Below the pieces are notes generated by a model. It saw only the letters and a list, made by a program, of their open reading frames with translations. It ran no database searches and was not told where the DNA came from. A program made the position numbers and the translations under genes. A stretch of 64,000 nucleotides of DNA from Bacillota bacterium (GTDB lineage: Bacteria > Bacillota > DSM-12270 > Thermacetogeniales > Thermacetogeniaceae): assembly GCA_013177945.1 (NCBI GenBank), contig JABLXW010000012.1:1-64000 (forward strand). Reading direction: 5' to 3'. Of this stretch, positions 1 to 64,000 are shown one piece after another; within the stretch, counting starts at the first letter, position 1; each line of letters starts with the position of its first letter.

Positions 1-1
1 G

Positions 2-139
2 CCCGTTGCCGAGTACCTGAAGCCCCAGGGCCGCTTTGAGCACTTCTTCCGGCCGGGGAACGAGCACCTGCTCGAGGAACTGCAGGCGGAAACCGACCGG
101 CGCTGGAACCGCCTCCTCAGGCTGGCCAGGAAAATTTAA
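2..139 (+). CDS. Pyruvate:ferredoxin oxidoreductase beta subunit, C-terminal end (partial)
   Basis: Only the last 45 codons are in the window; the frame enters from the left edge and stops at 137-139. The peptide starts PVAEYLKPQGRFEHFF and continues through an ENEH/ELLEE-type stretch into DRRWNRLLRLARKI. This resembles the C-terminus of the thiamine-diphosphate (beta) subunit of 2-oxoacid:ferredoxin oxidoreductases, where an EYL-x-QGRF segment and a DRRW helix close the protein. The full enzyme would oxidise pyruvate to acetyl-CoA with ferredoxin. The assignment rests on this short tail only, so another 2-oxoacid substrate is possible. A strong terminator follows directly. Confidence 0.6.
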   Translation, partial: PVAEYLKPQGRFEHFFRPGNEHLLEELQAETDRRWNRLLRLARKI

Positions 140-151
140 CTAAGAGGCCCC

Positions 152-209
152 GAAGCCGCCGTATACCTCCCGAACTGGTTTGAAAACCAGTTCTTCGGCG
201 GCTTCTTTA
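152..209 (+). terminator. Nested-hairpin intrinsic terminator
   Basis: An outer 10-bp perfect stem (152-161 with 196-205) encloses a second perfect inner stem (about 172-180 with 185-193, tetraloop-sized). A T-rich tail follows. It ends the 2-oxoacid oxidoreductase transcript and could also act on convergent transcription from the antiporter gene. Confidence 0.75.
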
Positions 210-267
210 TTTTATGCTTTTATTACTGTATTACTGTTATAGACCAGTCTTTCCCAGGCGTGCTTTT

Positions 268-1452
268 TTATCGGGTAGCAGCAGGAACCCTCTCTTGTTT
301 TTCACGTAATTTATTAATCAAACAGGCAAGGACCGGGGGAGTTGTCAGCGTCGTAAGTATCGACATAGCTACAACAATTCCGAAAACGTCCATTGAAATT
401 ACCTTTAAATTTAGTCCCAGTCCGGCCACCAAAATTCCCACTTCGCCCCGGGGAACCATTCCTGCCCCAATAATTGTTGCTTCCTGCCGCCCCAGGGTGA
501 AGGCGCCCAGGGAGGCTCCTGCAAATTTTGTCACAATAGCGAGGATGGTAATCAGGACGATTAAAGTCAGGGTTTCAGGACGCAAAAAAATTCTTATGTC
601 AAGTTGGAGCCCGATGAAGACGAAGAAGAAGGGCGAAAAGAGGGCGTAAATAGGTGCCACCTCTTCTTCAATCCGGTAGTATTCCCGAAGTTCGGAAACG
701 GTTAAACCCGCCAGGAAAGCTCCGATAATTGCCGCAAGGCCGATATATGTGGAGAGGGCAGAGAGGCCGAACAAAAAAGTAATCACCGGAAGAATGGGGG
801 ATTGCACAAATTCGATCCTTTTCCTTTCACTTAAAAATCTTTTAAGCAGAAGAGGAATGCCGAACATAAAAATTGCAACAAAGAGAAGGGCAGTCAGGAG
901 GGGGACCAGGACTTCCCCCGCGGAAATGCCTCCTGCTTTAAGGCCCAATACCCCCGCCAGCAAGAGCATTGCTAAAATATCGTCCAGCACGGCCGCTCCC
1001 AGGATGACCCTGCTGTATCTTTCCTTGAGAGCATCAAGCTCCAGCAAAACTTTTGAAGTGATTCCAACACTTGTGGCCACTAAAGCGGTTCCAAGAAACG
1101 CGGCCTCAATAAAATTTGACCCGAATTGCCGGGCAAAAGCAAATCCCCCGGCAAAAGGAAAGACAACACCCAGGGTTCCGGCCAGGACGGCGGGAAAACC
1201 TACCTTGATCATTTCCCGGACGTCGGTCTCCAATCCCACGGTGAATAGAAGAAAAACCGCACCTAATTCTGATAAAACTCGCAGAAATTCACTTTCGTGG
1301 ACCAGGCCCAAAACAGAAGGGCCGATGGCGACCCCGGTTAAGATTTCCCCTACGACAAAAGGGATGTTCAAGCGGAGAGAGATCACCCTTCCAATTCCTG
1401 CGGCCAGAAGGACCGTAAAAAGTGTTAATAAAATTTCTCCGGCCTCATGCAT
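268..1452 (-). CDS. Monovalent cation:proton antiporter, CPA2 (KefB-like) family
   Basis: The 394-residue product is almost entirely hydrophobic, with about 11-12 membrane segments, and matches the sodium/hydrogen exchanger domain of the CPA2 family. Visible family features include the N-terminal LLTLFTVLLAAGIGR helix, the segment IPFVVGEILTGVAIGPSVLG, LSELGAVFLLFTVGLE, and VPRGEVGILVAG in the C-terminal half. It should exchange Na+ or K+ for H+ across the cytoplasmic membrane. It has no C-terminal RCK/TrkA-N domain, so it is the short antiporter-only form. The ATG at 1452 has an AGGAG site about 9 bases upstream. It stands alone on the minus strand, downstream of the glucan genes on the same strand but about 110 bases away. 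Ion specificity cannot be read from sequence. Confidence 0.85.
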   Translation of the reverse strand: MHEAGEILLTLFTVLLAAGIGRVISLRLNIPFVVGEILTGVAIGPSVLGLVHESEFLRVLSELGAVFLLFTVGLETDVREMIKVGFPAVLAGTLGVVFPFAGGFAFARQFGSNFIEAAFLGTALVATSVGITSKVLLELDALKERYSRVILGAAVLDDILAMLLLAGVLGLKAGGISAGEVLVPLLTALLFVAIFMFGIPLLLKRFLSERKRIEFVQSPILPVITFLFGLSALSTYIGLAAIIGAFLAGLTVSELREYYRIEEEVAPIYALFSPFFFVFIGLQLDIRIFLRPETLTLIVLITILAIVTKFAGASLGAFTLGRQEATIIGAGMVPRGEVGILVAGLGLNLKVISMDVFGIVVAMSILTTLTTPPVLACLINKLREKQERVPAATR

Positions 1453-1562
1453 CTTATTTGCTCTCCTGTTTATTAAAAAAATTTAAATGGTTGCAAAAAT
1501 TTTACAACCATTTCATATTTTATCCTATTGGCAGAACAGGATCAAGAATATAGGGGAAAGAT

Positions 1563-3200
1563 TTATGCAGGCTGGAGGGCGCGGCGGGAAAGCGGCCCGG
1601 GAAGCCTCTCCACATGCCGGCTCTGGTAGACCCGGTAATCTATTTGGGGAAAAATGTTGTCCTTCTGCTCTATTTCGGCGAGCCGGCCTTCGTTTATGGT
1701 GTTTCTCTTGATGCTTTCATAAAGCTCGGTGAAACAGGCAATGTGTTTTATCAAGCGCTGCCTGGCGTACTCCACCATCGTACCGGTCTTCATGATAAAG
1801 GGCCAGTCGCTGCTCTGGGCCAGCAGCAGCTCGCGGGCGGCCTGGTTGAGGGCGCGCTTCAGGGGCCCCTCTGCGTTTTCATATCTGTTGGCAAGTTCCA
1901 CCATGCGCTCTCCAGCCTTGTGCAGGTGCCGCCAGATCCAGTCGTTCGCCCCGTTCAGCCAGACTTCATGGTATCCCTTCCACCCCCAGCTGGATTCCGA
2001 AGGGGTGGAGACCTGATTGCAGGGGTAAATTTTGAGATACTCACCGGGTGTAATCATCTTGATCGTATTCTGGTCGTGGTGAATTTTCCGGATCAGATAG
2101 TCCAGCCACTGGGGCCCCTCAAACCACCAGTGACCGAAGAGTTCGGCGTCGTAAGGAGCAACGACAACGGGCTTTCGGTCAAGAATCTGGGCCAGCCACT
2201 CCACCTGCTTTTCTCTGTTGAACATGAAGTTCCCGGCGTGGAGGGCTGCTTTCTCCAGGGCGTTTTTTCTCACGTAAGGCTCTTTGTGGTCGGAAAGCCC
2301 GGTGATCCGGTAGTACTTGATCCCTGTGTGTGTCCGGATTCTCCCCTCAGGGAGATAGGGGCCGATGTAATCAAGATCGAGGTCGTATCCGATGTCCCGG
2401 TAAAAGTCGCGGTAGTCGAAGTCTCCCGGGTATCCTTCCCGGGCGCTCCAGACCTGTTTCGAGGATTCCACGTCCCTTCCAAAGGCGGCGACCCCGGATG
2501 GTGTGTAGACCGGAGCAAAGTAGCCGTATTTGGGACGGGGTGAAGCGTGGAGCAGCCCGTGGCTTTCGACAAAGAAATATTTAATGTCAAATTTCTTTAA
2601 GATCCTTTCATCCCCGGGCCGGTACCCGCATTCGGGAAGCCAGAACCCCTGAGGGCGGCGCCCGAAGTGTTGTTCGTACAGGGCGACGGCAACTGCCACC
2701 TGGGCGTGAATTATTTCCCGCTGCAATCCCAGAAGGGGAAAATACCCGTGTGTGGCGCCGGTTGTGATTATTTCTATTTTTCCTGAGTCCTGAAGCCGCT
2801 TGAAGGCCTGCACCAGGTTCCAGCGGTATTTTTCTGTTAGGAGGTGGTAGGCGCGGGAAAAGAGATCCCGGTACATCAGGGCATTCTCGTGAAACTCTGG
2901 CTGGTTTCTCGTCCGGACAACCTCGCGCTCTGCCAGCTCCATCAGCTTTTCCAGGTGCCGGACGCAGCGGTGGCGGAGGAGGTCGTCTGTGAGCATGGAG
3001 ATCAGGGTCGGGGAAAGGTTGAGAGTTATCCGGAAATCGACGTTGTCCTCCAGCAGTTTTTCGAAAGTCCACAAAAGGGGGAGATAGGTCTCCGCGACGG
3101 CCTCATAAAACCACTTCTCTTCCAGGAAATGTTCGTGTTCCGGGTGGCGGACGTAGGGTAAATGGGCGTGCAGAACGAGGCAAAGGTAGCCCTGGGTCAC
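1563..3200 (-). CDS. GH57 1,4-alpha-glucan branching enzyme
   Basis: This 545-residue enzyme belongs to glycoside hydrolase family 57 with the DUF1957 C-terminal region. It should form alpha-1,6 branches in glycogen-like alpha-glucan in the cytoplasm. The N-terminus holds the family LVLHAHLPYVRHPE motif. The nucleophile motif WLPECGY places Glu190. The acid/base motif PYDAELFGHWW places Asp351. The open frame extends 46 codons further upstream, but the GTG at 3200 is chosen because GGAAGGG lies about 8 bases before it and the protein then starts at the conserved LVLHAHLPY segment. It is in one direction with the DUF4912 protein (33 bases between them) and divergent from the GH15 enzyme, so the three probably serve alpha-glucan storage and use. 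Confidence 0.9.
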   Translation of the reverse strand: MTQGYLCLVLHAHLPYVRHPEHEHFLEEKWFYEAVAETYLPLLWTFEKLLEDNVDFRITLNLSPTLISMLTDDLLRHRCVRHLEKLMELAEREVVRTRNQPEFHENALMYRDLFSRAYHLLTEKYRWNLVQAFKRLQDSGKIEIITTGATHGYFPLLGLQREIIHAQVAVAVALYEQHFGRRPQGFWLPECGYRPGDERILKKFDIKYFFVESHGLLHASPRPKYGYFAPVYTPSGVAAFGRDVESSKQVWSAREGYPGDFDYRDFYRDIGYDLDLDYIGPYLPEGRIRTHTGIKYYRITGLSDHKEPYVRKNALEKAALHAGNFMFNREKQVEWLAQILDRKPVVVAPYDAELFGHWWFEGPQWLDYLIRKIHHDQNTIKMITPGEYLKIYPCNQVSTPSESSWGWKGYHEVWLNGANDWIWRHLHKAGERMVELANRYENAEGPLKRALNQAARELLLAQSSDWPFIMKTGTMVEYARQRLIKHIACFTELYESIKRNTINEGRLAEIEQKDNIFPQIDYRVYQSRHVERLPGPLSRRALQPA

Positions 3201-3232
3201 TTTACAAACCCTTCCTTTCGCGGTTAAAGTTT

Positions 3233-3946
3233 TTACCAATTCATTGGTGAGCCGATCAACGCCGGAGAACTGGGACCGGGGTAGACGCGTCCGATGCGTT
3301 CGTAGAGCCTTTTCTCGTATTCTGCGAGGAGCAGCCATTCTTCGTCAACAATTTCCGAAACCCGATCCCGGGGTGTGCTTACAAAGTTGGAGCGGGCAAT
3401 AAAGATATAGGTCCCATCGGGCAGGACGCGCCCCAGTTCCACGCAGAAGGTTTTGTCTGGCTCGCCGGTGTGGATGTACCAGTTGTTGGCATAGTCGTTG
3501 ATCGGAATTTCTACATAATCTCTGCTGTCAAAGAAGTAAAGGTTGGTTGCATTGTAAACCCGCAGGACGGGCCTCGATTCTTCCCAGGAGCGGGGGCCAA
3601 ACCGCTCTGCTAGCTCCCTCCTTTTTGCCTGGCTGATTTCCCAGTAGGCGAAGATCCAGTAAGGATCCCTGGCGAGGGCGACGATTTTACTTTCTCCGTA
3701 GGTCCAGGGAAGCTCGCAGGTTTCAGGTCTGGGAGCCTCCCGCTCCTCTTTGCCGATCAACGGTTTGGGCTGGGTTGCTGTGAACTCTTCAGCAGCTTCC
3801 ATGGGAAAGGGCTTCTGCTGCTTGGGATGCCGTTTTTCTTCTGGACTCTGGGGTTTTTGCTGGGGGAGTCCTTTTCTGGACATCAAAGACAAGCCTCCTA
3901 AGACTAAAATTGCAAAAAATAAAAGCAGAAAGTCTATCAGGGCCAT
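3233..3946 (-). CDS. Membrane-anchored DUF4912 protein
   Basis: The 237-residue product begins with a single membrane segment (residues about 3-20, LIDFLLLFFAILVLGG). A charged proline-rich linker follows, then a DUF4912 domain (about 95-215) with the typical stretch PYWIFAYWEIS and later RVYNATN. DUF4912 proteins are commonly found beside GH57 branching enzymes in Clostridia, but their role is unknown; carbohydrate binding is often supposed. The ATG at 3946 is chosen over an upstream extension because AAAGGAGGAGGGG lies just before it and the extension is basic, low-complexity sequence. It is cotranscribed with the branching enzyme on the minus strand, and its upstream region (3947-4121) is shared with the divergent GH15 gene. 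Confidence 0.8.
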   Translation of the reverse strand: MALIDFLLLFFAILVLGGLSLMSRKGLPQQKPQSPEEKRHPKQQKPFPMEAAEEFTATQPKPLIGKEEREAPRPETCELPWTYGESKIVALARDPYWIFAYWEISQAKRRELAERFGPRSWEESRPVLRVYNATNLYFFDSRDYVEIPINDYANNWYIHTGEPDKTFCVELGRVLPDGTYIFIARSNFVSTPRDRVSEIVDEEWLLLAEYEKRLYERIGRVYPGPSSPALIGSPMNW

Positions 3947-4121
3947 CGCAACGGTCCCCTCCTCCTTTCGGGAGCTGAACCCCATCGTTTTGGTTCGAAA
4001 GAGATTATTTTCCTTCCTGGTCGGAAAAATTAATTTAATAACGCGATTTCTGTTGGTATTATGTCCAAACCGAAAAGGGTTTATTTCAAGTCGGGGCCGT
4101 TTTGAAACAGGAGAGTGGTGT

Positions 4122-6092
4122 ATGCCGAGGAATTTGGTATTAGGCAACGGCAATATTTTGATTAATTTCGATCATGCCATGAACATGCGCGATCTTTATT
4201 TTCCCTACGTCGGGATGGATAACCACATCGCGGGGCACCGCTGCAGCATCGGCTTTTGGGAGGCAGGGAATTTTTCCTGGATTGACGAGGGGGTTTGGGA
4301 GAAAAGCCTGGGGTACCAGAAGGACACCCTGGTTACCCTGGTAAAGGCGAGAAATTTAGTGCTGGGCCTGACGGTTGTAATCAACGATGCCGTTCACCAC
4401 CGCTTCTCCATTTTTCTCCGAAGAATGGAAATTAAAAACCTCGAGAAGAGGGCCAGGAGCGTCAGGATTTTTTTTAACCACGATTTTTCTCTGGGCGGGT
4501 TCGATGTGGGGGACACCGCCCTTTACGACCCCACTTTAAAGGCTGTCTGCCACTATAAAAGAAATCGCTATCTTCTGGCAAACGGGAGGGTTCAGGGGAA
4601 GGGCATCTTTCAGTACGCGACGGGATTGAAGCGCTTCGGGGCGGCCGAAGGCACCTGGCGGGATGCGGAGGACGGCTGGCTGGAGGGGAACCCTGTTGCT
4701 CAGGGCTCTGTAGACAGCACCATCAGCTTTGAGGTGAGCCTGGAGCCCGGTGCGGCAGAAATCCTCTGGTACTGGCTTGTCATGGGCGAAAACTTCCGGG
4801 AGGTCCGGGAGCTGAATTACCTTGTCCTGGAGCGGGGGCCGGCGGCCCTCCTTGAAGAGACGAAAAACTACTGGTATCACTGGGTGAACAAGCAGGAACG
4901 GGACTTCGCCGACCTCCCCCCCAAAGTGTCAGATTTATTCAAACGAAGCCTGCTTGTGGTTCGGACCCAGTGCGACAACCGCGGGGCGATCCTTGCGGCC
5001 AACGATACCGATATTCTTGTGACCAACCGCGACCACTACAGCTACATGTGGCCGCGGGATGGTGCTTTAATTGCAATGGGGTTTGATAAGGCAGGGTATC
5101 CGGAGATCCCCTTGCGCTTCTTCCAGATGTGCGCCAGGATTCTCACCGAGGGAGGGTACTACCTTCATAAATACAACCCCGACGGTTCTGTAGGCTCCAG
5201 CTGGCACCCCTGGATCCATGAGGGCGAACTCCAGCTCCCGATCCAGGAAGACGAGACCGCCCTGGTGAATTACGCCCTGTGGAACCATTACTGCTGCTTC
5301 CGGGACTATGAGCTTGTGGAGTCTCTCTACCATGAAATGGTAAAAAAGGCGAGCGATTTTTTGGACCGCTACCGCGACCCGGCCACGAAGCTGCCGCTGG
5401 AGAGCTACGATCTGTGGGAGGAGAGAAGGGGTGTTTTCAGCTTTACGGCTGCCGCAGTCTACGCGGGTCTTGAGGCGGCCGCGCGCTTTGCGGATTTGTT
5501 CGGGGACTGCCGGGCTGCCGGGGTTTACCGCCGGGCAGCCCGGGAGGTCCGGGAGGGGATGGAGCGCTGCCTTTACAGCAGCGATCTGGGCCGGTTTTTG
5601 CGGGGGGTTTACCTCCGGCGCGGGGACCTGATCCCCGACTACACCCTGGATGCCAGCCTGTACGGGCTTTTTGCCTTTGGGGCTTTTGCGCCTGACGATC
5701 CCCGGGTCGTTCGCACGATGGAGGCGGTCCGGGAAGGGCTCTGGGTCAAAACCCAGGTGGGGGGGCTTGCCCGGTATACCGGCGACTGGTACTTCCGGAG
5801 AAGCGAAGATCTTGAAAAAGTTCCCGGCAACCCCTGGTTCCTGACAACGATCTGGCTCGGGGAGTGGTACATCGCGAAGGCCAGAACCAAAAAAGAGCTG
5901 GAGTATGCGAGAGCAATTCTGGAATGGGTGGCCGACCACCGCATGGAAAGCGGAATTCTATCCGAACAGATCCACCCCTACACGGGAAAGCCTCTTTCTG
6001 TGGCCCCCCTTACCTGGTCCCACGGCGCCTACGTGCTGGCAGTTGCCAACTACCTGGAAAAATACCACGCCCTGCAGGCAGCGGTAGAATAA
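4122..6092 (+). CDS. GH15 glucoamylase-like alpha-glucan hydrolase
   Basis: The 656-residue protein has the glycoside hydrolase family 15 layout: an N-terminal beta-sandwich (about 1-270) and an (alpha/alpha)6 barrel. Barrel motifs seen are YSYMWPRDGALIAMGF, an acid candidate in YDLWEE (Glu433/Glu434), a base candidate in GILSEQIHPYTG (Glu615) and the closing LTWSHGAYV. It should release glucose from the non-reducing ends of alpha-glucans; trehalase or glucodextranase activity is possible in this family. No signal peptide is visible, which points to the cytoplasm and intracellular glycogen. The open frame extends upstream, but the ATG at 4122 has an AGGAG site 9 bases ahead and gives the normal family N-terminus. 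It is divergent from the branching enzyme and DUF4912 gene. Confidence 0.88.
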   Translation: MPRNLVLGNGNILINFDHAMNMRDLYFPYVGMDNHIAGHRCSIGFWEAGNFSWIDEGVWEKSLGYQKDTLVTLVKARNLVLGLTVVINDAVHHRFSIFLRRMEIKNLEKRARSVRIFFNHDFSLGGFDVGDTALYDPTLKAVCHYKRNRYLLANGRVQGKGIFQYATGLKRFGAAEGTWRDAEDGWLEGNPVAQGSVDSTISFEVSLEPGAAEILWYWLVMGENFREVRELNYLVLERGPAALLEETKNYWYHWVNKQERDFADLPPKVSDLFKRSLLVVRTQCDNRGAILAANDTDILVTNRDHYSYMWPRDGALIAMGFDKAGYPEIPLRFFQMCARILTEGGYYLHKYNPDGSVGSSWHPWIHEGELQLPIQEDETALVNYALWNHYCCFRDYELVESLYHEMVKKASDFLDRYRDPATKLPLESYDLWEERRGVFSFTAAAVYAGLEAAARFADLFGDCRAAGVYRRAAREVREGMERCLYSSDLGRFLRGVYLRRGDLIPDYTLDASLYGLFAFGAFAPDDPRVVRTMEAVREGLWVKTQVGGLARYTGDWYFRRSEDLEKVPGNPWFLTTIWLGEWYIAKARTKKELEYARAILEWVADHRMESGILSEQIHPYTGKPLSVAPLTWSHGAYVLAVANYLEKYHALQAAVE

Positions 6093-6129
6093 AAAGTCGT
6101 GGGAGGCATGCAGCAACGCGCCTCCCACG
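6091..6129 (-). terminator. Intrinsic terminator of the SurA-N-like gene
   Basis: A perfect 10-bp stem (6098-6107 with 6120-6129) with a 12-base loop is followed, reading the minus strand, by an ACTTTTTATT tail. It lies directly after the minus-strand gene ending at 6168 and abuts the stop codon of the plus-strand GH15 gene. It has no T-run on the plus side. Confidence 0.7.
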
Positions 6130-6167
6130 CGAGCAGAAATTCTTCGAAATGTGGTTGAAGTGGAGAT

Positions 6168-6815
6168 CTACCGGCTCTTAATTTCCACTACGGCTTTTTC
6201 TTTGAGTTCTCTGGTCAGTTTTTCAAACGCAGCTCTCTCTGCAGCCAGTCTTTGATCAGCCGGAACATTCGGCCCAAGCCTCCTGTCGGTTTCGTCGTAT
6301 ATCTGGGCGCGAAGCTTCCCGATGCTTAAGGCTTGCTGATAGAGAGGCGGAGCCACTTTGTCAAAAAACTCATCGATGGTTAACCCCTGACCTTCGATGT
6401 AGTTCTTAATTAATTCTGGGTTCTCAACGTCAGAACCGAATGCCTCCTTCTTCATTCTCTGTGAAAATTGCTTTGCTTCTTCGAGGCTTACCGTGAGACC
6501 GCGTTTTTTGGCTTCTTCATAAAGTACAGTTTTTTCGATGATTTTTTCTCGGACTTCATCATCCGAAACTGATTCACGCTCAAAGGACAGTAAAGCCCTC
6601 TGGTTCTCGAAGTCTTTCTTTGTCACCGGCATCCCGTTAACCACCATCACTATTTTATCTTTGTCCGGAATGCTTTCGTTTTCTCGAAGTTTTTGCCCTA
6701 CTAAAAATTCTGGTCGAGGAAAAGAAAATAACTTGCTGCTTCCAAAAGCAACACCCACAAGGATAAATGCCAGCAATCCCAACCCAACTATCTTTGGATA
6801 CGATTTTACTTTCAT
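6168..6815 (-). CDS. Membrane-anchored SurA N-terminal-domain protein
   Basis: The product has 215 residues. It starts with a basic tip and one hydrophobic segment (about 8-28, ending VAFGSSKLF), which is either a signal peptide without a lipobox or a membrane anchor. The rest is helical and resembles the SurA N-terminal chaperone domain: VVNGMPVTKKDFENQ, then VREKIIEKTVLYEEAKKRGL and a helical hairpin. There is no parvulin-type peptidyl-prolyl isomerase domain, so this would be a chaperone-only relative of PrsA/SurA acting outside the membrane. A GTG at 6824 is in frame, but the ATG at 6815 fits the TAGGGAG site (8 bases). It is a single gene with its own terminator. Confidence 0.7.
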   Translation of the reverse strand: MKVKSYPKIVGLGLLAFILVGVAFGSSKLFSFPRPEFLVGQKLRENESIPDKDKIVMVVNGMPVTKKDFENQRALLSFERESVSDDEVREKIIEKTVLYEEAKKRGLTVSLEEAKQFSQRMKKEAFGSDVENPELIKNYIEGQGLTIDEFFDKVAPPLYQQALSIGKLRAQIYDETDRRLGPNVPADQRLAAERAAFEKLTRELKEKAVVEIKSR

Positions 6816-7055
6816 TATTTTCACTCCCTACTTAAATTATTTACCCATCCAGCCGTTCAGGATACAATATAACCGCCTGGATGATTGGCAACAGATAGAG
6901 GTCAAGCAGGGCCGCTTTTTTAGGTTAGGGGGGCGGCGTGGCAGGGATATTGGCGGCCCTTTTGAAGTAAAGATTTAAAGCATTTTTAGAGGTGCCGGGA
7001 TGAAGCACCAATATCAGAACGTCTGGGCGATTCTGTATTGAGCGGGGTATTCATT

Positions 7056-7769
7056 ATGGCGTTAAAGACAAAGTTGTTGGTGGGTTGGGCAGCAGCTTTC
7101 TTCATATTCTCAATTTTCTGGGAGTCCGGTTTCTATTCTTTTATCCTGCCGTATTTGGTCTATTACAACGCAGGTCTTGCCTTTCTGTTTGGCCTTGCCG
7201 GAAGCGCTTTAACCCTGCTCCTGCTCCGCAATAAATATGCTTATCACATCAGGCATCTTGATGCGCTGGCCGTTTTAACAGGGGCAAGCGGCCTTCTCTA
7301 TCTTTACAACAATGCAGCTGCTGCTTATGCATTAGGGTGCTGCAGATACTACCAAGCGGGATCAATCCCTGAAGAGTTTCTGATGTCCCGTATATATCAC
7401 AGTTATTTTAATTTATTTAAAGATTTTACGGCGCTGTTCCTGGTCTTTTTCCTGGCTTTAGCCTCTCTTTTTGTCCTGGTCTTTCTCTGGCACATAAAAT
7501 TTAAGGGCAAAGCATCGGGAACGGAGTTAATTAATTTCCTTGCTGCCTGTTACGGGTGGGTTCACTTTTTCCTCGGCAAGGCGTTCCAGGCAAATTTTGC
7601 CTGGAACGAGTTGAATCCCTTGCCAGATTTTCTGCATTTTCTGCTTAAATTTCCTGCTGTTCTCATGCCACTCCTGATATTAAGTTTAGGATTAACCTGG
7701 TGCGGAATCAAACCTTTGACGCCAAAGCTTAATCCCAACGAACTGCTGAACATAAACAATCAAAAATAA
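7056..7769 (+). CDS. Hypothetical polytopic membrane protein
   Basis: The 237-residue product is not recognised. It has about six hydrophobic segments (near residues 7-25, 32-50, 60-75, 125-150, 165-185 and 200-225) and ends in a polar LNPNELLNINNQK tail. Two adjacent cysteines (CCRYY) lie in a loop near the middle. The ATG at 7056 is chosen with only a weak GCGGGG site; a TTG at 7038 is the alternative and would add six residues. Base composition is lower in GC than the flanking hyp operon. It stands alone, and a decayed PIN-domain toxin overlaps or abuts its 3' end on the other strand. No function is proposed. Confidence 0.55.
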   Translation: MALKTKLLVGWAAAFFIFSIFWESGFYSFILPYLVYYNAGLAFLFGLAGSALTLLLLRNKYAYHIRHLDALAVLTGASGLLYLYNNAAAAYALGCCRYYQAGSIPEEFLMSRIYHSYFNLFKDFTALFLVFFLALASLFVLVFLWHIKFKGKASGTELINFLAACYGWVHFFLGKAFQANFAWNELNPLPDFLHFLLKFPAVLMPLLILSLGLTWCGIKPLTPKLNPNELLNINNQK

Positions 7770-7779
7770 AAGCAGAAAA

Positions 7780-7977
7780 CTTCCCTTAATACAAACCTCG
7801 ATTATTTCGGGGTCCCGCGTAACAATTTCGCTCCCTGTTTCCCTGGCCAACGCCAGGACGAAGGCGTCGGCGTAAGAGATCCTGTAGTTCATATTGTAAG
7901 ACACCATGATTAAGGAAGCAACCTTTTTGGCCGATAAGGGATGCCCCAGGTCGGGTTTGATTTGGATTCTGTGCAGT
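7780..7977 (-). pseudogene. Remnant of a VapC-type PIN-domain toxin
   Basis: On the minus strand the frame reads ...LSAKKVASLI, then RISYADAFVLALARETG, then SEIVTRDPEI. This is the C-terminal half of a PIN-domain nuclease of the VapC type, whose family signature is the acidic SxADAF helix followed by VTxDPEF. The N-terminal half with its first acidic residue is missing: an in-frame TAA lies just upstream (about 7985) and no start codon is suitable. After DPEI the frame runs into unrelated hydrophobic sequence. No antitoxin gene is visible beside it. I read this as a broken toxin gene. Confidence 0.6.
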
Positions 7978-8064
7978 CCTGATATTTACACCCCTGTCCT
8001 GTTATGTTAAGATGGGATTGTCAGATTTTATTCTGTATGATTCTGATGGGGGGAGAGGGCGCAC

Positions 8065-10359
8065 GTGGAGACTGTTGCCCGGGAAATCAGAATCGAGGGC
8101 GTTGTCCAGGGTGTGGGGTTTCGCCCTTTTGTTTACCGCCTTGCCCATGAATACGGGATCAAGGGGTGGGTGCTCAATTCCTCCGAAGGTGTGACGATCT
8201 GGGCGGAGGCCGGCGAGGAGCAGATTGCGGCCTTTTACCAGGCCGTTCTGGCAAACCCCCCAAAGCTCGCGATTATCGTCAACCACTACCAGATCCCCCG
8301 CGAGGTCCAGGGCTTCGACCACTTCTTCATCAAGCACAGCATGGCGGGCGACCGCAAAGATGTGATCATATCTCCCGATGTAAGCATCTGCTCCGACTGC
8401 TACCGGGAAATTATGGATCCGAGGGACAGGCGCTACCGCTACCCCTTTACCAACTGCACCAACTGCGGCCCCCGTTTCACAATCATCATGGATGTTCCCT
8501 ACGACCGGAACAAAACCACAATGCGGGACTTCCCCATGTGCCCTGTTTGCGCCCGCGAGTTCGAAGACCCTTTAAACCGCCGCTTTCACGCCCAGCCCAA
8601 TGCCTGCCCGGACTGCGGCCCCCAGGTTACCTTGAGAGACCAGGAGGGGAATGTTTACCCCGGCCTGGGGCACGAATTTTTAAAGGCCGGGAAAATTCTG
8701 GCAGTCAAGGGTTTGGGAGGGTTTCACCTTGTCTGCGACGCCCGCCGGCGGGAGGCGGTGGCTGCTTTACGCCGCCGGAAAATCAGGGAGTTCAAGCCCT
8801 TTGCCGTAATGTGCCGGGATCTCCAGGTTGTTGAAAAATACTGCTTCGTTTCTCCCCAGGAGGCAGAGCTTCTGGAAAGCCCGGCCCACCCCATTGTCAT
8901 CCTGGCGCGCCGCCGCCGGGACGACCTCCCTCCGGAAATTGCGCCCGGAATCAACACCCTGGGGGTTATGCTTCCCTATACTCCCCTGCACCACCTGCTT
9001 TTTGACGAAGAGCTGGAAATCCTGATCATGACCAGCGCCAACATCAGCGACGATCCCCTGATCATCGACAACGATGAGGCTCTTGCCAGGCTTAAAGGGA
9101 TTGCTGATTATTACCTGATGCATAACCGCCGGATCTACAACCGGTGCGATGACTCCCTCGCCGCGGTGGTCGGCGGAGAAGTGCAGATTTACCGCCGGGC
9201 GCGGGGGTATGTTCCGCTTCCGGTGGATCTGCCCGAGGAAGTGCCCCCAATCCTCGGCTGTGGGGGGGAACTGAAAAACACCTTTTGCATGACCAAAGGC
9301 AGGGGTGCTTACCTGAGCCAGCATCTGGGGGATTTAAACCATTACGGCAACTACCGGCAGTTTCTCGATTCCATCCCGCGTTTTGAAAAGATGCTGGACG
9401 TCAAGCCTGAAATTATCGCCTACGACCTCCACCCGGAGTACATGGCCACCCGCTGGGCAAAGCGCCAGGAGGGTGTGACAAAAATTGGGGTCCAGCACCA
9501 CCATGCCCACATGGCCAGCTGCCTTGCCGAAAACCAGGAGAAGGGCCCGGCGCTCGGGATCATCTGCGACGGGACCGGATACGGAACGGACGGGGCCATC
9601 TGGGGGTTTGAGTTTTTTGCCGGAACCCCCGCCCGGTTCGAGCGAATGGCTCACCTGGCCTACGTGCCCCTGCCCGGGGAGGTAACCATCAAGCGGCCGG
9701 CGCGCATGGCCTTTACTTACCTGTACGAGCTTTTTGGGACCTCCGGCCTGAAATGGGCGCGCAGGTATCTCCCCACGTTGCCCGAGGAGGAGCAGCAGGT
9801 TCTGATCCGCCAGCTGGAGAACAGATTCAATACCGTACCCACCTCCAGCTGCGGTCGGCTTTTCGATGCCGTCTCCGCCCTGCTTGGGATCTGCACGCGG
9901 GTCCAGTACGAGGCCCAGGCGGCGATGGAGATGGAGGCGGTGGCGGACCCCACGGTTCAGGACTTTTACGGGTTTGAGTTTCTTACCCATACAAGGCCGT
10001 ACCAGCTGGGAGTCCGGGGGATCTGGGAAGGCCTCTTGGAGGATCTGGAGCGCGGAACCCGGGTGGAGGTCTGCGCCGGGAAGTTTCACCTGACTCTTGC
10101 CGTGATGATGCTCGCGGTTGCCGAAAGGCTGCGGGAGGAGACGGGTCTCAATCAGGTTGTGCTGAGCGGGGGGGTATTCCAGAATAATTTGCTGTTCTGC
10201 CTGCTGCGTGAGAAGCTCAAGGATGCCGGCTTTCGGGTTCTCATCCACCGGAAGGTTCCGGCTAATGACGGTGGAATTTCACTGGGTCAAGTTTACATTG
10301 CAAGCGAGGTGATCAAGGGGAATGTGTCTTGCAATACCTGCCAGGATTATCAAAATTAA
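8065..10359 (+). CDS. hypF: HypF carbamoyltransferase
   Basis: HypF transfers a carbamoyl group from carbamoyl phosphate to the HypE C-terminal cysteine, the first step in making the cyanide ligands of [NiFe]-hydrogenase. The 764-residue protein has all family domains in order. They are an acylphosphatase domain (about 5-90, EGVVQGVGFRPFVYRLA), two zinc-finger clusters (CSDC...CTNC and CPVC...CPDC, about 108-185), a YrdC-like domain (about 200-385) and a Kae1-like domain with GVQHHHAHMASC and VLSGGVFQNN. The GTG at 8065 follows a GGGGGGAG site. It is the first gene of hypF-C-D-E; its 3' end overlaps hypC by 38 bases. No hydrogenase structural genes and no hypA or hypB are in the window. Confidence 0.95.
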   Translation: METVAREIRIEGVVQGVGFRPFVYRLAHEYGIKGWVLNSSEGVTIWAEAGEEQIAAFYQAVLANPPKLAIIVNHYQIPREVQGFDHFFIKHSMAGDRKDVIISPDVSICSDCYREIMDPRDRRYRYPFTNCTNCGPRFTIIMDVPYDRNKTTMRDFPMCPVCAREFEDPLNRRFHAQPNACPDCGPQVTLRDQEGNVYPGLGHEFLKAGKILAVKGLGGFHLVCDARRREAVAALRRRKIREFKPFAVMCRDLQVVEKYCFVSPQEAELLESPAHPIVILARRRRDDLPPEIAPGINTLGVMLPYTPLHHLLFDEELEILIMTSANISDDPLIIDNDEALARLKGIADYYLMHNRRIYNRCDDSLAAVVGGEVQIYRRARGYVPLPVDLPEEVPPILGCGGELKNTFCMTKGRGAYLSQHLGDLNHYGNYRQFLDSIPRFEKMLDVKPEIIAYDLHPEYMATRWAKRQEGVTKIGVQHHHAHMASCLAENQEKGPALGIICDGTGYGTDGAIWGFEFFAGTPARFERMAHLAYVPLPGEVTIKRPARMAFTYLYELFGTSGLKWARRYLPTLPEEEQQVLIRQLENRFNTVPTSSCGRLFDAVSALLGICTRVQYEAQAAMEMEAVADPTVQDFYGFEFLTHTRPYQLGVRGIWEGLLEDLERGTRVEVCAGKFHLTLAVMMLAVAERLREETGLNQVVLSGGVFQNNLLFCLLREKLKDAGFRVLIHRKVPANDGGISLGQVYIASEVIKGNVSCNTCQDYQN

Positions 10360-10549
10360 TGGCGTCTTTGCCGAAGTTGATCTGGGAGGGAACACCAAAG
10401 AGATCAACATTGCTTTAACACCGGAAGCGAAGGTCGGAGATTATGTTCTTCTGCACGCCGGTTTTGCCATCCAGGTAATCGACGAAAAGGCCGCCGGGGA
10501 AATTTTCGAAGCATGGGAGGAAGCTTATGCAGCTTTACAGCAGAAATAA
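10322..10549 (+). CDS. hypC: HypC hydrogenase maturation chaperone
   Basis: This 75-residue protein begins MCLAIPARI, the HypC/HupF signature in which Cys2 holds the iron complex. HypC works with HypD to assemble the Fe(CN)2CO unit and carries it to the hydrogenase large subunit. The middle (GDYVLLHAGFAIQVID) fits the family beta-barrel and the length is normal. Its ATG lies inside the end of hypF (38-base overlap) and its own end overlaps hypD by 23 bases, so the three are translated as a coupled unit. Confidence 0.93.
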   Translation: MCLAIPARIIKINGVFAEVDLGGNTKEINIALTPEAKVGDYVLLHAGFAIQVIDEKAAGEIFEAWEEAYAALQQK

Positions 10550-11627
10550 AAAGGAATATGCCCGCTCTCTCCTGGACCGACTGCACCAGGAGGCCGACCG
10601 CCCCCTCACGGTGATGGAGGTTTGCGGAACCCACACGGTGGCCATTGCCAGAAGCGGACTGCGGGAGCTTTTGCCGAAGAATATTCGCCTGATTTCAGGC
10701 CCCGGCTGCCCGGTCTGCGTGACCGATGATGCCGACCTGGATTATGCGATCGCCCTTGCCCGGGAGAGAGGGGTGATTCTGGCCACTTTTGGCGACATGA
10801 TGCGGGTGCCCGGGACGACCGGCAGCCTCCAGGAGGAAAAAAGCCGGGGGGCGGATGTCCGGGTTGTTTACTCCCCCACCGACGCCCTTGCGCTGGCCGC
10901 TGAAAACCCCTCAAGGCGGGTTGTTTTTTTGGCGATCGGCTTCGAGACCACCGCGCCCGCGGTGTCTGTTGCGCTGGAGCAGGCGGTCCAGCAGGGTTTG
11001 AGAAATTTTTTCATTTTTTCCCTTCACAAACTGGTGCCTCCGGTGATGGAGACCCTGCTGGAGGACCCCAAGGTCAAGATCGATGCCTTTATCAACCCCG
11101 GCCACGTCTGCACCATTCTGGGGAGCGAGCCCTTTCGGTTTGTGGCAGAAAAGTACGGAAAGCCCTGCGTGATCACCGGCTTTGAAGCAGTTGACATTCT
11201 GGAGGCTCTTCTTTTGATTGTGCGCCAGTACCGTGAGAACCGGCCTGCTGTTGAAATCCAGTACAGGAGGGCTGTAAGGGCCGAGGGCAACCCTGTGGCG
11301 CGCGCCTATATTGAGAAGTACTTTGCCCCGGCCCTGGCGCGCTGGCGGGGGATCGGGGAGGTGCCCGGGAGCGGGCTTGCCCTCCGGGAAGAGTTTGCAG
11401 ACCTGGACGCCACGCGGCGCTTCTCCCTGACGGTAACGCCTGGGAAGCGGACGCGAAACTGCGCCTGCGGAGATGTTTTGAAGGGCCTGAAGCTGCCCTA
11501 CGAGTGTTCCCTTTTCGGGAGGGCCTGCACCCCTGTAAAGCCGGTGGGGCCCTGCATGGTTTCCGCCGAAGGCTCCTGTGCCGCCTACTACCGCTTCCGC
11601 GCCCGGAAGGCTGGTGGGGCGCGGTGA
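10527..11627 (+). CDS. hypD: HypD Fe-S scaffold for hydrogenase cofactor
   Basis: HypD, a 366-residue cytoplasmic iron-sulfur protein, is the scaffold on which the Fe(CN)2CO group of [NiFe]-hydrogenase is built together with HypC and HypE. Family motifs are present: MEVCGTHTVAI near residue 30, SGPGCPVCVT (about 62-71), GFETTAPA, and INPGHVCTI. The C-terminal cysteine set (CACGDVLKG, YECSLFGRACTP, GPCMVSAEGSCAAYY) binds the 4Fe-4S cluster. The ATG at 10527 overlaps hypC, and the gene ends in a GTGA overlap with hypE. Confidence 0.95.
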   Translation: MQLYSRNKKEYARSLLDRLHQEADRPLTVMEVCGTHTVAIARSGLRELLPKNIRLISGPGCPVCVTDDADLDYAIALARERGVILATFGDMMRVPGTTGSLQEEKSRGADVRVVYSPTDALALAAENPSRRVVFLAIGFETTAPAVSVALEQAVQQGLRNFFIFSLHKLVPPVMETLLEDPKVKIDAFINPGHVCTILGSEPFRFVAEKYGKPCVITGFEAVDILEALLLIVRQYRENRPAVEIQYRRAVRAEGNPVARAYIEKYFAPALARWRGIGEVPGSGLALREEFADLDATRRFSLTVTPGKRTRNCACGDVLKGLKLPYECSLFGRACTPVKPVGPCMVSAEGSCAAYYRFRARKAGGAR

Positions 11628-12649
11628 GAACAGGAGAACAGGGGGAAATTGTCCTGCTCGGCCACGGGAGCGGGGGGACCCTGACCCACCGGCTTGTGAA
11701 AACGGTCTTTCAGGAAGCCTTTGAAAACCCGATTTTGGATGAGATGCTGGACGCCGCCCTGCTGGATTTGCCCCACGGCCGGATTGCCTTCACAACCGAC
11801 TCCTTTGTGGTGGATCCCATCTTTTTCCCGGGCGGCGACATCGGCAAGCTGGCCGTTTGCGGGACGGTCAATGATCTTGCTGTCAGCGGGGCGAAACCTT
11901 TATACATCAGCGCTGCTTTTATCATTGAGGAGGGTTTTCCCCTCGCGGACTTGCGGCAGATCGTGGGTTCAATGCGGGAGGCTGCCCTTGCAGCAGGAGT
12001 GCACGTGGTCACCGGGGATACGAAGGTGGTGGGGCGGGGGAGTGCAGATAAAATTTTCATCAATACAACCGGAATCGGAATCATCCCCGAGGGGTGCTGT
12101 CTTTCCCCGCGCCGGATTAAAAGCGGCGATGCCGTGATCGTGAGCGGTTCCCTCGGGGAGCACGGACTGGCGATTCTTGCCCGGCGGGAGGGTTTGTCGT
12201 TCACGACCCCTGTTGTCAGCGATTGCGCCCCTCTGCACAGGCTGGCCGCGGCAATTCTTGCCGCGGGCGGCGAAGGCGTCAGGTGCATGCGGGATCCCAC
12301 CCGCGGGGGGCTTGCGACAACCCTCAACGAACTGGCGGCTCAGAGCGGGAAGGGAATCCTGATTCAGGAGGAGCTTCTCCCCGTGCGGCGCGAGGTCGCC
12401 GGGGGATGCGAAATGCTCGGAATCGACCCTCTCTACCTGGCTAATGAAGGAAAAATCGTTGCCGTTGCGGCTCCCGGGGTTGCGCCCCGGGTTCTGGAGG
12501 CGATGCGGAGCCTGCCCGAAGGCCGGGAGGCCGTCCAGATCGGGAGGGTGATTGAAGAGGAACCGGGGCTTGTCCTGATCGAGACCGAACTGGGAGCAAC
12601 CCGGATCTTGACGATGCTGGAAGGGGAGCCCCTGCCCCGGATTTGCTGA
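11624..12649 (+). CDS. hypE: HypE carbamoyl dehydratase
   Basis: HypE dehydrates the carbamoyl group received from HypF into a thiocyanate on its C-terminal cysteine and passes the cyanide to the HypC-HypD iron. The 341-residue product shows the PurM/AIR-synthase-like fold motifs LLGHGSGGTLTH, FTTDSFVVDP and RDPTRGGLATTLNE. It ends in the diagnostic PRIC tail with the acceptor cysteine. A longer open frame starts at 11504, but the GTG at 11624 is chosen: it makes a four-base GTGA overlap with the hypD stop, as expected for coupled genes, and puts the N-terminus at the conserved GHGSGG segment. It is the last gene of the hyp operon. Confidence 0.94.
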   Translation: MRTGEQGEIVLLGHGSGGTLTHRLVKTVFQEAFENPILDEMLDAALLDLPHGRIAFTTDSFVVDPIFFPGGDIGKLAVCGTVNDLAVSGAKPLYISAAFIIEEGFPLADLRQIVGSMREAALAAGVHVVTGDTKVVGRGSADKIFINTTGIGIIPEGCCLSPRRIKSGDAVIVSGSLGEHGLAILARREGLSFTTPVVSDCAPLHRLAAAILAAGGEGVRCMRDPTRGGLATTLNELAAQSGKGILIQEELLPVRREVAGGCEMLGIDPLYLANEGKIVAVAAPGVAPRVLEAMRSLPEGREAVQIGRVIEEEPGLVLIETELGATRILTMLEGEPLPRIC

Positions 12650-12692
12650 ACGTCTGATTTCAGAACCCCGGTTGCCGGAGAACAGGTGGGCC

Positions 12693-13478
12693 ATGAAAGG
12701 GCGGAAGATTCGGTGCCACGCAGAATTACAAAAACAAGAAAATCCCCGTAAAACCGGCTTTCCCGTGCTGCGCCCTCCCTGGGGGCTCCAGGAAATCCTG
12801 ATGATTCTTGTGCTTGTTTATCTGTTTGGGTTTCTTTTGAGCCTGTTCGGTGCCCGGCTGGTGGACCGGGTGCTCCTCTTTTTCCCTGCCGTCCGCAGTC
12901 CCGAACTGGCCTCCTTTTTTCTGTCGGGGATCCTGCAGGCTCTCCTGCTGGGGGGCCTTGTGCTTGGTTTTGTGCGGGGCAAGCACCGCGCTTCTCTGGC
13001 GTACCTGGGCCTGGGCCTCTTTTCCTGGAAAGATCTGGTGGTTGGTCTGGTGGGGGGACTGGCGGTTTTCAGTCTGGTCGTCCTGGCGATGGCCCTGATT
13101 ATTTTTCTGCTGCCCCATCATCCCCAGCCCCAACCCTTCGCTGAGGTAATTCTGCAAGCCCGCAGATGGCAGGAACTGGTACTTCCCTTGATTCTGGGGG
13201 GGATCTTTGCCCCTGTAGGCGAAGAACTCTATTTTCGCGGTTTCATCTACCCGGTATTCCGTTCCCGTTTCGGCCCTCTTCCCGCCGTATGCATCACTTC
13301 TCTCTTTTTTGCCGCTCTCCATTGCGACCTGGCCCGCTTTCTTCCCCTTGCGCTCGGCGGAGCAGGACTGGCCTTGATCTGCGAGAAAACGGGTTCTCTT
13401 TTCCCTGCCCTGGCGGCTCACAGCACCTGGAACCTGGCCATGACCTTCCTTGTCGTTTTGGGCAGGCAGGCTCTGTAG
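12693..13478 (+). CDS. CPBP-family intramembrane metalloprotease
   Basis: The product has 261 residues and about seven or eight membrane segments. Near residues 180-240 it carries the CPBP (Abi / RCE1-like) motifs GEELYFRGFIYP (the EExxxR motif), SLFFAALHCD (the FxxxH motif) and a later HSTWN. These residues form the metal-dependent active site inside the membrane. Bacterial members act in prenyl-protein-like processing, immunity to self-made bacteriocins or stress control; which applies here cannot be told. The ATG at 12693 has AGGTGGG nearby; a TTG at 12672 lacks a ribosome site. It follows hypE by 43 bases and may be transcribed with it. It is convergent with the next gene, with only four bases between the stops. 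Confidence 0.8.
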   Translation: MKGRKIRCHAELQKQENPRKTGFPVLRPPWGLQEILMILVLVYLFGFLLSLFGARLVDRVLLFFPAVRSPELASFFLSGILQALLLGGLVLGFVRGKHRASLAYLGLGLFSWKDLVVGLVGGLAVFSLVVLAMALIIFLLPHHPQPQPFAEVILQARRWQELVLPLILGGIFAPVGEELYFRGFIYPVFRSRFGPLPAVCITSLFFAALHCDLARFLPLALGGAGLALICEKTGSLFPALAAHSTWNLAMTFLVVLGRQAL

Positions 13479-13482
13479 CTTT

Positions 13483-14625
13483 TCAGCAGCCCAGCTGTTT
13501 TGCGATAACAATCCGCATGATTTCCGAGGTTCCCTCGGCAATCTCCATGAGCTTGGCGTCTCGCAGATAACGCTCCGCAGGGTATTCCTTTGTATAGGCC
13601 GCTCCCCCGTGAATTTGAATGGCGTGGTTGGCCGCCTGGGTCGCAGTTTCGGAGGCAAAGAGCTTCGCCATTGCCGCTTCTTTCCGGAATGTTCGCTGGT
13701 GGTCGATCAGCCAGGCTGCCCTGTATGTCATAAGGCGGGCCGCCTCTAATTGCATGGCGATATCCGCTAATTTGAATCTGATCGCCTGGAACTTGGTTAA
13801 CGGCTGGCCGAACTGGATGCGGCCGCGGGCGTAGGCAAGGGAGGCTTCGAGGCAGGCGCGGGCAAGACCTACGGAAAGTGCTGCGATGGCGACCCGGCCG
13901 CGGTCGATAATCTGCAGGGACTGCTCGTAGCCCTTCCCCCTTGCCCCCAAAAGATTCTCCCGGGGAATGCTGCAGTCATCAAAAAAGATTTCGACGGTGC
14001 TCACTCCCCTTAAGCCGAGCTTGTCATACCTGCTTCCGATTGTAAAGCCGGGGATGTTTGCAGGAACGAGCAGGAGGCTGCAGCGCTCCTTTGCCCTCCC
14101 GGAGTTTTCCGTTACTGCGCTGACCACAACTACTCCCGCAACATCCGCATTTGTAATAAATGTTTTTCTGCCGTTGATGACCCAGTTCCCGTTGCCGAGG
14201 ATGGCGCGGGTGGTAATTCCTGCCATATCGGAGCCTGCTCCCGGTTCGGTAACTGCGAAGGCCCCCAGGAATTTTCCTTGAATCAAGGGAACGAGGAATT
14301 CTTCTTTTTGTTCGGGAGAACCAAAGAGGCGGATTGCCTCTGCAGCCAGGGAGGTGTGGCTGGCAACCACCAGGGCCGTAGAAGCGCAAACCCGGGCAAT
14401 CTCTTCGATCGCGATCGCAAGACCGAGGTACCCCAGATCTTTCCCTCCGTAGCTTTTTGGGAAAGGAATCCCAAAAAGGCCCATTTCTGCCCCTTTTTGA
14501 ATGATTTCCGGAGGAATCTGCCCTGTCCGGTCTACGATTTGGGCTAAAGGAGCAATTTCCCGGCTCGCGAAATCCGCGACCTGGTGTCGTAGTCTGGCAT
14601 GTTCTTCACTTAAAGAAAAGTCCAC
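13483..14625 (-). CDS. Acyl-CoA dehydrogenase (first copy)
   Basis: This 380-residue flavoprotein has the full acyl-CoA dehydrogenase layout: N-terminal helical domain (1-120), beta domain with AVTEPGAGSDMAG, and C-terminal helical domain. The catalytic base is Glu364 in AEGTSEIMRIVI, the position used by short-chain/butyryl-CoA dehydrogenases. It would form or reduce the alpha-beta double bond of an acyl-CoA, passing electrons to an electron-transfer flavoprotein. The GTG at 14625 is chosen because GGGAGGGGG lies 7 bases before it; a 24-codon upstream extension has no family similarity. It is divergent from the sigma-54 activator gene and shares with it a 240-base control region with palindromes. 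It is distinct from the second copy at 17945. Confidence 0.9.
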   Translation of the reverse strand: MDFSLSEEHARLRHQVADFASREIAPLAQIVDRTGQIPPEIIQKGAEMGLFGIPFPKSYGGKDLGYLGLAIAIEEIARVCASTALVVASHTSLAAEAIRLFGSPEQKEEFLVPLIQGKFLGAFAVTEPGAGSDMAGITTRAILGNGNWVINGRKTFITNADVAGVVVVSAVTENSGRAKERCSLLLVPANIPGFTIGSRYDKLGLRGVSTVEIFFDDCSIPRENLLGARGKGYEQSLQIIDRGRVAIAALSVGLARACLEASLAYARGRIQFGQPLTKFQAIRFKLADIAMQLEAARLMTYRAAWLIDHQRTFRKEAAMAKLFASETATQAANHAIQIHGGAAYTKEYPAERYLRDAKLMEIAEGTSEIMRIVIAKQLGC

Positions 14626-14746
14626 TTGGCCCCCTCCCGGTTCAGAAGCTTTTAAATTAGGATTCCACATGATTGAGAAGTTTCCTGCTGCCTGCAAGGC
14701 AAAGGTTCCGGATGGGGGTCGGCCTCGAAAGAGGGAGAGGAGGGAA

Positions 14747-14792
14747 TTTCGCGAAAAATGTCGAATTACAGCTAGTGTAAAACTTCACGAAA
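14747..14792. promoter_or_regulatory. Palindrome cluster between acyl-CoA dehydrogenase and sigma-54 activator
   Basis: The region holds TTTCGCGAAA (14747-14756), a TTACA/TGTAA inverted repeat (14766-14780) and CTTCACGAAA (14783-14792), which matches the first site at 8 of 10 positions. The two similar sites are centred 36 bp apart. They lie in the control region between two divergent genes and are candidate binding sites for the activator or another regulator. This is inference from spacing and symmetry only. Confidence 0.4.
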
Positions 14793-14866
14793 TTAATGGC
14801 GAAATAAGACCTGTTCAATGAAATTCTGGCTGTGAGGGGGGGGAGATTTCGATTAACTTAAAGCCG

Positions 14867-16258
14867 GTGAAGCAAGTCTACTATTTTCATGATGATGAAG
14901 GACAACCGGTAAGAACGTGGGACTTAGCAGATTCTGCCAGCCCTCTTCAGCTGCTGGAGGCTTCCTATGACGGTCTGACTGTTTTCGACCAGCAGGGGCA
15001 GGTTGTTGCTTCTTCTGGTATCCCCTTTATGGAGCAAGCCGGTACCTTTTTTCAGAACCTGGTATTCCAGGTAGTTCAATCAGGAAAAAGAGTCAGTGCC
15101 CTGTTTCAGGAGGGAGGCGAGAATTTTCTTGTTACTGCAAGCCCCGTTTTTAACCGCGGGCATGAGGTTTCTCATGTTGTCTGCAACGTCCGGAATCTGG
15201 AAGAACTGGGTTTTCTCGAGAGGGAGATTCAGTACCTCACCCTTCTGGAAAAAGGGCCTACCCCCTCGGCTGAATGGACCGCTTACAGAGAAGAACTGAA
15301 AGAAATTATTACCAGGAGCGCTGCGATGCGCAGTGTTTTGACATCGGCCCTGCGGGTTGCCCAGGTTGATTCGACGGTTTTAATCCTGGGGGAGTCCGGG
15401 GTCGGGAAAGACATGCTGGCGCGGCTTATTCACAGGGCCGGAAAGCGCCGGGACCGTCCTTTTGTTAAGATTTCTTGCGGCGCGATTCCTGAGAGCCTTT
15501 TAGAATCGGAGTTGTTCGGCTACGAAGGCGGAGCCTTTACAGGGGCCCGCAAAGAGGGAAAGCCCGGCCTGTTTGAACAGGCTGCGGATGGAACAATTTT
15601 TCTTGATGAGATCGGGGAACTTTCCCTGAATTTACAGGTAAAACTCCTTAATGTTTTGCAAGATCGAAATTTCCTGCGGGTTGGCGGGGTGAAACCGATT
15701 CCCACAAATGCGCGGGTGATCGCGGCGACCAACCGGGATCTGGAGGCCCAGGTAAAGGAGGGGGCCTTTCGCGCCGACCTCTATTACCGCCTGAGCGTAA
15801 TCCCCCTGGTCATTCCCCCGTTGCGGGCGCGGCGGGGGGATATTTTACCCCTTGTCAGGCACTTCCAGGAGCTTTTTTGCAAGCGCTACGGTTTCAAAAG
15901 AAGAATCACCCCGGCTGCTTTGAACTACCTGATCAGGTACGACTGGCCCGGGAACGTCCGGGAGCTTCAAAATGTCATGGAGTTTCTGGTTGTCATGACA
16001 CCGGGTGAGGTTATTGATGTGGAGCACCTTCCCGAGAAGATCGTGGAGAATGTCCAGGGGGGAAGGGTTTCGCCAAAAGCGCCGGTGCCGGAGAAGGCCC
16101 GGCTGAAGGAAGCGCTTGAGGAGTACGAACGGGCACTGATCAGCCGCGCCCTCGCAGAGCATGAAACGCTCCGGGAGGCGGCGGAGTACCTGGGGATCGA
16201 TCTTTCAACCCTTACGAGGAAAAAGCAAAAATACGGTCTGGCCAGGCATGAAGGTTAG
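14867..16258 (+). CDS. Sigma-54-dependent transcriptional activator
   Basis: The 463-residue regulator has three parts. An N-terminal sensory region (about 1-130, PAS-like: YDGLTVFDQQGQVVASSG) is followed by a sigma-54 AAA+ domain (about 148-375) with Walker A GESGVGKD, the GAFTGA sigma-54 contact loop, and FLDEIGELS. A Fis-type helix-turn-helix closes the protein (about 420-460). It should use ATP to open promoters held by sigma-54 RNA polymerase in response to a small ligand or redox cue. The GTG at 14867 is used; the strong GAGGGGGGGGAG site lies rather far upstream, so an earlier non-standard start (an in-frame ATT) is possible. A sigma-54 promoter lies just downstream of the gene, in front of the CaiB-Fix operon, which is its likely target. 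Confidence 0.92.
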   Translation: MKQVYYFHDDEGQPVRTWDLADSASPLQLLEASYDGLTVFDQQGQVVASSGIPFMEQAGTFFQNLVFQVVQSGKRVSALFQEGGENFLVTASPVFNRGHEVSHVVCNVRNLEELGFLEREIQYLTLLEKGPTPSAEWTAYREELKEIITRSAAMRSVLTSALRVAQVDSTVLILGESGVGKDMLARLIHRAGKRRDRPFVKISCGAIPESLLESELFGYEGGAFTGARKEGKPGLFEQAADGTIFLDEIGELSLNLQVKLLNVLQDRNFLRVGGVKPIPTNARVIAATNRDLEAQVKEGAFRADLYYRLSVIPLVIPPLRARRGDILPLVRHFQELFCKRYGFKRRITPAALNYLIRYDWPGNVRELQNVMEFLVVMTPGEVIDVEHLPEKIVENVQGGRVSPKAPVPEKARLKEALEEYERALISRALAEHETLREAAEYLGIDLSTLTRKKQKYGLARHEG

Positions 16259-16295
16259 TTTGCCAGACATGAGGATTGCCTTCAAAAATTAATTT

Positions 16296-16332
16296 GCCCC
16301 GCAAGGCTGGGGAGCCACTGCGGGGCTTTTTT
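16296..16332 (+). terminator. Intrinsic terminator of the sigma-54 activator gene
   Basis: A perfect 8-bp GC-rich stem (16296-16303 with 16319-16326) with a small internal GGCT/AGCC stem is followed by six T residues. It separates the activator gene from the sigma-54 promoter downstream. Confidence 0.88.
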
Positions 16333-16356
16333 GGTTTGAACGGCTTTATGCAGTCA

Positions 16357-16394
16357 TGCACAATACTTGCCCAAAAATGTGATCATTTGCACAA
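16357..16394. promoter_or_regulatory. Candidate upstream activator sites
   Basis: TGCACAA occurs twice in the same orientation, at 16357-16363 and 16388-16394, 31 bp apart (about three helical turns). The second is part of a TGTG-N8-CACA symmetry. They sit about 40-80 bp upstream of the sigma-54 -24 element, a place where enhancer-binding activators commonly attach. This is inferred. Confidence 0.4.
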
Positions 16395-16433
16395 ACTTCA
16401 ACAAAAACCCCTTGAAAACGGGCTTCTTCCCCA

Positions 16434-16449
16434 CTGGCATATTTCTTGC
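16434..16449 (+). promoter_or_regulatory. Sigma-54 (-24/-12) promoter
   Basis: CTGGCAT followed by ATTTC and TTGC matches the sigma-54 consensus; the GG (16436-16437) and GC (16448-16449) are separated by exactly ten bases. It lies about 185 bases upstream of the CaiB-like gene and just after the gene of a sigma-54 activator. Confidence 0.85.
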
Positions 16450-16634
16450 GAAACTTAAAAGAGCGCCAAAAAATTAGCACCTTGCAGGAGTTGCAACTCA
16501 GAAGGAGTTCCCGCACAAAATACGTATCCGGGAGAAAACGGAGGTGATGCCAGACTTAGACCGATAACTTGAGCTGAGTAATTTTCAAGAGGCCTGGAAA
16601 TTATGAAGGAAAACAAGAAAGTGGGGGGAAGCTT

Positions 16635-17915
16635 GTGAAGCGCGTTGAAGAAATGCCACGGGTACCCGCACCGGCCCTGATCCCGTCCTTTGGCCCTCTT
16701 GCGGGGATGCGAGTTCTATCTACAGGAAGCATTGTTGCCATGCCCCATGCCGCCAACATGCTGGCGGATTTTGGTGCGGAGGTGATCCATGTCGAGCGCC
16801 CCAAAGTGGGAGATACCTACCGCACCCTGGCGCCCTTTGTGAGGGACGGAGAAAAGTGCGTGAGCGCAAGCTGGGCCCAGGATGCCCGGAACCGGTTGAG
16901 TCTCACGCTGGAAGTGAACCTGAAAATCCCCGAAGCCAGAGAGATCTTTCTCGGCCTGGTTAAAAACTCGGATATCTGGTTTGAGAACCTGGTCTGGCTG
17001 GAGAAGTTCGGAATTACCGATGAGATGTGCCTGGAGGTCAACCCGCAGCTTGTAATCGTTCACGTCAGCGGGTTCGGGAGGCCCCAGTTTGGAGGAATCC
17101 CTGAGATTTGCGACCGGGGTTCTTATGACATGATCGGGCAGGCGGCGAGCAGCTGGATGAGTTTGATGGGATTTCCTGAGCCGAACCCTCCTTCCATGGC
17201 GAAGCCCTGGAGCAATGACTACATCTCCGCCATGTTTGCCGTTTTTGGAGCCCTGATTGCCTATGTCCACGCCCAGAAAACCGGGGAGGGCCAGGTGATC
17301 GACGTTGCCCAGTACGAAGCAAATGCCAGGATTCTTTCAGACACCTTCGTCTCTTATTTAGAGGCCGGCATCCTGCGCCAGCGGACCGGGAATAAATCTC
17401 CTGCCTTCCAGCCGTACGACGTTTTCCGGGCGAAGGATCGCTGGGTGGCGTTGGGCGCTTTTGGCCCCGCTGTCTACGAGCGCTTTATCAAGGCCCTGGG
17501 CCTTGACCCCAACTACTATACCTGGAAGGAATGCGCCTCATCGGTGGAAGCTGTCGCGTCTGAAAAAGGACAGGAACTCGACCGCCTGACGCGGGAGTGG
17601 ATCGGCGCCCGCACCGCCAAAGAAGTAGAAGAACATATGGCAAAATACAAGGTTCCGTGCTCTGTGGTCTGCGATGCCCGGGACGCTGCCGAAAATCCCC
17701 ACTGGCAGGCGCGGGAAAACTTCATCGAATACGAGGACCAGACCCTGGGGCGGAAGATTAAGGCGCTCGGTGTGATTCCGAAGCTGAGCAAGACGCCGGG
17801 AAAAGTCTGGCGCGGTGCACCGTCGGTCGGACAGGATACGGAGGCAATCCTCTCGAAGATCCTGGGTTACAGCAAGGCAGAAATCGACGCCTTTAGGGAG
17901 AAAGGTATTATTTAA
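16635..17915 (+). CDS. CaiB-like class III CoA-transferase
   Basis: This 426-residue protein belongs to the CaiB/BaiF (class III) CoA-transferases and is close in motifs to E. coli CaiB, which moves CoA between gamma-butyrobetaine and carnitine/crotonobetaine. Shared elements are SFGPLAGMRVL at the start, LVIVHVSGFG, the SNDY motif whose Asp195 aligns with the catalytic aspartate of CaiB, and the C-terminal PGKVWRGAPSVGQDTEAIL. It would activate a carboxylic acid as its CoA ester. The GTG at 16635 has a GGGGGGAA site. It is the first gene after the sigma-54 promoter and is followed by an acyl-CoA dehydrogenase and fixABCX, as in carnitine metabolism. The real substrate may be another acid; no CaiC or CaiD is present. 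Confidence 0.88.
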   Translation: MKRVEEMPRVPAPALIPSFGPLAGMRVLSTGSIVAMPHAANMLADFGAEVIHVERPKVGDTYRTLAPFVRDGEKCVSASWAQDARNRLSLTLEVNLKIPEAREIFLGLVKNSDIWFENLVWLEKFGITDEMCLEVNPQLVIVHVSGFGRPQFGGIPEICDRGSYDMIGQAASSWMSLMGFPEPNPPSMAKPWSNDYISAMFAVFGALIAYVHAQKTGEGQVIDVAQYEANARILSDTFVSYLEAGILRQRTGNKSPAFQPYDVFRAKDRWVALGAFGPAVYERFIKALGLDPNYYTWKECASSVEAVASEKGQELDRLTREWIGARTAKEVEEHMAKYKVPCSVVCDARDAAENPHWQARENFIEYEDQTLGRKIKALGVIPKLSKTPGKVWRGAPSVGQDTEAILSKILGYSKAEIDAFREKGII

Positions 17916-17944
17916 TAATCTTAAAACTGGAGGCGAAACTGGAA

Positions 17945-19081
17945 ATGGCTTACCTGTTGGGTGAGGAACATGAATTGATGCGGCGGACCGTGCGGGAGTT
18001 TGCGGAAAAGGAACTGGCCCCCCGCGCCAAAGAGATGGACGAGACCGGGGCCTTCCCCTGGGATCTGGTCAAAAGGGCGGCAGAACTGAATTTGCTGGGG
18101 ATCATGGTTCCCGAGGAGTACGGCGGGGCAGGGAGCGACATGCTGAGTTGCGCCATTGCAATCGAGGAGATTTCGCGGGCGAACGCCGCGATGGGGATCA
18201 TCGTTGCCGCGCATAAGCTCGGTACGGATGCCCTGATGATTGCAGGAACCGAGGAGCAGAAGCAGAAGTACCTGGTCCCGGCCGCCCGCGGGGAAAAGCT
18301 TGCAGCCTTCGGCCTTACAGAGCCGGGCGCGGGGTCCGATGCCGGCTCCCTGGCAACCAGTGCGGAGAGAGACGGAGATGCCTGGGTTTTAAACGGGACA
18401 AAGTGCTTCATTACCAACTGCGGCCCTGCCGAAATCTACGTGGTTGCCGCCAAAACTGACAGGGAGGCCGGGGTCCGGGGGATCAGCACCTTTATCATCG
18501 AAAAGGGGACTCCCGGTTTCTCCATCGGGAAGCTTGAGGAGAAAATGGGCCTCCATGCCTCGGCAACCGGCGAACTGGTCATGGAGAACTGCCGGATCCC
18601 TGCAGAAAACCTGCTGGGGCCGCTCAACAAAGGTTTTTCCACCTTTATGAAGGCCCTCGACGGGGGGCGGATTGCCATCGCGGCGATGGCGCTGGGGATT
18701 GCCCAGGCCAGCCTCGATGCCTCCATCGAGTTTTCCAAGCAGCGCAAGCAGTTCGGGCGCCCCATTGCCTCCTTCCAGGCGATTGCCTTTTACCTTGCCG
18801 AAATGGCAACGAAGATCGAGGCCGCCCGGAGCCTCACCTACCGCGCGGCCTCTCTAAAGGATGCCGGGCAGCCTTTCAGCAAGGAGGCGGCGATGGCCAA
18901 GTACTACGCCTCCGAGGTAGCAATGTGGTGCTCGACGAAGGCGGTTCAGATCCACGGCGGGTATGGCTACACGAAGAACTTCCCGGTGGAGCGCTACATG
19001 CGGGAGGCCAAATTGACCGAAATCGGAGAAGGGACCTCGGAGATTCAAAAGCTGGTGATCAGCAGGGCCCTTCTCGAGTAG
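17945..19081 (+). CDS. Acyl-CoA dehydrogenase (second copy, CaiB-Fix operon)
   Basis: The 378-residue flavoenzyme has the complete family layout: LTEPGAGSDAGSLATSA in the FAD-binding beta domain, and the catalytic Glu362 in GEGTSEIQKLVI, as in butyryl-CoA dehydrogenases. It should interconvert an acyl-CoA and its enoyl-CoA, exchanging electrons with the FixAB flavoprotein encoded next. The ATG at 17945 has GGAGG upstream. It is placed 29 bases after the CoA-transferase, in the spot taken by caiA relative to caiB in carnitine operons. Its sequence is closer to butyryl-CoA dehydrogenase than to CaiA, so the substrate is not necessarily a betaine. A hairpin follows before fixA. Confidence 0.92.
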   Translation: MAYLLGEEHELMRRTVREFAEKELAPRAKEMDETGAFPWDLVKRAAELNLLGIMVPEEYGGAGSDMLSCAIAIEEISRANAAMGIIVAAHKLGTDALMIAGTEEQKQKYLVPAARGEKLAAFGLTEPGAGSDAGSLATSAERDGDAWVLNGTKCFITNCGPAEIYVVAAKTDREAGVRGISTFIIEKGTPGFSIGKLEEKMGLHASATGELVMENCRIPAENLLGPLNKGFSTFMKALDGGRIAIAAMALGIAQASLDASIEFSKQRKQFGRPIASFQAIAFYLAEMATKIEAARSLTYRAASLKDAGQPFSKEAAMAKYYASEVAMWCSTKAVQIHGGYGYTKNFPVERYMREAKLTEIGEGTSEIQKLVISRALLE

Positions 19082-19109
19082 CTCCGGCAGCGTTGTTGAT
19101 GTCAGCCGA

Positions 19110-19146
19110 AGGGCCGGATAAAGGTCTCCCTCCGGCCCTAATTTTT
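19110..19146 (+). terminator. Terminator-like hairpin inside the CaiB-Fix operon
   Basis: A perfect 9-bp stem (19110-19118 with 19131-19139) followed by AATTTTT lies between the acyl-CoA dehydrogenase and fixA. It could end part of the transcripts, giving more of the first two proteins than of FixABCX. Confidence 0.65.
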
Positions 19147-19166
19147 AGCGGAGGAGTGACCGGATT

Positions 19167-19943
19167 TTGCGGATCGTTGCCTGCTATAAATACGTCCTGG
19201 ACGAGCGGGACATCAGAATTAACCCTGAAGACCGGGCCCTTGTCACAGACCGGGCTGCCTGGAAAATCAGCGACTACGACCGGAACGCCATCGAGGAAGC
19301 GGTGCGGATCAAGGAGCGGTCCGGAGGCGCCGCGGTTTTCGGTTTGACTGCCGGACCGGCTCAGGCGAAGGCTTCCCTGAAGGATGCCCTCTCCCGGGGT
19401 CTTGACGAGGTTTACTTTGTTCAAGACGAAAGCCTGGCGGGAGCCGATCCCCGGGTAACGGCACGGGTCCTGGCGCGCGCCCTTGAGAAAATCGGTGACT
19501 GCCGGTTGGTGCTCTGCGGGGAGGGAGCCAGCGACGACTACGCCCAGCAGGTGGGGCCCCGCCTGGGCGTGCTGCTGGGCTGGCCGGTGGTAACCTATGT
19601 GAGCAAACTGGAGATTACCGGCGATACTTTGAGGGCCGAAAGAAAGCTGGAGGACGGGCTGGAGATTGTGGAGGTGGAGCTTCCGGCGGTGGTGACGGTT
19701 ACCGGAGAAGTTAACCAGCCCCGCATTCCCAGCCTGAAGCAGGTGATGGCGGCCGGCAAAAAACCGATGCACATCTGGTCTCTGGCGGACCTCGGCCTGG
19801 GAGGCGATGCCCTTGCCGCTGCGGTTGAAGTCAGGTCGCTGAGAGGAGCGGTTACGGACAGGAAGCGGGTCGTATTCAGGGGAGATCCCGCCGAGGCTGT
19901 TGTCAGACTGGTGGAGGCTCTGGTGAAAGAAGGCCTGATCTAG
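19167..19943 (+). CDS. fixA: FixA / electron-transfer flavoprotein beta subunit
   Basis: This 258-residue protein is the ETF beta (FixA) subunit, which with FixB forms a flavoprotein taking electrons from, or giving them to, acyl-CoA dehydrogenase. It starts RIVACYKYVLDERDIRI and has the AMP/FAD-binding features of the family, including DRNAIEEAVRIKE, GEGASDDYAQQVGP and EVELPAVVTVTGEVNQPRIPS. The TTG at 19167 is preceded by GCGGAGGAG. Being with fixB, fixC and fixX shows it is of the Fix type, where the complex may bifurcate electrons between ferredoxin and quinone. The terminator-like hairpin upstream could tune its expression. Confidence 0.9.
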   Translation: MRIVACYKYVLDERDIRINPEDRALVTDRAAWKISDYDRNAIEEAVRIKERSGGAAVFGLTAGPAQAKASLKDALSRGLDEVYFVQDESLAGADPRVTARVLARALEKIGDCRLVLCGEGASDDYAQQVGPRLGVLLGWPVVTYVSKLEITGDTLRAERKLEDGLEIVEVELPAVVTVTGEVNQPRIPSLKQVMAAGKKPMHIWSLADLGLGGDALAAAVEVRSLRGAVTDRKRVVFRGDPAEAVVRLVEALVKEGLI

Positions 19944-19962
19944 CAAGCGGGAGGGAAAAATC

Positions 19963-20910
19963 TTGCAGAAGAAGGTTTGGGCAATATCAGAGCAGCCGAA
20001 AATACTGGCGGAGCTGGTGGGCGGCGCCAGGAGTCTTTTCGGGGAAGGTGCGGTCGTGACCGCAGCCGCGCTTGGATCGCGCGAGGGAGCAGAGGCTGCA
20101 GCCGCAGCAGGCGCCGGGAAGGTGTACTGCTTTAATCTGGAAAACGGGGCTGCGGTGGAAGATCTGTACCGGCCCTTGTTTGAACTTATAAAAATGGAAG
20201 GAGCAGACCTGATCCTGGTGGGAGCGACGAAACGCGGCAAGACCCTGGCTGCGCTCCTGGCTGCCGCCCTGGATTCCGGCCTGGCAACCGAGGCGGTTAT
20301 TGAAAGCGTTGCTGACGGTATTGCCGTGCGCCGGCTCGTCTACGGCGGGCTCGCGGTGAGCACGGGCACCTTTGTTTCCGGGATTCCGGTAGTGACCGTT
20401 CCGGGCCGCACCTGGGAGGTTCCGGCTTCAGGTGAGGCAGGGGCCGCAATCGTGGAAACGGACGGCATGCCGGGGCGCATCCGCGTCCTTGAGCGCAGGG
20501 CCCGCGCGAGGGAGTCGGCCGATCTCGAATCTGCCGAGGTGGTGATCACCATCGGGCGGGGAGTCAAGAAAAAGGAAGATCTTGCCATGTTCGAAGAGCT
20601 TGCGGAGCTCCTGGGCGGCGTTCTTGCCTGCACCCGGCCCGTGGCCGAAGAGGAGGGCTACCACTGGTTTCCCGAGGACTCCTACATAGGGATTTCCGGG
20701 CGGATCGTGAAGCCGCACCTTTACCTCAGTGTGGGAAGCTCAGGCCAGGTGCAGCACCTGGCCGGGTGCCGCGACGCGAGGGTGCTTGTCGGAATCGATA
20801 AAAACGAGGACGCCCCCATTTTCGAGGCCTGCGACTACGGGGTCGTGGGCGACCTCTACCAGGTGATTCCGGAACTCATCAAAAAGATTAAAGAAGCCAG
20901 GGCTTCTTAA
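19963..20910 (+). CDS. fixB: FixB / electron-transfer flavoprotein alpha subunit
   Basis: The 315-residue ETF alpha (FixB) subunit has the C-terminal FAD-binding domain with LYLSVGSSGQVQHLAG, close to the FixB pattern VGxSGQxQH, and DAPIFEACDYGVVGDL. The N-terminal half (EGADLILVGATKRGKTLAALLAA) is the other ETF domain. With FixA it forms the flavoprotein that serves the acyl-CoA dehydrogenase and FixC. The TTG at 19963 follows GGGAGGG. The gene lies 19 bases after fixA. The GSSG in place of the more common GISG is a small variation near the flavin. Confidence 0.9.
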   Translation: MQKKVWAISEQPKILAELVGGARSLFGEGAVVTAAALGSREGAEAAAAAGAGKVYCFNLENGAAVEDLYRPLFELIKMEGADLILVGATKRGKTLAALLAAALDSGLATEAVIESVADGIAVRRLVYGGLAVSTGTFVSGIPVVTVPGRTWEVPASGEAGAAIVETDGMPGRIRVLERRARARESADLESAEVVITIGRGVKKKEDLAMFEELAELLGGVLACTRPVAEEEGYHWFPEDSYIGISGRIVKPHLYLSVGSSGQVQHLAGCRDARVLVGIDKNEDAPIFEACDYGVVGDLYQVIPELIKKIKEARAS

Positions 20911-20928
20911 AAAGTTGGGGTGACCCGG

Positions 20929-22221
20929 TTGAGCGAGGAAAAATTCGACTGCATTGTTGTAGGGGCGGGGCCTGCAGGAAGCACGGCGGCCCTTGAGCTT
21001 GCCCGCCAGGGTCTTGAGGTACTCCTTGTGGAGCGGGGCCCTGCGCCGGGAAGCAAAAATATGATGGGGGGGCGCCTCTACAGCCACTCCCTCCACAAAA
21101 TTATTCCCAACTTCTGGGAAGAAGCGCCGGTGGAGCGCTGTGTGGAGAAGGAGGAGCTTTGCTTTTTAACCGAGGGCGGGGCGGTGACCGTGAGCCTCGC
21201 CTCTCCCGAACTGGGCGAGCCCCCCGACCACTCCTTCACCGTGCTCCGGGCCGACTTTGATGCCTGGCTGGCCGGCAAGGCCGAAGAGGCCGGGGCGGTG
21301 CTGGCTACCGGGGTCCGCGTCGACGACCTTTTGCTCTCCGGCGACCGGGTCTGCGGGATCAGGGCCGGGGAGGACGAGATCCTGGCCGATGTGGTCATCG
21401 CGGCCGACGGGGTCAATTCCCTCCTTGCCCGGAAGGGCGGCCTGCGGGGTGAACTTCCGTCCCGGTACGTCTCGGTCGGCGTCAAGGAGGTTATTGCCCT
21501 TCCCGCCAGAGCCATCGAGGACCGCTTCGGCCTGGGGGAAGGAAAAGGGGCCGCCCGCCTCTTTGTGGGTGCCTGCACCAGGGGGGTTCAGGGCGGGGGC
21601 TTCCTCTACACCAACAGGGAGAGCATCTCTCTCGGCCTCGTCTTTTCCCTGCACGCCCTTTCTGAAGCTGGTGTGAGCGTACCCGAGGCCGTGGAGGACT
21701 TCAAGCTCCACCCGGCGGTCAGGCCGCTGCTTGCGGGTGGGGAAGTTGTGGAATACTCCGCCCACCTCGTCCCCGAGGGGGGTCTTGCCATGCAGCCCAG
21801 GCTGGTTGCGGGAGGGATGCTGGTGTGCGGGGACGCTGCCGGAATGGTCATCAACACCGGCTTCATGGTGCGGGGGATGGATCTGGCCGTAACCGCCGGG
21901 GCCACGGCGGCCCGGGCAGTTCTTGCCGCCAGAGAGAAGGGGGACTTCAGCGCCGCCACCCTGAAAATCTACGAAGAGATGCTGCGGGAGACTCATGTCT
22001 CCTGGGACCTCGAGGCCTACAGAAACGCTCCTGCTTTCCTGGAAACGCCGCGGCTCTACACCACCTACCCGGAGCTGGTGGTGGAGATGATGGCCGACCT
22101 CTTCAAGGTGAGGGGGGCCAGGCCGAAGCCCGTGCGCCGGATGGCGATAGAGCACCTGAAGCGGCGCGTTTCCCTCATCCAGCTGATACGGGATGCCTGG
22201 AAGGGGGCGAGAAGCATATGA
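20929..22221 (+). CDS. fixC: FixC flavoprotein (ETF:quinone oxidoreductase family)
   Basis: This 430-residue FAD protein carries the N-terminal dinucleotide motif FDCIVVGAGPAGSTAAL, a second FAD motif MLVCGDAAGMV, and the long C-terminal domain of the FixC / ETF-QO family. It is expected to accept electrons from FixAB and pass them to quinone or FixX. The TTG at 20929 is chosen because it gives MSEEKFDxIVVGAG, which matches the usual FixC N-terminus; an in-frame GTG lies nine bases upstream. It ends in an ATGA overlap with fixX. Confidence 0.92.
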   Translation: MSEEKFDCIVVGAGPAGSTAALELARQGLEVLLVERGPAPGSKNMMGGRLYSHSLHKIIPNFWEEAPVERCVEKEELCFLTEGGAVTVSLASPELGEPPDHSFTVLRADFDAWLAGKAEEAGAVLATGVRVDDLLLSGDRVCGIRAGEDEILADVVIAADGVNSLLARKGGLRGELPSRYVSVGVKEVIALPARAIEDRFGLGEGKGAARLFVGACTRGVQGGGFLYTNRESISLGLVFSLHALSEAGVSVPEAVEDFKLHPAVRPLLAGGEVVEYSAHLVPEGGLAMQPRLVAGGMLVCGDAAGMVINTGFMVRGMDLAVTAGATAARAVLAAREKGDFSAATLKIYEEMLRETHVSWDLEAYRNAPAFLETPRLYTTYPELVVEMMADLFKVRGARPKPVRRMAIEHLKRRVSLIQLIRDAWKGARSI

Positions 22222-22499
22222 AGCGCCTGAGTATTTCGGAGCGCCTTGCCCTGAATAAATTCGAGGTTGACCACGAAGAACCGCATATTGTACTGAAGAG
22301 GGACATCTGCAGGAGCTGCTCGGTTAAGCCCTGCACCTTCGTCTGCCCCGCGGGGCTCTACACCTGGAACGGGGAGGAGATTAACTTCGACTACGCCGGG
22401 TGCCTGGAGTGCGGCGCCTGCCGGGTGGTCTGCCCGAAGGGGGCCCTGACCTGGAACTACCCCCGCGGCTCCTTCGGTGTAATCTTCCGCTACGGATAA
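22218..22499 (+). CDS. fixX: FixX ferredoxin-like protein
   Basis: The 93-residue protein is the ferredoxin-like partner of FixC. It has a reduced first cysteine set (CRSC...CTFVCPAGLY) and a complete second set CLECGACRVVCP, as usual in FixX, and resembles the Fe-S domain of ETF-quinone oxidoreductase. It sits at the cytoplasmic face with FixC. Its ATG overlaps the fixC stop by four bases, and a strong terminator lies 31 bases after its stop, so it ends the CaiB-Fix operon. Confidence 0.93.
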   Translation: MKRLSISERLALNKFEVDHEEPHIVLKRDICRSCSVKPCTFVCPAGLYTWNGEEINFDYAGCLECGACRVVCPKGALTWNYPRGSFGVIFRYG

Positions 22500-22530
22500 T
22501 TCGGCCCCTGAGAAAAAAGGATTTTTCACC

Positions 22531-22579
22531 CCCCCTGCCGTAAAAGTACGAGAGGAAGAAGGCAGGGGGTTGTTTTTTT
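22531..22579 (+). terminator. Strong terminator of the CaiB-Fix operon, overlapping the next ribosome site
   Basis: A perfect 9-bp GC-rich stem (22531-22539 with 22561-22569) is followed by TTGTTTTTTT. The 3' arm of the stem (AGGGGG) is also the only ribosome-site-like sequence before the TTG start of the next gene, and that start lies in the T-run. Confidence 0.85.
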
Positions 22580-24002
22580 GAGACGCCCGAGTTTTTTCCT
22601 GGTTTTTCTGACGGCCCTTTTTATCATCAGCTATAACTTCTGGTATTTTCTCCTTCGGGAGGCGAAGGGGGCCACCTGGCACGAAACCCTTTTGCGGGGC
22701 GGCATTGTTGTGGACGGCTCCGGCCGGAAAGCCTACCCCGCCGATGTCCTGATCCGGGGGGCGAAGATTGCCGCCGTGGGCCGGGAGATCGAACCCTCAC
22801 CCGGGACGCGGGTGATTGATGTCCGGGGCGCACTGCTCCTGCCGGGCTTTGTGGCGCTCCGGCCGGGCCTTCTTCCCCAAGAGGAAAAACAGAAAGAGTT
22901 CATCAGGGCAGGAGTGACAACCGTCATCGGCGGGGGAGATGGGAATGCTCCCGCGGAGATCGAAAAGCATCTGAATCTTGTTGCACAGAGCAATCCCCGC
23001 CTCAACTACGGAACCCTCTTCGGCCTGGGGACCCTCAGGGGGATCGTCCAGAAAGGGCCGCGGCCGATCAGCCCTCCCGCCCTGGAAACCCTGCGGGGGC
23101 TGGCCCAAAAGGGCCTGGCGGAGGGTGCGCTGGGATTTTCCCTGGACCTCAACTCTCTGCCCGGCGCCTGCTGGACCTGGGAGGAAATCGAGAAGGTTTT
23201 GGCAAATTTCGCGCCTCCCCCGCTGCTGGTGCTGGGTTTGCCGGAGGAGGTTTTTTTCCAGGAAAACAACCTCCTGGAGGTGCTCCAGGAGGTGGTTCGG
23301 GAGGCGCGGCGCATTCCCTTTCAGCCTTATCTCAGGCATTTTCGCCTCCCGAAGGGAGTTTCCTCCGATTTGGCTGCAAATGTCAGCGGGGAGCTTAAAC
23401 GGGCGGCTGCAGCAGGGGTAGAGGTGAGGGGAGACCTCAACCCCTTTCTCCTCACAGGGGGGCCGCGCCACCGCTTCGACCGGGCTCTCGGGCGTTTCGA
23501 TCCCGGGGACCTGGTCTTTGCCAGGGTTCCGGAGGAGCTTGCGGAGCTGCGTGGGAAAAGCCTGGCCGGGGCGGCCCGGGAACGAGGCTTGCCGGTCGCG
23601 GCCCTCGCGCGGCAGCTGCAGGGGAAAGAGCTTCAGGTTGAACTGAATGAGGCGGGGGGAGAAAAGGCCTTGGCCTCGCTCTCTTCTTTCTGCTGGCAGG
23701 CGGTATACGCCGATTCCGGAGAAGCCCCCCGTCCTTATTTGAACCTTTTACGGGAGGAGGAAGGCCGCCTGGGGGCGCGGCCGCTGGAAGAAAAGGTCTG
23801 GAGGTTGAGCTTTTTGCCGGCCCGCTTTTTCAGGTTGGAGGGGCGGGGGATGCTTGCTCCTTCTTATTATGCAGACATCCTGGTTGTGAGAAGAACCGGG
23901 AAGGAACATGTTCTGGAGTACGTTTTTGTGAACGGAAAGCCGGCTTTAAGAGAGAGGCTTTTAACAGATGTGAGGTCCGGAAGCGTTCTCCGGAGTCGGT
24001 GA
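22578..24002 (+). CDS. Membrane-anchored amidohydrolase-like protein, metal motif lost
   Basis: The 474-residue product starts with one membrane segment (about 5-25) and continues as a D-aminoacylase / N-acyl-D-amino-acid deacylase-like amidohydrolase. It has LLRGGIVVDGSGRKAYPADVLIRGAKIAAVG, then RVIDVRGALLLPGFVAL, and a closing YYADILVV...VFVNGKPAL. In active family members the segment after LPGF holds a D-x-H-x-H metal site; here it reads VALRPGLL with no histidine. The middle is also divergent, so activity as a hydrolase is doubtful. The TTG at 22578 is uncertain because it lies in the T-run of a terminator and its ribosome site is in the stem. It faces the nurA-herA operon, 65 bases upstream of the proposed nurA start. 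Confidence 0.6.
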   Translation: MRRPSFFLVFLTALFIISYNFWYFLLREAKGATWHETLLRGGIVVDGSGRKAYPADVLIRGAKIAAVGREIEPSPGTRVIDVRGALLLPGFVALRPGLLPQEEKQKEFIRAGVTTVIGGGDGNAPAEIEKHLNLVAQSNPRLNYGTLFGLGTLRGIVQKGPRPISPPALETLRGLAQKGLAEGALGFSLDLNSLPGACWTWEEIEKVLANFAPPPLLVLGLPEEVFFQENNLLEVLQEVVREARRIPFQPYLRHFRLPKGVSSDLAANVSGELKRAAAAGVEVRGDLNPFLLTGGPRHRFDRALGRFDPGDLVFARVPEELAELRGKSLAGAARERGLPVAALARQLQGKELQVELNEAGGEKALASLSSFCWQAVYADSGEAPRPYLNLLREEEGRLGARPLEEKVWRLSFLPARFFRLEGRGMLAPSYYADILVVRRTGKEHVLEYVFVNGKPALRERLLTDVRSGSVLRSR

Positions 24003-24067
24003 AAAAGCCTGGTTCCCGGCGCTGCACTTTGTGGTAGAATAAGGATTGAAGAAAAGGAGGGGATCTC

Positions 24068-25039
24068 ATTTTTTTCCAGATAGCAGGACTGGCTTCGGAA
24101 TTAAAAGAGCTCAATGGATTTTTGCAGCGGCGGAAAGAGGCGCGGGGAAGCTGGGAGGCCCGGCGGCGCAAAGCCCGCGAAAAGGGGAGCTTTTTCTCCC
24201 TCTGCCGCCTCAGCGGCGGGGAAATCCAGGAATTTTTTCGGGGCTCCTCCCTTGTGGGAGTTGACGGCTCTCTGAACACTTTTGGTGCCGCTTTCCCCTA
24301 CACCGTAACCTTTTTCCGGGCCCTTGCCCGCTCCTGCAGGGCCGGCGCAGAAGGGAAGCGGTTCTGGGCCCACCGGATCTTTTCCCCCCTTCTGCCGGAG
24401 CACCGGGCAAAGGTGGAGGAGAAGGTGAAGACCGGTCTTGACCCTGAGGAGGCCCTGGCGCGCCTCCGCTGGGAAACCCTCGCTGCCCTCGAAGCGGAAG
24501 CAGGAAGGCGCGCCCTGGAAGAAGAACACCCCCGCCTCCTTTTGTGGGACGGGGCTTTTGCCAGGCTCGAGGCCCATGCACCGCTGGTTTGGGAAGAGTT
24601 AAAGTCGTGCGCCTTGAGCCGGCGGACTTTGCTGCTGGGAGTAACCGAGGAGATTGCAACCAGTTCCTTTAGGGATCTCGGGGCCGGAATGATGGCGGAC
24701 CGGGAGATTTTGTACAGCCTGCTGCGGCCGGGGGAGGGGTTTCAGCTAAGGGAAGAAGGGCGCGAAAAGGTGGGGCGGGTTTACGTGCGCCTTGCTTCCC
24801 ACCCTCAGGTTATTGCGGTCGACTATCTTCCCGAGCAGAGAGGAGACCTTGCGACGGCTCTGAACTTTCTTTACACCATTACCCCGGAACACGGAAGGGG
24901 TTTTCCCCTCTGGCTTGATATTGTCGATGCCGAGGTCCGGTTCACGCGGGACCAGGTGGAGGTTCTGATCGCGAATTATCTGGATCCTGCGGTGACCGAA
25001 CTCTTCCTGCGGCCCTTGCGGGCGCGGCGGGATCTTTAG
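24068..25039 (+). CDS. nurA: NurA 5'-3' nuclease, probable ATT start
   Basis: NurA works with the HerA translocase in processing DNA ends for recombination. The 323-residue product has the NurA-domain acidic residues in LVGVDGS (Asp66), LLWDGAF (Asp161) and FPLWLDIVDAEV (Asp284). The frame is open upstream of the first standard start candidate (TTG at 24122, no ribosome site). An ATT at 24068 lies 7 bases after a strong AAGGAGG site and gives the N-terminus FFQIAGLASELKELNGFL. I therefore propose a rare AUU start. It is the first gene of a tight operon: herA follows after 12 bases, then the Mre11-like and Rad50-like genes. Confidence 0.82.
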   Translation: MFFQIAGLASELKELNGFLQRRKEARGSWEARRRKAREKGSFFSLCRLSGGEIQEFFRGSSLVGVDGSLNTFGAAFPYTVTFFRALARSCRAGAEGKRFWAHRIFSPLLPEHRAKVEEKVKTGLDPEEALARLRWETLAALEAEAGRRALEEEHPRLLLWDGAFARLEAHAPLVWEELKSCALSRRTLLLGVTEEIATSSFRDLGAGMMADREILYSLLRPGEGFQLREEGREKVGRVYVRLASHPQVIAVDYLPEQRGDLATALNFLYTITPEHGRGFPLWLDIVDAEVRFTRDQVEVLIANYLDPAVTELFLRPLRARRDL

Positions 25040-25051
25040 GAGGGCTTTTGG

Positions 25052-26905
25052 ATGCAGGTGGTAGGAGTAACAACCCAGCAGTATGTATACGTGGCATCCC
25101 GGGAGCGGAAATTCCGGATCAACGAAGTCCTGATTGTGGACGACCCGGAGCACGGATTCCCCCGCGGGGAGGTTGTTGAGACCAGGTCCTTCAACAGGTT
25201 CATCCCTCTCACCCTGGAGCGCAGCCCTTTAATCGATCCCGAGGTCTGGGAGGGATTGGAGCAGGTCGGTTTCAATCTGGGGGAAGAAACAATCCACCTT
25301 GCGAAGCTCCGGATTCTGAACGACCTTCCCGCCCCGGTGGCGGTTGGAGCGCGCGTCCGGGTGCCGGAGTTCGCCGAGGTCAGGGACCTTTTGCTGCCGT
25401 GCCATCCTGCTTCAGGTTTCGTCCTGGGCGTGCTTCTGGGAACGGAGGAGCTGAAAGCGGGGCTGCCTGAAGAACTCCGGGAAATTGCTCCCCTTTACAT
25501 AAAAGGGCAGGGGATTTTGCCCCAGAGCGGGGTGCCCTTTGTCTTCGATTACCGCGCCATGCAGGAGTACCCTCATATCGGGATCTTCGGGGGTTCGGGC
25601 TCGGGAAAATCCTTCGGGATGCGGGTGATTCTGGAGGAGGTTTTAGAAAAGAGAATACCTGCCCTGGTCTTCGATCCCCATTACGAAATGAGCTTTGCCA
25701 CACCCTTCGAAGGGATGGAGAGGGAGTGGGTCGATTCTTTTGCTTCCCGAACCGAAATCCTGACCGTCGGCCGCGACACCGGGGTAAGTTTTGAAGACCT
25801 GACAAGCAACGACCTCGCCTCCCTTATCCAGGCGGCAGGCGCGAACTATACCGAGGGAATGGATAACGCCCTGAAGGCGATCCACCAGGAGCGGGATTCC
25901 TTTGTAAGTTTTTCCCAGAAACTCGAAGATCTGATCGGCCTGGCCGAGAGGGAAGAAGAGACGCGGGAGCGCATCAGGCGCAGGTACGGAGAGAACTCCC
26001 GCTATGAAAAATCCCTGGAAGCCATGGCGCGTCAGGCCGGCCATCCCAGCAGCCTGCGGGGGATCCGGTGGCGTCTTTACCGCCTGGAACGGGAAGGAAT
26101 CTTTCAAAAGAACATCGAACCGATCATCAACGCCTTGAAGCACCGCCGCCTGACCGTGATTCGGGGCCCCATCTGGCTCCTCACGGTTTTCAGTGCTTAC
26201 CTCATCCGGAAGCTGTACCGGCTCCGGCGGGGCTACCAGGATGCCCTGCAGCGGGGGGAGGCACCCGGAGAGAGGTTTCCGCCTTTTTTAATCGTTACCG
26301 ATGAGGCCCATCATTTTGCCCCAAAGAGTTTTGAAATCAACGCTCCGGCGCGCGGGATTTTCCGGGAAGTGGCTCAGGAGGGCCGGAAGTACGGGGTTTT
26401 CCTGGTTCTGGCCACCCAGCGCCCGGCCCTTCTTGACGAGACTGTCACCGCCCAGTTGAACACGAAAATCATTTTCAGGACGGTGAGGGCTACCGATATC
26501 GGTGTCATCAAGGAAGAAACCGATATCACGCGTGAAGAGGCGGAGCGCCTCCCCTATCTGAGTTCGGGTACGGCTTTTATCTCCTCTGCTGTTGTGGGAA
26601 GGACGGTTGCGGTGCGGATCCGCTGCGCCCGGACCAGGCCCCCCCATGCGGCAAATCCTTTTGCCGAGCTGGAGGAGGAATCCCAGACGGCCCGCGAGGA
26701 GATCTGGCGCCTGCTGGTGCAGTATTTGCCGTTGCACGCCGGGCAGGTTAATTTGTACCTCCCCGAATTCGAGCGCGCCCTGAACCGGCCCGTCACCTTT
26801 AACGAGGTCTGGGAGTGGCTGGAAGAATTTGCTGCTGCCGGAAGGCTTGAAAAGGAAGAAGGGCCCTTCGGCCCCACCTACTCTTTGCGTGAGGAAGAAA
26901 TCTAA
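25052..26905 (+). CDS. herA: HerA DNA translocase
   Basis: The 617-residue protein is a HerA-type hexameric ATPase of the FtsK/HerA group. It has an N-terminal HAS-barrel-like beta region (about 1-110), Walker A GGSGSGKS (180-187) and Walker B LIVTDEAHH (Asp417, Glu418). It also has VFLVLATQRPALLDETVTAQ, containing the arginine-rich sensor region of the family. A C-terminal helical extension (about 530-617) follows. HerA pumps DNA to the NurA nuclease. Its ATG has an AGGAGG site, and its stop is one base before the Mre11-like start, so expression is coupled. The order nurA-herA-mre11-rad50 resembles the archaeal end-resection operon. Confidence 0.93.
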   Translation: MQVVGVTTQQYVYVASRERKFRINEVLIVDDPEHGFPRGEVVETRSFNRFIPLTLERSPLIDPEVWEGLEQVGFNLGEETIHLAKLRILNDLPAPVAVGARVRVPEFAEVRDLLLPCHPASGFVLGVLLGTEELKAGLPEELREIAPLYIKGQGILPQSGVPFVFDYRAMQEYPHIGIFGGSGSGKSFGMRVILEEVLEKRIPALVFDPHYEMSFATPFEGMEREWVDSFASRTEILTVGRDTGVSFEDLTSNDLASLIQAAGANYTEGMDNALKAIHQERDSFVSFSQKLEDLIGLAEREEETRERIRRRYGENSRYEKSLEAMARQAGHPSSLRGIRWRLYRLEREGIFQKNIEPIINALKHRRLTVIRGPIWLLTVFSAYLIRKLYRLRRGYQDALQRGEAPGERFPPFLIVTDEAHHFAPKSFEINAPARGIFREVAQEGRKYGVFLVLATQRPALLDETVTAQLNTKIIFRTVRATDIGVIKEETDITREEAERLPYLSSGTAFISSAVVGRTVAVRIRCARTRPPHAANPFAELEEESQTAREEIWRLLVQYLPLHAGQVNLYLPEFERALNRPVTFNEVWEWLEEFAAAGRLEKEEGPFGPTYSLREEEI

Positions 26906-26906
26906 A

Positions 26907-27896
26907 ATGCGGTTTTTGTTTCTTACCGACGATCACAAAAGGGGTACAACCCCTGCGAACCGGAAAGACAATTTTCCCGCCACCCTGGCGGCCAAACTCC
27001 GGGAGGTAGTGGAAATTGCCCGGGAGCGGGAGGTTGATTACATCTTGCACGGAGGGGATTTTTTCGATGTTCCTGCACCGTCCCTCAGTGTCTGCGCCGA
27101 TTTCCTCGAGATTTACCAGCAGTTCCCGGCGCCGGTTTACACCATTGCCGGAAACCACGACCTTTTCGGACACAACCAGGAGACGCTGCCCCGGACGATG
27201 CTGGGTTTTGTAGCGCGCCTGGGAATTGTACATCTGGTCGGAAGGGAGCCTGTCTATTTAGAAAAAAACGGGATCCGCGTTCAGCTGACGGGCCAGGGGT
27301 ACCATTTTGAGATGGACCGCCGGGATCCGAAAAAGGATTATGTGGTGCAAAAAAAAGATTGCGATTTTGCGATTCACCTCGTGCACGGGATGCTGCTGGA
27401 CCGCGTCTGCTTCCCCGGCCCCTTTTACACCCTGGTCGAGCAGATCTGGGAAACGGAAGCCGATTTTACCCTGGCGGGCCACAACCACCTGGGCTTTCCG
27501 GACACAGAAAGAGATGGCAAGTTCTTTCTCAATCCAGGCGCGCTCGCCCGGCTTTCAAGCCACCCCGCCGAAATGAGGAGGCCGGTTCAGGTGGTCCTGA
27601 TCGATTTTTCCGGAAGCAGGCCCGTTTACGAAAAGATCCGCCTGATAAGCGCCCCTCCGGGTGAAGAAGTCCTCGATCGGAGCCATCTGGAAGAGGCTGC
27701 TTTTCGGGAACAGCGGCTGGCCGGATATCTTGCGGAGGTCAAGGCTGCCGGCTCTTACCAGCGCACCGATGTCCGCCTTTTGATTGAAGAAATCGTCCGG
27801 GCAGAAAAGCTTGACCAGAGGGTGAGAGAAGAAGCGTTAAGGCGCATTGCCCGGGCCGAGGAGGCGCTGGCGCGGGGGGAGGAGGAAGAAGCGTGA
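26907..27896 (+). CDS. Mre11/SbcD-like DNA-end nuclease
   Basis: The 329-residue protein is a calcineurin-like phosphoesterase of the Mre11/SbcD group. Metal-binding motifs are TDDH (residues 7-10), HGGDFFD (Asp51), AGNHDLFG (82-85), LVHGML and LAGHNHLG. A helical C-terminal part (about 235-329) could be the Rad50-contact region. Mre11 opens DNA ends together with a Rad50 ATPase. The ATG at 26907 gives the typical MRFLFLTDDH start and has GAGG upstream; the frame is open further but overlaps herA. It overlaps the Rad50-like N-terminal gene by four bases, supporting a complex between them. Confidence 0.87.
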   Translation: MRFLFLTDDHKRGTTPANRKDNFPATLAAKLREVVEIAREREVDYILHGGDFFDVPAPSLSVCADFLEIYQQFPAPVYTIAGNHDLFGHNQETLPRTMLGFVARLGIVHLVGREPVYLEKNGIRVQLTGQGYHFEMDRRDPKKDYVVQKKDCDFAIHLVHGMLLDRVCFPGPFYTLVEQIWETEADFTLAGHNHLGFPDTERDGKFFLNPGALARLSSHPAEMRRPVQVVLIDFSGSRPVYEKIRLISAPPGEEVLDRSHLEEAAFREQRLAGYLAEVKAAGSYQRTDVRLLIEEIVRAEKLDQRVREEALRRIARAEEALARGEEEEA

Positions 27897-29197
27897 GTTT
27901 CCTGCGCAGAGTCGTTGTGGACAATTTCCAGTCCCACGAGCATACAGAGCTTACCCTGGAACCGGGTTTGAATGTAATTGTAGGCCCTTCCGACTACGGG
28001 AAATCTGCTCTGGTCAGGGCGCTCCGCTGGCTTTTTTACAACGAGCCCAAGGGGGCGAACTTTATCCGCGTTGGGGCGCGCGCTGTGCGCGTGCTCGTGG
28101 AATTCGACGACGGGACGAAATTGCAGCGCCTCCGGGATACAGGAGGGAAGAACCGCTACATTTTGCAGCGGCCTGGTGAGGAAGAGAAAATTTACGAGGG
28201 TTTCGGAGGGGATGTTCCGCACGAAATCATCCTCGCTTCGGGAGTCCGGAAGGTTTTCATAGATGAGCGCAACAGGGTTGAATTGAACCTGGGGGGCCAG
28301 CTGGAAGCACCCTTTCTCCTGGCCGAGAACGGCGCGGTCCGGGCCAAGGTGATCGGGCAGCTGGGTGGCGTGCACATCCTCGACTGGGCCCAGAAATCCG
28401 TGGGGACGGACCTCAGGCGCCTGCGCGAGGAGGAAAACCGGTGCAGTCTCAACCTTAAAAATCTGGAAACAGCCCTTCATGCCTACGATCATCTGCCCCG
28501 CCTTGAAGCCCAGATCCGGGATCTGGAAGAAGCGGCTGCCAGGGCAGAAGCAATCACCAACACCATTGATGCTCTGAATGAGATCCAGAACCAGTGGAAT
28601 GAACTGGAAAGCGCCCTGAAGGAGGTGGAGAGCCGCCTTGAGGCGCTCGCCCTTTTGGATCAGGCCGAGGCCCGGCTCCAGGGGCTTGAAGCTTGCCTGC
28701 AGGAATACAGGGACCTGGTGCTCCTCTGCGCCGAAATGGAGGAGACCGAACTTCAGTTGAAAAAGGTGGAAGAAATTCTTGAAAAAACGAGTTCGGTTCC
28801 TGCTGCGGAAATTCTTGCGGCGAAGCTGGAGGTGCTTACCGGGCAGTTAAACGACCTCCTCCAGATTGCCCGGGAGGCGGATGCCGTTGCGACTCTCCTT
28901 GTCAGGGCGGCCCGCGTTGTGGAGCGCACCGGAGCGCTGGAGAGGGCGGAAAAACAGGTGACCCTCATTTCAGATCTGGTCCAGCAGATCCGGATTTACC
29001 AGGAGATGTGGAAAGCCTGGCAGGACCACGAGCGGGAGTACCGGGGAGCCTGTGCTGCCGTTGCGCGTTGCCAGAAGGAGATGGAGAAGCACCTTGCGGA
29101 TTTTCGCCTGCTTCTCACAAAGCTTGGGAGGTGTCCCGTCTGCTTTGGGGAACTGACGCAGGAGGCGGTGGCGCGGGTGCTTGCCGAATACCAGTAA
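27893..29197 (+). CDS. Rad50/SbcC-like ATPase, N-terminal half with zinc hook
   Basis: This 434-residue protein is only the first half of a Rad50-type SMC ATPase. It has the N-terminal nucleotide-binding lobe with Walker A GPSDYGKS (31-38) and a Q-loop region, and a long coiled coil (about 170-405). Near its end is CPVC (Cys414, Cys417), the zinc-hook motif found at the tip of Rad50. It stops 17 residues after the hook, so the returning coil and the second ATPase lobe are absent. Those lie in the next two genes. There is no sign of a simple frameshift: the next gene has its own ribosome site after 25 bases. The gene overlaps the Mre11-like gene by four bases. Confidence 0.85.
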   Translation: MSFLRRVVVDNFQSHEHTELTLEPGLNVIVGPSDYGKSALVRALRWLFYNEPKGANFIRVGARAVRVLVEFDDGTKLQRLRDTGGKNRYILQRPGEEEKIYEGFGGDVPHEIILASGVRKVFIDERNRVELNLGGQLEAPFLLAENGAVRAKVIGQLGGVHILDWAQKSVGTDLRRLREEENRCSLNLKNLETALHAYDHLPRLEAQIRDLEEAAARAEAITNTIDALNEIQNQWNELESALKEVESRLEALALLDQAEARLQGLEACLQEYRDLVLLCAEMEETELQLKKVEEILEKTSSVPAAEILAAKLEVLTGQLNDLLQIAREADAVATLLVRAARVVERTGALERAEKQVTLISDLVQQIRIYQEMWKAWQDHEREYRGACAAVARCQKEMEKHLADFRLLLTKLGRCPVCFGELTQEAVARVLAEYQ

Positions 29198-29222
29198 GAG
29201 GATACCGGGAGGAGGAGAAATT

Positions 29223-29501
29223 TTGCAGGAGCAAAAAGAGCAGGTTCTGTACGAAAAGCAGGTCAACCACCTGAAGGAGGCGTTGCGCAGGTCCCGCGAC
29301 CTGAGGTCGCGCGCCCTGAGCCAGAAGGAATTGCTTGAGAAGCAGCGGGAAAAGCTTTACCAGAAGGCAGCGGAATACGGCGTCAAACCCGAGGAGTTGG
29401 GCGAGAAAATTGCGGCATTGAAAGGCGAGCTGAACCGGCTTCTCGAGGAGGCCCGGAAGCTGGTCCCCTGGGATCTCCTGGAAAAGGAGCGGATTGAGTG
29501 A
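29223..29501 (+). CDS. Small coiled-coil protein between Rad50 halves
   Basis: The 92-residue protein is nearly all helix, rich in Glu, Lys, Arg and Leu with heptad-like spacing (QVLYEKQVNHLKEALRRSRD, later KIAALKGELNRLLEEARKL), so a coiled coil is expected. It has no cysteine. It could supply part of the coil returning from the zinc hook of the preceding protein. The TTG at 29223 is chosen because GGGAGGAGGAG precedes it. It ends in a GTGA overlap with the C-terminal half gene. I know no named family for it; the function is inferred from position. Confidence 0.65.
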   Translation: MQEQKEQVLYEKQVNHLKEALRRSRDLRSRALSQKELLEKQREKLYQKAAEYGVKPEELGEKIAALKGELNRLLEEARKLVPWDLLEKERIE

Positions 29502-30151
29502 GACAGAATCTGGCTTCTCTGAAAAATTCCCTTGAACTTATGAAAGCCCTTTACCACAGGCAGCGGGGGGAACAGGCAAAGCTCCTCCAGGAAAAAGCCG
29601 CCCTGGAGAATCGCCTCCGAGAGGTTCGGGAAGAAATCGAATGCCTGGAAAAGGTGCGCCTCCTCCTATTGGAGGCGGCAAAACACGCGCGGGAACAGGG
29701 TCGCCGCCAGGTGGAGTTTCTTGTTACCCAGGCCCTGCAGTTTGTTTTCGGAGGGGATCTGGAGTTCAGGGTGAAGGTGGAAGAGAAGAGGGACCGGCCC
29801 GAAGCGGAGTTTTACGTTTGCTCCACCTATGGCGGAGATTTCAAGGTCGAAACCACTCCCCAGGATGCACGAGGGGGCGGGGTGGTTGATGTGATTTCCC
29901 TTGCCCTGCGGCTTGCCCTTCTGCATGCCTTCCGTCCTCCTCTGGGGGGGCCTGTAATCCTGGATGAACCGGCAAAACATGTTTCCGAGGAATTTTCGCC
30001 CCAGGTGGCCCGCTTCTTAAAGAGTTTCAGCCAGAGCCTCGGCCGCCAGATCATTATGGTTTCCCACAACCAGCACCTGGCGGACTCGGCCGATGTTGCC
30101 TATTTGGTGGAGATGCAGCAGGGAAGAAGCAGCGCAAGACGCATTCGGTAG
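29498..30151 (+). CDS. Rad50/SbcC-like ATPase, C-terminal half
   Basis: The 217-residue protein holds the second half of a Rad50-type ATPase: a short coiled coil (about 5-70), then the C-terminal lobe with the ABC signature GGGVVDVISLALRLAL (126-141) and Walker B VILDEPAKH (Asp156, Glu157). A switch histidine follows in IIMVSHNQHLAD. Walker A is absent, so it needs the product of the gene at 27893 to form an ATP site. The GTG at 29498 overlaps the previous stop (GTGA) and has AAAGGAG upstream. Together the three genes look like a Rad50 split into separate polypeptides. Confidence 0.85.
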   Translation: MRQNLASLKNSLELMKALYHRQRGEQAKLLQEKAALENRLREVREEIECLEKVRLLLLEAAKHAREQGRRQVEFLVTQALQFVFGGDLEFRVKVEEKRDRPEAEFYVCSTYGGDFKVETTPQDARGGGVVDVISLALRLALLHAFRPPLGGPVILDEPAKHVSEEFSPQVARFLKSFSQSLGRQIIMVSHNQHLADSADVAYLVEMQQGRSSARRIR

Positions 30152-30176
30152 CACTTGATTTCAAGGAGGTTCTGCG

Positions 30177-30968
30177 GTGACAATCTGGCAGGCGGTTGTC
30201 CTCGGTTTGGTGCAGGGGTTTGGTGAGTTTTTGCCTATCTCCAGTTCTGCCCACCTGGTGCTGGTTCCCTGGTTCTTCCGCTGGACCTACCAGGGGCTTG
30301 CTGTAGATGTTGCCCTTCATTTGGGAACACTGGTAGCCGTAGTTGCCTATTTCTGGCGGGACTGGTTTAACCTTTTGCTGGGGGCGGGAAAAGGATTACG
30401 CGATCCGGAGGGCCGCCTCTTCTGGTATCTGGTCCTGGCTTCTCTTCCGGGGGCAGCCCTCGGCTACCTGTTTGAAGACTGGGCCGAAACCGTTTTCCGG
30501 ACCCCGGTGCTTGTAGGGATCATGTTGATTACCATGGGCCTGATTTTATACTGGGCCGACCGGAAAGGGGCCAAAAGCGTGGAAATAGAACGGGTTGGCC
30601 TCTGGCAGAGTTTGCTGATCGGGTTCTCCCAGGCCCTGGCGATTGTTCCGGGAGTTTCTCGTTCAGGTGTCACGATGACCGCCGGGTTGCTTGCCGGATT
30701 GACGCGGGAAGGAGCGGCGCGGTTTTCGTTTCTCCTCTCGGCGCCGATTATTTTTGGGGCAGGGCTCCTGAAGGTACCGGATCTGATGGCACGCCCGGAC
30801 ATGGTCAACCTTCCCTTTCTGGTAAGTGTTGTCGTTTCTGCTGCTGCGGGGATTGCCAGCATCGGCTTTCTGCTCCGTTATGTGCAGACCAGGGATTACA
30901 CCCCTTTTGTCTGGTACCGCTTTCTTCTGGGCGTGCTGGTCTTTTTCGTGGCCTTGACACGCCGCTGA
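30177..30968 (+). CDS. uppP: Undecaprenyl-diphosphate phosphatase UppP (BacA)
   Basis: UppP removes one phosphate from undecaprenyl diphosphate so that the lipid carrier can be reused for cell-wall precursors; it lies in the cytoplasmic membrane. The 263-residue product has eight or so membrane segments and both active-site motifs: GFGEFLPISSSAHL near the N-terminus and IVPGVSRSGVTM near residue 160. The GTG at 30177 follows AAGGAGG. It is 25 bases after the Rad50 C-half gene and probably shares its transcript, though it has no evident link with DNA repair. Confidence 0.94.
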   Translation: MTIWQAVVLGLVQGFGEFLPISSSAHLVLVPWFFRWTYQGLAVDVALHLGTLVAVVAYFWRDWFNLLLGAGKGLRDPEGRLFWYLVLASLPGAALGYLFEDWAETVFRTPVLVGIMLITMGLILYWADRKGAKSVEIERVGLWQSLLIGFSQALAIVPGVSRSGVTMTAGLLAGLTREGAARFSFLLSAPIIFGAGLLKVPDLMARPDMVNLPFLVSVVVSAAAGIASIGFLLRYVQTRDYTPFVWYRFLLGVLVFFVALTRR

Positions 30969-31157
30969 AAGGCCTTAATGAGGCAAATCTTCCTGTATCG
31001 AGGGCCTTTCACAGGAAAGCTCTTCTGTTTCTCCCAGCAGAAAGGGTGCTTTGAGAAAGGCAAAATCGACCGATGGAAACGGGAAAATAAGGAAAGGAGG
31101 ACACGGGAGCCGCCCTCCGGGGGAAGTTCTGAATTCCTCGAAGTGGCACCGAAATTC

Positions 31158-31186
31158 TTGACGGAGGAAGGGAAAAGGGTTAAAAT
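31158..31186 (+). promoter_or_regulatory. Sigma-A promoter of tRNA-Pro
   Basis: TTGACG (31158-31163), a 17-base spacer and TAAAAT (31181-31186) lie 15 bases upstream of the tRNA 5' end. Confidence 0.8.
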
Positions 31187-31201
31187 TATAGTTGCCGGAG
31201 T

Positions 31202-31279
31202 CGGGATGTAGCTCAGCTTGGTCAGAGCGCACGGTTCGGGACCGTGAGGTCGCTGGTTCAAATCCAGTCATCCCGACCA
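31202..31279 (+). tRNA. tRNA-Pro (anticodon CGG)
   Basis: The 78-base sequence folds as a full cloverleaf. It has a 7-bp acceptor stem CGGGATG/CATCCCG, a 4-bp D stem GCTC/GAGC, a 5-bp anticodon stem CACGG/CCGTG with loop TTCGGGA, and a TTCAAAT T-loop on a GCTGG/CCAGT stem. CCA is encoded at 31277-31279. The C1-G72 pair and anticodon CGG identify proline. A T-rich stretch follows. Confidence 0.97.
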
Positions 31280-31507
31280 TTTATTTTTTTAACCTGCCGT
31301 TCAATCTCCCGGGCGCAGGCCCGACGTTGCAGGGAGCATCTCGCTGCCCCCTGTGGTGCCTGGCGGGCCATTCCCCCGATGATTTCTTTTCTGCCTCCCG
31401 TTTGTGCGGCACCGCAAGAGCCCTTCATGCGGAAGCTTGTCTTGCCTGGTAGGATATGCTAGACTATTCCAAAATAAAATTTCCGAGAAAGCCCGGGAGG
31501 GAGTATT

Positions 31508-32233
31508 GTGTTTAAGGTTCTGCTCTTTGATCTTGACGGCACTCTGCTGCCGATGAACATGGATATCTTTATGAAAGAGTACTTTCGAGCCGTAACCCGC
31601 AAGTTTGCCCATCTCATTCCTCCCGAGAAATTAATCCAGGACATTCTCTACGGGACAATGGCCATGATTAACGACACCAACCCCGAAAAGACAAACAAAG
31701 AGGTTTTCTGGTCTCATTTTCTTCCCCGTGTCAGCCTTCCCGAGGAGGTTCTCGTCCCGATGTTTGATGAATTTTATGCTTTTGATTTCGCCAGCCTGAA
31801 GCGCTGCATTCACCCCAACCCTCTGGCGCGTCCTTTACTGGAACGCCTCTTTGAAAGAGGTTTTCAGGTTGTGATTGCCACCAACCCCGTTTTTCCCGAG
31901 AGAGCCATCCAGGAGCGCATGAACTGGGTGGAAATCGGGGATCTGCCCTACGCCCTTGTGACAACTTATGAAAACAGCCACTTCTGCAAGCCGCGCCTGG
32001 AGTATTATCAGGAGGTCATTTCTTGCCTGGGCGTCAGGCCGCAGGATTGCCTGATGATCGGGAACGATGTTGAGGAGGATCTCGCTGCCAGGAAGCTGGG
32101 GGTCACGACTTTTCTCGTGGAGGACTGGCTCCTGAACCCGCGCGGGCTTCCCATCGAAACCGATTACCGGGGTTCCTTTCAGGATTTGGCGGCTTTTTTA
32201 AGCAGTTTGCGTCTTGATGAAAGTCCGGTGTAG
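31508..32233 (+). CDS. HAD-superfamily phosphatase
   Basis: The 241-residue cytoplasmic enzyme has the haloacid dehalogenase fold motifs: nucleophile FDLDGTL (Asp8, Asp10), VVIATNP (motif II), Lys in FCKPRLEYY (motif III) and MIGNDVEEDLAAR (motif IV). A helical cap lies between residues about 18 and 100. It should hydrolyse a small phosphorylated metabolite. The closest named types would be phosphoglycolate phosphatase-like, but the substrate cannot be told. The GTG at 31508 follows GGGAGGGAG. It is 78 bases upstream of dnaE. Confidence 0.85.
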   Translation: MFKVLLFDLDGTLLPMNMDIFMKEYFRAVTRKFAHLIPPEKLIQDILYGTMAMINDTNPEKTNKEVFWSHFLPRVSLPEEVLVPMFDEFYAFDFASLKRCIHPNPLARPLLERLFERGFQVVIATNPVFPERAIQERMNWVEIGDLPYALVTTYENSHFCKPRLEYYQEVISCLGVRPQDCLMIGNDVEEDLAARKLGVTTFLVEDWLLNPRGLPIETDYRGSFQDLAAFLSSLRLDESPV

Positions 32234-32311
32234 AAGCAGAATCCGGGTTGCGCCGGGGATCTCTCCTGGCCTCTTGAAATATATCTTATCGAAATTGCGG
32301 GGTAGTTCAGG

Positions 32312-35300
32312 ATGAGCGAAAGTTTCGTCCACCTTCACGTTCACAGTGAATACAGCCTGCTGGACGGGGCAGCCCGCCTAAAGGATCTGGTGAAAACGGC
32401 TGCGGAGATGGGAATGCCGGCCCTTGCCCTGACAGACCATGGGGTGATGTACGGCGTGATTGACTTTTACAAGCTGGCTAAGGAGCACGGAATCCACCCA
32501 ATTCTGGGTTGTGAGGTTTATGTAGCAACAAGGACGCGCTTTGACCGGGTGCCCCATGTTGATGATTCTCAGTACCACCTGACTCTCCTTGCAGAAAACG
32601 AGACCGGTTATAAAAATCTGCTCGCTTTAGTCTCTGCTGCTTACCTGGAGGGTTTTTACTATAAGCCCCGCGTCGACCGGGAACTGCTGGCCCGGCACAG
32701 CAAAGGCTTAATTGCTCTGAGTGCATGTCTGGCAGGAGAAGTGCCTGCGGCAATCCTTTCCGGCGAGGAGGAAAAGGCGCGGGAGGCGGCCGAAGCCTAC
32801 CGGGAAATCTTCGGTCCCGATAATTTCTTCCTGGAACTGATGGACCACCAGATGCCGGAACAGCAGCGGGTCAACGCCGGTTTGAGGGAAATTGCCCGGG
32901 CGACGGGGATTCCTCTGGTAGTGACCAACGATGCCCACTACATCCGAAAAGAAGATGCAAAAGTGCATGACATTCTTCTCTGCATCCAAACGGGTAAAAC
33001 CGTTCAGGATGAGAACCGCCTGCGCTTCCCGACCCAGGAGTTTTATCTCAAATCTGCGGCGGAAATGGCGGCCCTTTTCCCCGGGGACCCGGAGGCGGTC
33101 AGGCGGACGAGGGAAATCGCCGAGCGCTGCCGGGTGGAGCTGGATTTCAACCAGATGCACCTCCCCGAATACCGGGTCCCGGATGAATACGATCTGGATT
33201 CTTATTTAAAAAAGCTCTGCTGGGAGGGTCTGGAACAGCGCTACCACGGAGAGATTCCACCCGGGGCGCGGGAGCGGCTGGAATACGAACTTCAGGTGCT
33301 CTGCAAAATGGGATTTGCCGGGTATTTTCTGATCGTCCAGGATTTCGTCAACTGGGCGCGCCGGAAAGGGATTATCGTGGGGCCGGGGCGGGGCTCGGCT
33401 GCGGGGTCCCTGGTGGCTTATGCCCTCGGCATTACCAGCATCGATCCCCTGAAGTACGGCCTCCTTTTCGAACGTTTTCTCAACCCGGAACGGATTACCA
33501 TGCCCGATATCGACATCGACTTTTGCTTCGAGCGGCGGGAAGAGGTCATCGATTATGTCGTGGAGAAATACGGGTCTGATCACGTTGCCCAGATTATCAC
33601 TTTTGGAACGATGATGGCGCGGGGAGCGATCCGGGACGTGGGGCGGGTGCTGAATCTCCCCCTTGCGGAAGTGGACCGCATTGCAAAGCTCGTTCCCGAG
33701 GAGCTTGGGGTGACCCTGGAGAGGGCCCTGCAGACCTCTCCCGAGCTCCGGCAGCTCTACGATGAAAACCCGGAGGTCCGGAACCTGGTGGAGCTGGCGC
33801 GGGCGATTGAAGGGATGCCGCGCCATGCCTCGACACACGCTGCAGGAATCGTGATTTCCAGGGAACCCCTGATCAACTACGTCCCGTTGCAGCGAACCGG
33901 AGACACCGTGACGACCCAGTTCCCAAAGGAAATCGTCGAGGAAATCGGGCTTTTAAAAATGGATCTGCTTGGCCTCCGCACCCTTACCGTGATCGACAAC
34001 ACGCTGGAGATCGTCTTCGAAATGAATAAGATCCGGCTGAATCCGGACCAGTTTCCCCTGGATGACCGGTTGACCTATGAGCTTCTGGCATCAGGGGAAA
34101 CGGTAGGGGTTTTTCAGCTGGAAAGCACCGGGATGCGGCACCTCCTCAAAAGCATGAAACCGGAGCGTTTTGAGGATTTAATCGCCCTGGTTGCCCTGTA
34201 CCGGCCCGGCCCCCTGGGGAGCGGGATGGTGGAGGATTTTATCAACCGCAAGAACGGTCAGACTCCGGTCCAGTACCTTCACCCTGCCCTGGAACCGATT
34301 TTGAGCGAAACCTACGGAGTAATTCTCTACCAGGAGCAGGTTATGCAGATCGCCTGTGAGCTTGCAGGTTTTACCATGGCCCAGGCGGATTCTTTGCGGC
34401 GGGCGATGGGCAAGAAAAAGCCGGAGGTGATCGCAGGGCTGCGGGAAACCTTTGTTTCCGGAGCCGCAGCGCGCCAGGTGGATCCCGGGCTGGCCGGGCA
34501 GATCTTCGACTTGATGGAGCATTTTGCGGGTTACGGCTTTAACAAGAGCCACTCTGCAGCATATGCCCTGATCGCCTACCAGACTGCGTACCTGAAAGCC
34601 CATTATCCGGTTGCCTTAATGGCCGCCCTGTTGACAAGCGTCCGGAGCAACTCCGATAAGGTTTCCTACTACATTCAGGAGTGCCGCCGGCTCGGGATCG
34701 AAATCCTTCCGCCGGATGTCAACGAGAGTCTGGTCAACTTTACCGTCGTCGGGGAGAACCGGATCCGCTTCGGGCTTGCTGCTGTAAAAAACGTCGGCGA
34801 GGGGGCCGTCGAGGTGATTATCAAGGCGCGCCAGACGGGCGGCCCCTTTCAGTCGCTGGATGACTTCTGCCAGCGGGTGGACCTCCGGCAGGTGAATAAG
34901 CGGGTGATTGAAAGCCTGATCCTGTGCGGGGCTTTCGATTCCCTGGGATTTTACCGTTCGCAGTTGCTGGCGGTGCTGGACGACTGCATGGAAACCGCCC
35001 AGGCCAACCGCCGGGATCAGGAGGCCCAGGTGAGCGGCCAGGTTTCTCTTTTCGATCTCCTTGAAGAGCCGCAGGCGAACAAAATTAACCGGAATTACCC
35101 TGCAATTCCCGAATTCCCCATGCAGGAACTTCTGGCCCGAGAGAAAGAGGTCCTGGGTTTTTACGTCAGCGGCCATCCCCTGCGAGATTACCAGGACCTC
35201 CTGGCAGGGAGAACCTCTGCGTACATTGGCGAGCTTGCTCAGTACAGGGACGGGGAGCGGGTGACGGTGGGAGGGATCATAACCTCTCTGCACCGGGCAA

Positions 35301-35764
35301 CCACGAAGCGGGGCGAAGGGGTCATTTACTTTGCACTGGAGGATTTGGGAGGGAGTGTGGAGGTCATTTTCTTCCCTCGCGGGCACGAAAAAGAGCTTCG
35401 TTTCCTGAAAGAGGATGCCATTGTCATTGTGGTGGGGCGGGTCAGTCTGCAGGAAGAATCCTGCCGGATCTTCGGGGAAGAGGTGAGGCCCCTTGAAAAG
35501 GAACCCTCGCAGTACCTTTACGTGCGGATTAATCCCCTCGCGGGAAGGCCGGAGGTGGTTGAAAAGCTGCGCGTTCTTTTTATGCAGCAGCGCGGCCCCA
35601 CTCCTGTCTTTCTTTATTTCGTCCAGCAGAAGAAGCTTATTAAAACCGATTCCTCTTTCTGGGTTGAAGTCACGCCAGAACTGTGCTATCAGGTCGAAGG
35701 ATTATGCGGGCCCGGCTCGTGCCTGGTCCTGGATAAGAAATCGTTTCTGGCGTCAACAGCCTGA
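32312..35764 (+). CDS. dnaE: DNA polymerase III alpha subunit DnaE
   Basis: DnaE is a replicative DNA polymerase subunit; in Firmicutes it works beside PolC. The 1150-residue product has an N-terminal PHP domain (FVHLHVHSEYSLLDG, 5-19) and a palm with GPGRGSAAGSLVAYALGI. The catalytic aspartates are in PDIDIDF (Asp399, Asp401, plus Asp403). The family FAGYGFNKSHSAAYALIAYQTAYLKAHYP segment is present, with HhH motifs and a C-terminal OB-fold (VTVGGIITSLHRATTKRGEG). Its length is normal for the DnaE1 type. The ATG at 32312 follows GGGTAG/CAGG weakly. It is in one direction with mtrB and the acc genes. Confidence 0.96.
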   Translation: MSESFVHLHVHSEYSLLDGAARLKDLVKTAAEMGMPALALTDHGVMYGVIDFYKLAKEHGIHPILGCEVYVATRTRFDRVPHVDDSQYHLTLLAENETGYKNLLALVSAAYLEGFYYKPRVDRELLARHSKGLIALSACLAGEVPAAILSGEEEKAREAAEAYREIFGPDNFFLELMDHQMPEQQRVNAGLREIARATGIPLVVTNDAHYIRKEDAKVHDILLCIQTGKTVQDENRLRFPTQEFYLKSAAEMAALFPGDPEAVRRTREIAERCRVELDFNQMHLPEYRVPDEYDLDSYLKKLCWEGLEQRYHGEIPPGARERLEYELQVLCKMGFAGYFLIVQDFVNWARRKGIIVGPGRGSAAGSLVAYALGITSIDPLKYGLLFERFLNPERITMPDIDIDFCFERREEVIDYVVEKYGSDHVAQIITFGTMMARGAIRDVGRVLNLPLAEVDRIAKLVPEELGVTLERALQTSPELRQLYDENPEVRNLVELARAIEGMPRHASTHAAGIVISREPLINYVPLQRTGDTVTTQFPKEIVEEIGLLKMDLLGLRTLTVIDNTLEIVFEMNKIRLNPDQFPLDDRLTYELLASGETVGVFQLESTGMRHLLKSMKPERFEDLIALVALYRPGPLGSGMVEDFINRKNGQTPVQYLHPALEPILSETYGVILYQEQVMQIACELAGFTMAQADSLRRAMGKKKPEVIAGLRETFVSGAAARQVDPGLAGQIFDLMEHFAGYGFNKSHSAAYALIAYQTAYLKAHYPVALMAALLTSVRSNSDKVSYYIQECRRLGIEILPPDVNESLVNFTVVGENRIRFGLAAVKNVGEGAVEVIIKARQTGGPFQSLDDFCQRVDLRQVNKRVIESLILCGAFDSLGFYRSQLLAVLDDCMETAQANRRDQEAQVSGQVSLFDLLEEPQANKINRNYPAIPEFPMQELLAREKEVLGFYVSGHPLRDYQDLLAGRTSAYIGELAQYRDGERVTVGGIITSLHRATTKRGEGVIYFALEDLGGSVEVIFFPRGHEKELRFLKEDAIVIVVGRVSLQEESCRIFGEEVRPLEKEPSQYLYVRINPLAGRPEVVEKLRVLFMQQRGPTPVFLYFVQQKKLIKTDSSFWVEVTPELCYQVEGLCGPGSCLVLDKKSFLASTA

Positions 35765-35769
35765 TAAAT

Positions 35770-35798
35770 TTGCAATATCAGTAAAAATATGGTATCAT
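35770..35798 (+). promoter_or_regulatory. Sigma-A promoter of mtrB
   Basis: TTGCAA (35770-35775), a 17-base spacer and TATCAT (35793-35798) lie right after the dnaE stop and 22 bases before the mtrB start, so mtrB probably has its own transcript. Confidence 0.7.
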
Positions 35799-35820
35799 CA
35801 AAAAGATAAGGCGAAGGACG

Positions 35821-36057
35821 GTGATTGCAGTGGTTGAACACTCTGTACTGGGTGATTATATTGCAGTGAAGGCATTGGAAAATGGGGTTACCATTATCGG
35901 CCTTACCCGGGGCAAGGATACCAGACTCCATCACACCGAAAAACTTGACAAGGGAGAAGTAATGATTGCCCAGTTCACGGAGCATACCTCGGCGATTAAA
36001 GTGCGCGGCCGGGCTGTTATCTATACAAAGTTTGGGTCGTTCGAGACCACCGTCTAG
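35821..36057 (+). CDS. mtrB: TRAP, trp RNA-binding attenuation protein
   Basis: TRAP is an 11-subunit ring that binds L-tryptophan and then wraps (G/U)AG repeats in trp leader RNA, lowering trp gene expression. The 78-residue product matches the family throughout: VIGL-like [35 protein letters not shown] and KVRG. The RNA-contact residues Lys37, Lys56 and Arg58 of the Bacillus protein correspond to Lys41, Lys60 and Arg62 here. The GTG at 35821 is used; an in-frame GTG at 35830 is the alternative. No trp gene is in the window, and it sits between dnaE and accD rather than beside folate genes as in Bacillus. Confidence 0.95.
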
Positions 36058-36157
36058 CCGGGCAATCATTTTAACGAAACTTCGAGCAGGAATCTTCAGC
36101 TGTCTGGTCGAATGCTTTATCCACCAGAATTTTGGATGGGGAGGGGGCCAAAATTCG

Positions 36158-36358
36158 ATGTGGACGGTAGTTTATATTGCACCAAACCGGGCAACTGCCG
36201 AGATGCTTAAAGAAATCCTTACTTCGGAGGGACTTTTAGTAATGCTCCGGTCTGCCGGCATCCCTCATTTTGGAGACGGGGGAGCGGTTGAGATTCTGGT
36301 GCCGGAGTCGGAGGCAGAAGAAGCTTACGAGATTTTAAGCAGCACTGTTCCTGTTTAA
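36158..36358 (+). CDS. DUF2007-like small protein
   Basis: The 66-residue protein starts MWTVVYIAPNRATAEMLKEILTSEG and ends in ILVPESEAEEAYEIL. This is the pattern of the DUF2007 (putative signal-transducing) domain, a small ferredoxin-like fold with a beta strand, helix, two strands and a C-terminal helix. The role is unknown. The ATG at 36158 has a GAGGGGG site. Similar small genes are often found just upstream of accD in Clostridia; here accD starts 126 bases downstream, after a strong hairpin. Confidence 0.7.
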   Translation: MWTVVYIAPNRATAEMLKEILTSEGLLVMLRSAGIPHFGDGGAVEILVPESEAEEAYEILSSTVPV

Positions 36359-36395
36359 AAGACAGCACTTCTGGAACCGCCTCACCCACCAGTTG

Positions 36396-36426
36396 CCCTG
36401 CAGAGCCCCGCCAGGGCTCTGCAGGG
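36396..36426 (+). terminator. 13-bp perfect hairpin before accD
   Basis: A perfect 13-bp GC-rich stem (36396-36408 with 36414-36426) with a 5-base loop lies between the DUF2007-like gene and accD. The following bases are not a clear T-run, so it may be a weak terminator, an RNA-stability element or a control site for accD. Confidence 0.45.
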
Positions 36427-36483
36427 GTCTAACCTCAACCGGAATCCGGGTATCATTTGTTGCCTGAATAAGGAGGGAGCGGA

Positions 36484-37332
36484 CTGTTCAGGGATCTGTT
36501 CCGGAAGCAGCAAAGATACATTACCGTAAAAGCCGATCACGCTCCGCGGGAAAGGGAAGCCCTCTGGCTCAAGTGTCCGCAGTGTGGAGAGCTTTTATAT
36601 GTGCGCGAGCTTGAAAAAAACCTCAAGGTATGCCGGAAGTGCCGCTACCACTTCCGGCTTACTGCTCCGGAAAGGCTGGCTTTGACCCTTGATGAAGGGA
36701 GTTTTGAAGAGTTCGACGGCGATTTGGCGCCCGTTGATCTTTTAGGTTTTCCCAACTACCGGGAAAAGCTGGCCTGCGCCCAGCAGGAAACGGGATTGCG
36801 GGAGGCCGTTCTTACCGGTACGGGCACCATTGAAGGCTGGCCGGTGCAGGTAGGTGTTTTAGAGCCCCACTTCATCATGGGGAGCATGGGGAGCATTGTC
36901 GGAGAAAAAATCGTCCGGCTTGCAGAAAGGGCCCTGGAAAGCAGATTGCCGGTTTTGATTTTCTCGGCATCTGGTGGCGCCAGGATGCAGGAAGGAATTT
37001 TTTCTTTAATGCAGATGGCAAGAACGAGCGCGGCTTTTGCCAGACTCAATGAGGCCGGGCTTTTGTATATCTCGGTTCTCACCGATCCCACAACGGGCGG
37101 AGTCACCGCCAGTTTTGCCGCCCTGGGGGACATTATTCTTGCAGAACCCGGGGCGCTGGTTGGATTCGCCGGACGGAGGGTGACGGAGCAGACAATAAGG
37201 GAGAAGCTCCCTCCTGGTTTTCAAACCGCAGAGTTCTGCTTCGACCACGGTTTTGTCGATCTTGTAGTTCCCCGCCAGGAGATGAAGAAGACTTTAGCGC
37301 ACATCCTCTCTCTTCACGGTGAAAGGAGTTAG
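36484..37332 (+). CDS. accD: Acetyl-CoA carboxylase carboxyltransferase beta subunit AccD, probable CTG start
   Basis: AccD with AccA moves the carboxyl group from biotin to acetyl-CoA, making malonyl-CoA for fatty acids. The 282-residue product has the zinc finger C31-x2-C34...C50-x2-C53 and the carboxyltransferase core GSMGSIVGEKIVRL and SGGARMQEGIFSLMQMARTSAA. The first standard start in frame (GTG 36601) would delete half of the zinc finger. The CTG at 36484 lies 7-8 bases after AAGGAGG and gives the normal start FRDLFRKQQRYITV, so I propose a CTG start. accA follows after five bases. Confidence 0.9.
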   Translation: MFRDLFRKQQRYITVKADHAPREREALWLKCPQCGELLYVRELEKNLKVCRKCRYHFRLTAPERLALTLDEGSFEEFDGDLAPVDLLGFPNYREKLACAQQETGLREAVLTGTGTIEGWPVQVGVLEPHFIMGSMGSIVGEKIVRLAERALESRLPVLIFSASGGARMQEGIFSLMQMARTSAAFARLNEAGLLYISVLTDPTTGGVTASFAALGDIILAEPGALVGFAGRRVTEQTIREKLPPGFQTAEFCFDHGFVDLVVPRQEMKKTLAHILSLHGERS

Positions 37333-37337
37333 CGGGA

Positions 37338-38288
37338 TTGCCGAATCTGCTCCTCGACTTTGAGAAGCCTCTTGTGGAACTGGAAAACCGGATCTCCGAA
37401 CTTAAAAAGTATGCCGGGGAAAAGGGGATCGATCTGGGAACCGAAATCGAACTCCTGGAAAAGAGGGCACAGGAGCTGAAAAAAGAGATTTATCAGAACC
37501 TTACCCCCTGGCAGCGCACCCAGCTGGCGCGCCACCCGGAGCGCCCCAATACCCTTGATTACATTAAATTTCTTTTTACTGATTTTCTTGCCCTCTTTGG
37601 GGATCGGTGCAGCGGTGACGATCCTGCCATTGTCGGGGGGATCGCCAGGTTTGAGGGCTCTCCTGTCACCGTCATCGGGCACGTCAAGGGCCACAATACA
37701 AAGGAAAATCTTGCCCGCAACTTTGGAATGCCCCACCCTGAAGGTTTTCGGAAAGCGCTTCGCCTTGTCCAGCAGGCAGAAAAGTTTCGCCGCCCGGTGA
37801 TTTCCTTTATCGATACACCCGGGGCTTATTCCGGGGTCGGGGCCGAGGAGCGCGGGCAGGCCTGGGCGATTGCCCGCAACCTCTCTGCCTTTGCCAGGGT
37901 TAAAACTCCCATTATCGTCGTGATCACTGGGGAGGGGGGAAGCGGGGGCGCCCTCGCCCTGGGGGTTGGGGATCTCCTCTTGATGCTCGAGAATGCCATC
38001 TTTTCTGTAATCTCTCCTGAAGGGTGCGCTGCCATCCTCTGGAAGGATGCCGGACGTGCTCCGGAGGCGGCCGCAGCCCTGAAGCTTACGGCGCCCGAAC
38101 TGCTCGAACTGGGTGTCATCGATGGGATTATTCCGGAGCCGCTTGGCGGCGCCCACCGCGACCCGCAGGGAGCGGCCGAAAACCTGCGCCAGGAACTCAG
38201 GAAAAGGCTTGACGAATTGAAGCGGATCGATCCTGAGGAACTCGTTTTAAACCGCTGGAACCGCCTCCGCGGCATAGGGAAATATTAA
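37338..38288 (+). CDS. accA: Acetyl-CoA carboxylase carboxyltransferase alpha subunit AccA
   Basis: The 316-residue partner of AccD has the family N-terminal coil (LLDFEKPLVELENRISELKK) and the catalytic core ISFIDTPGAYSGVGAEERGQ and ITGEGGSGGALALGVGD, with SPEGCAAILWKDA near residue 235. The TTG at 37338 follows AAAGGAG. It directly follows accD. The biotin carrier and carboxylase genes (accB, accC) are not in the window. Confidence 0.95.
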   Translation: MPNLLLDFEKPLVELENRISELKKYAGEKGIDLGTEIELLEKRAQELKKEIYQNLTPWQRTQLARHPERPNTLDYIKFLFTDFLALFGDRCSGDDPAIVGGIARFEGSPVTVIGHVKGHNTKENLARNFGMPHPEGFRKALRLVQQAEKFRRPVISFIDTPGAYSGVGAEERGQAWAIARNLSAFARVKTPIIVVITGEGGSGGALALGVGDLLLMLENAIFSVISPEGCAAILWKDAGRAPEAAAALKLTAPELLELGVIDGIIPEPLGGAHRDPQGAAENLRQELRKRLDELKRIDPEELVLNRWNRLRGIGKY

Positions 38289-38308
38289 GAGGGAAAACTA
38301 ACCTGTAG

Positions 38309-39298
<990 letters not shown>

Positions 39299-39341
39299 CC
39301 CCAATCAGGCAAGTCTTATCCAAAAGAAGAGGAGGGGTCTG

Positions 39342-41093
39342 ATGAGAAAAACAAAAATTGTCTGTACGATCGGGCCGGCCAGTGACTCCCTGGAGGTGAT
39401 GAAGGAGTTACTCAAAGCCGGGATGGATGTGGCGCGGCTGAATTTTTCCCATGGCACCCACGAAGAGCACGAAAGGCGCCTTCACAATCTGCGCCGGGCC
39501 GCGGCCGAACTGGGGAGCAATCTTGCGATCATGCTGGACACCAAGGGTCCCGAAATCCGGATCGGCCTTTTAAAAGGGGGCAGGGTTCTTTTGCGCGAAG
39601 GGGCCCGGGTGACCCTGACCACGGAAGAGATTGAAGGGGATGAAAACCGGATCTCGGTTACTTACAAGGGACTGCCGCGATCCGTCAAGCCAGGGGATAT
39701 GGTTCTGCTCGACGACGGAATGATCGGCCTCAAGGTTCTCGAGGCAGGGGACACGGAGGTAGATTGTGAAGTAGTTTTCGGGGGAGAGTTGACTAACCGG
39801 AAAGGGGTTAATCTTCCGGGTGTTCCCCTTGATTTGCCTGCGGTAACGGAGCAGGATGTGGCGGACATCAATTTTGGAATAGATCATGAAGTGGATTTTA
39901 TCGCAGCCTCCTTTGTGCGGCGCGCGGCAGATGTTCTGGCCGTGAGGCGTTTGCTGGAGGCACGTGATGCCGACATCCACATCATCGCGAAGATCGAGAA
40001 CGAAGAAGGGGTTAAAAACCTGGATGAGATCATCAAGGTTGCGGATGGTGTGATGGTGGCGCGGGGGGATCTCGGGGTCGAGATTCCCACCGAAGAGGTT
40101 CCCCTGATCCAGAAAAAGATTATCGAAAAGTGCAACCGGGCAGGAAAGCCTGTAATTACTGCCACTCAGATGCTGGAGTCGATGATCCGCAACCCGCGCC
40201 CCACGCGGGCCGAGGCAAGTGATGTGGCCAATGCCATCCTGGACGGAACGGATGCGGTGATGCTTTCCGGAGAAACGGCAAGCGGAAAATACCCGGTTGA
40301 GGCCGTCCGGATTATGGCGCGCATTGCCGAACGCACCGAGCAGGCCCTGGATTACGGGCAGATCCTTCTGAAAAAGGGAGCTGCTGCACCCCGGACGATC
40401 ACTGATGCCATCAGCCACGCCACGTGCACAACGGCTCAGGATCTGGGTGCGGCTGCCATTATTACCGTTACGAAGTCGGGCTTTACGGCCCGGATGGTCT
40501 CGAAGTACCGGCCGCGCGCACCGATTGTGGCGGTGAGTCCGAGCGAAAAGGTGCGCCGGAAGCTCTCCCTGGTATGGGGGGTTCAGGCGCTGGGTATTCC
40601 TTTTACTGCAAATACAGATGAGATGATTAAGGAAGCAGTTGACACCGGTCTCGCGGAGGGTCTGATCAAGTGCGGCGACTTGATCGTGATTACTGCCGGC
40701 GTGCCTGTGGGAGTTCCCGGAACCACGAATCTGCTCAAGGTTCACATCGTCGGGGAAGTGCTGGCGCGGGGAACGGGGATCGGGAACCGGGCGGTGATCG
40801 GCAAGGTCCGGATATGCAAGAAACCTGAAGAGGCCCTTGCCAGGGTAAACCGGGGAGACATTCTGGTAACCACAAGCACCGACCGGGATTTCATCCCCAG
40901 CATGCAGAAGGCAGGGGCGATTATCACCGAAGAGGGCGGCCTTACTTCCCATGCTGCCATTGTCGGCTTAAACCTGGGAATTCCTGTTGTTGTGGGTGTG
41001 GAAGGTGCGACGGAAATTCTCAAGGATGGGGGAACAGTTACCGTTGACAGCATGCGCGGTCTGATTTACCGGGGTGCCACCACGGTTCTGTAA
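39342..41093 (+). CDS. pyk: Pyruvate kinase with C-terminal PEP-utiliser domain
   Basis: Pyruvate kinase converts phosphoenolpyruvate and ADP to pyruvate and ATP. The 583-residue product has the barrel motifs KIVCTIGPAS, MLDTKGPEIRIG, the active-site IIAKIENEEGVKNLDEI and VARGDLGVEIP, and the allosteric domain. It also carries the extra C-terminal domain found in Bacillus-type enzymes, with TEEGGLTSHAAIVGLNLGIPVVVG (about 530-553), which resembles the phosphohistidine domain of PEP-utilising enzymes. The ATG at 39342 has GAGGAGGGG upstream. It is downstream of pfkA by 43 bases. Confidence 0.96.
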   Translation: MRKTKIVCTIGPASDSLEVMKELLKAGMDVARLNFSHGTHEEHERRLHNLRRAAAELGSNLAIMLDTKGPEIRIGLLKGGRVLLREGARVTLTTEEIEGDENRISVTYKGLPRSVKPGDMVLLDDGMIGLKVLEAGDTEVDCEVVFGGELTNRKGVNLPGVPLDLPAVTEQDVADINFGIDHEVDFIAASFVRRAADVLAVRRLLEARDADIHIIAKIENEEGVKNLDEIIKVADGVMVARGDLGVEIPTEEVPLIQKKIIEKCNRAGKPVITATQMLESMIRNPRPTRAEASDVANAILDGTDAVMLSGETASGKYPVEAVRIMARIAERTEQALDYGQILLKKGAAAPRTITDAISHATCTTAQDLGAAAIITVTKSGFTARMVSKYRPRAPIVAVSPSEKVRRKLSLVWGVQALGIPFTANTDEMIKEAVDTGLAEGLIKCGDLIVITAGVPVGVPGTTNLLKVHIVGEVLARGTGIGNRAVIGKVRICKKPEEALARVNRGDILVTTSTDRDFIPSMQKAGAIITEEGGLTSHAAIVGLNLGIPVVVGVEGATEILKDGGTVTVDSMRGLIYRGATTVL

Positions 41094-41115
41094 GGGATCT
41101 TCCGGGGGGAGGAGC

Positions 41116-41598
41116 GTGTACCAGTTTTATCTCCTTGCACAGGCCGAGCAGGGTAATCCCGATGCTTTTTGGGTCCTGGCTGAAGACTATCTTCCGGTGA
41201 TTTTTAATAAGATCTGGCTTCTTTCGGGAAGCACTGGAGAGACAAAGGAAATTATGAGCCAGGGGCTCCTTACTGCCTGGTCCAGGATCCGGACCATGGC
41301 AAAACGCGGGGCCTTTCAGAATTTTTTGAGCCGCTCGATGATGGAAGCGGCTTGCGCGCACCTCAAAAAACAGAAAGCACCACCCCAGCCTGTTTCCCAT
41401 GATGAAGAGATGATTAAAGAAGCGGGGGATCTGGTACGGAAAGTTCTCCAGTTGGACCGCCTGGAGCGCTGGCTTGTTGTGATGCGCTATTTGGAAAACT
41501 TCACACTCCGGGAAATCGCAGCCATCCTCGGAAAACGGGAAGAACAGGTTCTTGAGGCCCTGACGCGGATTTTATCAACCCTGGAAGTTGCTGATTAG
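41116..41598 (+). CDS. ECF-like RNA polymerase sigma factor
   Basis: The 160-residue protein has an N-terminal helical region similar to sigma region 2 (AQAEQGNPDAFWVLAEDYLPVIFNKI) and a C-terminal region-4-like helix-turn-helix (TLREIAAILGKREEQVLEALTRIL). It should direct RNA polymerase to a small regulon under control of the next gene. The GTG at 41116 follows GGGGGGAGGAG, 22 bases after pyk. The region-2 match is loose, so it could also be a sigma-like regulator. It and the zinc-finger protein after it form a sigma/anti-sigma pair. Confidence 0.7.
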   Translation: MYQFYLLAQAEQGNPDAFWVLAEDYLPVIFNKIWLLSGSTGETKEIMSQGLLTAWSRIRTMAKRGAFQNFLSRSMMEAACAHLKKQKAPPQPVSHDEEMIKEAGDLVRKVLQLDRLERWLVVMRYLENFTLREIAAILGKREEQVLEALTRILSTLEVAD

Positions 41599-41610
41599 GG
41601 GGTATTACTG

Positions 41611-42063
41611 TTGGCCTCCGACTGCGAGTCCATTCGCAAGCGCTTGTGTGCTTATTTGGGTCACGATCTTGACTGGTGGGAGGGGGAGAAGATCAATTTG
41701 CACCTGCAGCACTGCCCCTCCTGCGATGCTGTTTATCACCAGTTTCGCGCCCGCGTTGAAAGGCTGCGCCGGGAATTGCGAGACTGGGCCTGCGAGAACC
41801 GCTTCCCCGAGGGCTGGAACGAGGAGTTCCGGGAGGGGCTTTTTAAAGCATTGAAAAACCAGAGGGGTTTCCCCCGGAACGGCAAAGATGCGGTTTCCCG
41901 GGAGCGAAGAGGTCTCGCGGGGAGAGCAAGACTAAAAATTCCGCTCCTCTTTGTTGGTTTGTTTATTTTCATCACCATTGTTTCGCCCTTCTTATGCTGG
42001 TTAACCCTGCACCTTCCCTTTTATGGCCTTCTTGTAAAAAAATTTCTTTTAACTGTGATCTGA
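41611..42063 (+). CDS. Membrane-bound zinc-finger anti-sigma factor
   Basis: The 150-residue protein has an N-terminal zf-HC2 type motif (His31-x3-Cys35-x2-Cys38, in HLQHCPSC) and one membrane segment near residues 108-130 (LKIPLLFVGLFIFITIV). A second hydrophobic stretch lies at the C-terminus. This is the layout of anti-sigma factors that hold an ECF sigma at the membrane until a signal arrives, and it is encoded 12 bases after the sigma-like gene. The TTG at 41611 has AGGGGG at about 8 bases. The extra-cytoplasmic part is very short, so the signal may be read within the membrane or by the zinc site (redox). Confidence 0.75.
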   Translation: MASDCESIRKRLCAYLGHDLDWWEGEKINLHLQHCPSCDAVYHQFRARVERLRRELRDWACENRFPEGWNEEFREGLFKALKNQRGFPRNGKDAVSRERRGLAGRARLKIPLLFVGLFIFITIVSPFLCWLTLHLPFYGLLVKKFLLTVI

Positions 42064-42170
42064 GCCGGTTCACTGAAGTTCTTCTGAAAGGTTTTTCAAG
42101 ATCCCTTGACGAATCCTTAAGATGGATTATACTCAAAGAGGTTTTAATTTTGATTGAAGGTGGTTGGTAA

Positions 42171-42932
42171 ATGCTCAAGATTGAGGATCTTCACGTAGAA
42201 GTAGGAGGAAAACAGATTCTGCAGGGTGTCAACCTTCACATCAGACCGGGTGAGACTCACGTCCTTTTTGGCCCCAACGGCTCCGGGAAGTCGACTCTGC
42301 TCGGGGCAATTATGGGTTTTCGCAGGTACCGCATCACCGGCGGAAAAATCTTCTTTAAGGGAGAAGATATCACTTCCCTTTCCGTCCACGAACGCGCCCG
42401 GCGCGGCATTGGCATTGCCTTCCAGCGTCCCCCTGTCCTGCGGGGCGTTACGATGCGGGACCTGCTGCGCATTTCCGGACAGGGAAAGGTGGAAAATATT
42501 GAAGAACTGGCCAGGCCTTTGAATTTTCTCTCTTTTTTAGGACGGGATGTCAATTTCGGGTTTTCTGGAGGCGAAATCAAGCGTTCCGAACTCGTGCAGC
42601 TCCTGGCCCAGGATCCGGATCTGGTGCTTCTTGACGAACCTGAATCGGGAGTAGATCTGGAAAACATTGCTATTATCGGGCAGGCGATCAACCAGCTTCT
42701 GCAGAAAGACAGTTTTTGCAAACAGGAGCGTTCCCGCCGTGAGATTAAAGAGGCCCGGAAGAAGGCAGGGCTGATCATCACCCACACCGGTTTTATCCTT
42801 GATTATGTTCCTGCTGATGTGGGGCATGTTCTTTACGAGGGGAAGCTTTCTTGCAGCGGGTTGAACCCGCGTGAGCTGCTGGGTTGCATTCATGAACTGG
42901 GGTACGGTGAGTGCACCCGTTGCCTGGCGTAG
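42171..42932 (+). CDS. sufC: SufC-type Fe-S assembly ATPase
   Basis: The 253-residue ABC-type ATPase has Walker A GPNGSGKST (34-42), the SufC-type signature FGFSGGEIKRSELVQLLAQDPDLVLLDEPESGVDLENI and a switch His. SufC powers Fe-S cluster assembly on SufB in the cytoplasm. The C-terminus is unusual: it ends in CIHELGYGECTRCLA, with three cysteines. The ATG at 42171 is preceded by GAAGGTGG. It pairs with the SufB/D-like gene 12 bases downstream; no sufS, sufU, sufD or sufE is present, so this looks like the two-gene minimal SUF type (SmsC-SmsB). Confidence 0.9.
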   Translation: MLKIEDLHVEVGGKQILQGVNLHIRPGETHVLFGPNGSGKSTLLGAIMGFRRYRITGGKIFFKGEDITSLSVHERARRGIGIAFQRPPVLRGVTMRDLLRISGQGKVENIEELARPLNFLSFLGRDVNFGFSGGEIKRSELVQLLAQDPDLVLLDEPESGVDLENIAIIGQAINQLLQKDSFCKQERSRREIKEARKKAGLIITHTGFILDYVPADVGHVLYEGKLSCSGLNPRELLGCIHELGYGECTRCLA

Positions 42933-42944
42933 AGGGGGAGGCAG

Positions 42945-44162
42945 ATGCAAGAAGAAAAACGCTTAAAGGCTCAGAAGGCGCTGGAGAAGTCGGCTGCCTA
43001 CGGGGAGGAAATTGATTTCCGCCAGTACCGGGATGAAGGAGAACCCCATCCCGTTTTAACCCGTTTGGAGAATCTCCCTCCTTCAGAACAGAGGGATCTG
43101 CTCAGGGCAGGGGTTGATGTAACAGAAAAGGGAAGAACCGGGACCTACATTCAAAAGGATCACTCGGTTATCCATACAAGTGTCTGCCAGGAAGGGCTTG
43201 AAGTATTGAGCATTACCGCTGCTCTAGAGCGTTACCCCTGGCTGGAGGATTATTACTGGCGAGCGGTGGCGGTGGATGCCGATAAGTACACCGCCCGTGC
43301 CGAACTTCACAGGGAGCACGGCTATTTTATCCGGGCGCTTCCCGGTGTGAAGGCAATCTATCCTGTTCAGGCCTGCCTTTACATCACGCAGGAGGGGCTC
43401 ATCCAGGATGTCCACAACATCATCATCGCCGAGGAGGGCTCCGAACTTCATGTGATCACAGGCTGCACTACAGGGCATGGCGTTGTCTCGGGAATGCACA
43501 TTGGAATCTCAGAGTTTTACATCAAGAAAAATGCAAAGCTGAGCTTTACGATGGTCCACAGCTGGGCGGAAAATGTGGCGGTGCGCCCCCGGACCGGCAC
43601 CATCGTGGAGGAGGGGGGAATTTTTCTTTCCAACTACATCTGCATGCGCCCGGTGCGTTCCCTCCAGATGTACCCCACCGCCTGCCTGGCGGGGGAAGGG
43701 AGCCTGGCCCGGTACCACTCAATTCTGGTAGGCCACCCGGGGTCTCACCTTGACGTGGGGTCGCGGGTCATCCTCCGGGGCAGAGGGAGCCGGGCGGAAA
43801 TCATTGCCCGTTCCATTACCAGGGGAGGGGAGATCGTCAACCGGGGCCACCTGGTGGGCGAGGTTCCTGATGTGAAAGGGCATCTGGAGTGCCGGGGGCT
43901 GATGCTGGCGCCCGAAGGGGTGATTTACGCTGTTCCCGAACTGGAGGCGCGGGTGGATGGGGTAGAGCTTTCCCACGAGGCCGCGGTCGGCAAGATTGCC
44001 GAGGAGGAGATCGAATACCTGATGGCGCGGGGTCTGACAGAAGAAGAAGCAACCGCAACCATCGTCCGGGGCTTTCTGAACGTGAAGATCATGGGGCTTC
44101 CCCCCGAGCTTGAAGAAGAAATCCAGCGGGCTATCGAGGCAAGCGAGCAATCCGAGCTTTAA
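42945..44162 (+). CDS. sufB: SufB/SmsB-type Fe-S scaffold
   Basis: The 405-residue protein belongs to the SufB/SufD family and has the right-handed beta-helix core and C-terminal GRGSRAEIIARSITRGGEIVNRGHL and CRGLMLAP. The C-terminal helices ALSHEAAVGKIAEEEIEYLMARGL-like (VELSHEAAVGKI) follow. It serves as the scaffold on which SufC builds Fe-S clusters. Cysteines at CTTGH (about 169) and in HLECRGL are candidates for cluster binding. It is the only SufB/D protein in the window and would form a SufB2-C2 complex. The ATG at 42945 has GGGGGAGG upstream. Confidence 0.9.
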   Translation: MQEEKRLKAQKALEKSAAYGEEIDFRQYRDEGEPHPVLTRLENLPPSEQRDLLRAGVDVTEKGRTGTYIQKDHSVIHTSVCQEGLEVLSITAALERYPWLEDYYWRAVAVDADKYTARAELHREHGYFIRALPGVKAIYPVQACLYITQEGLIQDVHNIIIAEEGSELHVITGCTTGHGVVSGMHIGISEFYIKKNAKLSFTMVHSWAENVAVRPRTGTIVEEGGIFLSNYICMRPVRSLQMYPTACLAGEGSLARYHSILVGHPGSHLDVGSRVILRGRGSRAEIIARSITRGGEIVNRGHLVGEVPDVKGHLECRGLMLAPEGVIYAVPELEARVDGVELSHEAAVGKIAEEEIEYLMARGLTEEEATATIVRGFLNVKIMGLPPELEEEIQRAIEASEQSEL

Positions 44163-44223
44163 GAATTAAAAGAGTTAAGAATAAGGGGTCAAGCTGTTTT
44201 TGGGTTTAAGTTTGGCCCGAAAA

Positions 44224-45018
44224 TTACCTGCTGAGCTGACACTGGTAGTCGAAAACCAGCCGCGAGACTGCGGCAATTTCCCTGAAGGCCGCAGGAACGT
44301 CCGGCTGGTTTTGAGAAAGAACGACAAGGATGTAAGGGCGGTCGGGGGCAAAGATGATGCCGGCATCATTGGCCACCCCTTCGAGATCGCCTTCTTTATG
44401 GGCCACCTTGATTTCATCGGGGAGGAGGGCGGGGAGGCCGCAGTGCCAGACCGGATGCGCGAGGTCGTCGAGGAGCATTTCTCCCAGTTTGGGGCTGCGC
44501 TTTGCAAAGTCCAACACGCCCAGCAGGTAGGAGCCCTGGTCCCGGGGTGTGGTGCAGTCGTCGCCATCAGGCCGGGGGTGGCTTCCCCCAAGGGCTCTCA
44601 TGAACTCCACGACGTTTGCGGGTTTCACCAGGCGCTTGATCATCCTGTAGGCAATGTTGTCGGAGAGGGTTATTGCCGCCTTTGCGAGGGCGCGCAGGGT
44701 GAGGCGGTCCCCTTCTTTGAGGATGTGCTGCAAGTAGCCCGACCCTGCGCTGTAGTCTGTATCTGCCTGGTAGGCAAGGCGCTGCTCCAGCCGGTAGCTC
44801 CCTACGGCAACCTTCTCGTAAAGGTAAAGGACGTAGGGAACCTTCACGCAGCTTGCCTGGGGAAACAGCTCGCGGTCGTTGATCCCGAAGGATTTCCCCG
44901 TCCCCAGGTCCCTGAAATGAATGCCGTAGGTGCCCGGTTTTCCTGTCAGGTATTTTTTCAATTCTAAGGCGAGGGGGAGGTAAACACGGTCCGAGCAAAG
45001 GTTGAAAAACCCGTCCAT
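44224..45018 (-). CDS. Class A beta-lactamase-fold serine hydrolase without signal peptide
   Basis: The 264-residue protein has the serine beta-lactamase/PBP fold motifs: S-x-x-K in ASCVKVPY (near residue 56), SDN in LSDNIAY (about 120) and a third motif reading AHKEGDLEG, where class A enzymes have KTG. NDAGII follows as in the family. Despite the exported fold, there is no signal peptide: the first 40 residues are not a hydrophobic stretch. The ATG at 45018 has GGGAG upstream. Real beta-lactamase activity is doubtful given the KEG change and the cytoplasmic prediction; a peptidase or esterase role is possible. It is a single gene, divergent from rnpB. Confidence 0.75.
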   Translation of the reverse strand: MDGFFNLCSDRVYLPLALELKKYLTGKPGTYGIHFRDLGTGKSFGINDRELFPQASCVKVPYVLYLYEKVAVGSYRLEQRLAYQADTDYSAGSGYLQHILKEGDRLTLRALAKAAITLSDNIAYRMIKRLVKPANVVEFMRALGGSHPRPDGDDCTTPRDQGSYLLGVLDFAKRSPKLGEMLLDDLAHPVWHCGLPALLPDEIKVAHKEGDLEGVANDAGIIFAPDRPYILVVLSQNQPDVPAAFREIAAVSRLVFDYQCQLSR

Positions 45019-45030
45019 CTTCCGCTCCCG

Positions 45031-45049
45031 TTAAGAAGAGTTTTCTTAA
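45031..45049. promoter_or_regulatory. Palindrome upstream of the beta-lactamase-fold gene
   Basis: TTAAGAA (45031-45037) and TTCTTAA (45043-45049) form a perfect inverted repeat with a 5-base spacer, 13 bases upstream of the minus-strand gene. It may be an operator, or simply AT-rich leader sequence. Confidence 0.3.
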
Positions 45050-45108
45050 ATCTATTCTTATTTGGTACGCCGGTGGTTTAGACTACTTTTTGCGACTGTT
45101 CGTTCAAT

Positions 45109-45137
45109 TTGCATATTTTCTGCATTGGTGTTATAAT
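45109..45137 (+). promoter_or_regulatory. Sigma-A promoter of rnpB
   Basis: TTGCAT (45109-45114), a 17-base spacer and TATAAT (45132-45137) lie about 24 bases upstream of the RNase P RNA 5' end. Confidence 0.85.
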
Positions 45138-45160
45138 TTTGCCGTCAAAGTAGATAATCA

Positions 45161-45610
45161 GGCAAGCAGTCTGGATGATCGCGCGCACCGGGAGCCGAAA
45201 GGCGGTGCGTGAGGAAAGTCCGGGCTCCGCAGGGCAGGGTGCTGGGTAACACCCAGTGGGGGCGACCCCAAGGAAAGTGCCACAGAAATGGAAACCGCCC
45301 CGCACTCACCGGAACGAAGAAGCCTAAATAAAATTCCGCTGCTGATAGATGTTGTTAAACCTTTAAGCCTCTGCGCTCCGGTGAGTGCGGGGCAAGGGTG
45401 GAACGGTGCGGTAAGAGCGCACCAGCGGCCAGGCGACTGGCCGGCTAGGTAAACCCCACCTGGAGCAAGACCGAATAGGGAGGCAAGGGAGTGGCCCGCT
45501 CCGCCTCCGGGTAGGTCGCTGGAGGCCCCAGGCAACTGGCGGCCCAAGAGAGATGATCATCGCCTTCGGTTTTCGAAGGAACAGAACCCGGCTTACAGGA
45601 CTGCTTGCTG
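45161..45610 (+). ncRNA. rnpB: RNase P RNA, bacterial class A
   Basis: This RNA is the catalytic part of RNase P, which trims the 5' end of pre-tRNAs. The conserved core is present: GAGGAAAGTCCGGGC near the 5' end (CR I), and AGAACCCGGCTTACAG near the 3' end. The ends pair as the P1 helix (GCAAGCAGTC with GACTGCTTGC, with a bulged G). A long GC stem (about 45295-45310 with 45378-45392) and GGTAAACCCCACCTGGAGCAAG (CR II/III) fit the class A layout. Some short open frames on both strands over this stretch are not genes. A terminator follows directly. Confidence 0.96.
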
Positions 45611-45615
45611 AGAAT

Positions 45616-45670
45616 AAAAAGGCGTGGGAAGCTGGCCGCTGAGGTACGTACACCACGCCTTTTCTTTTCT
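45616..45670 (+). terminator. rnpB terminator
   Basis: A GC-rich stem GGCGTGG (45621-45627) with CCACGCC (45653-45659), flanked by AAAA and TTTT that extend it, and a T-rich tail TTTTCTTTTCT follow rnpB. Confidence 0.85.
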
Positions 45671-45771
45671 ATACATTACATTCAGTTTCGTTCATCAAAA
45701 ATCAGTTGCTGCTCATGGGCGTTCCCTCCGTCATCTTTTTGCCTGGCCCGGGGCATCCGTAAATCAGATTT

Positions 45772-46860
45772 TTAAGGGGTGGTTTTGTTTTGAGTTTGGA
45801 GCAGAGATTGGAGGCGGCGGAAGGCCTCCAGTTTTTCCTCCCGGCCCAATTTTGCTTCTTTAATGGCCTGCTCGAGAACGGTGATCGACCGGTCGTAGGT
45901 CCGCCGGTCTACAGGGTAGGGATAGCCGTCTTTTCCCCCGTGCGCAAAGCTGTATTTGGCCGGGTCCTGGTAGCTGGGGCGCGCTCCGTAGGCGAGCTCG
46001 GCGATCAGGGAGAGGGCGCGGATGGTCTTGGGTCCGATTCCGGGAATGGAGAGGACGGCTTCGAAGTTTTCGGGCTGTTGCTCGTAGCTTTTCAGAAGAA
46101 CCCGCTCCAGGCTGGAGGGTTTCAGGTGCTCCAGGTATAGGGAATGGCGGGAAGGCAGAACCAGCCGGTTGTACTCCCTCACAACCTGCTCCGGGTTTAA
46201 GCAGCTCAAGGCGGCAATTGTTTTGCGCGATTCCTCGCTTGTTTGGGCCACCAGGTTGAGAACCTGTTTCTCTCTGTAGTCGCAGCAGATGGCGCTGTGA
46301 GGTTCGTTGACGAAGTCCGAAACTCTTTCTCCCAGCCAGTGGTAGCGGCGGGCGCGCCGGAGGCCCGGATTCATCCCCTGCTGGATCACGGCCCATTCAC
46401 CGCGCGCCGTGAAAATAAAGGTGTGGTGGTAAAGCTGGTACCCGTCCTGGAGGGCGGAGTTGTCCACCTTCGCGCTCATCCTGCTTGCGTAAACGAGCCT
46501 TTCACTTCGGGGGAGGGCGAATTTCTCTGCGTACATGACGATTTCCTGCGGTGTTTTCCGTGACGTCTTCCCCTTTCCGCCGGCAATGAACAGGCCCAGC
46601 TCCCTTTCGCACCCCCGCAGCCCCTCCTTGAGGGCCCCGCAAACCGTTGTCGTTAAACCCGAAGAGTGCCAGTCAAAGCCAAGCAGGCACCCCAGAGCCT
46701 GAAACCAGAAGGGGTCGGCCAGCCTTTTTAAAACTCCTGCCGGCCCTTCTTCGCGCACCAGCAGGATCAGGATTGCCCGGCTCAATCTGGTCATCCGGTC
46801 GAAAAGCCAGCGCGGGCACTCTCCGCTGTGCAGAGGAAGGTCAACGGTCCCGGTGCGCAC
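45772..46860 (-). CDS. DUF763 protein
   Basis: The 362-residue protein has the DUF763 pattern: RTGTVDLPLHSGECPRWLF at the start, a later helix-hairpin-helix motif VLSIPGIGPKTIRALSLIAEL (about 285-305), and HGGKDGYPYPVDRRTYD near the C-terminus. The hairpin motif suggests binding of DNA or RNA backbone, but the family has no known function. An upstream frame extends to 46941, but the GTG at 46860 fits AAAGGGG at 8 bases and gives the family N-terminus VRTGT-DLPLH. It is divergent from yedE. Confidence 0.8.
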   Translation of the reverse strand: MRTGTVDLPLHSGECPRWLFDRMTRLSRAILILLVREEGPAGVLKRLADPFWFQALGCLLGFDWHSSGLTTTVCGALKEGLRGCERELGLFIAGGKGKTSRKTPQEIVMYAEKFALPRSERLVYASRMSAKVDNSALQDGYQLYHHTFIFTARGEWAVIQQGMNPGLRRARRYHWLGERVSDFVNEPHSAICCDYREKQVLNLVAQTSEESRKTIAALSCLNPEQVVREYNRLVLPSRHSLYLEHLKPSSLERVLLKSYEQQPENFEAVLSIPGIGPKTIRALSLIAELAYGARPSYQDPAKYSFAHGGKDGYPYPVDRRTYDRSITVLEQAIKEAKLGREEKLEAFRRLQSLLQTQNKTTP

Positions 46861-46944
46861 CCGGATCACCCCTTTGCTTGCGCCTATTTTACCTTTTCTC
46901 CAAAAGCATGACAAGTCTTTGCAGTGCAATGAGGAAAACATTGG

Positions 46945-46972
46945 TATAACAAATCGTTATAAATAATATAAC
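46945..46972. promoter_or_regulatory. TATAAC repeats between DUF763 gene and yedE
   Basis: TATAAC (46945-46950) and GTTATA (46956-46961) make a 6-bp inverted repeat with a 5-base spacer; a third TATAAC lies at 46967-46972. The region is very AT-rich and lies between two divergent genes, so it may be an operator or a set of -10 elements for both directions. Confidence 0.35.
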
Positions 46973-47062
46973 AGGATTTTTGGTTCCGATGGCATATGTA
47001 TATTAAGAGGAAATGCATTCCGTAATCTAAAGGAATTTAAAACGGAGGGGGAGCGGGGTAAA

Positions 47063-48130
47063 ATGGAGCGAAGAGATGCAATGATCGTGGGAACAGGGTT
47101 GGTAATTGGGATTCTGGCGGCACTGCTTGTGAAATTCGGAAACCCGGGAAACATGGGCCTCTGTATTGCCTGCTTTATCCGTGATATCACCGGCGCCCTG
47201 GGGCTGCATCGGGCGGCGCCCGTGCAGTATTTGCGGCCCGAAATTCCGGGCTTGCTGTTAGGGGCTTTTCTGGCTGCGGTGCTGGGCAGGGAGTTCCGGA
47301 GCCGGGGTGGTTCCGGCAGTTTAGTCCGGTTTTTGCTGGGTTTTTTCATGATGGTGGGCGCCCTGGTCTTTCTGGGCTGTCCCCTTCGCACGCTCCTGCG
47401 GCTGGGGGGCGGCGACCTCAACGCGGTGCTGGGTCTGGCGGGTTTTACCGTCGGCGTCCTCGGTGGAGTGGAGTTTTTAAAACGGGGCTACAACCTGGGC
47501 CGCGCCCGGCGGGGTTCGGCCGTTGGGGGTCTTGTAATGCCTCTTCTTGCGGTCGTTATCCTAGTCCTGGCTATTTACCACCCGGTTTTTGATCCAAAGG
47601 CGGGAGGCCCGGTTTTTGCCAGCCTGCAGGGCCCCGGCTCTTTCTCCGCTCCGGTTTTGATGAGTCTGGGGGCCGGGCTTCTCGTCGGCATCCTTGCCCA
47701 GCGTGCCCGCCTGTGCCTCAGCGGGGGGATCCGCGATTTCGTTCTCACCAGAGATGCCTATCTTTTAAAGGGCTACGGTGCAATTTTCGCAGGGGTTTTG
47801 CTTGCGAACATCCTGCTGGGTCAATTTCGTTTGGGCTTCGCCAACCAGCCAATTGCCCATACCGATGGCGCCTGGAACTTCCTGGGGATGGTTTTAGTGG
47901 GGTTGGCTGCGGTGCTTGCCGGGGGTTGCCCGCTCCGCCAGTTGATCCTGAGCGGTGAGGGGGATGCCGATGCCGGCATGTCGGTCTTGGGAATGGCGGC
48001 AGGCGCTGCCGTTGCGCACAACTTTCTCCTGGCCAGCAGTCCGGCGGGTCCCACTCTTTACGGAAAAGTCGTCGTGCTGCTTGGAATCCTGATCGCCGTG
48101 CTGATAGGATGGTTTTGTCGGGAAGCCTGA
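47063..48130 (+). CDS. yedE: YedE/YeeE-family sulfur or selenium transporter
   Basis: The 355-residue membrane protein has about ten helices in two related halves. Each half has the family cysteine-containing motif: FLGCPLRTLLRLGGGDLNA in the first and LAGGCPLRQLILSGEGDADAG in the second; other Cys motifs are MGLCIACFIRDI and RLCLSGGIRDF. Family members take up thiosulfate or serve selenium metabolism, with Cys residues passing the sulfur species through the pore. The ATG at 47063 has GGAGGGGGAG-type sequence upstream. The TusA-like gene starts 49 bases after the stop and a DUF3343 gene lies beyond, the set found in selenium/sulfur loci. Confidence 0.88.
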   Translation: MERRDAMIVGTGLVIGILAALLVKFGNPGNMGLCIACFIRDITGALGLHRAAPVQYLRPEIPGLLLGAFLAAVLGREFRSRGGSGSLVRFLLGFFMMVGALVFLGCPLRTLLRLGGGDLNAVLGLAGFTVGVLGGVEFLKRGYNLGRARRGSAVGGLVMPLLAVVILVLAIYHPVFDPKAGGPVFASLQGPGSFSAPVLMSLGAGLLVGILAQRARLCLSGGIRDFVLTRDAYLLKGYGAIFAGVLLANILLGQFRLGFANQPIAHTDGAWNFLGMVLVGLAAVLAGGCPLRQLILSGEGDADAGMSVLGMAAGAAVAHNFLLASSPAGPTLYGKVVVLLGILIAVLIGWFCREA

Positions 48131-48179
48131 GCTGCCTTGAAATTAAATTTTGGAATACCAGTCTGGATGAAGGAGGAAA

Positions 48180-48401
48180 ATGATGAAAAAAGAAATCGAC
48201 GCCCGGGGTTTGAGCTGCCCGTTGCCTGTCTTGAAAACCAGGGCCGCCCTGGAGGAAGGATGCGAAGAAGTAGAGGTTCGGGTTGACACCGGTGTGGCGC
48301 GGGAGAATGTGGCCCGTTTTGCCAGGAGCAGGGGTTATGCTGTGGCAGTTAAACAATCCGGAGAAGGAGAGTGGCTCCTCTGCCTCCGGAAGGAAGGCTA
48401 G
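48180..48401 (+). CDS. TusA/SirA-family sulfurtransferase
   Basis: The 73-residue protein has the TusA motif: EIDARGLSCPLPVLKTRAAL, with Cys13 as the active thiol that carries a persulfide (or selenide). It ends in a second beta strand (GEGEWLLCLRK). It would receive sulfur or selenium brought in by the YedE-like transporter. It resembles the N-terminal domain of the selenium protein YedF, but has no C-terminal domain fused; the DUF3343 protein downstream may act with it. The ATG at 48180 has AAGGAGG upstream (a second ATG follows at once). Confidence 0.87.
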   Translation: MMKKEIDARGLSCPLPVLKTRAALEEGCEEVEVRVDTGVARENVARFARSRGYAVAVKQSGEGEWLLCLRKEG

Positions 48402-48480
48402 ATCTCCAGAGCTGTTCTTCCAGGGGATTATTTCCTGGATAGATGGTTAAGGCTTGTTCAGATTTTTTTCGGGAGGCCGC

Positions 48481-48786
48481 TTGACAGGTATGAACAAAGG
48501 GGTCGGTGGCGACCGGTCTGTTACCGTTGCCGTACTCGTTTTTCCCTCTTCCCACTACGCCCTGCGCGCCGAAAAAATCTGCAAAGAGGCAGGACTCCCG
48601 GTTCTCTTAATCCCGCTCCCCCGCGAAATCACCTCGGACTGCGGGGTTGCCCTTACCCTCCCGCCGGAGTTCCAGGAAAAGGGGGAAGCCCTGCTCAAGC
48701 AGGCAGGGGTCCCCCTGACCGGAAGCCACCGGCTGACGAGAACCGGCAGGCAGGCCCTCCTGTGGCAGCGGTTTCTTAATAGGTGA
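48481..48786 (+). CDS. DUF3343 protein
   Basis: The 101-residue protein matches DUF3343: TVAVLVFPSSHYALRAEKICKEAG, then LIPLPREITSDCGVAL, with a cysteine in the conserved SDCG segment. This family is often encoded with YedE, TusA and selenium proteins and may deal with a protein-bound thiol or selenol; the exact role is unknown. The TTG at 48481 (GGGAGG at 4 bases) and the ATG at 48490 (same site at 13 bases) are both possible starts. The gene is third in the set after yedE and the TusA-like gene. Confidence 0.75.
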   Translation: MTGMNKGVGGDRSVTVAVLVFPSSHYALRAEKICKEAGLPVLLIPLPREITSDCGVALTLPPEFQEKGEALLKQAGVPLTGSHRLTRTGRQALLWQRFLNR

Positions 48787-48916
48787 CGGGAGTTCTTCCC
48801 CTCCATCTCCGCCCTCCTTGCGGTGCCTTTCCTGTCCTTTTCCCACCGCTCACTTTTGCCGGCGAACCCGGGGGAATAAAACATTCACCGGGTAGTTTCA
48901 ATGCCTTGCCAGGGGA

Positions 48917-48945
48917 TTGACAAAAAGGCGGTCATAGTGTACTAT
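48917..48945 (+). promoter_or_regulatory. Sigma-A promoter of the GntR-ABC operon
   Basis: TTGACA (48917-48922), a 17-base spacer and TACTAT (48940-48945) give a near-consensus promoter about 90 bases upstream of the GntR gene. The -10 element lies in the middle of a palindrome. Confidence 0.8.
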
Positions 48946-48957
48946 TTACAATATGAC
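48931..48957. promoter_or_regulatory. GntR operator palindrome
   Basis: A 27-bp imperfect palindrome has arms GTCATAGTGTAC and TTACAATATGAC, which match at 10 of 12 positions when one is reversed and complemented. It covers the -10 box of the operon promoter, so the GntR protein encoded next could block its own transcription. The arm sequence and length are typical of YtrA-type GntR regulators. Confidence 0.7.
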
Positions 48958-49035
48958 ATATAATACAATTAGAAAAAAGAGCACTGCTCGGCTAGAATTA
49001 TACGCTTGCTCTTATTACTGGAAGGGGGAAGCGGC

Positions 49036-49449
49036 TTGTGGTTTGATATCGACCAGCGATCGAGCGTTCCCATCTACCAGCAGCTGGTGGAAGGGGTTAA
49101 GGAGGCGGTGGCCCGGGGAGTGCTCGCGGTTGGGGAAAAACTTCCTTCGGTAAGAGAACTGGCCGCCCGGACCGCCGTCAACCCCAACACCATCGCAAAG
49201 GCGTACCAGGAGCTGGAACGCGAGGGAATCATCGAAACCTTCCGGGGGCGCGGCACCTTTGTTGCTGCCCGGAAAATTCAAGTTGACGGGGAGGAGAAGA
49301 AAAGGGTGATCAGGGAGATGCTGCGCAGGGTATTGGTCGAGGCGTATTACCTGGATCTTTCCCAGGAGGAACTGCTTTCCTTGCTGGAGGAGGCGGTGCG
49401 GGAGTGGCACCGGGAGGGGAGGGGAAAGCAATGCCTGAACGGGCGATAG
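49036..49449 (+). CDS. GntR-family (YtrA-type) repressor
   Basis: The 137-residue regulator has a winged helix (IYQQLVEGVKEAVARGVLAVGEKLPSVRELAARTAVNPNTIAKAYQELEREG, about 12-64) and a short C-terminal helical tail instead of a ligand domain, as in the YtrA subfamily. Such repressors control the ABC transporter operon in which they are encoded. The TTG at 49036 has AGGGGG at 7 bases. Its end overlaps the ATPase gene by 19 bases. The palindrome at 48931-48957 is its likely site. Confidence 0.88.
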   Translation: MWFDIDQRSSVPIYQQLVEGVKEAVARGVLAVGEKLPSVRELAARTAVNPNTIAKAYQELEREGIIETFRGRGTFVAARKIQVDGEEKKRVIREMLRRVLVEAYYLDLSQEELLSLLEEAVREWHREGRGKQCLNGR

Positions 49450-50348
49450 AGACGCGCGCTCTGACCAAGTTGTTCGACGGGAAACCGGCGGTGGATCACC
49501 TGGATCTGGCGGTTCCGGAGGGGTCCATCTTCGGCCTGGTGGGTCCTAACGGAGCAGGCAAAACGACTCTGATCAGAATGCTGATGGGCATCCTTAAGCC
49601 CGCTTCCGGTACGGGAACCATCCTGGGCAGGGACATCACCGACTCCTCCGGCGACGTCAGGCAGCAGGTCGGCTACGTGGCGGAGGTGCAGCACATGTAC
49701 CCGTCTTTCCGGGTGGAGGAAATCCTGAATTTTTGCGCCCGGGTTTACCGCAACTGGGACTGGAAGCGGTGCCGGACCCTGTTGAAGGCTTTTGAACTCC
49801 CGGCGGAGAAACTGGTGCGGGCGCTCTCGAAGGGGATGAGGACCCAGCTCGCCCTGGTTATTGCTCTCGCGATCCGGCCGCGGCTTTTGATTCTGGACGA
49901 ACCGGCCGGTGGTCTTGACCCCGTGATCCGCCGCCACTTCATGCAGTTGATCGTGCAGGAGGCTGCCTCGGGCAACACGACGGTCTTTTTCTCCACCCAC
50001 AACCTGCGCGACCTGGAGCGGACGGCGGACCATGTGGCCGTCATCATGAAGGGAAGGCTCCTTTTCAGCAAACCCCTGGATGAACTCAAATCCGGAGCCA
50101 GAAAGATCCAGGTGGTCTTCCCGGAGGGTTTGCCTGAAGAAATCAGGAATCTGCCGGGCGTCACCCGGGTGGAGGCACAGGGAAAGGTATATTCCCTGAT
50201 CGTGGGCGAAAACTTCAGCAAGACCCTGGAAAGAGTAAAGTTTTTCCATCCGGCATATCTTGAGCTTCACGATCTCGATCTGGAGGAGATCTTCATCCAC
50301 ACAATGGCGAGGGAGGGATACAGCCGTGAAGCGCTTGTGCTTGAATAG
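49431..50348 (+). CDS. ABC transporter ATP-binding protein
   Basis: The 305-residue ATPase has Walker A GPNGAGKTT (38-46), a weak signature LSKGMRTQL, and Walker B LLILDEPAGGLDP, with the C-terminal domain common in exporters of drugs, peptides or lipids. The ATG at 49431 has GGGAGGGGAGGGG upstream and lies within the end of the GntR gene. It forms a complex with the next gene. Substrate cannot be told; YtrA-controlled transporters often respond to cell-wall antibiotics. Confidence 0.88.
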   Translation: MPERAIETRALTKLFDGKPAVDHLDLAVPEGSIFGLVGPNGAGKTTLIRMLMGILKPASGTGTILGRDITDSSGDVRQQVGYVAEVQHMYPSFRVEEILNFCARVYRNWDWKRCRTLLKAFELPAEKLVRALSKGMRTQLALVIALAIRPRLLILDEPAGGLDPVIRRHFMQLIVQEAASGNTTVFFSTHNLRDLERTADHVAVIMKGRLLFSKPLDELKSGARKIQVVFPEGLPEEIRNLPGVTRVEAQGKVYSLIVGENFSKTLERVKFFHPAYLELHDLDLEEIFIHTMAREGYSREALVLE

Positions 50349-51369
50349 GGGCCTGGTCTGGAAGGAGTGGAGGCAGAACTGGTGGAGGTTCTGGGCGGTT
50401 GGCGTGCTCATGAGCATGACACCTGTACTGGACACCATTTTCATCTTGATTATCAGAGCCGTTGAGCCCACCGCCTATTTCAACGGCACGACTTTTTCGC
50501 AGGACCCCACCATCTGGTCGTTTCCGATTGCCGAAATGGTTCACGGCACTTCCGGCAGTTCATCCATGGGCACCCTTGCCGTTGTCCTGGCTCTGGGGCT
50601 GGGGGCGGTTCTGCTCGCCCAGGAGCGCCATCAGAACACCCTGGAGTTCCTGGTGGCCACACCGGTCAGCAGGCGGGAGATCGCCGCGACCAAGTTCCTG
50701 GTGGGTGCCGGGGCGATCACGGGCATCATGCTCGTCAACCTGTTGTTTATTGTTGTCATGGCCGCGATCCTGCCGGCCCGGTATACCAATTCTGCTGCTC
50801 TTGTCTGGTTTGGTGCCACCACCCCGGTACTGCTGGCAGCCTACGCCCTGGGTTTCCTGGTGGCGGCGGTGACCGGGAACCTGCTTGCCTCTTTGTTCGG
50901 CGCCCTGGGCCTTTTATATTTCCCGGGTTTCGCCCTTTTTTTCCTGCAAGAACTTCTTGTTTCTTTCGGAATCATCCGCTTCTCCGACCCCGTCAGTGCC
51001 TTTTTGGAGGGTCTGGGGAGGCACCTTATCCTTCCCGTCTATCTCGAGGGTTACCGTTACGGGGACGTAAGCGAGTGGCTGGCGCCGGGGATGCTCCTGG
51101 CGGCTGCCGTTTTCTTTCTGCTAGCGGTGTACCTCTTCGAGCGCAACCCCCTGGAGCGCACAGGCCAGATCCTGATGTTCGGAAACACCAGGGCGATCTT
51201 CCGGGTAGGGATCTCCCTGTTTGCCGCGACTCTTGCATCCATTATTACTCCTGACATTTTGGGTAACCGGCCCGGGGCCGCGCTGATGCTGGGGGTGTTT
51301 CTGGGCACATACGCGATCTGTTCCGCGTTGATCCTGATATTCTACAAGGTTCAGCGCAGTCCGGGCTGA
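50326..51369 (+). CDS. ABC transporter permease (ABC-2 type)
   Basis: The 347-residue membrane protein starts with a basic segment (RLCLNRGLVWKEWRQNWWRF) and has about eight membrane helices. QERHQNTLEFLVATPVSRREIAATKFLVG between the helices is the ABC-2 permease pattern, where a cytoplasmic loop meets the ATPase. The GTG at 50326 has GGGAGGG upstream and overlaps the ATPase gene by 23 bases. It is last in the GntR-ABC operon. Confidence 0.85.
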   Translation: MKRLCLNRGLVWKEWRQNWWRFWAVGVLMSMTPVLDTIFILIIRAVEPTAYFNGTTFSQDPTIWSFPIAEMVHGTSGSSSMGTLAVVLALGLGAVLLAQERHQNTLEFLVATPVSRREIAATKFLVGAGAITGIMLVNLLFIVVMAAILPARYTNSAALVWFGATTPVLLAAYALGFLVAAVTGNLLASLFGALGLLYFPGFALFFLQELLVSFGIIRFSDPVSAFLEGLGRHLILPVYLEGYRYGDVSEWLAPGMLLAAAVFFLLAVYLFERNPLERTGQILMFGNTRAIFRVGISLFAATLASIITPDILGNRPGAALMLGVFLGTYAICSALILIFYKVQRSPG

Positions 51370-51462
51370 GGCAGGCCGGCCGTGTCTTTTTCCTGTTGCA
51401 ACACGACTTTTTAGTTTTTTAACATTATTTCTCTGAGAATATCTGGAGAAGGTGACCTTCGA

Positions 51463-52551
51463 ATGGAAAAATCAAAATATACAAAATATAGAAAGAACCT
51501 GATTACTGCTGCTGTTGTTATGATCTGGATTGTCTTGTTAATCGTGGTGGGGAGCCAGTCAGTCCCGCGGGTGTACCCGTATTTTGCCCTTTCTTTTTCT
51601 ATTTCGTTTATGTCACTGATTATCTGTCAGCATATTAGGGCCAGGGACAACTTTTTTCGGGGTCTTGCTGCCGGAGGCTTGAGCTCAATTATTACCGCAA
51701 TCCAGGCGTTTTTGATCGGCGTCGTTTTTCGGGCGGTTCCAGATCTGGGAGTGCACGGCTATCAAACCGCGATGATTGTCATCCAAACGGTGTTCGCTGC
51801 CGGAGCAGTCGGATTTGCCTTTTTCTTTGTTTATAACATCAAGCACCCCCCCGGCGAAGCAATTTTACTTGTAATTTTTCTTGCCCTCAGCCTCTCCGGG
51901 ATGGCCTCAGCCGTCACCGGCCACCCTGAGTTTGATCCCTGGGGAAGAAAACCGGATATTATATTCCGGAAGCAAATTGCCACGGATGGCTTTTCGTTGC
52001 CGTTGCGGCATGGGAGCAGACTTTACTTTGTCGGAAGCGCTTCTTCTGGTCCGAGATTGTTCTGCCTGGATATGGAGCGCGGGAAGCTGCTGTGGTTTCT
52101 TGAACTCGAGATTCCTCCCGGAGCAGATCGCAAAGAAGTAAGGTCTTACTCCCATGAAGCAATGCTTCAGCTTCGGCCGGGTAATATTGTCAGGGTAGCC
52201 TACGAAATTAGCCGCGCCGGACCGGATAGAACGCTGACAGGTTATGTTACTGCGGACGTAGACGTACGTGAAAGGCGAGTTTTAAGTTTGAAAGAGCACA
52301 AAGGAGAGCTCAACGTTCAGCAAACGACCTATGCGGAGGGGTTCAAATTTCAGGACATCACCGTGCAATACGGTGAGTATGACGGTGTCCGAATAACGGG
52401 ACCAAATATAAATGCCCTGGTGCTGAGCAAAGGTTATCCGTATTGGTTTTACTGTTACAAAAAGAATATTATCTATACCACATCGTTTGGGTACCTGTGT
52501 GTTGTTTCCGATAACCGGTTTGATTTCCCGCCTGGCAGCTATAAAAAATGA
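51463..52551 (+). CDS. Unknown membrane protein with C-terminal soluble domain
   Basis: The 362-residue protein is not recognised. It has about five membrane segments in the first 150 residues, then a soluble domain (about 160-362) rich in beta strands and aromatic residues. One stretch, RLFCLDMERGKLLWFLELE, looks like a blade of a PQQ-type beta-propeller, but only one such repeat is seen. The ATG at 51463 has GAGAAGG upstream. The gene has its own space (93 bases after the permease) and lower GC than its neighbours; it and the following gene could be transferred DNA. No function is proposed. Confidence 0.55.
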   Translation: MEKSKYTKYRKNLITAAVVMIWIVLLIVVGSQSVPRVYPYFALSFSISFMSLIICQHIRARDNFFRGLAAGGLSSIITAIQAFLIGVVFRAVPDLGVHGYQTAMIVIQTVFAAGAVGFAFFFVYNIKHPPGEAILLVIFLALSLSGMASAVTGHPEFDPWGRKPDIIFRKQIATDGFSLPLRHGSRLYFVGSASSGPRLFCLDMERGKLLWFLELEIPPGADRKEVRSYSHEAMLQLRPGNIVRVAYEISRAGPDRTLTGYVTADVDVRERRVLSLKEHKGELNVQQTTYAEGFKFQDITVQYGEYDGVRITGPNINALVLSKGYPYWFYCYKKNIIYTTSFGYLCVVSDNRFDFPPGSYKK

Positions 52552-52865
52552 ATAATGAATATAGAGAAGTTTTTGTTCAATGGATCTTTGACTTCTTCCC
52601 AATATCAACAGCTAATCTTTCTCACCCTGGCCATGTTTTTTCCAATTGCAACACGAGAGGAAGAAATCTTATGGTTCAACATAATTTCGACAAAAGATCT
52701 TAAAATTCACCTTGCGTTCCCTCTCCCCCCTTTAATACACTAATACACGTGGAGCAGCACAGGCGTTACTGGCGCCGAGGTGGGCCCGGGAGGCATTTCA
52801 TTTACCTTTTCATCTCAATCGAACAAGTGGGTGGTTGTTTCGCCTCCGTGTTACTGGACTATTTG
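52552..52865. other. Stretch without a supported gene
   Basis: This AT-rich stretch holds no open frame with a good start and ribosome site, and no clear promoter or terminator. Frames of the following gene run upstream here to 52749 but without convincing start signals. Confidence 0.5.
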
Positions 52866-53498
52866 ATGACGAGAGAGACCAAGAGAGAGAGAGATCTTAA
52901 AAAAGGAGTTCTGGAAATCTTGAAGAAAGCAGATTGGCTGACAGTTGTCTCGTGTTCAGCTATTGTTCTGGTGCTGGTTTTCCTGGCAATTTTTCCTGCT
53001 GTGCGGCAGCGGCTAGTGGAACGCAAGGAGGAAAACGGGACGCTGGACATGTACGTGCGTACGGAACCGGCTAAAAACGGGGTAAAAATTGTGTTACATT
53101 TTCCTGACATCAAGAAGAAAAACATCACGCCCACCACCGGAAAAGGAATTGTAAAAGAGGGCTATTTCAGGGAAGAAGAGAACGGGATGATCGGAATCTA
53201 TTTTCCGGGCACCCAGGGAAAGAGATTTGCCTCGATTGCTCCGGGGGATTTCGAAAAATACCGGGGATACCCTTTTATCTTTGTCCAAAACACGCTCTTC
53301 CGGGGAAAAGATATTGCAGCTGCATCCGACCTGATCGAGGAGATGGTGGTCATTCAAAACGAACCTCTGGATGTGCCGGGGACTCTGTTGATCGTCATAC
53401 CCAAGAAAAAAATATACTTTATGCCTGAAAGGATTCCCGACAACGACGAAACACGCAAAACAATACTCCTTACGAAAGTCAGCAGCCCGCCGGAATAA
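52866..53498 (+). CDS. Unknown single-pass membrane protein
   Basis: The product of about 210 residues is not recognised. It has a basic N-terminus (MTRETKRERDLKKG), one membrane segment (about 23-45, LTVVSCSAIVLVLVFLAIF) and an extracytoplasmic-looking domain with many strands (VRTEPAKNGVKIVLHFPD, later RFASIAPGDFEKYRGYPFIF). The start is uncertain: the ATG at 52866 has no clear ribosome site, and the frame is open to a GTG at 52749. A strong terminator follows at 53556-53602. With the gene before it, it may form a small operon of envelope proteins. Confidence 0.5.
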   Translation: MTRETKRERDLKKGVLEILKKADWLTVVSCSAIVLVLVFLAIFPAVRQRLVERKEENGTLDMYVRTEPAKNGVKIVLHFPDIKKKNITPTTGKGIVKEGYFREEENGMIGIYFPGTQGKRFASIAPGDFEKYRGYPFIFVQNTLFRGKDIAAASDLIEEMVVIQNEPLDVPGTLLIVIPKKKIYFMPERIPDNDETRKTILLTKVSSPPE

Positions 53499-53555
53499 AT
53501 TTTACAGGGGATCTTTACCAGAATAAAATTCGCAAAGTCGTTTTGAGCAGGATTG

Positions 53556-53602
53556 AGCCCGGTGCTGCGGGGATTTCCCCATGGCAGCTGCCGGGCTTTT
53601 TT
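53556..53602 (+). terminator. Intrinsic terminator
   Basis: AGCCCGG (53556-53562) pairs with CCGGGCT (53591-53597), with an inner GGGG/CCCC stem, and a run of six T residues follows. It ends the unknown membrane-protein gene on the plus strand, facing the minus-strand zinc-ribbon gene. Confidence 0.8.
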
Positions 53603-53666
53603 CTTGCCGGGTCTGCCGGGCAGGCGCACGGGTCCCGTTCGCAATCCAGGACGCGCCTGCCTTGCT

Positions 53667-54647
53667 CTATCTGGCTTCGGAGGCCGCCAGGGAGCCCCCG
53701 CATCCCCTGCAGTGTGGGAGGTGCCGGTTTGTTTCTTCGCCGCACTGCGGGCATTTAAGAAGCTGAGCGGCGCCGCACCAGGTGCAGAAAGCGCCCGGGG
53801 CGGGGAAGCCGCAGGCGGGGCAGAGCCCCCTCCAGAGCCGGCGGCGGCTGACCGCTTCGCCGGAAAAGAATTTGTTTTTCAGGTAAACGAGGGCTGCAAT
53901 GCAGATGATCGAACCTCCCAGGGAGATGGCCCACTCGACGGGAATGACGTTGTGCAGAAAAGGATAGGCTATTTTAAAGAATATAACCAGGGTTTGCAGC
54001 GCCCCGAAACCCAAAAAACTCGTTCCGATGACCGCGTAGCGGGCAAGCCTGGGATTTGCACGGAACAGGTTGAAGATCCAGAAGGTCAGGGCAAAGGCGA
54101 GCAGGGCGTACGCCAGGGAAAAGCCTCCGGATTTCAAATCGCGCATCCTGTTCAACCGCTCCAGCTTTTCCTGGAAGCTCCTCTCTGCCCGAACATAGGC
54201 TTTCTGCTTGGGCTCGAGAATTTTCTTCTGGAAGTTGTTGAGGGTTGCCTCCGCCTCTTCTCTCCGGTCGCGGGCCTCGTCATATGCTTTTCTTGCCTTT
54301 TCCCATGCCTCTCTCTTCTGCGGGTCGTCAACCCCCCGGTCCAGGAGGGTGCGGTACTCCTCGCGGGCGGTTTCGTAATCGAGGCGGGCTTTAATTTCCG
54401 CCTCACGGCTCATCTGAACCGCGCCTGCGAGTTCTTCCTCTTTCTGGCGCAGCAGGGACAGCTCCTGCTCGGTGGATTCCGGAAGGAACTCCTGCCGGAT
54501 TTTCATGTAATCGGGGCGGGGAAACATCCGGTCGACGGCAATTGCAATCCTCACTCCTCCGATCAGCAGAAAGATGGCTAAGGCGAAGGCCAGGATCTTT
54601 TCCGCCCTGGTTGCCTCCCGTTCTCCATGATTCTCTTCTCCACTCAT
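53667..54647 (-). CDS. Membrane protein with coiled coil and double zinc ribbon
   Basis: The 326-residue protein has a first membrane segment (about 17-38) and a long charged coiled coil (about 55-165, rich in Glu, Arg and Ala). Three further membrane segments (about 175-265) follow, then a C-terminal pair of zinc ribbons (CPACGFPAPGAFCTWCG and CPQCGEETNRHLPHCRGCG). The coil would be outside and the ribbons inside the cell. I do not recognise the whole; zinc-ribbon domains of this kind are common in membrane proteins of Firmicutes with no known role. The ATG at 54647 is chosen because GGAGGG is 7-8 bases before it. It is cotranscribed at most with the exported protein gene upstream. Confidence 0.6.
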   Translation of the reverse strand: MSGEENHGEREATRAEKILAFALAIFLLIGGVRIAIAVDRMFPRPDYMKIRQEFLPESTEQELSLLRQKEEELAGAVQMSREAEIKARLDYETAREEYRTLLDRGVDDPQKREAWEKARKAYDEARDRREEAEATLNNFQKKILEPKQKAYVRAERSFQEKLERLNRMRDLKSGGFSLAYALLAFALTFWIFNLFRANPRLARYAVIGTSFLGFGALQTLVIFFKIAYPFLHNVIPVEWAISLGGSIICIAALVYLKNKFFSGEAVSRRRLWRGLCPACGFPAPGAFCTWCGAAQLLKCPQCGEETNRHLPHCRGCGGSLAASEAR

Positions 54648-54817
54648 CCGGTTTCCCTCCCCGGTTGTTTTAATTAACTTCATGCTTGCTTCTTTCCAGC
54701 ACCCCTGTCAGGATAATTTTCCGGGATGAGATTTTTCATCGCTGCACTTAATTCTATCCGGAATTAAGAAGCTGAAGGTGCCGGGCGCGCCGGAGTTCCG
54801 TTTTGGCGGCAGCCGCG

Positions 54818-55936
54818 CTACTCAACCAGCCGGCGCATCTCCTCGTACCCCTGCTTTATTAATTCTTCAGACGGCTTAAACGCAGGCCACTCGTCCGGCG
54901 TAAAGGGAAGGTAGGCACCCGCCGGGTCCTCGTAATAGAATTTGATCGTTTCTGGCCTGATGCCGCCCATTATGTCCAACCCGGCCGTTACTTTTAAAAG
55001 CATGTTCGCATCGTCAGGTTTGTCGATGTATTGCCGCAGTTCCCGATTCCAGAAGTCTATTTTTTCTTCGACCCTGCGAACCTGTTCGGGAGTAAGCCTT
55101 CCCCGGTTTTCTTCCAGAAACTTGATGCGCCCTTGCTGGACAGGCCACTGTTCCGGCTCTTTATAGGCCGGAACGTGCGCCACTGTAGTGCTGAACAGCG
55201 CCTCCACCCCGGAAGCAGCTGCGCTGTGAGAAAGGCAGGAAACTTCGGTTTTCAGCAAGCGGTAGTGCTTCCCGTACATCTCGGTAAGAAATTTCGTCAC
55301 CTGTTCCTGCAGGTGCTCCAGCACATCGTCCCGCATTATCTGGGCTACAAACCAGTGCCGCTCGTACTGCTTAACGGTCACCCTGGCTGTGTACGAGCCC
55401 GCGGGGCCGGTGGAAGCCATCATTTCGAATCTGACCTCGCACCCCCAGGCGCCGTCCTTGCTCTTGGTCTCCCGGGTTATCTCATAGCGCTCGACCCAGG
55501 GGCTGGACACTCCTGTCACCCAACCGCACTCCTCGTACTCCGGGCGCATTTTCTCCTTCAGCTCCGGAGAAAGAACGGCGTACTGGAGCGCGCCGTTGCG
55601 CGTTTTCACGCCTGTCGCCCATTTTTCTACTGCTTCCCGCGGCGATGTCGAGGCCAGCGCGTTATGCAGAAGAGTAATCTGGCGCTCGAGCGATTCAAGC
55701 TGCGGGACGTTGACGCGCACGGTCGCGGTGGCCTCTTCCCAAGTCACATCCGCGCCGAGGGCCGCGGCGACCCACCTCACGGGCGCCACCACCCGCCCGT
55801 TTATCAGCTGGGGCGGGACGTCCGGCTCGATTTCCCGGCCGTTGACGAGCAGCCTGACGGGACTGCCGGCCGAGACCGCGCTGGCAAAAAGACCAGCCAG
55901 AGCCAGAGCAGCAAAGACAACCAGCAACCTTTTCAA
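54818..55936 (-). CDS. Exported protein with copper-amine-oxidase N-terminal domain
   Basis: The 372-residue product has a signal peptide (1-23, LLVVFAALALAGLFASAVSAG). A copper-amine-oxidase N-terminal-like (stalk) domain (about 28-77) follows, with LLVNGREI, INGRVVAPVRWVAAALGADVTW and ATVRV. Such domains occur in many surface proteins of thermophilic Clostridia and do not imply oxidase activity. The rest (80-372) is helical with mixed strands and is not recognised. The TTG at 55936 has AAGGAGGG upstream. It should be attached to, or act outside, the membrane. Confidence 0.68.
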   Translation of the reverse strand: MKRLLVVFAALALAGLFASAVSAGSPVRLLVNGREIEPDVPPQLINGRVVAPVRWVAAALGADVTWEEATATVRVNVPQLESLERQITLLHNALASTSPREAVEKWATGVKTRNGALQYAVLSPELKEKMRPEYEECGWVTGVSSPWVERYEITRETKSKDGAWGCEVRFEMMASTGPAGSYTARVTVKQYERHWFVAQIMRDDVLEHLQEQVTKFLTEMYGKHYRLLKTEVSCLSHSAAASGVEALFSTTVAHVPAYKEPEQWPVQQGRIKFLEENRGRLTPEQVRRVEEKIDFWNRELRQYIDKPDDANMLLKVTAGLDIMGGIRPETIKFYYEDPAGAYLPFTPDEWPAFKPSEELIKQGYEEMRRLVE

Positions 55937-55988
55937 CGCAGGAACCCTCCTTAACTTTTAAATTTTCCAACACTGCGGCGCCGCAGCA

Positions 55989-56051
55989 GCTGCAGGTAAA
56001 GCTGCAGGTAAATCCTTCCGGACCGGGCTTCGCATCGGTTCCGATGCGAAG
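55989..56051. repeat. Tandem 12-bp repeat and 11-bp perfect hairpin
   Basis: GCTGCAGGTAAA occurs twice without a gap (55989-56000, 56001-56012). Just after it is a perfect inverted repeat (56028-56038 with 56041-56051) with a 2-base centre. No T-run follows on either strand. It lies in a stretch of about 350 bases (55937-56290) without a supported gene; a minus-strand frame of 64 codons (56076-56270) has no family match. Confidence 0.6.
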
Positions 56052-56290
56052 AGAAGAGCACTCTGCAGTCTCTTCCTAAAGGAGGCGGCGCACGGATACT
56101 TCGTTTGAGTTGACGGGATCGACACCACCCCCTTCGCCGGTTTCCAAATGGTCTCTACTTTTACCTACGCCCTGCCGCCCGGAAATCTTACTCTGGGTTG
56201 CTGCAAAAAACAAAAAGCCTTTTTTCCGGCTTCCTGCCAGGTTCGAGGGCCTTCCTGACCCGCTTTTCAATGGTTTGCTTGCCCCGGGGT

Positions 56291-57265
56291 TTATCTAAAA
56301 GTGCCGGGATGCCGCGAGGCGAGGTGAAAGAGCTGCTGGGATACCTTATCCAGCTCCTCCTTTGGCTTGAGGGTTTCGAGCCACCGCGCCGGGATTGCCC
56401 TGTAACCGTAGAAGGTCCCTGCAAGGCCGCCGCAGACAGCGCCGACGGTATCGGCATCCCCGCCCAGGTTGACGGCTTCAACGACGGCCTCCTCAAAAGT
56501 AAGGGTGTGAAGGAAGCACCAGACGGCAGCTGCCAGCGTATCCAGGCAGTGCCCTGTCGGGGAGATCTCCTCTTTGGACATAACAGCGATCTTTTCAACC
56601 GTTTCTTTGATGGTTTCCAGAGTTCCGGCAGGAAGGTCTGCTGAGTAATTTTCGGTATCCTTAAGCGCTGCTTTTAGAAACCCCTCTTTATTTTGGGGGG
56701 AGTGGGGCGCGTATAAAAGACGGCGCGCCAGGTTGTTGTAAAAGGCGCAGGCTGCTTCAGCTAACGGCTCGTAGTGGGTCATCCGCGCCAGTTCCCGGGA
56801 GATCCGGTTCATTTTTTCGGGGTTTTGGGCATAGGCAAAAGTAACCGGGAGGGTCCGCATCAGGCAGCCGTTTCCTGCAGCTTTCCCTCCCAGGGCATGG
56901 CAGGCCCGCTTTGCTGCCTCATCCCAGTCCGGATTTTCGAGATAAAAAGAAAGGGCGGTGCGAATTGTTTCTCCCACATCTTTTGGGTTGCCCTGAAACC
57001 AGCGCAGGAACATTTTCCCCACCGCGTCCCGGGGAGAGGCCGGATTGGCGAGAATCCCTTTTGCTACAGCCAGTGTGATCTCGGTGTCGTCGGTTACTTC
57101 CCCCGGCTCCAGGTTGAGCCATCCCCCTCCAATTATTTCCGTGAGGCAGCCGAAGCGGCGCCGGATTTCACCCTGGCTCAAAAACTCTACTGTGGCGCCC
57201 AGGGCGTCCCCTACCGCAACTCCGAAAAGACCTCCCCGGATGCGATCTCGCAGTTTAGCATCCAC
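56291..57265 (-). CDS. ADP-ribosylglycohydrolase (DraG-like)
   Basis: The 324-residue protein belongs to the ADP-ribosylglycohydrolase family, which removes ADP-ribose from modified proteins, nucleic acids or small molecules, using two metal ions. The metal motifs are visible: GVAVGDALGATVEF near the start, EVTDDTEITLAVA (about 57-69) and NLGGDADTVGAVCGGLAG in the C-terminal part. The ATG at 57265 has AAAGGAGGG upstream. No matching ADP-ribosyltransferase is in the window, so it is unclear which target it serves. It is divergent from the CCA-adding enzyme. Confidence 0.92.
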   Translation of the reverse strand: MDAKLRDRIRGGLFGVAVGDALGATVEFLSQGEIRRRFGCLTEIIGGGWLNLEPGEVTDDTEITLAVAKGILANPASPRDAVGKMFLRWFQGNPKDVGETIRTALSFYLENPDWDEAAKRACHALGGKAAGNGCLMRTLPVTFAYAQNPEKMNRISRELARMTHYEPLAEAACAFYNNLARRLLYAPHSPQNKEGFLKAALKDTENYSADLPAGTLETIKETVEKIAVMSKEEISPTGHCLDTLAAAVWCFLHTLTFEEAVVEAVNLGGDADTVGAVCGGLAGTFYGYRAIPARWLETLKPKEELDKVSQQLFHLASRHPGTFR

Positions 57266-57338
57266 AAAGAATCCCTCCTTTTTTAAATTTTTTTATTTTT
57301 CCCTTGGTTTTGTCAACCAAAAACCTGGCCGAAGGTTC

Positions 57339-57367
57339 TTGCCTTAAAATAGTGGTCCTGCTATGCT
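57339..57367 (+). promoter_or_regulatory. Possible sigma-A promoter of the CCA gene
   Basis: TTGCCT (57339-57344), a 17-base spacer and TATGCT (57362-57367) lie about 90 bases upstream of the start. The match is moderate. Confidence 0.45.
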
Positions 57368-57457
57368 TTGGAATGAGCGCAGGTATTGCTGTGATTTAAT
57401 GGGTTAACTTTTTGTTGATGGAGGAAGGAAGAGAGACTGATCAGAGGAGTTGAATTG

Positions 57458-58831
57458 ATGAAGCTATCTCTTCCGGAGGAAGTAAAAGCAGCGTGCAGGC
57501 TTCTGGCGGAGCACCGGTACCAGGCCTTTGTGGTTGGAGGCGGGATCAGAGACATGTTTCTGGGGATTGCTCCCCAAGACTGGGATCTGGCCACCGATGC
57601 CAGGCCGCAGGAGATGGAACGGATCTTTAAAAGCGCCGGTTTCAAGGTGCTCCCCACAGGGGTGAGGTTTGGTACTTTAACGGTTTTGGTTCACGGTTTT
57701 CCCCTGGAAATCACGACGTTCCGGGTCGAGGGAGACTACCACGACTTCCGCCGTCCGAACCAGGTTTATTTTGTGAGGGAAATTGAAGCGGATCTGGCGC
57801 GGCGGGATTTTACCATCAATGCCCTCGCGTACGACCCTCTGCATTCCCTCTTTTGTGATCCTTTTGGAGGCCTGCAAGATCTTCTCAAGGGAGAAATTAA
57901 GGCGGTGGGAGACCCCGAGGCCCGGATCTCCGAGGATCCGCTGAGGATGATGCGGGGCGTTCGCCTTGCCGCCGAGTTCGGGTTCCGCCTTGAAGCAAAG
58001 ACAGAGCATGCCATTACCAGGTGCGCCGAACTGATTCGCAAAGTTTCTGCGGAGCGGATCAGGGATGAATTAAACCAGACCCTGCTCGCCCTTCACTTTA
58101 TCCAGGGTCTGGAGCTTCTGCAGAAGCTGGGCCTGCTTTTTCTCATTATTCCGGAGTTGAAGGAAGGCTGGCTTTTTGCCCAGTACCACCCGTCTCACCG
58201 GTATCCGGTTTTAGATCACACTTTTGAGGCCCTGCGTTACACTCCGGCTTCCCTCGAGGTTCGCCTCGCGGTTTTGCTGCATGATGTTGCAAAACCCCGG
58301 ACTTTCAGCCGGGGCGAGGACGGACGCGGCCATTTTTACGGTCATGAGCATTTGGGGGCAGAGATGGCGGAGCGAATTTTGAGGAGGCTGCGTTACAGCA
58401 CCCAGCTGATCCGCCGCGTAACGGTTTTGATCAGGGAGCACATGCTGGATGTGGGGATGGGCGCCGCGGGAATCCGGAGGCTTATTGCGAGGGTGGGTCG
58501 GGATCTGATTCCGGAGCTTCTGGCTGTCCGGGAGGCGGATTTTCTCGCCCACAGTACAGAATTAATCCTCAGGTCCCTGGACGACTTCGACCGGTTCCGG
58601 AGCCGCTTGAAAAGGATCCTGGAGGAAGAGGGGACCATCGAAATGAGGGATCTGGCCGTCAACGGGGGGGATGTGCTGGAAATTCTTGGCTGCCGCCCGG
58701 GCCCCGTTGTGGGAAGGGTTTTGAAAGCACTCTGGAACGAGGTTCTGGCCGACCCTCGCAAAAACAACCGGACCTATCTCCTGGCCCGCACGCGGGAACT
58801 TGCCGGGGAACTGAGGGAAAAGTACGACTAG
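57458..58831 (+). CDS. CCA tRNA nucleotidyltransferase / poly(A)-polymerase family
   Basis: The 457-residue enzyme is a class II nucleotidyltransferase that adds CCA (or the last A) to tRNA 3' ends. It has AFVVGGGIRDMFLG, the metal motif DWDLATDA, RRDFTINALAYDP and ERIRDELNQTL. A C-terminal HD domain (LAVLLHDVAKP, HEHLGAEMAERIL, about 265-340) may give phosphohydrolase activity. In some thermophiles the CCA and A-adding tasks are in two proteins; which type this is cannot be told here. The tRNA-Pro in the window has CCA in its gene. The ATG at 57458 (GAGGAG at 8 bases) is taken over the TTG three bases before. Confidence 0.9.
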   Translation: MKLSLPEEVKAACRLLAEHRYQAFVVGGGIRDMFLGIAPQDWDLATDARPQEMERIFKSAGFKVLPTGVRFGTLTVLVHGFPLEITTFRVEGDYHDFRRPNQVYFVREIEADLARRDFTINALAYDPLHSLFCDPFGGLQDLLKGEIKAVGDPEARISEDPLRMMRGVRLAAEFGFRLEAKTEHAITRCAELIRKVSAERIRDELNQTLLALHFIQGLELLQKLGLLFLIIPELKEGWLFAQYHPSHRYPVLDHTFEALRYTPASLEVRLAVLLHDVAKPRTFSRGEDGRGHFYGHEHLGAEMAERILRRLRYSTQLIRRVTVLIREHMLDVGMGAAGIRRLIARVGRDLIPELLAVREADFLAHSTELILRSLDDFDRFRSRLKRILEEEGTIEMRDLAVNGGDVLEILGCRPGPVVGRVLKALWNEVLADPRKNNRTYLLARTRELAGELREKYD

Positions 58832-58843
58832 GAGGGGCAAGAT

Positions 58844-59605
58844 GTGCGTGAACAGGTGAGCTTTCTGAATTCTGAAAAAGAGCGGCTTGTCGGAGACCTT
58901 GAATTACCTCCCGCAGGGAGGCCGGAATGGGTGATTGTCGTCTGCCACGGTTTCCTTGGCACGCGGCAGGGCGGGGGCCGGGCGGTCGTTCTTGGGGAGC
59001 GCCTGGCGGGCGCCGGCTACGGTGTGCTCCGCTTTGATTTTGCCGGTTCGGGAGAGAGCGAAGGAGATTTTTCTTCTGCTACTTTGACGAAAAATGCGGC
59101 GGATCTCCGCTCCGCCCTGGATTTTCTCGAGAGCCGGCGGTTCCGGAACTTTCTTGTCCTCGGCCGGAGCTTTGGAGGAAACGCCGCCCTTGCAGGAGCG
59201 GCTCGCGACCACCGCATCCGGGGAGTGTGCCTCTGGAGCACCCCACTTGAGATGCTCCCCATTTTGCGCAGGATAATCGGTGAAGAGTTGTATCAGGCTC
59301 TCCACCGGGGCGAAAAAATCACCTGGTCAGACGGCTTCCGGGCCTACTCGAAAACGGGGGATTTTATCCGCGACCTGGAAGGGTACCGGATGCAGGACCT
59401 GGTGGCTGAAATCAGCCCGCGCCCCCTTTTAATCGTCCACGGGGAGGCGGATGAACTGGTTCCCGTGGCGGAGGCCGAGGCTCTTTTCCGGGCCGCCGGA
59501 GAACCTAAAGAACTCTTCCTCATTCCGGGCGGGGATCACCATCTCTCCAGCCACCAGGAGCAGGCGATCAGGGCGACCTTGACCTGGCTGCGGCGTTTTT
59601 TCTAG
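58844..59605 (+). CDS. Alpha/beta-fold hydrolase
   Basis: The 253-residue enzyme has the alpha/beta-hydrolase fold with the nucleophile elbow LGRSFGGNAA (Ser near 112), an acid in HGEADELVPV and a base His in GGDHHLSSH. An oxyanion HG motif is in VVCHGFLGTRQGGG. It may cleave an ester or peptide bond; the family member type is close to small dienelactone-hydrolase-like or YqiA/FrsA-like esterases. The GTG at 58844 has GAGGGG upstream. Its stop overlaps the stop of the opposite gene by four bases. Confidence 0.82.
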   Translation: MREQVSFLNSEKERLVGDLELPPAGRPEWVIVVCHGFLGTRQGGGRAVVLGERLAGAGYGVLRFDFAGSGESEGDFSSATLTKNAADLRSALDFLESRRFRNFLVLGRSFGGNAALAGAARDHRIRGVCLWSTPLEMLPILRRIIGEELYQALHRGEKITWSDGFRAYSKTGDFIRDLEGYRMQDLVAEISPRPLLIVHGEADELVPVAEAEALFRAAGEPKELFLIPGGDHHLSSHQEQAIRATLTWLRRFF

Positions 59606-60342
59606 TACCCTAAACTCAGGCGTTTGGCCAGCATCAGGGGAAGCCCTGCTGCAACCACTTTCCGCTGGGTGAGGTTGAGGTCGTAGGGGACGTGGCGAAA
59701 CTCGATTTCGGCATGTTCTGTGTCGTAAATAAGATATGACGCTCCCGGCTTTCCGTCCCGGGCCTGGCCGATGCTGCCCGGATTGATCAGGTACAACCCG
59801 GTTTTGCCAAGGCGGTATTTGCTTTCCTTTTCGCCTGCCTGAACATAACCGTCATCCGTGTAGTAAAGAGCTCTCTGGTGCGTGTGGCCGAAAAAACAAA
59901 CGTTAATCTGAGGATAATGAGATTTGAGGGTTAAAAAGGCGCGGGAGGCGCTTCCCGCAGAAAAAATGTAGGCATACGGATGCCAGGGTGAGCCGTGGAC
60001 CGCCAGAAAATTGCCATCAACGAGAAGGCGTTCCGGGAGCTGTAGCAGCCACTGCTTATTGTTCTCTTTCAGGTTGCGGGCTGTCCAGAGGAGGGCTGCC
60101 TGGGCGATCGGGTTGAAATCTTCTATCCCGCAGAGCCCGACTGCAGCATCATCGTGGTTCCCCCGAAGGCACACAAAACCGCGTGCCCGGCACAGTTCAG
60201 TGCATTCGTTGGGGTTTGGGTAGTAGCCGACAATGTCACCAAGGCAGATGATCTCCTGGACATCCTGCTTTTCGAGATCCGTGATGGTTGCCTGGAGGGC
60301 CTCCAGGTTTGCGTGGATGTCACTGAGCACTGCATAACGCAC
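59602..60342 (-). CDS. Calcineurin-like metallophosphoesterase
   Basis: The 246-residue protein has all metal motifs of the YfcE/MJ0936-like phosphodiesterases: VLSDIHANLEAL (residues 5-16), ICLGDIVGYYP, LRGNHDDA, VHGSP and FFGHTHQRAL. It should hydrolyse a phosphodiester, perhaps of a cyclic nucleotide or nucleic acid. The GTG at 60342 gives the normal start RYAVLSDIHAN but its GGGAG site is 11 bases away. It is in line with the kinase gene (165 bases downstream of it) and convergent with the alpha/beta hydrolase. Confidence 0.85.
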   Translation of the reverse strand: MRYAVLSDIHANLEALQATITDLEKQDVQEIICLGDIVGYYPNPNECTELCRARGFVCLRGNHDDAAVGLCGIEDFNPIAQAALLWTARNLKENNKQWLLQLPERLLVDGNFLAVHGSPWHPYAYIFSAGSASRAFLTLKSHYPQINVCFFGHTHQRALYYTDDGYVQAGEKESKYRLGKTGLYLINPGSIGQARDGKPGASYLIYDTEHAEIEFRHVPYDLNLTQRKVVAAGLPLMLAKRLSLGY

Positions 60343-60507
60343 CGGGGATATTTCTCCCTTCTTGCCCCTGTTTTCGGAGCGTTCTTTTTTATTTTCGGAA
60401 ACCTGGTTAGTTTTGTCAACTCAGAAAAAGTTGTTCTTTTGCTGTCGGCCGACGCAGGAGGGTGGCTCCTCAGGAGGCCGGCCCCAAAGCCTCCGCCGGA
60501 GTGCTGC

Positions 60508-62070
60508 CTAAGAGATGGGGATGGAACGGACCAGGTTCTGATCAACATAGAGGAAAATGACCCCGGCACCATGGGTGGAAATGGGGATTTTATGCTCTCC
60601 TGCCTCCATCTGCCGGCGGTAGGCGGTGCGCCTTCCGGCATAATCCTGCACCACCAGTTGCACCGTGGATTTCTGGAAAAGGCGCACCGTGATCACCGTT
60701 TCTCTTTCCGGAGATGCAGTCTGTTTTACGGAAAGCCTGATCATGGTGCCCCGGGGATGCCGGGTATTGGGAGGAGGAGCGGTGTCTGCAACAACCCCCT
60801 CCTGGTTGCTTCCCGCGACCCGGAATCCCGCCTTTCTCAATTCATTCACCGCTTCCGAAACAGGTCGGCCTCTGACGTCTGGAACCGAGGCGAAACGGGA
60901 GCCCAGGCTGATCGTGAGAAAAACAGGAAACCCTTTGAGCACCCTGCTTCCGGCCGGCGGCCATTGCGCCATGACCCTTCCCGCGCCCAGGTTTTCGTTG
61001 TAGATTTGGCGCCAGGGATGCGCCTGGAGTTTGGCCTGCGCCAGGGTTCGGGAGGCTTCCTCGAGCGAGAGCCCCTGGAGCGGGGGGACGGGAACTCCAG
61101 CTGCAAAATAGCCAAAGGAGACCAGAAATGCCAGGCAGAGCAGGATGGCTCCGGCGAAGGCGGTGCGCCGCCGGGAGGGCCGGGAACCCAGGAGTTTCGC
61201 AAAAGAAGAGGTGCGCCCGGGAAAGACCAGGGCCCTGGTGCTCTCTTCATCCTCCTCCGCTTCAAGGAAAGGTTTCAGCGCCCGGGCAAAGGCAGCGGCA
61301 TCGGGAAAACGCGCTGCCGGGTCCTTCGCGAGGGCCTTCTGCACCACTGCTGCAAGCAAAGGGGAAACTGCCGGGCTGACTTCATTAAGCGGAGCCGGCT
61401 CCTCGTGCAGGTGCTTGCCCGCAATTTCGGCAAAAGAGGACCCCGCAAAAGGAGCCTTTCCTGTCAGGAGTTCGTAAAGGACAATTCCTGTACTGTAAAT
61501 ATCTGTTTGGAAGCAGGCCCCCTTCCCTTTGATTCTTTCCGGAGCGAGGTAGGGGAGCGAGCCGACCAGCTGTTCTGTCTGGAGTGAAGAATCGTGAATG
61601 TTTGCGGCCAGACCGAAATCGGCCACTTTGACCTGGTTTGTTGAGTTAACCAAAATGTTGTGGGGTTTGATATCCCGGTGGATGATTCCCTGCCTGTGGG
61701 CTTCGGCCAGGGCCAGGCAAACCTGGTAGACGATGCCGGCGGCGCGGTCAGGGGAAAGGGGGCCCTCTCTTTGAAGCAGAGACCTCAGGTTTTCTCCCGG
61801 GAAGTATTCCATGACGAGGAAGAACTGCTCCCCTTCTTCTACCAGGTCGTAGATGGAAATGATGTTGGGATGAGAGAGGGCGGCTGCTGCCCGCGCCTCC
61901 TGCCAGAGGTGCCTCCGGTAGACTTCGTTTTCCGCCAGGTGAGGGTGAAGGACTTTAATCGCCACGGTTCTGTTCAACAGCCTGCAGCGCGCCCGGTAGA
62001 CGGTGCCGATCCCGCCCCGTCCGATCTCCTCTTCGATTTCGTAGCGGTTTGCCAGCATGAAAGGAACCAT
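60508..62070 (-). CDS. PASTA-domain serine/threonine protein kinase (PknB/PrkC type)
   Basis: The 520-residue membrane kinase has a Hanks-type kinase domain (10-270) with GRGGIGTVYRA, the ATP lysine Lys39, HRDIKPHN (131-138) and DFG (151-153). A membrane segment (304-324) is followed by an extracytoplasmic part with one or two PASTA repeats (about 326-395 and 395-460, FASVPDVRGRPVSEAVNELRKAGF). A further beta-rich C-terminal domain follows. Such kinases sense cell-wall fragments and control wall growth and sporulation. The ATG at 62070 has GGGGAGAGG upstream. The usual partner phosphatase (PrpC/Stp) is not beside it. Confidence 0.93.
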   Translation of the reverse strand: MVPFMLANRYEIEEEIGRGGIGTVYRARCRLLNRTVAIKVLHPHLAENEVYRRHLWQEARAAAALSHPNIISIYDLVEEGEQFFLVMEYFPGENLRSLLQREGPLSPDRAAGIVYQVCLALAEAHRQGIIHRDIKPHNILVNSTNQVKVADFGLAANIHDSSLQTEQLVGSLPYLAPERIKGKGACFQTDIYSTGIVLYELLTGKAPFAGSSFAEIAGKHLHEEPAPLNEVSPAVSPLLAAVVQKALAKDPAARFPDAAAFARALKPFLEAEEDEESTRALVFPGRTSSFAKLLGSRPSRRRTAFAGAILLCLAFLVSFGYFAAGVPVPPLQGLSLEEASRTLAQAKLQAHPWRQIYNENLGAGRVMAQWPPAGSRVLKGFPVFLTISLGSRFASVPDVRGRPVSEAVNELRKAGFRVAGSNQEGVVADTAPPPNTRHPRGTMIRLSVKQTASPERETVITVRLFQKSTVQLVVQDYAGRRTAYRRQMEAGEHKIPISTHGAGVIFLYVDQNLVRSIPIS

Positions 62071-62176
62071 TTCCTCTCCCCTGAGCCGATGGTAGTCTTT
62101 TTTTATATCTTATCAGGGTAGGGAAATTCCGGCAACTTGAAATCTTTTCTGCCTTTTGTGGCAACAAGAAAGAAGG

Positions 62177-62196
62177 GTATGTTAGAGTATGTTAGA
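62177..62196 (+). repeat. Tandem 10-bp repeat upstream of the unknown gene
   Basis: GTATGTTAGA occurs twice head to tail (62177-62186, 62187-62196), about 30 bases before the start of the next gene, with a possible -10 element TAGAAT at 62193-62198. It could be an operator half-site pair. Confidence 0.4.
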
Positions 62197-62225
62197 ATAA
62201 TTTTAAGAAAGGGAGGCTGGTAAAG

Positions 62226-63035
62226 TTGTGGCGTGCACTTTTTGCTTTAACCCCTGCCGAGGGAAAACGGTTGATCGCGAAGGGGGTGCGGCGCTTGCCT
62301 GAAGTAGCCAGGGCGCTCCGGGAAGGGAAGATCATTATTGCGGGCGGCACCACCAATGCCTTTGTTGCCGAAGAGATCCTGGGCAGGAAAATTCCCAAGG
62401 AACGCTACACTGCAGGAATTATCACAGGCGGCATGACCTGCGTTACACCCCCTGAAATGCGGATCCCGCCTCTTGTTTTAATTAAGGGGGAAGTGAGCGA
62501 AGCAAGCTGGGAAGATGTTTTAGAGGATTTCGGGCCCGGGGATGTCTTTATCAAAGGAGCCAACGCCGTGGATGCCACGGGAATGGCCGGAGTTCTTGTT
62601 TCTCACCCGGCCGGAGGGACGATCGGAAAGGCGCTTGGAGTTCTGGCTGCAAGGGGTTCCCACCTGATCGTTCCCGTCGGCCTGGAAAAGATGATTCCTT
62701 CCGTAGCACTGGCTGCCCGCAGCTGCGGGACAATGCTTTTTCATTACTCCCTGGGGAGTCCCGTCGGGCTGGTGCCCCTCGTCCAGGGCAAGGTGGTTAC
62801 CGAGTTGACGGCGCTGGAAATTTTAGCACCTGTTGAAGCGGTTGCCCTGGGCGCCGGCGGCGTCGGCGGTTCTGAAGGCGCGGTTGTAATTGCCGTCTCC
62901 GGAGAGGCCGACAATGTGGAACGCATCTTTAACTTGATTAAAGAAATCAAAGGGGAGCCTCCGGTATCCGGACTCAAGCAGGAGTGCGCGAAGTGCTTCA
63001 GCCCGTGCGCAGCCGGAGAAGCAAAAATGTATTGA
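62226..63035 (+). CDS. Unknown conserved-looking protein upstream of pyruvate formate-lyase
   Basis: The 269-residue protein is not recognised. It looks soluble and of alpha/beta type, with several glycine-rich turns: IIIAGGTTNAFVAEEILG (near 38), DVFIKGANAVDATGMAG (about 105), HPAGGTIGKALG and LGAGGVGGSEGAVVIAV (near 220). The C-terminus carries CAKCFSPC, three cysteines close together, suggesting metal or cluster binding. The TTG at 62226 has GGGAGG upstream. The gene lies 41 bases before pflB and in the same direction, so a link with glycyl-radical or one-carbon metabolism is possible but not shown. Confidence 0.6.
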   Translation: MWRALFALTPAEGKRLIAKGVRRLPEVARALREGKIIIAGGTTNAFVAEEILGRKIPKERYTAGIITGGMTCVTPPEMRIPPLVLIKGEVSEASWEDVLEDFGPGDVFIKGANAVDATGMAGVLVSHPAGGTIGKALGVLAARGSHLIVPVGLEKMIPSVALAARSCGTMLFHYSLGSPVGLVPLVQGKVVTELTALEILAPVEAVALGAGGVGGSEGAVVIAVSGEADNVERIFNLIKEIKGEPPVSGLKQECAKCFSPCAAGEAKMY

Positions 63036-63076
63036 ACGGTTCCTTCCCGGACAAGCTAAGCTTGGGGGTGACTTTG

Positions 63077-64000
63077 ATGGCAGTGGCTTTGGTGAAGGAT
63101 TGCTACCGGGGATTTCGAGGCACCACCTGGCGCAGGCAGATCGATGTCCGGGATTTTATTTTAAGCAACGTTCGCCCCTACCAGGGGGATGCTTCTTTCC
63201 TGGCCGGGCCCACGGAGCGCACCAAAAAACTTTGGGAAAAGTGCCGGGAACTCCTTGCCGAGGAGCACCGGCGGGGTGGTGTATACAAAATCGATCCCAG
63301 GACGGCGGCAACCATTACAGCTTTTCCGCCTGGCTACATCGACCGCGACCTGGAGATAATTGTAGGACTCCAGACCGATGAACCCCTCAAAAGGGCGGTC
63401 AACCCTTTCGGAGGGATCCGCATGGCCGACACGGCCTGCCGGCAGTACGGAGTTGAACTCGACCCCAGGCTGAAGGAGATCTTCATGAAGTACCGGGTAA
63501 CCCACAACGACGGTGTTTTCATGGTTTACACCCGGGAGATGCGCAGGTTGCGCCATTTCGGGATTATTACAGGCTTGCCTGATGCTTACGGGCGCGGCCG
63601 CATCATCGGGGACTACCGCCGCGTTCCTCTGTACGGTGTGGACCGCCTGATTGCTGCCAAGGAAGAGGACCTCGACCACCCGGACCTCCTGCGCATTACG
63701 GAGGAAACCATCCGGCTCCGGGAGGAGGTAAGGCAGCAGATCAACGCCCTGCATGATTTAAAAAAGATGGCGGCAGGCTACGGTTTCGACATCAGCCGCC
63801 CTGCCGCCACGGCGCGGGAGGCGGTTCAATGGTTGTATTTTGCCTACCTTGCGGCGATCAAGCAGCAGAATGGAGCGGCCATGTCCCTGGGCAGGGTCAG
63901 CACCTTCCTTGATATCTACCTGCAGCGGGACCTCGAGGAAGGCGCCCTGACAGAGGAGGGGGCCCAGGAGCTGATCGACGACTTTGTCATCAAGCTCCGG
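63077..64000 (+). CDS. pflB: Pyruvate formate-lyase (5' part, cut by window end)
   Basis: The first 308 codons of a formate C-acetyltransferase are present; the frame is open at the right edge. Family motifs are VRDFILSNVRPYQGDASFLAGPTE, KRAVNPFGGIRMADTACRQYG, and TGLPDAYGRGRIIGDYRRV, which matches PflB rather than glycerol dehydratase or choline lyase. The enzyme, a glycyl-radical protein activated by PflA, makes acetyl-CoA and formate from pyruvate. Catalytic cysteines and the glycyl loop lie beyond the window. The ATG at 63077 has GGGGGTG upstream. Confidence 0.93.
   Translation, partial: MAVALVKDCYRGFRGTTWRRQIDVRDFILSNVRPYQGDASFLAGPTERTKKLWEKCRELLAEEHRRGGVYKIDPRTAATITAFPPGYIDRDLEIIVGLQTDEPLKRAVNPFGGIRMADTACRQYGVELDPRLKEIFMKYRVTHNDGVFMVYTREMRRLRHFGIITGLPDAYGRGRIIGDYRRVPLYGVDRLIAAKEEDLDHPDLLRITEETIRLREEVRQQINALHDLKKMAAGYGFDISRPAATAREAVQWLYFAYLAAIKQQNGAAMSLGRVSTFLDIYLQRDLEEGALTEEGAQELIDDFVIKLR

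Follow-up and report, generated by a model that had tools for sequence, protein, structure and literature searches.

The thermophilic archaea carry a nurA–herA–mre11–rad50 cluster in which Rad50 is encoded by one gene (PMC8708640, PMC2288612), and the operon analysed here unites the same four functions, departing from that arrangement in its three Rad50 genes, a glycine-rich signature, an asymmetric coil and a 92-aa protein, here called mid. The bacterial SbcC–SbcD system likewise combines an ABC ATPase bearing a CxxC hook with an Mre11-type nuclease, but SbcC is a single chain with coil strands of near-equal length (13 controls), whereas here the pieces lie in separate genes in all intact loci. 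In Deinococcus, NurA and HerA form a bacterial pair that resects DNA ends (PMC9960219), the operon being described there without Mre11–Rad50 pieces. Crystals of the Pyrococcus furiosus Rad50 head (1f2t, 1f2u, 1ii8, 3qkr) hold the N- and C-lobes as separate chains making up one ATPase; that split was made in the laboratory, with the coil removed, whereas the present one is natural and retains both hook and coil. No split Rad50 or SbcC was found described in our literature searches. A central open question is how Rad50 relays information between its ATPase heads and the hook along the coils. The arm considered here is naturally cut at two fixed points (one just past the hook, the other inside the return coil), kept in phages and bacteria, and the natural series from no arm through a balanced arm to one with ~+1 to +4 units would offer a testbed for the roles of coil continuity and length.

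The operon occupies positions 24068–30151 of the window (the whole stretch of 64,000 nt that was analysed) and comprises six forward-strand ORFs encoding NurA, HerA, Mre11 and, as three genes, Rad50. A sequence-only reading had proposed these six ORFs, and we find all of them at the positions it gave, with the tight spacing it described: 12 nt between nurA and herA, 1 nt between herA and mre11, 25 nt between rad50N and mid, and 4-nt GTGA overlaps at mre11/rad50N and mid/rad50C. The first gene, nurA (24068..25039, +), encodes a 5'–3' nuclease of 323 aa (Pfam NurA, 1.4e-13) if read from an ATT start codon, which is also found in a same-genus relative; the first common start codon is TTG at 24122, and orthologues in the same place are 53–62% identical. 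The adjacent herA (25052..26905, +) encodes a hexameric ATPase/translocase of 617 aa (Pfam DUF87/HerA central domain, 2.4e-18; NCBIfam HerA models, 1e-17, under cut-off), so that by Pfam the HerA ATPase core and the NurA domain are encoded side by side. The mre11-like gene (26907..27896, +) specifies a nuclease of 329 aa (Pfam Metallophos, 1.5e-11) in which the calcineurin-type phosphoesterase motifs DxH, GGDxxD, GNHD, H and GHxH are visible in alignment; its PDB matches are the Thermotoga and Pyrococcus Mre11 proteins (2e-6 to 7e-6), and against the SbcD model TIGR00619 it scores 30 bits, failing the cut-off of 77.65 bits.

The two lobes of the Rad50 ATPase are encoded apart. The 434-aa rad50N (27893..29197, +) matches the N-lobe chains of P. 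furiosus Rad50 in PDB profile searches (2e-9), PHROG 16465 (1.6e-73) and Pfam AAA_23 (7e-14), with Rad50_zn_hook at 0.002, under its own cut-off. As the sequence-only reading had described, Walker A (GPSDYGKS, residues 31–38; 27983..28006, +) is followed by an ascending coil and a zinc hook (CPVC, residues 414–417; 29132..29143, +), and the chain stops 17 residues past the hook. The 217-aa rad50C (29498..30151, +) consists of a return-coil helix and the C-lobe: its PDB profile matches are P. furiosus Rad50 C-lobe chains (7e-12), Pfam recognizes the C-part of SMC_N (3e-5), and its AF2 model (pLDDT 91; helix at residues 2–84, then the C-lobe) matches Rad50/SMC C-lobes in Foldseek. That reading was also right in placing the signature (RGGGVVD, residues 125–131; 29870..29890, +, by alignment to PfRad50) and Walker B (PVILDEPAK, residues 152–160; 29951..29977, +) in this half, where an H-loop (SHN) is found as well, and in giving mid 92 aa. 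The bipartite ABC head is thus complete, with Walker A and Q-loop in rad50N and signature, Walker B and H-loop in rad50C, and its catalytic residues are invariant across 43–45 diverse sequences (G31, G36 and K37 of Walker A in 43 sequences, G127, G128 and D131 of the signature in 45, and Q136 of rad50N, D156 and E157 of rad50C; H190 of rad50C is conserved in at least 90%). The hook cysteines C414 and C417 are invariant too, a CxxC hook occurs in 70 of the family's 71 rad50N proteins, and no SMC hinge domain appeared in the Pfam scan of the locus proteins, the hook standing in its place. The canonical LSGGE signature is not present: its serine position is Gly in nearly the whole family, and given this substitution the ATPase behaviour may differ.

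The ascending coil of rad50N (about residues 160–411; 28370..29125, +) is delimited by the AF2 helices of the L015 model, a lag-47 self-similarity peak and a hydrophobic period of 3.36, and appears to be made of ~47-residue units. The mismatch with the return strand noted from the letters alone is real: ~254 aa ascend and ~166 aa return in the window, and comparison with 13 canonical SbcC controls, whose two strands differ by -54 to +23 aa, bears out the conclusion that a normal Rad50 cannot be reassembled from these pieces. Across the family the return strand keeps to 135–187 aa, while the hook-bearing strand ranges over 126–353 aa in steps of ~47. This step rests on clusters at ~382, 428 and 478, on insertions in loci L017–L019 and on the lag-47 peak; when the coil lengths were put to a Rayleigh test, 47 did not stand out, the score climbing with the period, and the surplus is only loosely integral in whole units (on average 0.17 away from an integer, where chance would give 0.25). 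The stepped strand mismatch is not explained by standard Rad50 models, and what is new here, as read from the sequences, is this mismatch in ~47-residue steps together with a sister family without an arm.

We lean, by a modest margin, towards a Rad50 that is obligately three-subunit and has a modular arm, in which ~47-residue units of the hook strand go unpaired with a near-fixed return strand made of mid and the C-half, so that the arm would contain an N–N, multi-mid or otherwise non-canonical segment rather than a conventional two-stranded antiparallel coil, and its length could evolve through rad50N alone. As to what the surplus units do, we suggest tentatively that they may pair with those of a second protomer, giving a two-helix N–N segment between normal head-proximal and hook-proximal coils. 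The hydrophobic periodicity is coherent over ~225 residues of the N coil, and the tolerance of single-unit steps speaks against a fold-back antiparallel hairpin in every unit; however, AF2 interrupts the L015 coil at residues 299–312 (pLDDT ~40), which could be an elbow instead. It is rather unlikely that the ascending coil is coated by multiple copies of mid, roughly one to each 47-residue unit, with a constant mid serving any N-half length. The first helix of mid (~49 residues in the AF2 model of L015) is close to the 47-residue step, mid hardly varies in length, unlike the rad50N coil, and no mid gene was found beside the relatives that lack coil and hook; but in most cases mid overlaps rad50C or lies flush against it, suggesting 1 : 1 synthesis, the shortest family (L123) has a mid and zero surplus units, and the hydrophobic periods are unlike (~3.55 in mid, 3.36 in the N coil).

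The mid gene itself (29223..29501, +) starts with TTG preceded by a ribosome site, GGGAGGAGG, and encodes a helix, a GVKPEEL turn and a second helix; the protein is 72–83% identical in close relatives and 25–37% in distant ones, and matches PHROG 18563 (6e-6). A mid-equivalent ORF is present even in the most divergent phages. Its apparent absence from short-coil phages was an error of the first HMM, which had missed a 79–83-aa helix-turn-helix gene upstream of the C-half, as reading the ORFs in the cases examined made clear. An AF2 model of N-half plus mid (L015, read through the stop; pTM 0.36) leaves mid unplaced, with pLDDT mostly 46–62.

There are good grounds to think that the six genes encode the machinery resident in this Clostridia lineage for processing the ends of double-strand breaks, with a Rad50 of three non-covalent subunits. 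Mre11 and the three-subunit Rad50 would form the end-binding ATPase–nuclease, and the HerA–NurA ring would perform long-range resection. Each ABC head would be built from the rad50N N-lobe and the rad50C C-lobe, with ATP sandwiched by two heads in the usual way and Mre11 docked at the root of the coil. The hook would be carried outwards by the rad50N coil, and mid (putatively hook-proximal) together with the first 60–70 residues of rad50C (head-proximal) would supply a return strand whose length is nearly fixed, leaving ~0–4 × 47 residues of hook strand without a partner according to lineage, about four such units in L017 and about two here. Since neither SbcD nor AddA was found over cut-off in the genome itself or in 19 same-family genomes, judging by gene content the operon is probably the resident end-resection machine of this genome and family. 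The two other SMC-like ORFs of the genome that were examined as candidates for a second canonical SbcC proved to be something else: one, lying in a defence-type island, encodes a TrlF-like ATPase, and the other an unrelated AAA ATPase. A role in defence or phage conflict rather than housekeeping repair could be entertained in view of the family's spread in phages and its occurrence on large plasmids, but we think it improbable, given the missing SbcD and AddA, the presence of the Rad50-piece genes in nearly all same-family genomes, adjoining nurA–herA, and the grouping of most chromosomal copies in the tree. In 15 loci, drawn from 10 families, nurA–herA is the immediate upstream neighbour, and about half of the chromosomal copies are without an adjacent nurA–herA.

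The split is neither peculiar to this bacterium and its operon nor a recent break, as the wording of the sequence-only reading had implied, and belongs instead to a widespread Bacillota and phage family in which the three-piece state is old. Wherever the neighbourhood of a bacterial locus is intact (~30 loci, closed genomes among them), all three pieces are present, and the Rad50 halves are separate in all 55 viral loci, with no single-chain, coil-bearing homologue found among them; a fused Rad50 gene in close relatives, which would have pointed to an assembly error, is therefore not seen. The only fused relatives are the coil-less Mre11–Rad50 proteins of one family, the sister family, in which coil, hook and mid have disappeared and Mre11 is joined to both Rad50 lobes. 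That a single Rad50 is still made by programmed frameshifting or stop-codon read-through might be argued from loci L015, L016, L020 and L071, where N-half and mid share a frame, and from the 4-nt overlap of mid and C in close relatives. We reject it as very improbable, as the earlier reading did: the N-to-mid frame varies (out of frame in the window and L010, in frame in L015), as does the stop codon (TAA, TAG or TGA), each gene has its own start with ribosome sites visible, and in phages either junction can be occupied by whole genes (HNH/AP2, an ORF of 1168 aa resembling DNA polymerase III, a ParB-like ORF), those inserted at the breaks often being of the HNH/AP2 homing type. Decay or misassembly, brought to mind by the fact that split genes often reflect decay and by a truncated second copy in G006 (L059), can be set aside almost entirely, since the breakpoints are the same in ~30 bacterial loci, including the single-contig genomes G006 and G055, and in 55 viral contigs, and the catalytic residues are invariant.

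The same pieces are represented by three PHROG families listed apart, with no note that they belong to one Rad50: 16465 ('exonuclease') matches rad50N, 15167 ('ATPase') rad50C and 18563 (no function label) mid. Their matches suggest that these unlinked families, two of them labelled only exonuclease and ATPase, are parts of one complex. Two phages have Mre11 fused to rad50N, and one family has it fused to both lobes, which indicates that the Mre11 and Rad50 pieces go together. Bacillus phage vB_BboS-125 carries the same split. For Bacillus phage 0305phi8-36, a study of Mre11/Rad50 fusions in 2011 reported one P-loop segment to be missing (PMC3175470). The phage protein A7KV18, a 769-aa Mre11–Rad50N fusion, is a member of the split-Rad50 family, and the ATPase half was reported missing because the C-half sits in a separate downstream gene (L076:5995-6705).

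The analyses presented here, in which the gene order noted in the sequence-only reading was sought among GTDB relatives, in a phylum sample and in viral loci, establish that the three-piece split of Rad50 is old and general. Re-reading of the window found the six ORFs (24068–30151; nurA, herA, mre11, rad50N, mid and rad50C) where they had been placed, with the overlaps, motifs and lengths claimed for them. Domain scans recovered NurA, HerA, a calcineurin-type (Mre11) nuclease and the N-terminal and C-terminal pieces of an SMC/Rad50 ATPase, and no known domain in the 92-residue mid protein. Among close relatives (GTDB genomes) mre11, rad50N, mid and rad50C are separate genes at every locus with an intact neighbourhood, with 4-nt overlaps mostly at mre11/rad50N and mid/rad50C. 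The C-half is present in 18 of 19 sampled relatives of the same family and in 65 of the 398 genomes of the phylum sample (in all but three as an open frame shorter than 320 aa), and complete reading of about 30 bacterial neighbourhoods, with single-contig genomes among their sources, showed the three Rad50 pieces. The apparent start of nurA is the rare codon ATT (24068–24070), behind a good ribosome site; ATT also stands at this position in a same-genus relative (L055).

The three pieces match three phage families in PHROGs (rad50N, 16465, ‘exonuclease’, 1.6e-73; mid, 18563, 6e-6; rad50C, 15167, ‘ATPase’, 3e-58). The 55 viral loci returned by a C-half scan of IMG/VR never have both halves in one ORF. 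The mid HMM missed mid in about 10 of the viral loci, and reading the ORFs of the divergent cases revealed a helical gene of 79–83 aa upstream of the C-half each time; at L110 no N-half was found within the stretch fetched, and at L115 the C-half is itself interrupted. Named phages with the pieces include Bacillus phage vB_BboS-125, which also has an unannotated Mre11 gene downstream, in the gp36–gp37 gap (L022:7927–8901; NC_048735.1 22426–23400). Nine Bacillota plasmids also match, annotated mostly as hypothetical. In a C-half tree with several weakly supported branches, most chromosomal copies group together, apart from most phage copies; a small number of prophage-like copies fall with the phages, and a small number of viral contigs with the chromosomal set. 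One genome (G006) has an intact chromosomal copy and a second, prophage-type copy that appears to be decaying, its C-half and Mre11 truncated (L059:8243–11155).

In profile searches of the PDB, both halves align with Pyrococcus Rad50, the N-half on its N-lobe chains (2e-9) and the C-half on its C-lobe chains (7e-12). The lobes are already separate chains in these crystals, so a head can function when divided. AF2 predicts the C-half with confidence (pLDDT 91) as a single helix (2–84) followed by the C-lobe, and its nearest structures are SMC and Rad50 heads. Walker A, the Q-loop, Walker B, the hook cysteines and the Mre11 motifs are kept in relatives; one real difference from Rad50 is RGGGVVD in the window C-half in place of the canonical ABC signature LSGGE.

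Recoding into one Rad50 is rejected, and the earlier view that the breaks are not a frameshift holds, because the N-to-mid reading frame and the N stop codon vary among close relatives and whole genes are inserted at phage junctions. HNH/AP2-type genes (assigned by scan in L022, and alike by eye in L094, L102, L103 and L106) lie between N and mid in phages (L022/L086, L094, L102, L103, L106), exactly at the break in L086:5113–5685, L094:5035–5574, L102:4235–4759 and L106:4999–5700. A viral contig carries a DNA polymerase III alpha-like gene of 1168 aa in this interval (L085:2174–5680), and a ParB-like ORF separates mid and C in a bacterial prophage-like copy (L057). The homing-type HNH/AP2 genes at the N–mid break suggest how the split may have originated in phages, where they may have caused the first separation of the genes.

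As had been claimed, the ascending coil of the window outruns the downstream coil, with a surplus of about 88 aa, close to two units of 47. Measured at 38 loci as the distance from Walker A to the hook less 129, the ascending strand has 126, 179–198, 234–254, 293–303 or 344–353 aa; the return strand, counted as the residues past the hook plus mid plus the pre-head part of the C-half, has 135–187 aa (SD 56 versus 12). The two strands of 13 canonical SbcC proteins from the same phylum vary together in length, from 268/259 to 434/454, and differ by −54 to +23. Relative to the window, L018/L019 have one extra block of about 47 aa and L017 has two; coil self-similarity peaks at lag 47 (z 3.1, 60 lags), and the hydrophobic period is 3.36 (= 47/14), versus 3.45 in SbcC controls. 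The strands are balanced in the smallest version (L123). Length steps of one unit argue against simple back-folding of every unit. An AF2 model of N plus mid (L015, stop read as Gly; pTM 0.36) has the N-lobe, long helices at 201–298 and 313–411 and then the hook, with mid left without placement.

Loss of the coil also occurs. Three genomes of family f44, with no mid gene found nearby, encode Mre11, N-lobe and C-lobe as one protein of about 690–700 aa without coil or hook (frames of 686–702 aa; L149:3758–5818, L150:6652–8760, L151:6583–8682), a natural minimal Mre11–Rad50. Mre11 is fused to rad50N in two phages (L076 and L079). The L076 fusion (2669–4978) has 769 aa, the length of A7KV18, so that L076 is very probably Bacillus phage 0305phi8-36. 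A 2011 paper on Mre11/Rad50 fusions remarked that one P-loop segment of SbcC was not seen in this phage (PMC3175470); the C-half, present as a separate gene (L076:5995–6705), explains the gap.

No account of a Rad50/SbcC split in nature turned up among 5.39 million open papers; a review does record NurA–HerA from Firmicutes. Given that nurA and herA lie directly upstream of the Mre11–Rad50 pieces, the operon is most simply read as the probable chief system for end resection, which would match the archaeal arrangement (PMC8708640). Its own genome has no SbcD match except the window Mre11 (30.7 bits; cut-off 77.65) and only UvrD-sized AddA matches; none of 19 same-family genomes exceeds the SbcD or the AddA cut-off. 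Among 61 genomes AddA is above cut-off in 22 and SbcD in 16, all outside the family. AddA-like ORFs of some 1100 aa (80–170 bits) do occur in part of the family, and these members may thus possess a divergent AddA. Elsewhere in the window's own genome (L067; G000:C2:16000–26000) lies an apparent defence island, which on sequence reading encodes a methyltransferase-like protein, a TrlF-like ATPase, a PglZ-like protein and a BrxL-like protein.
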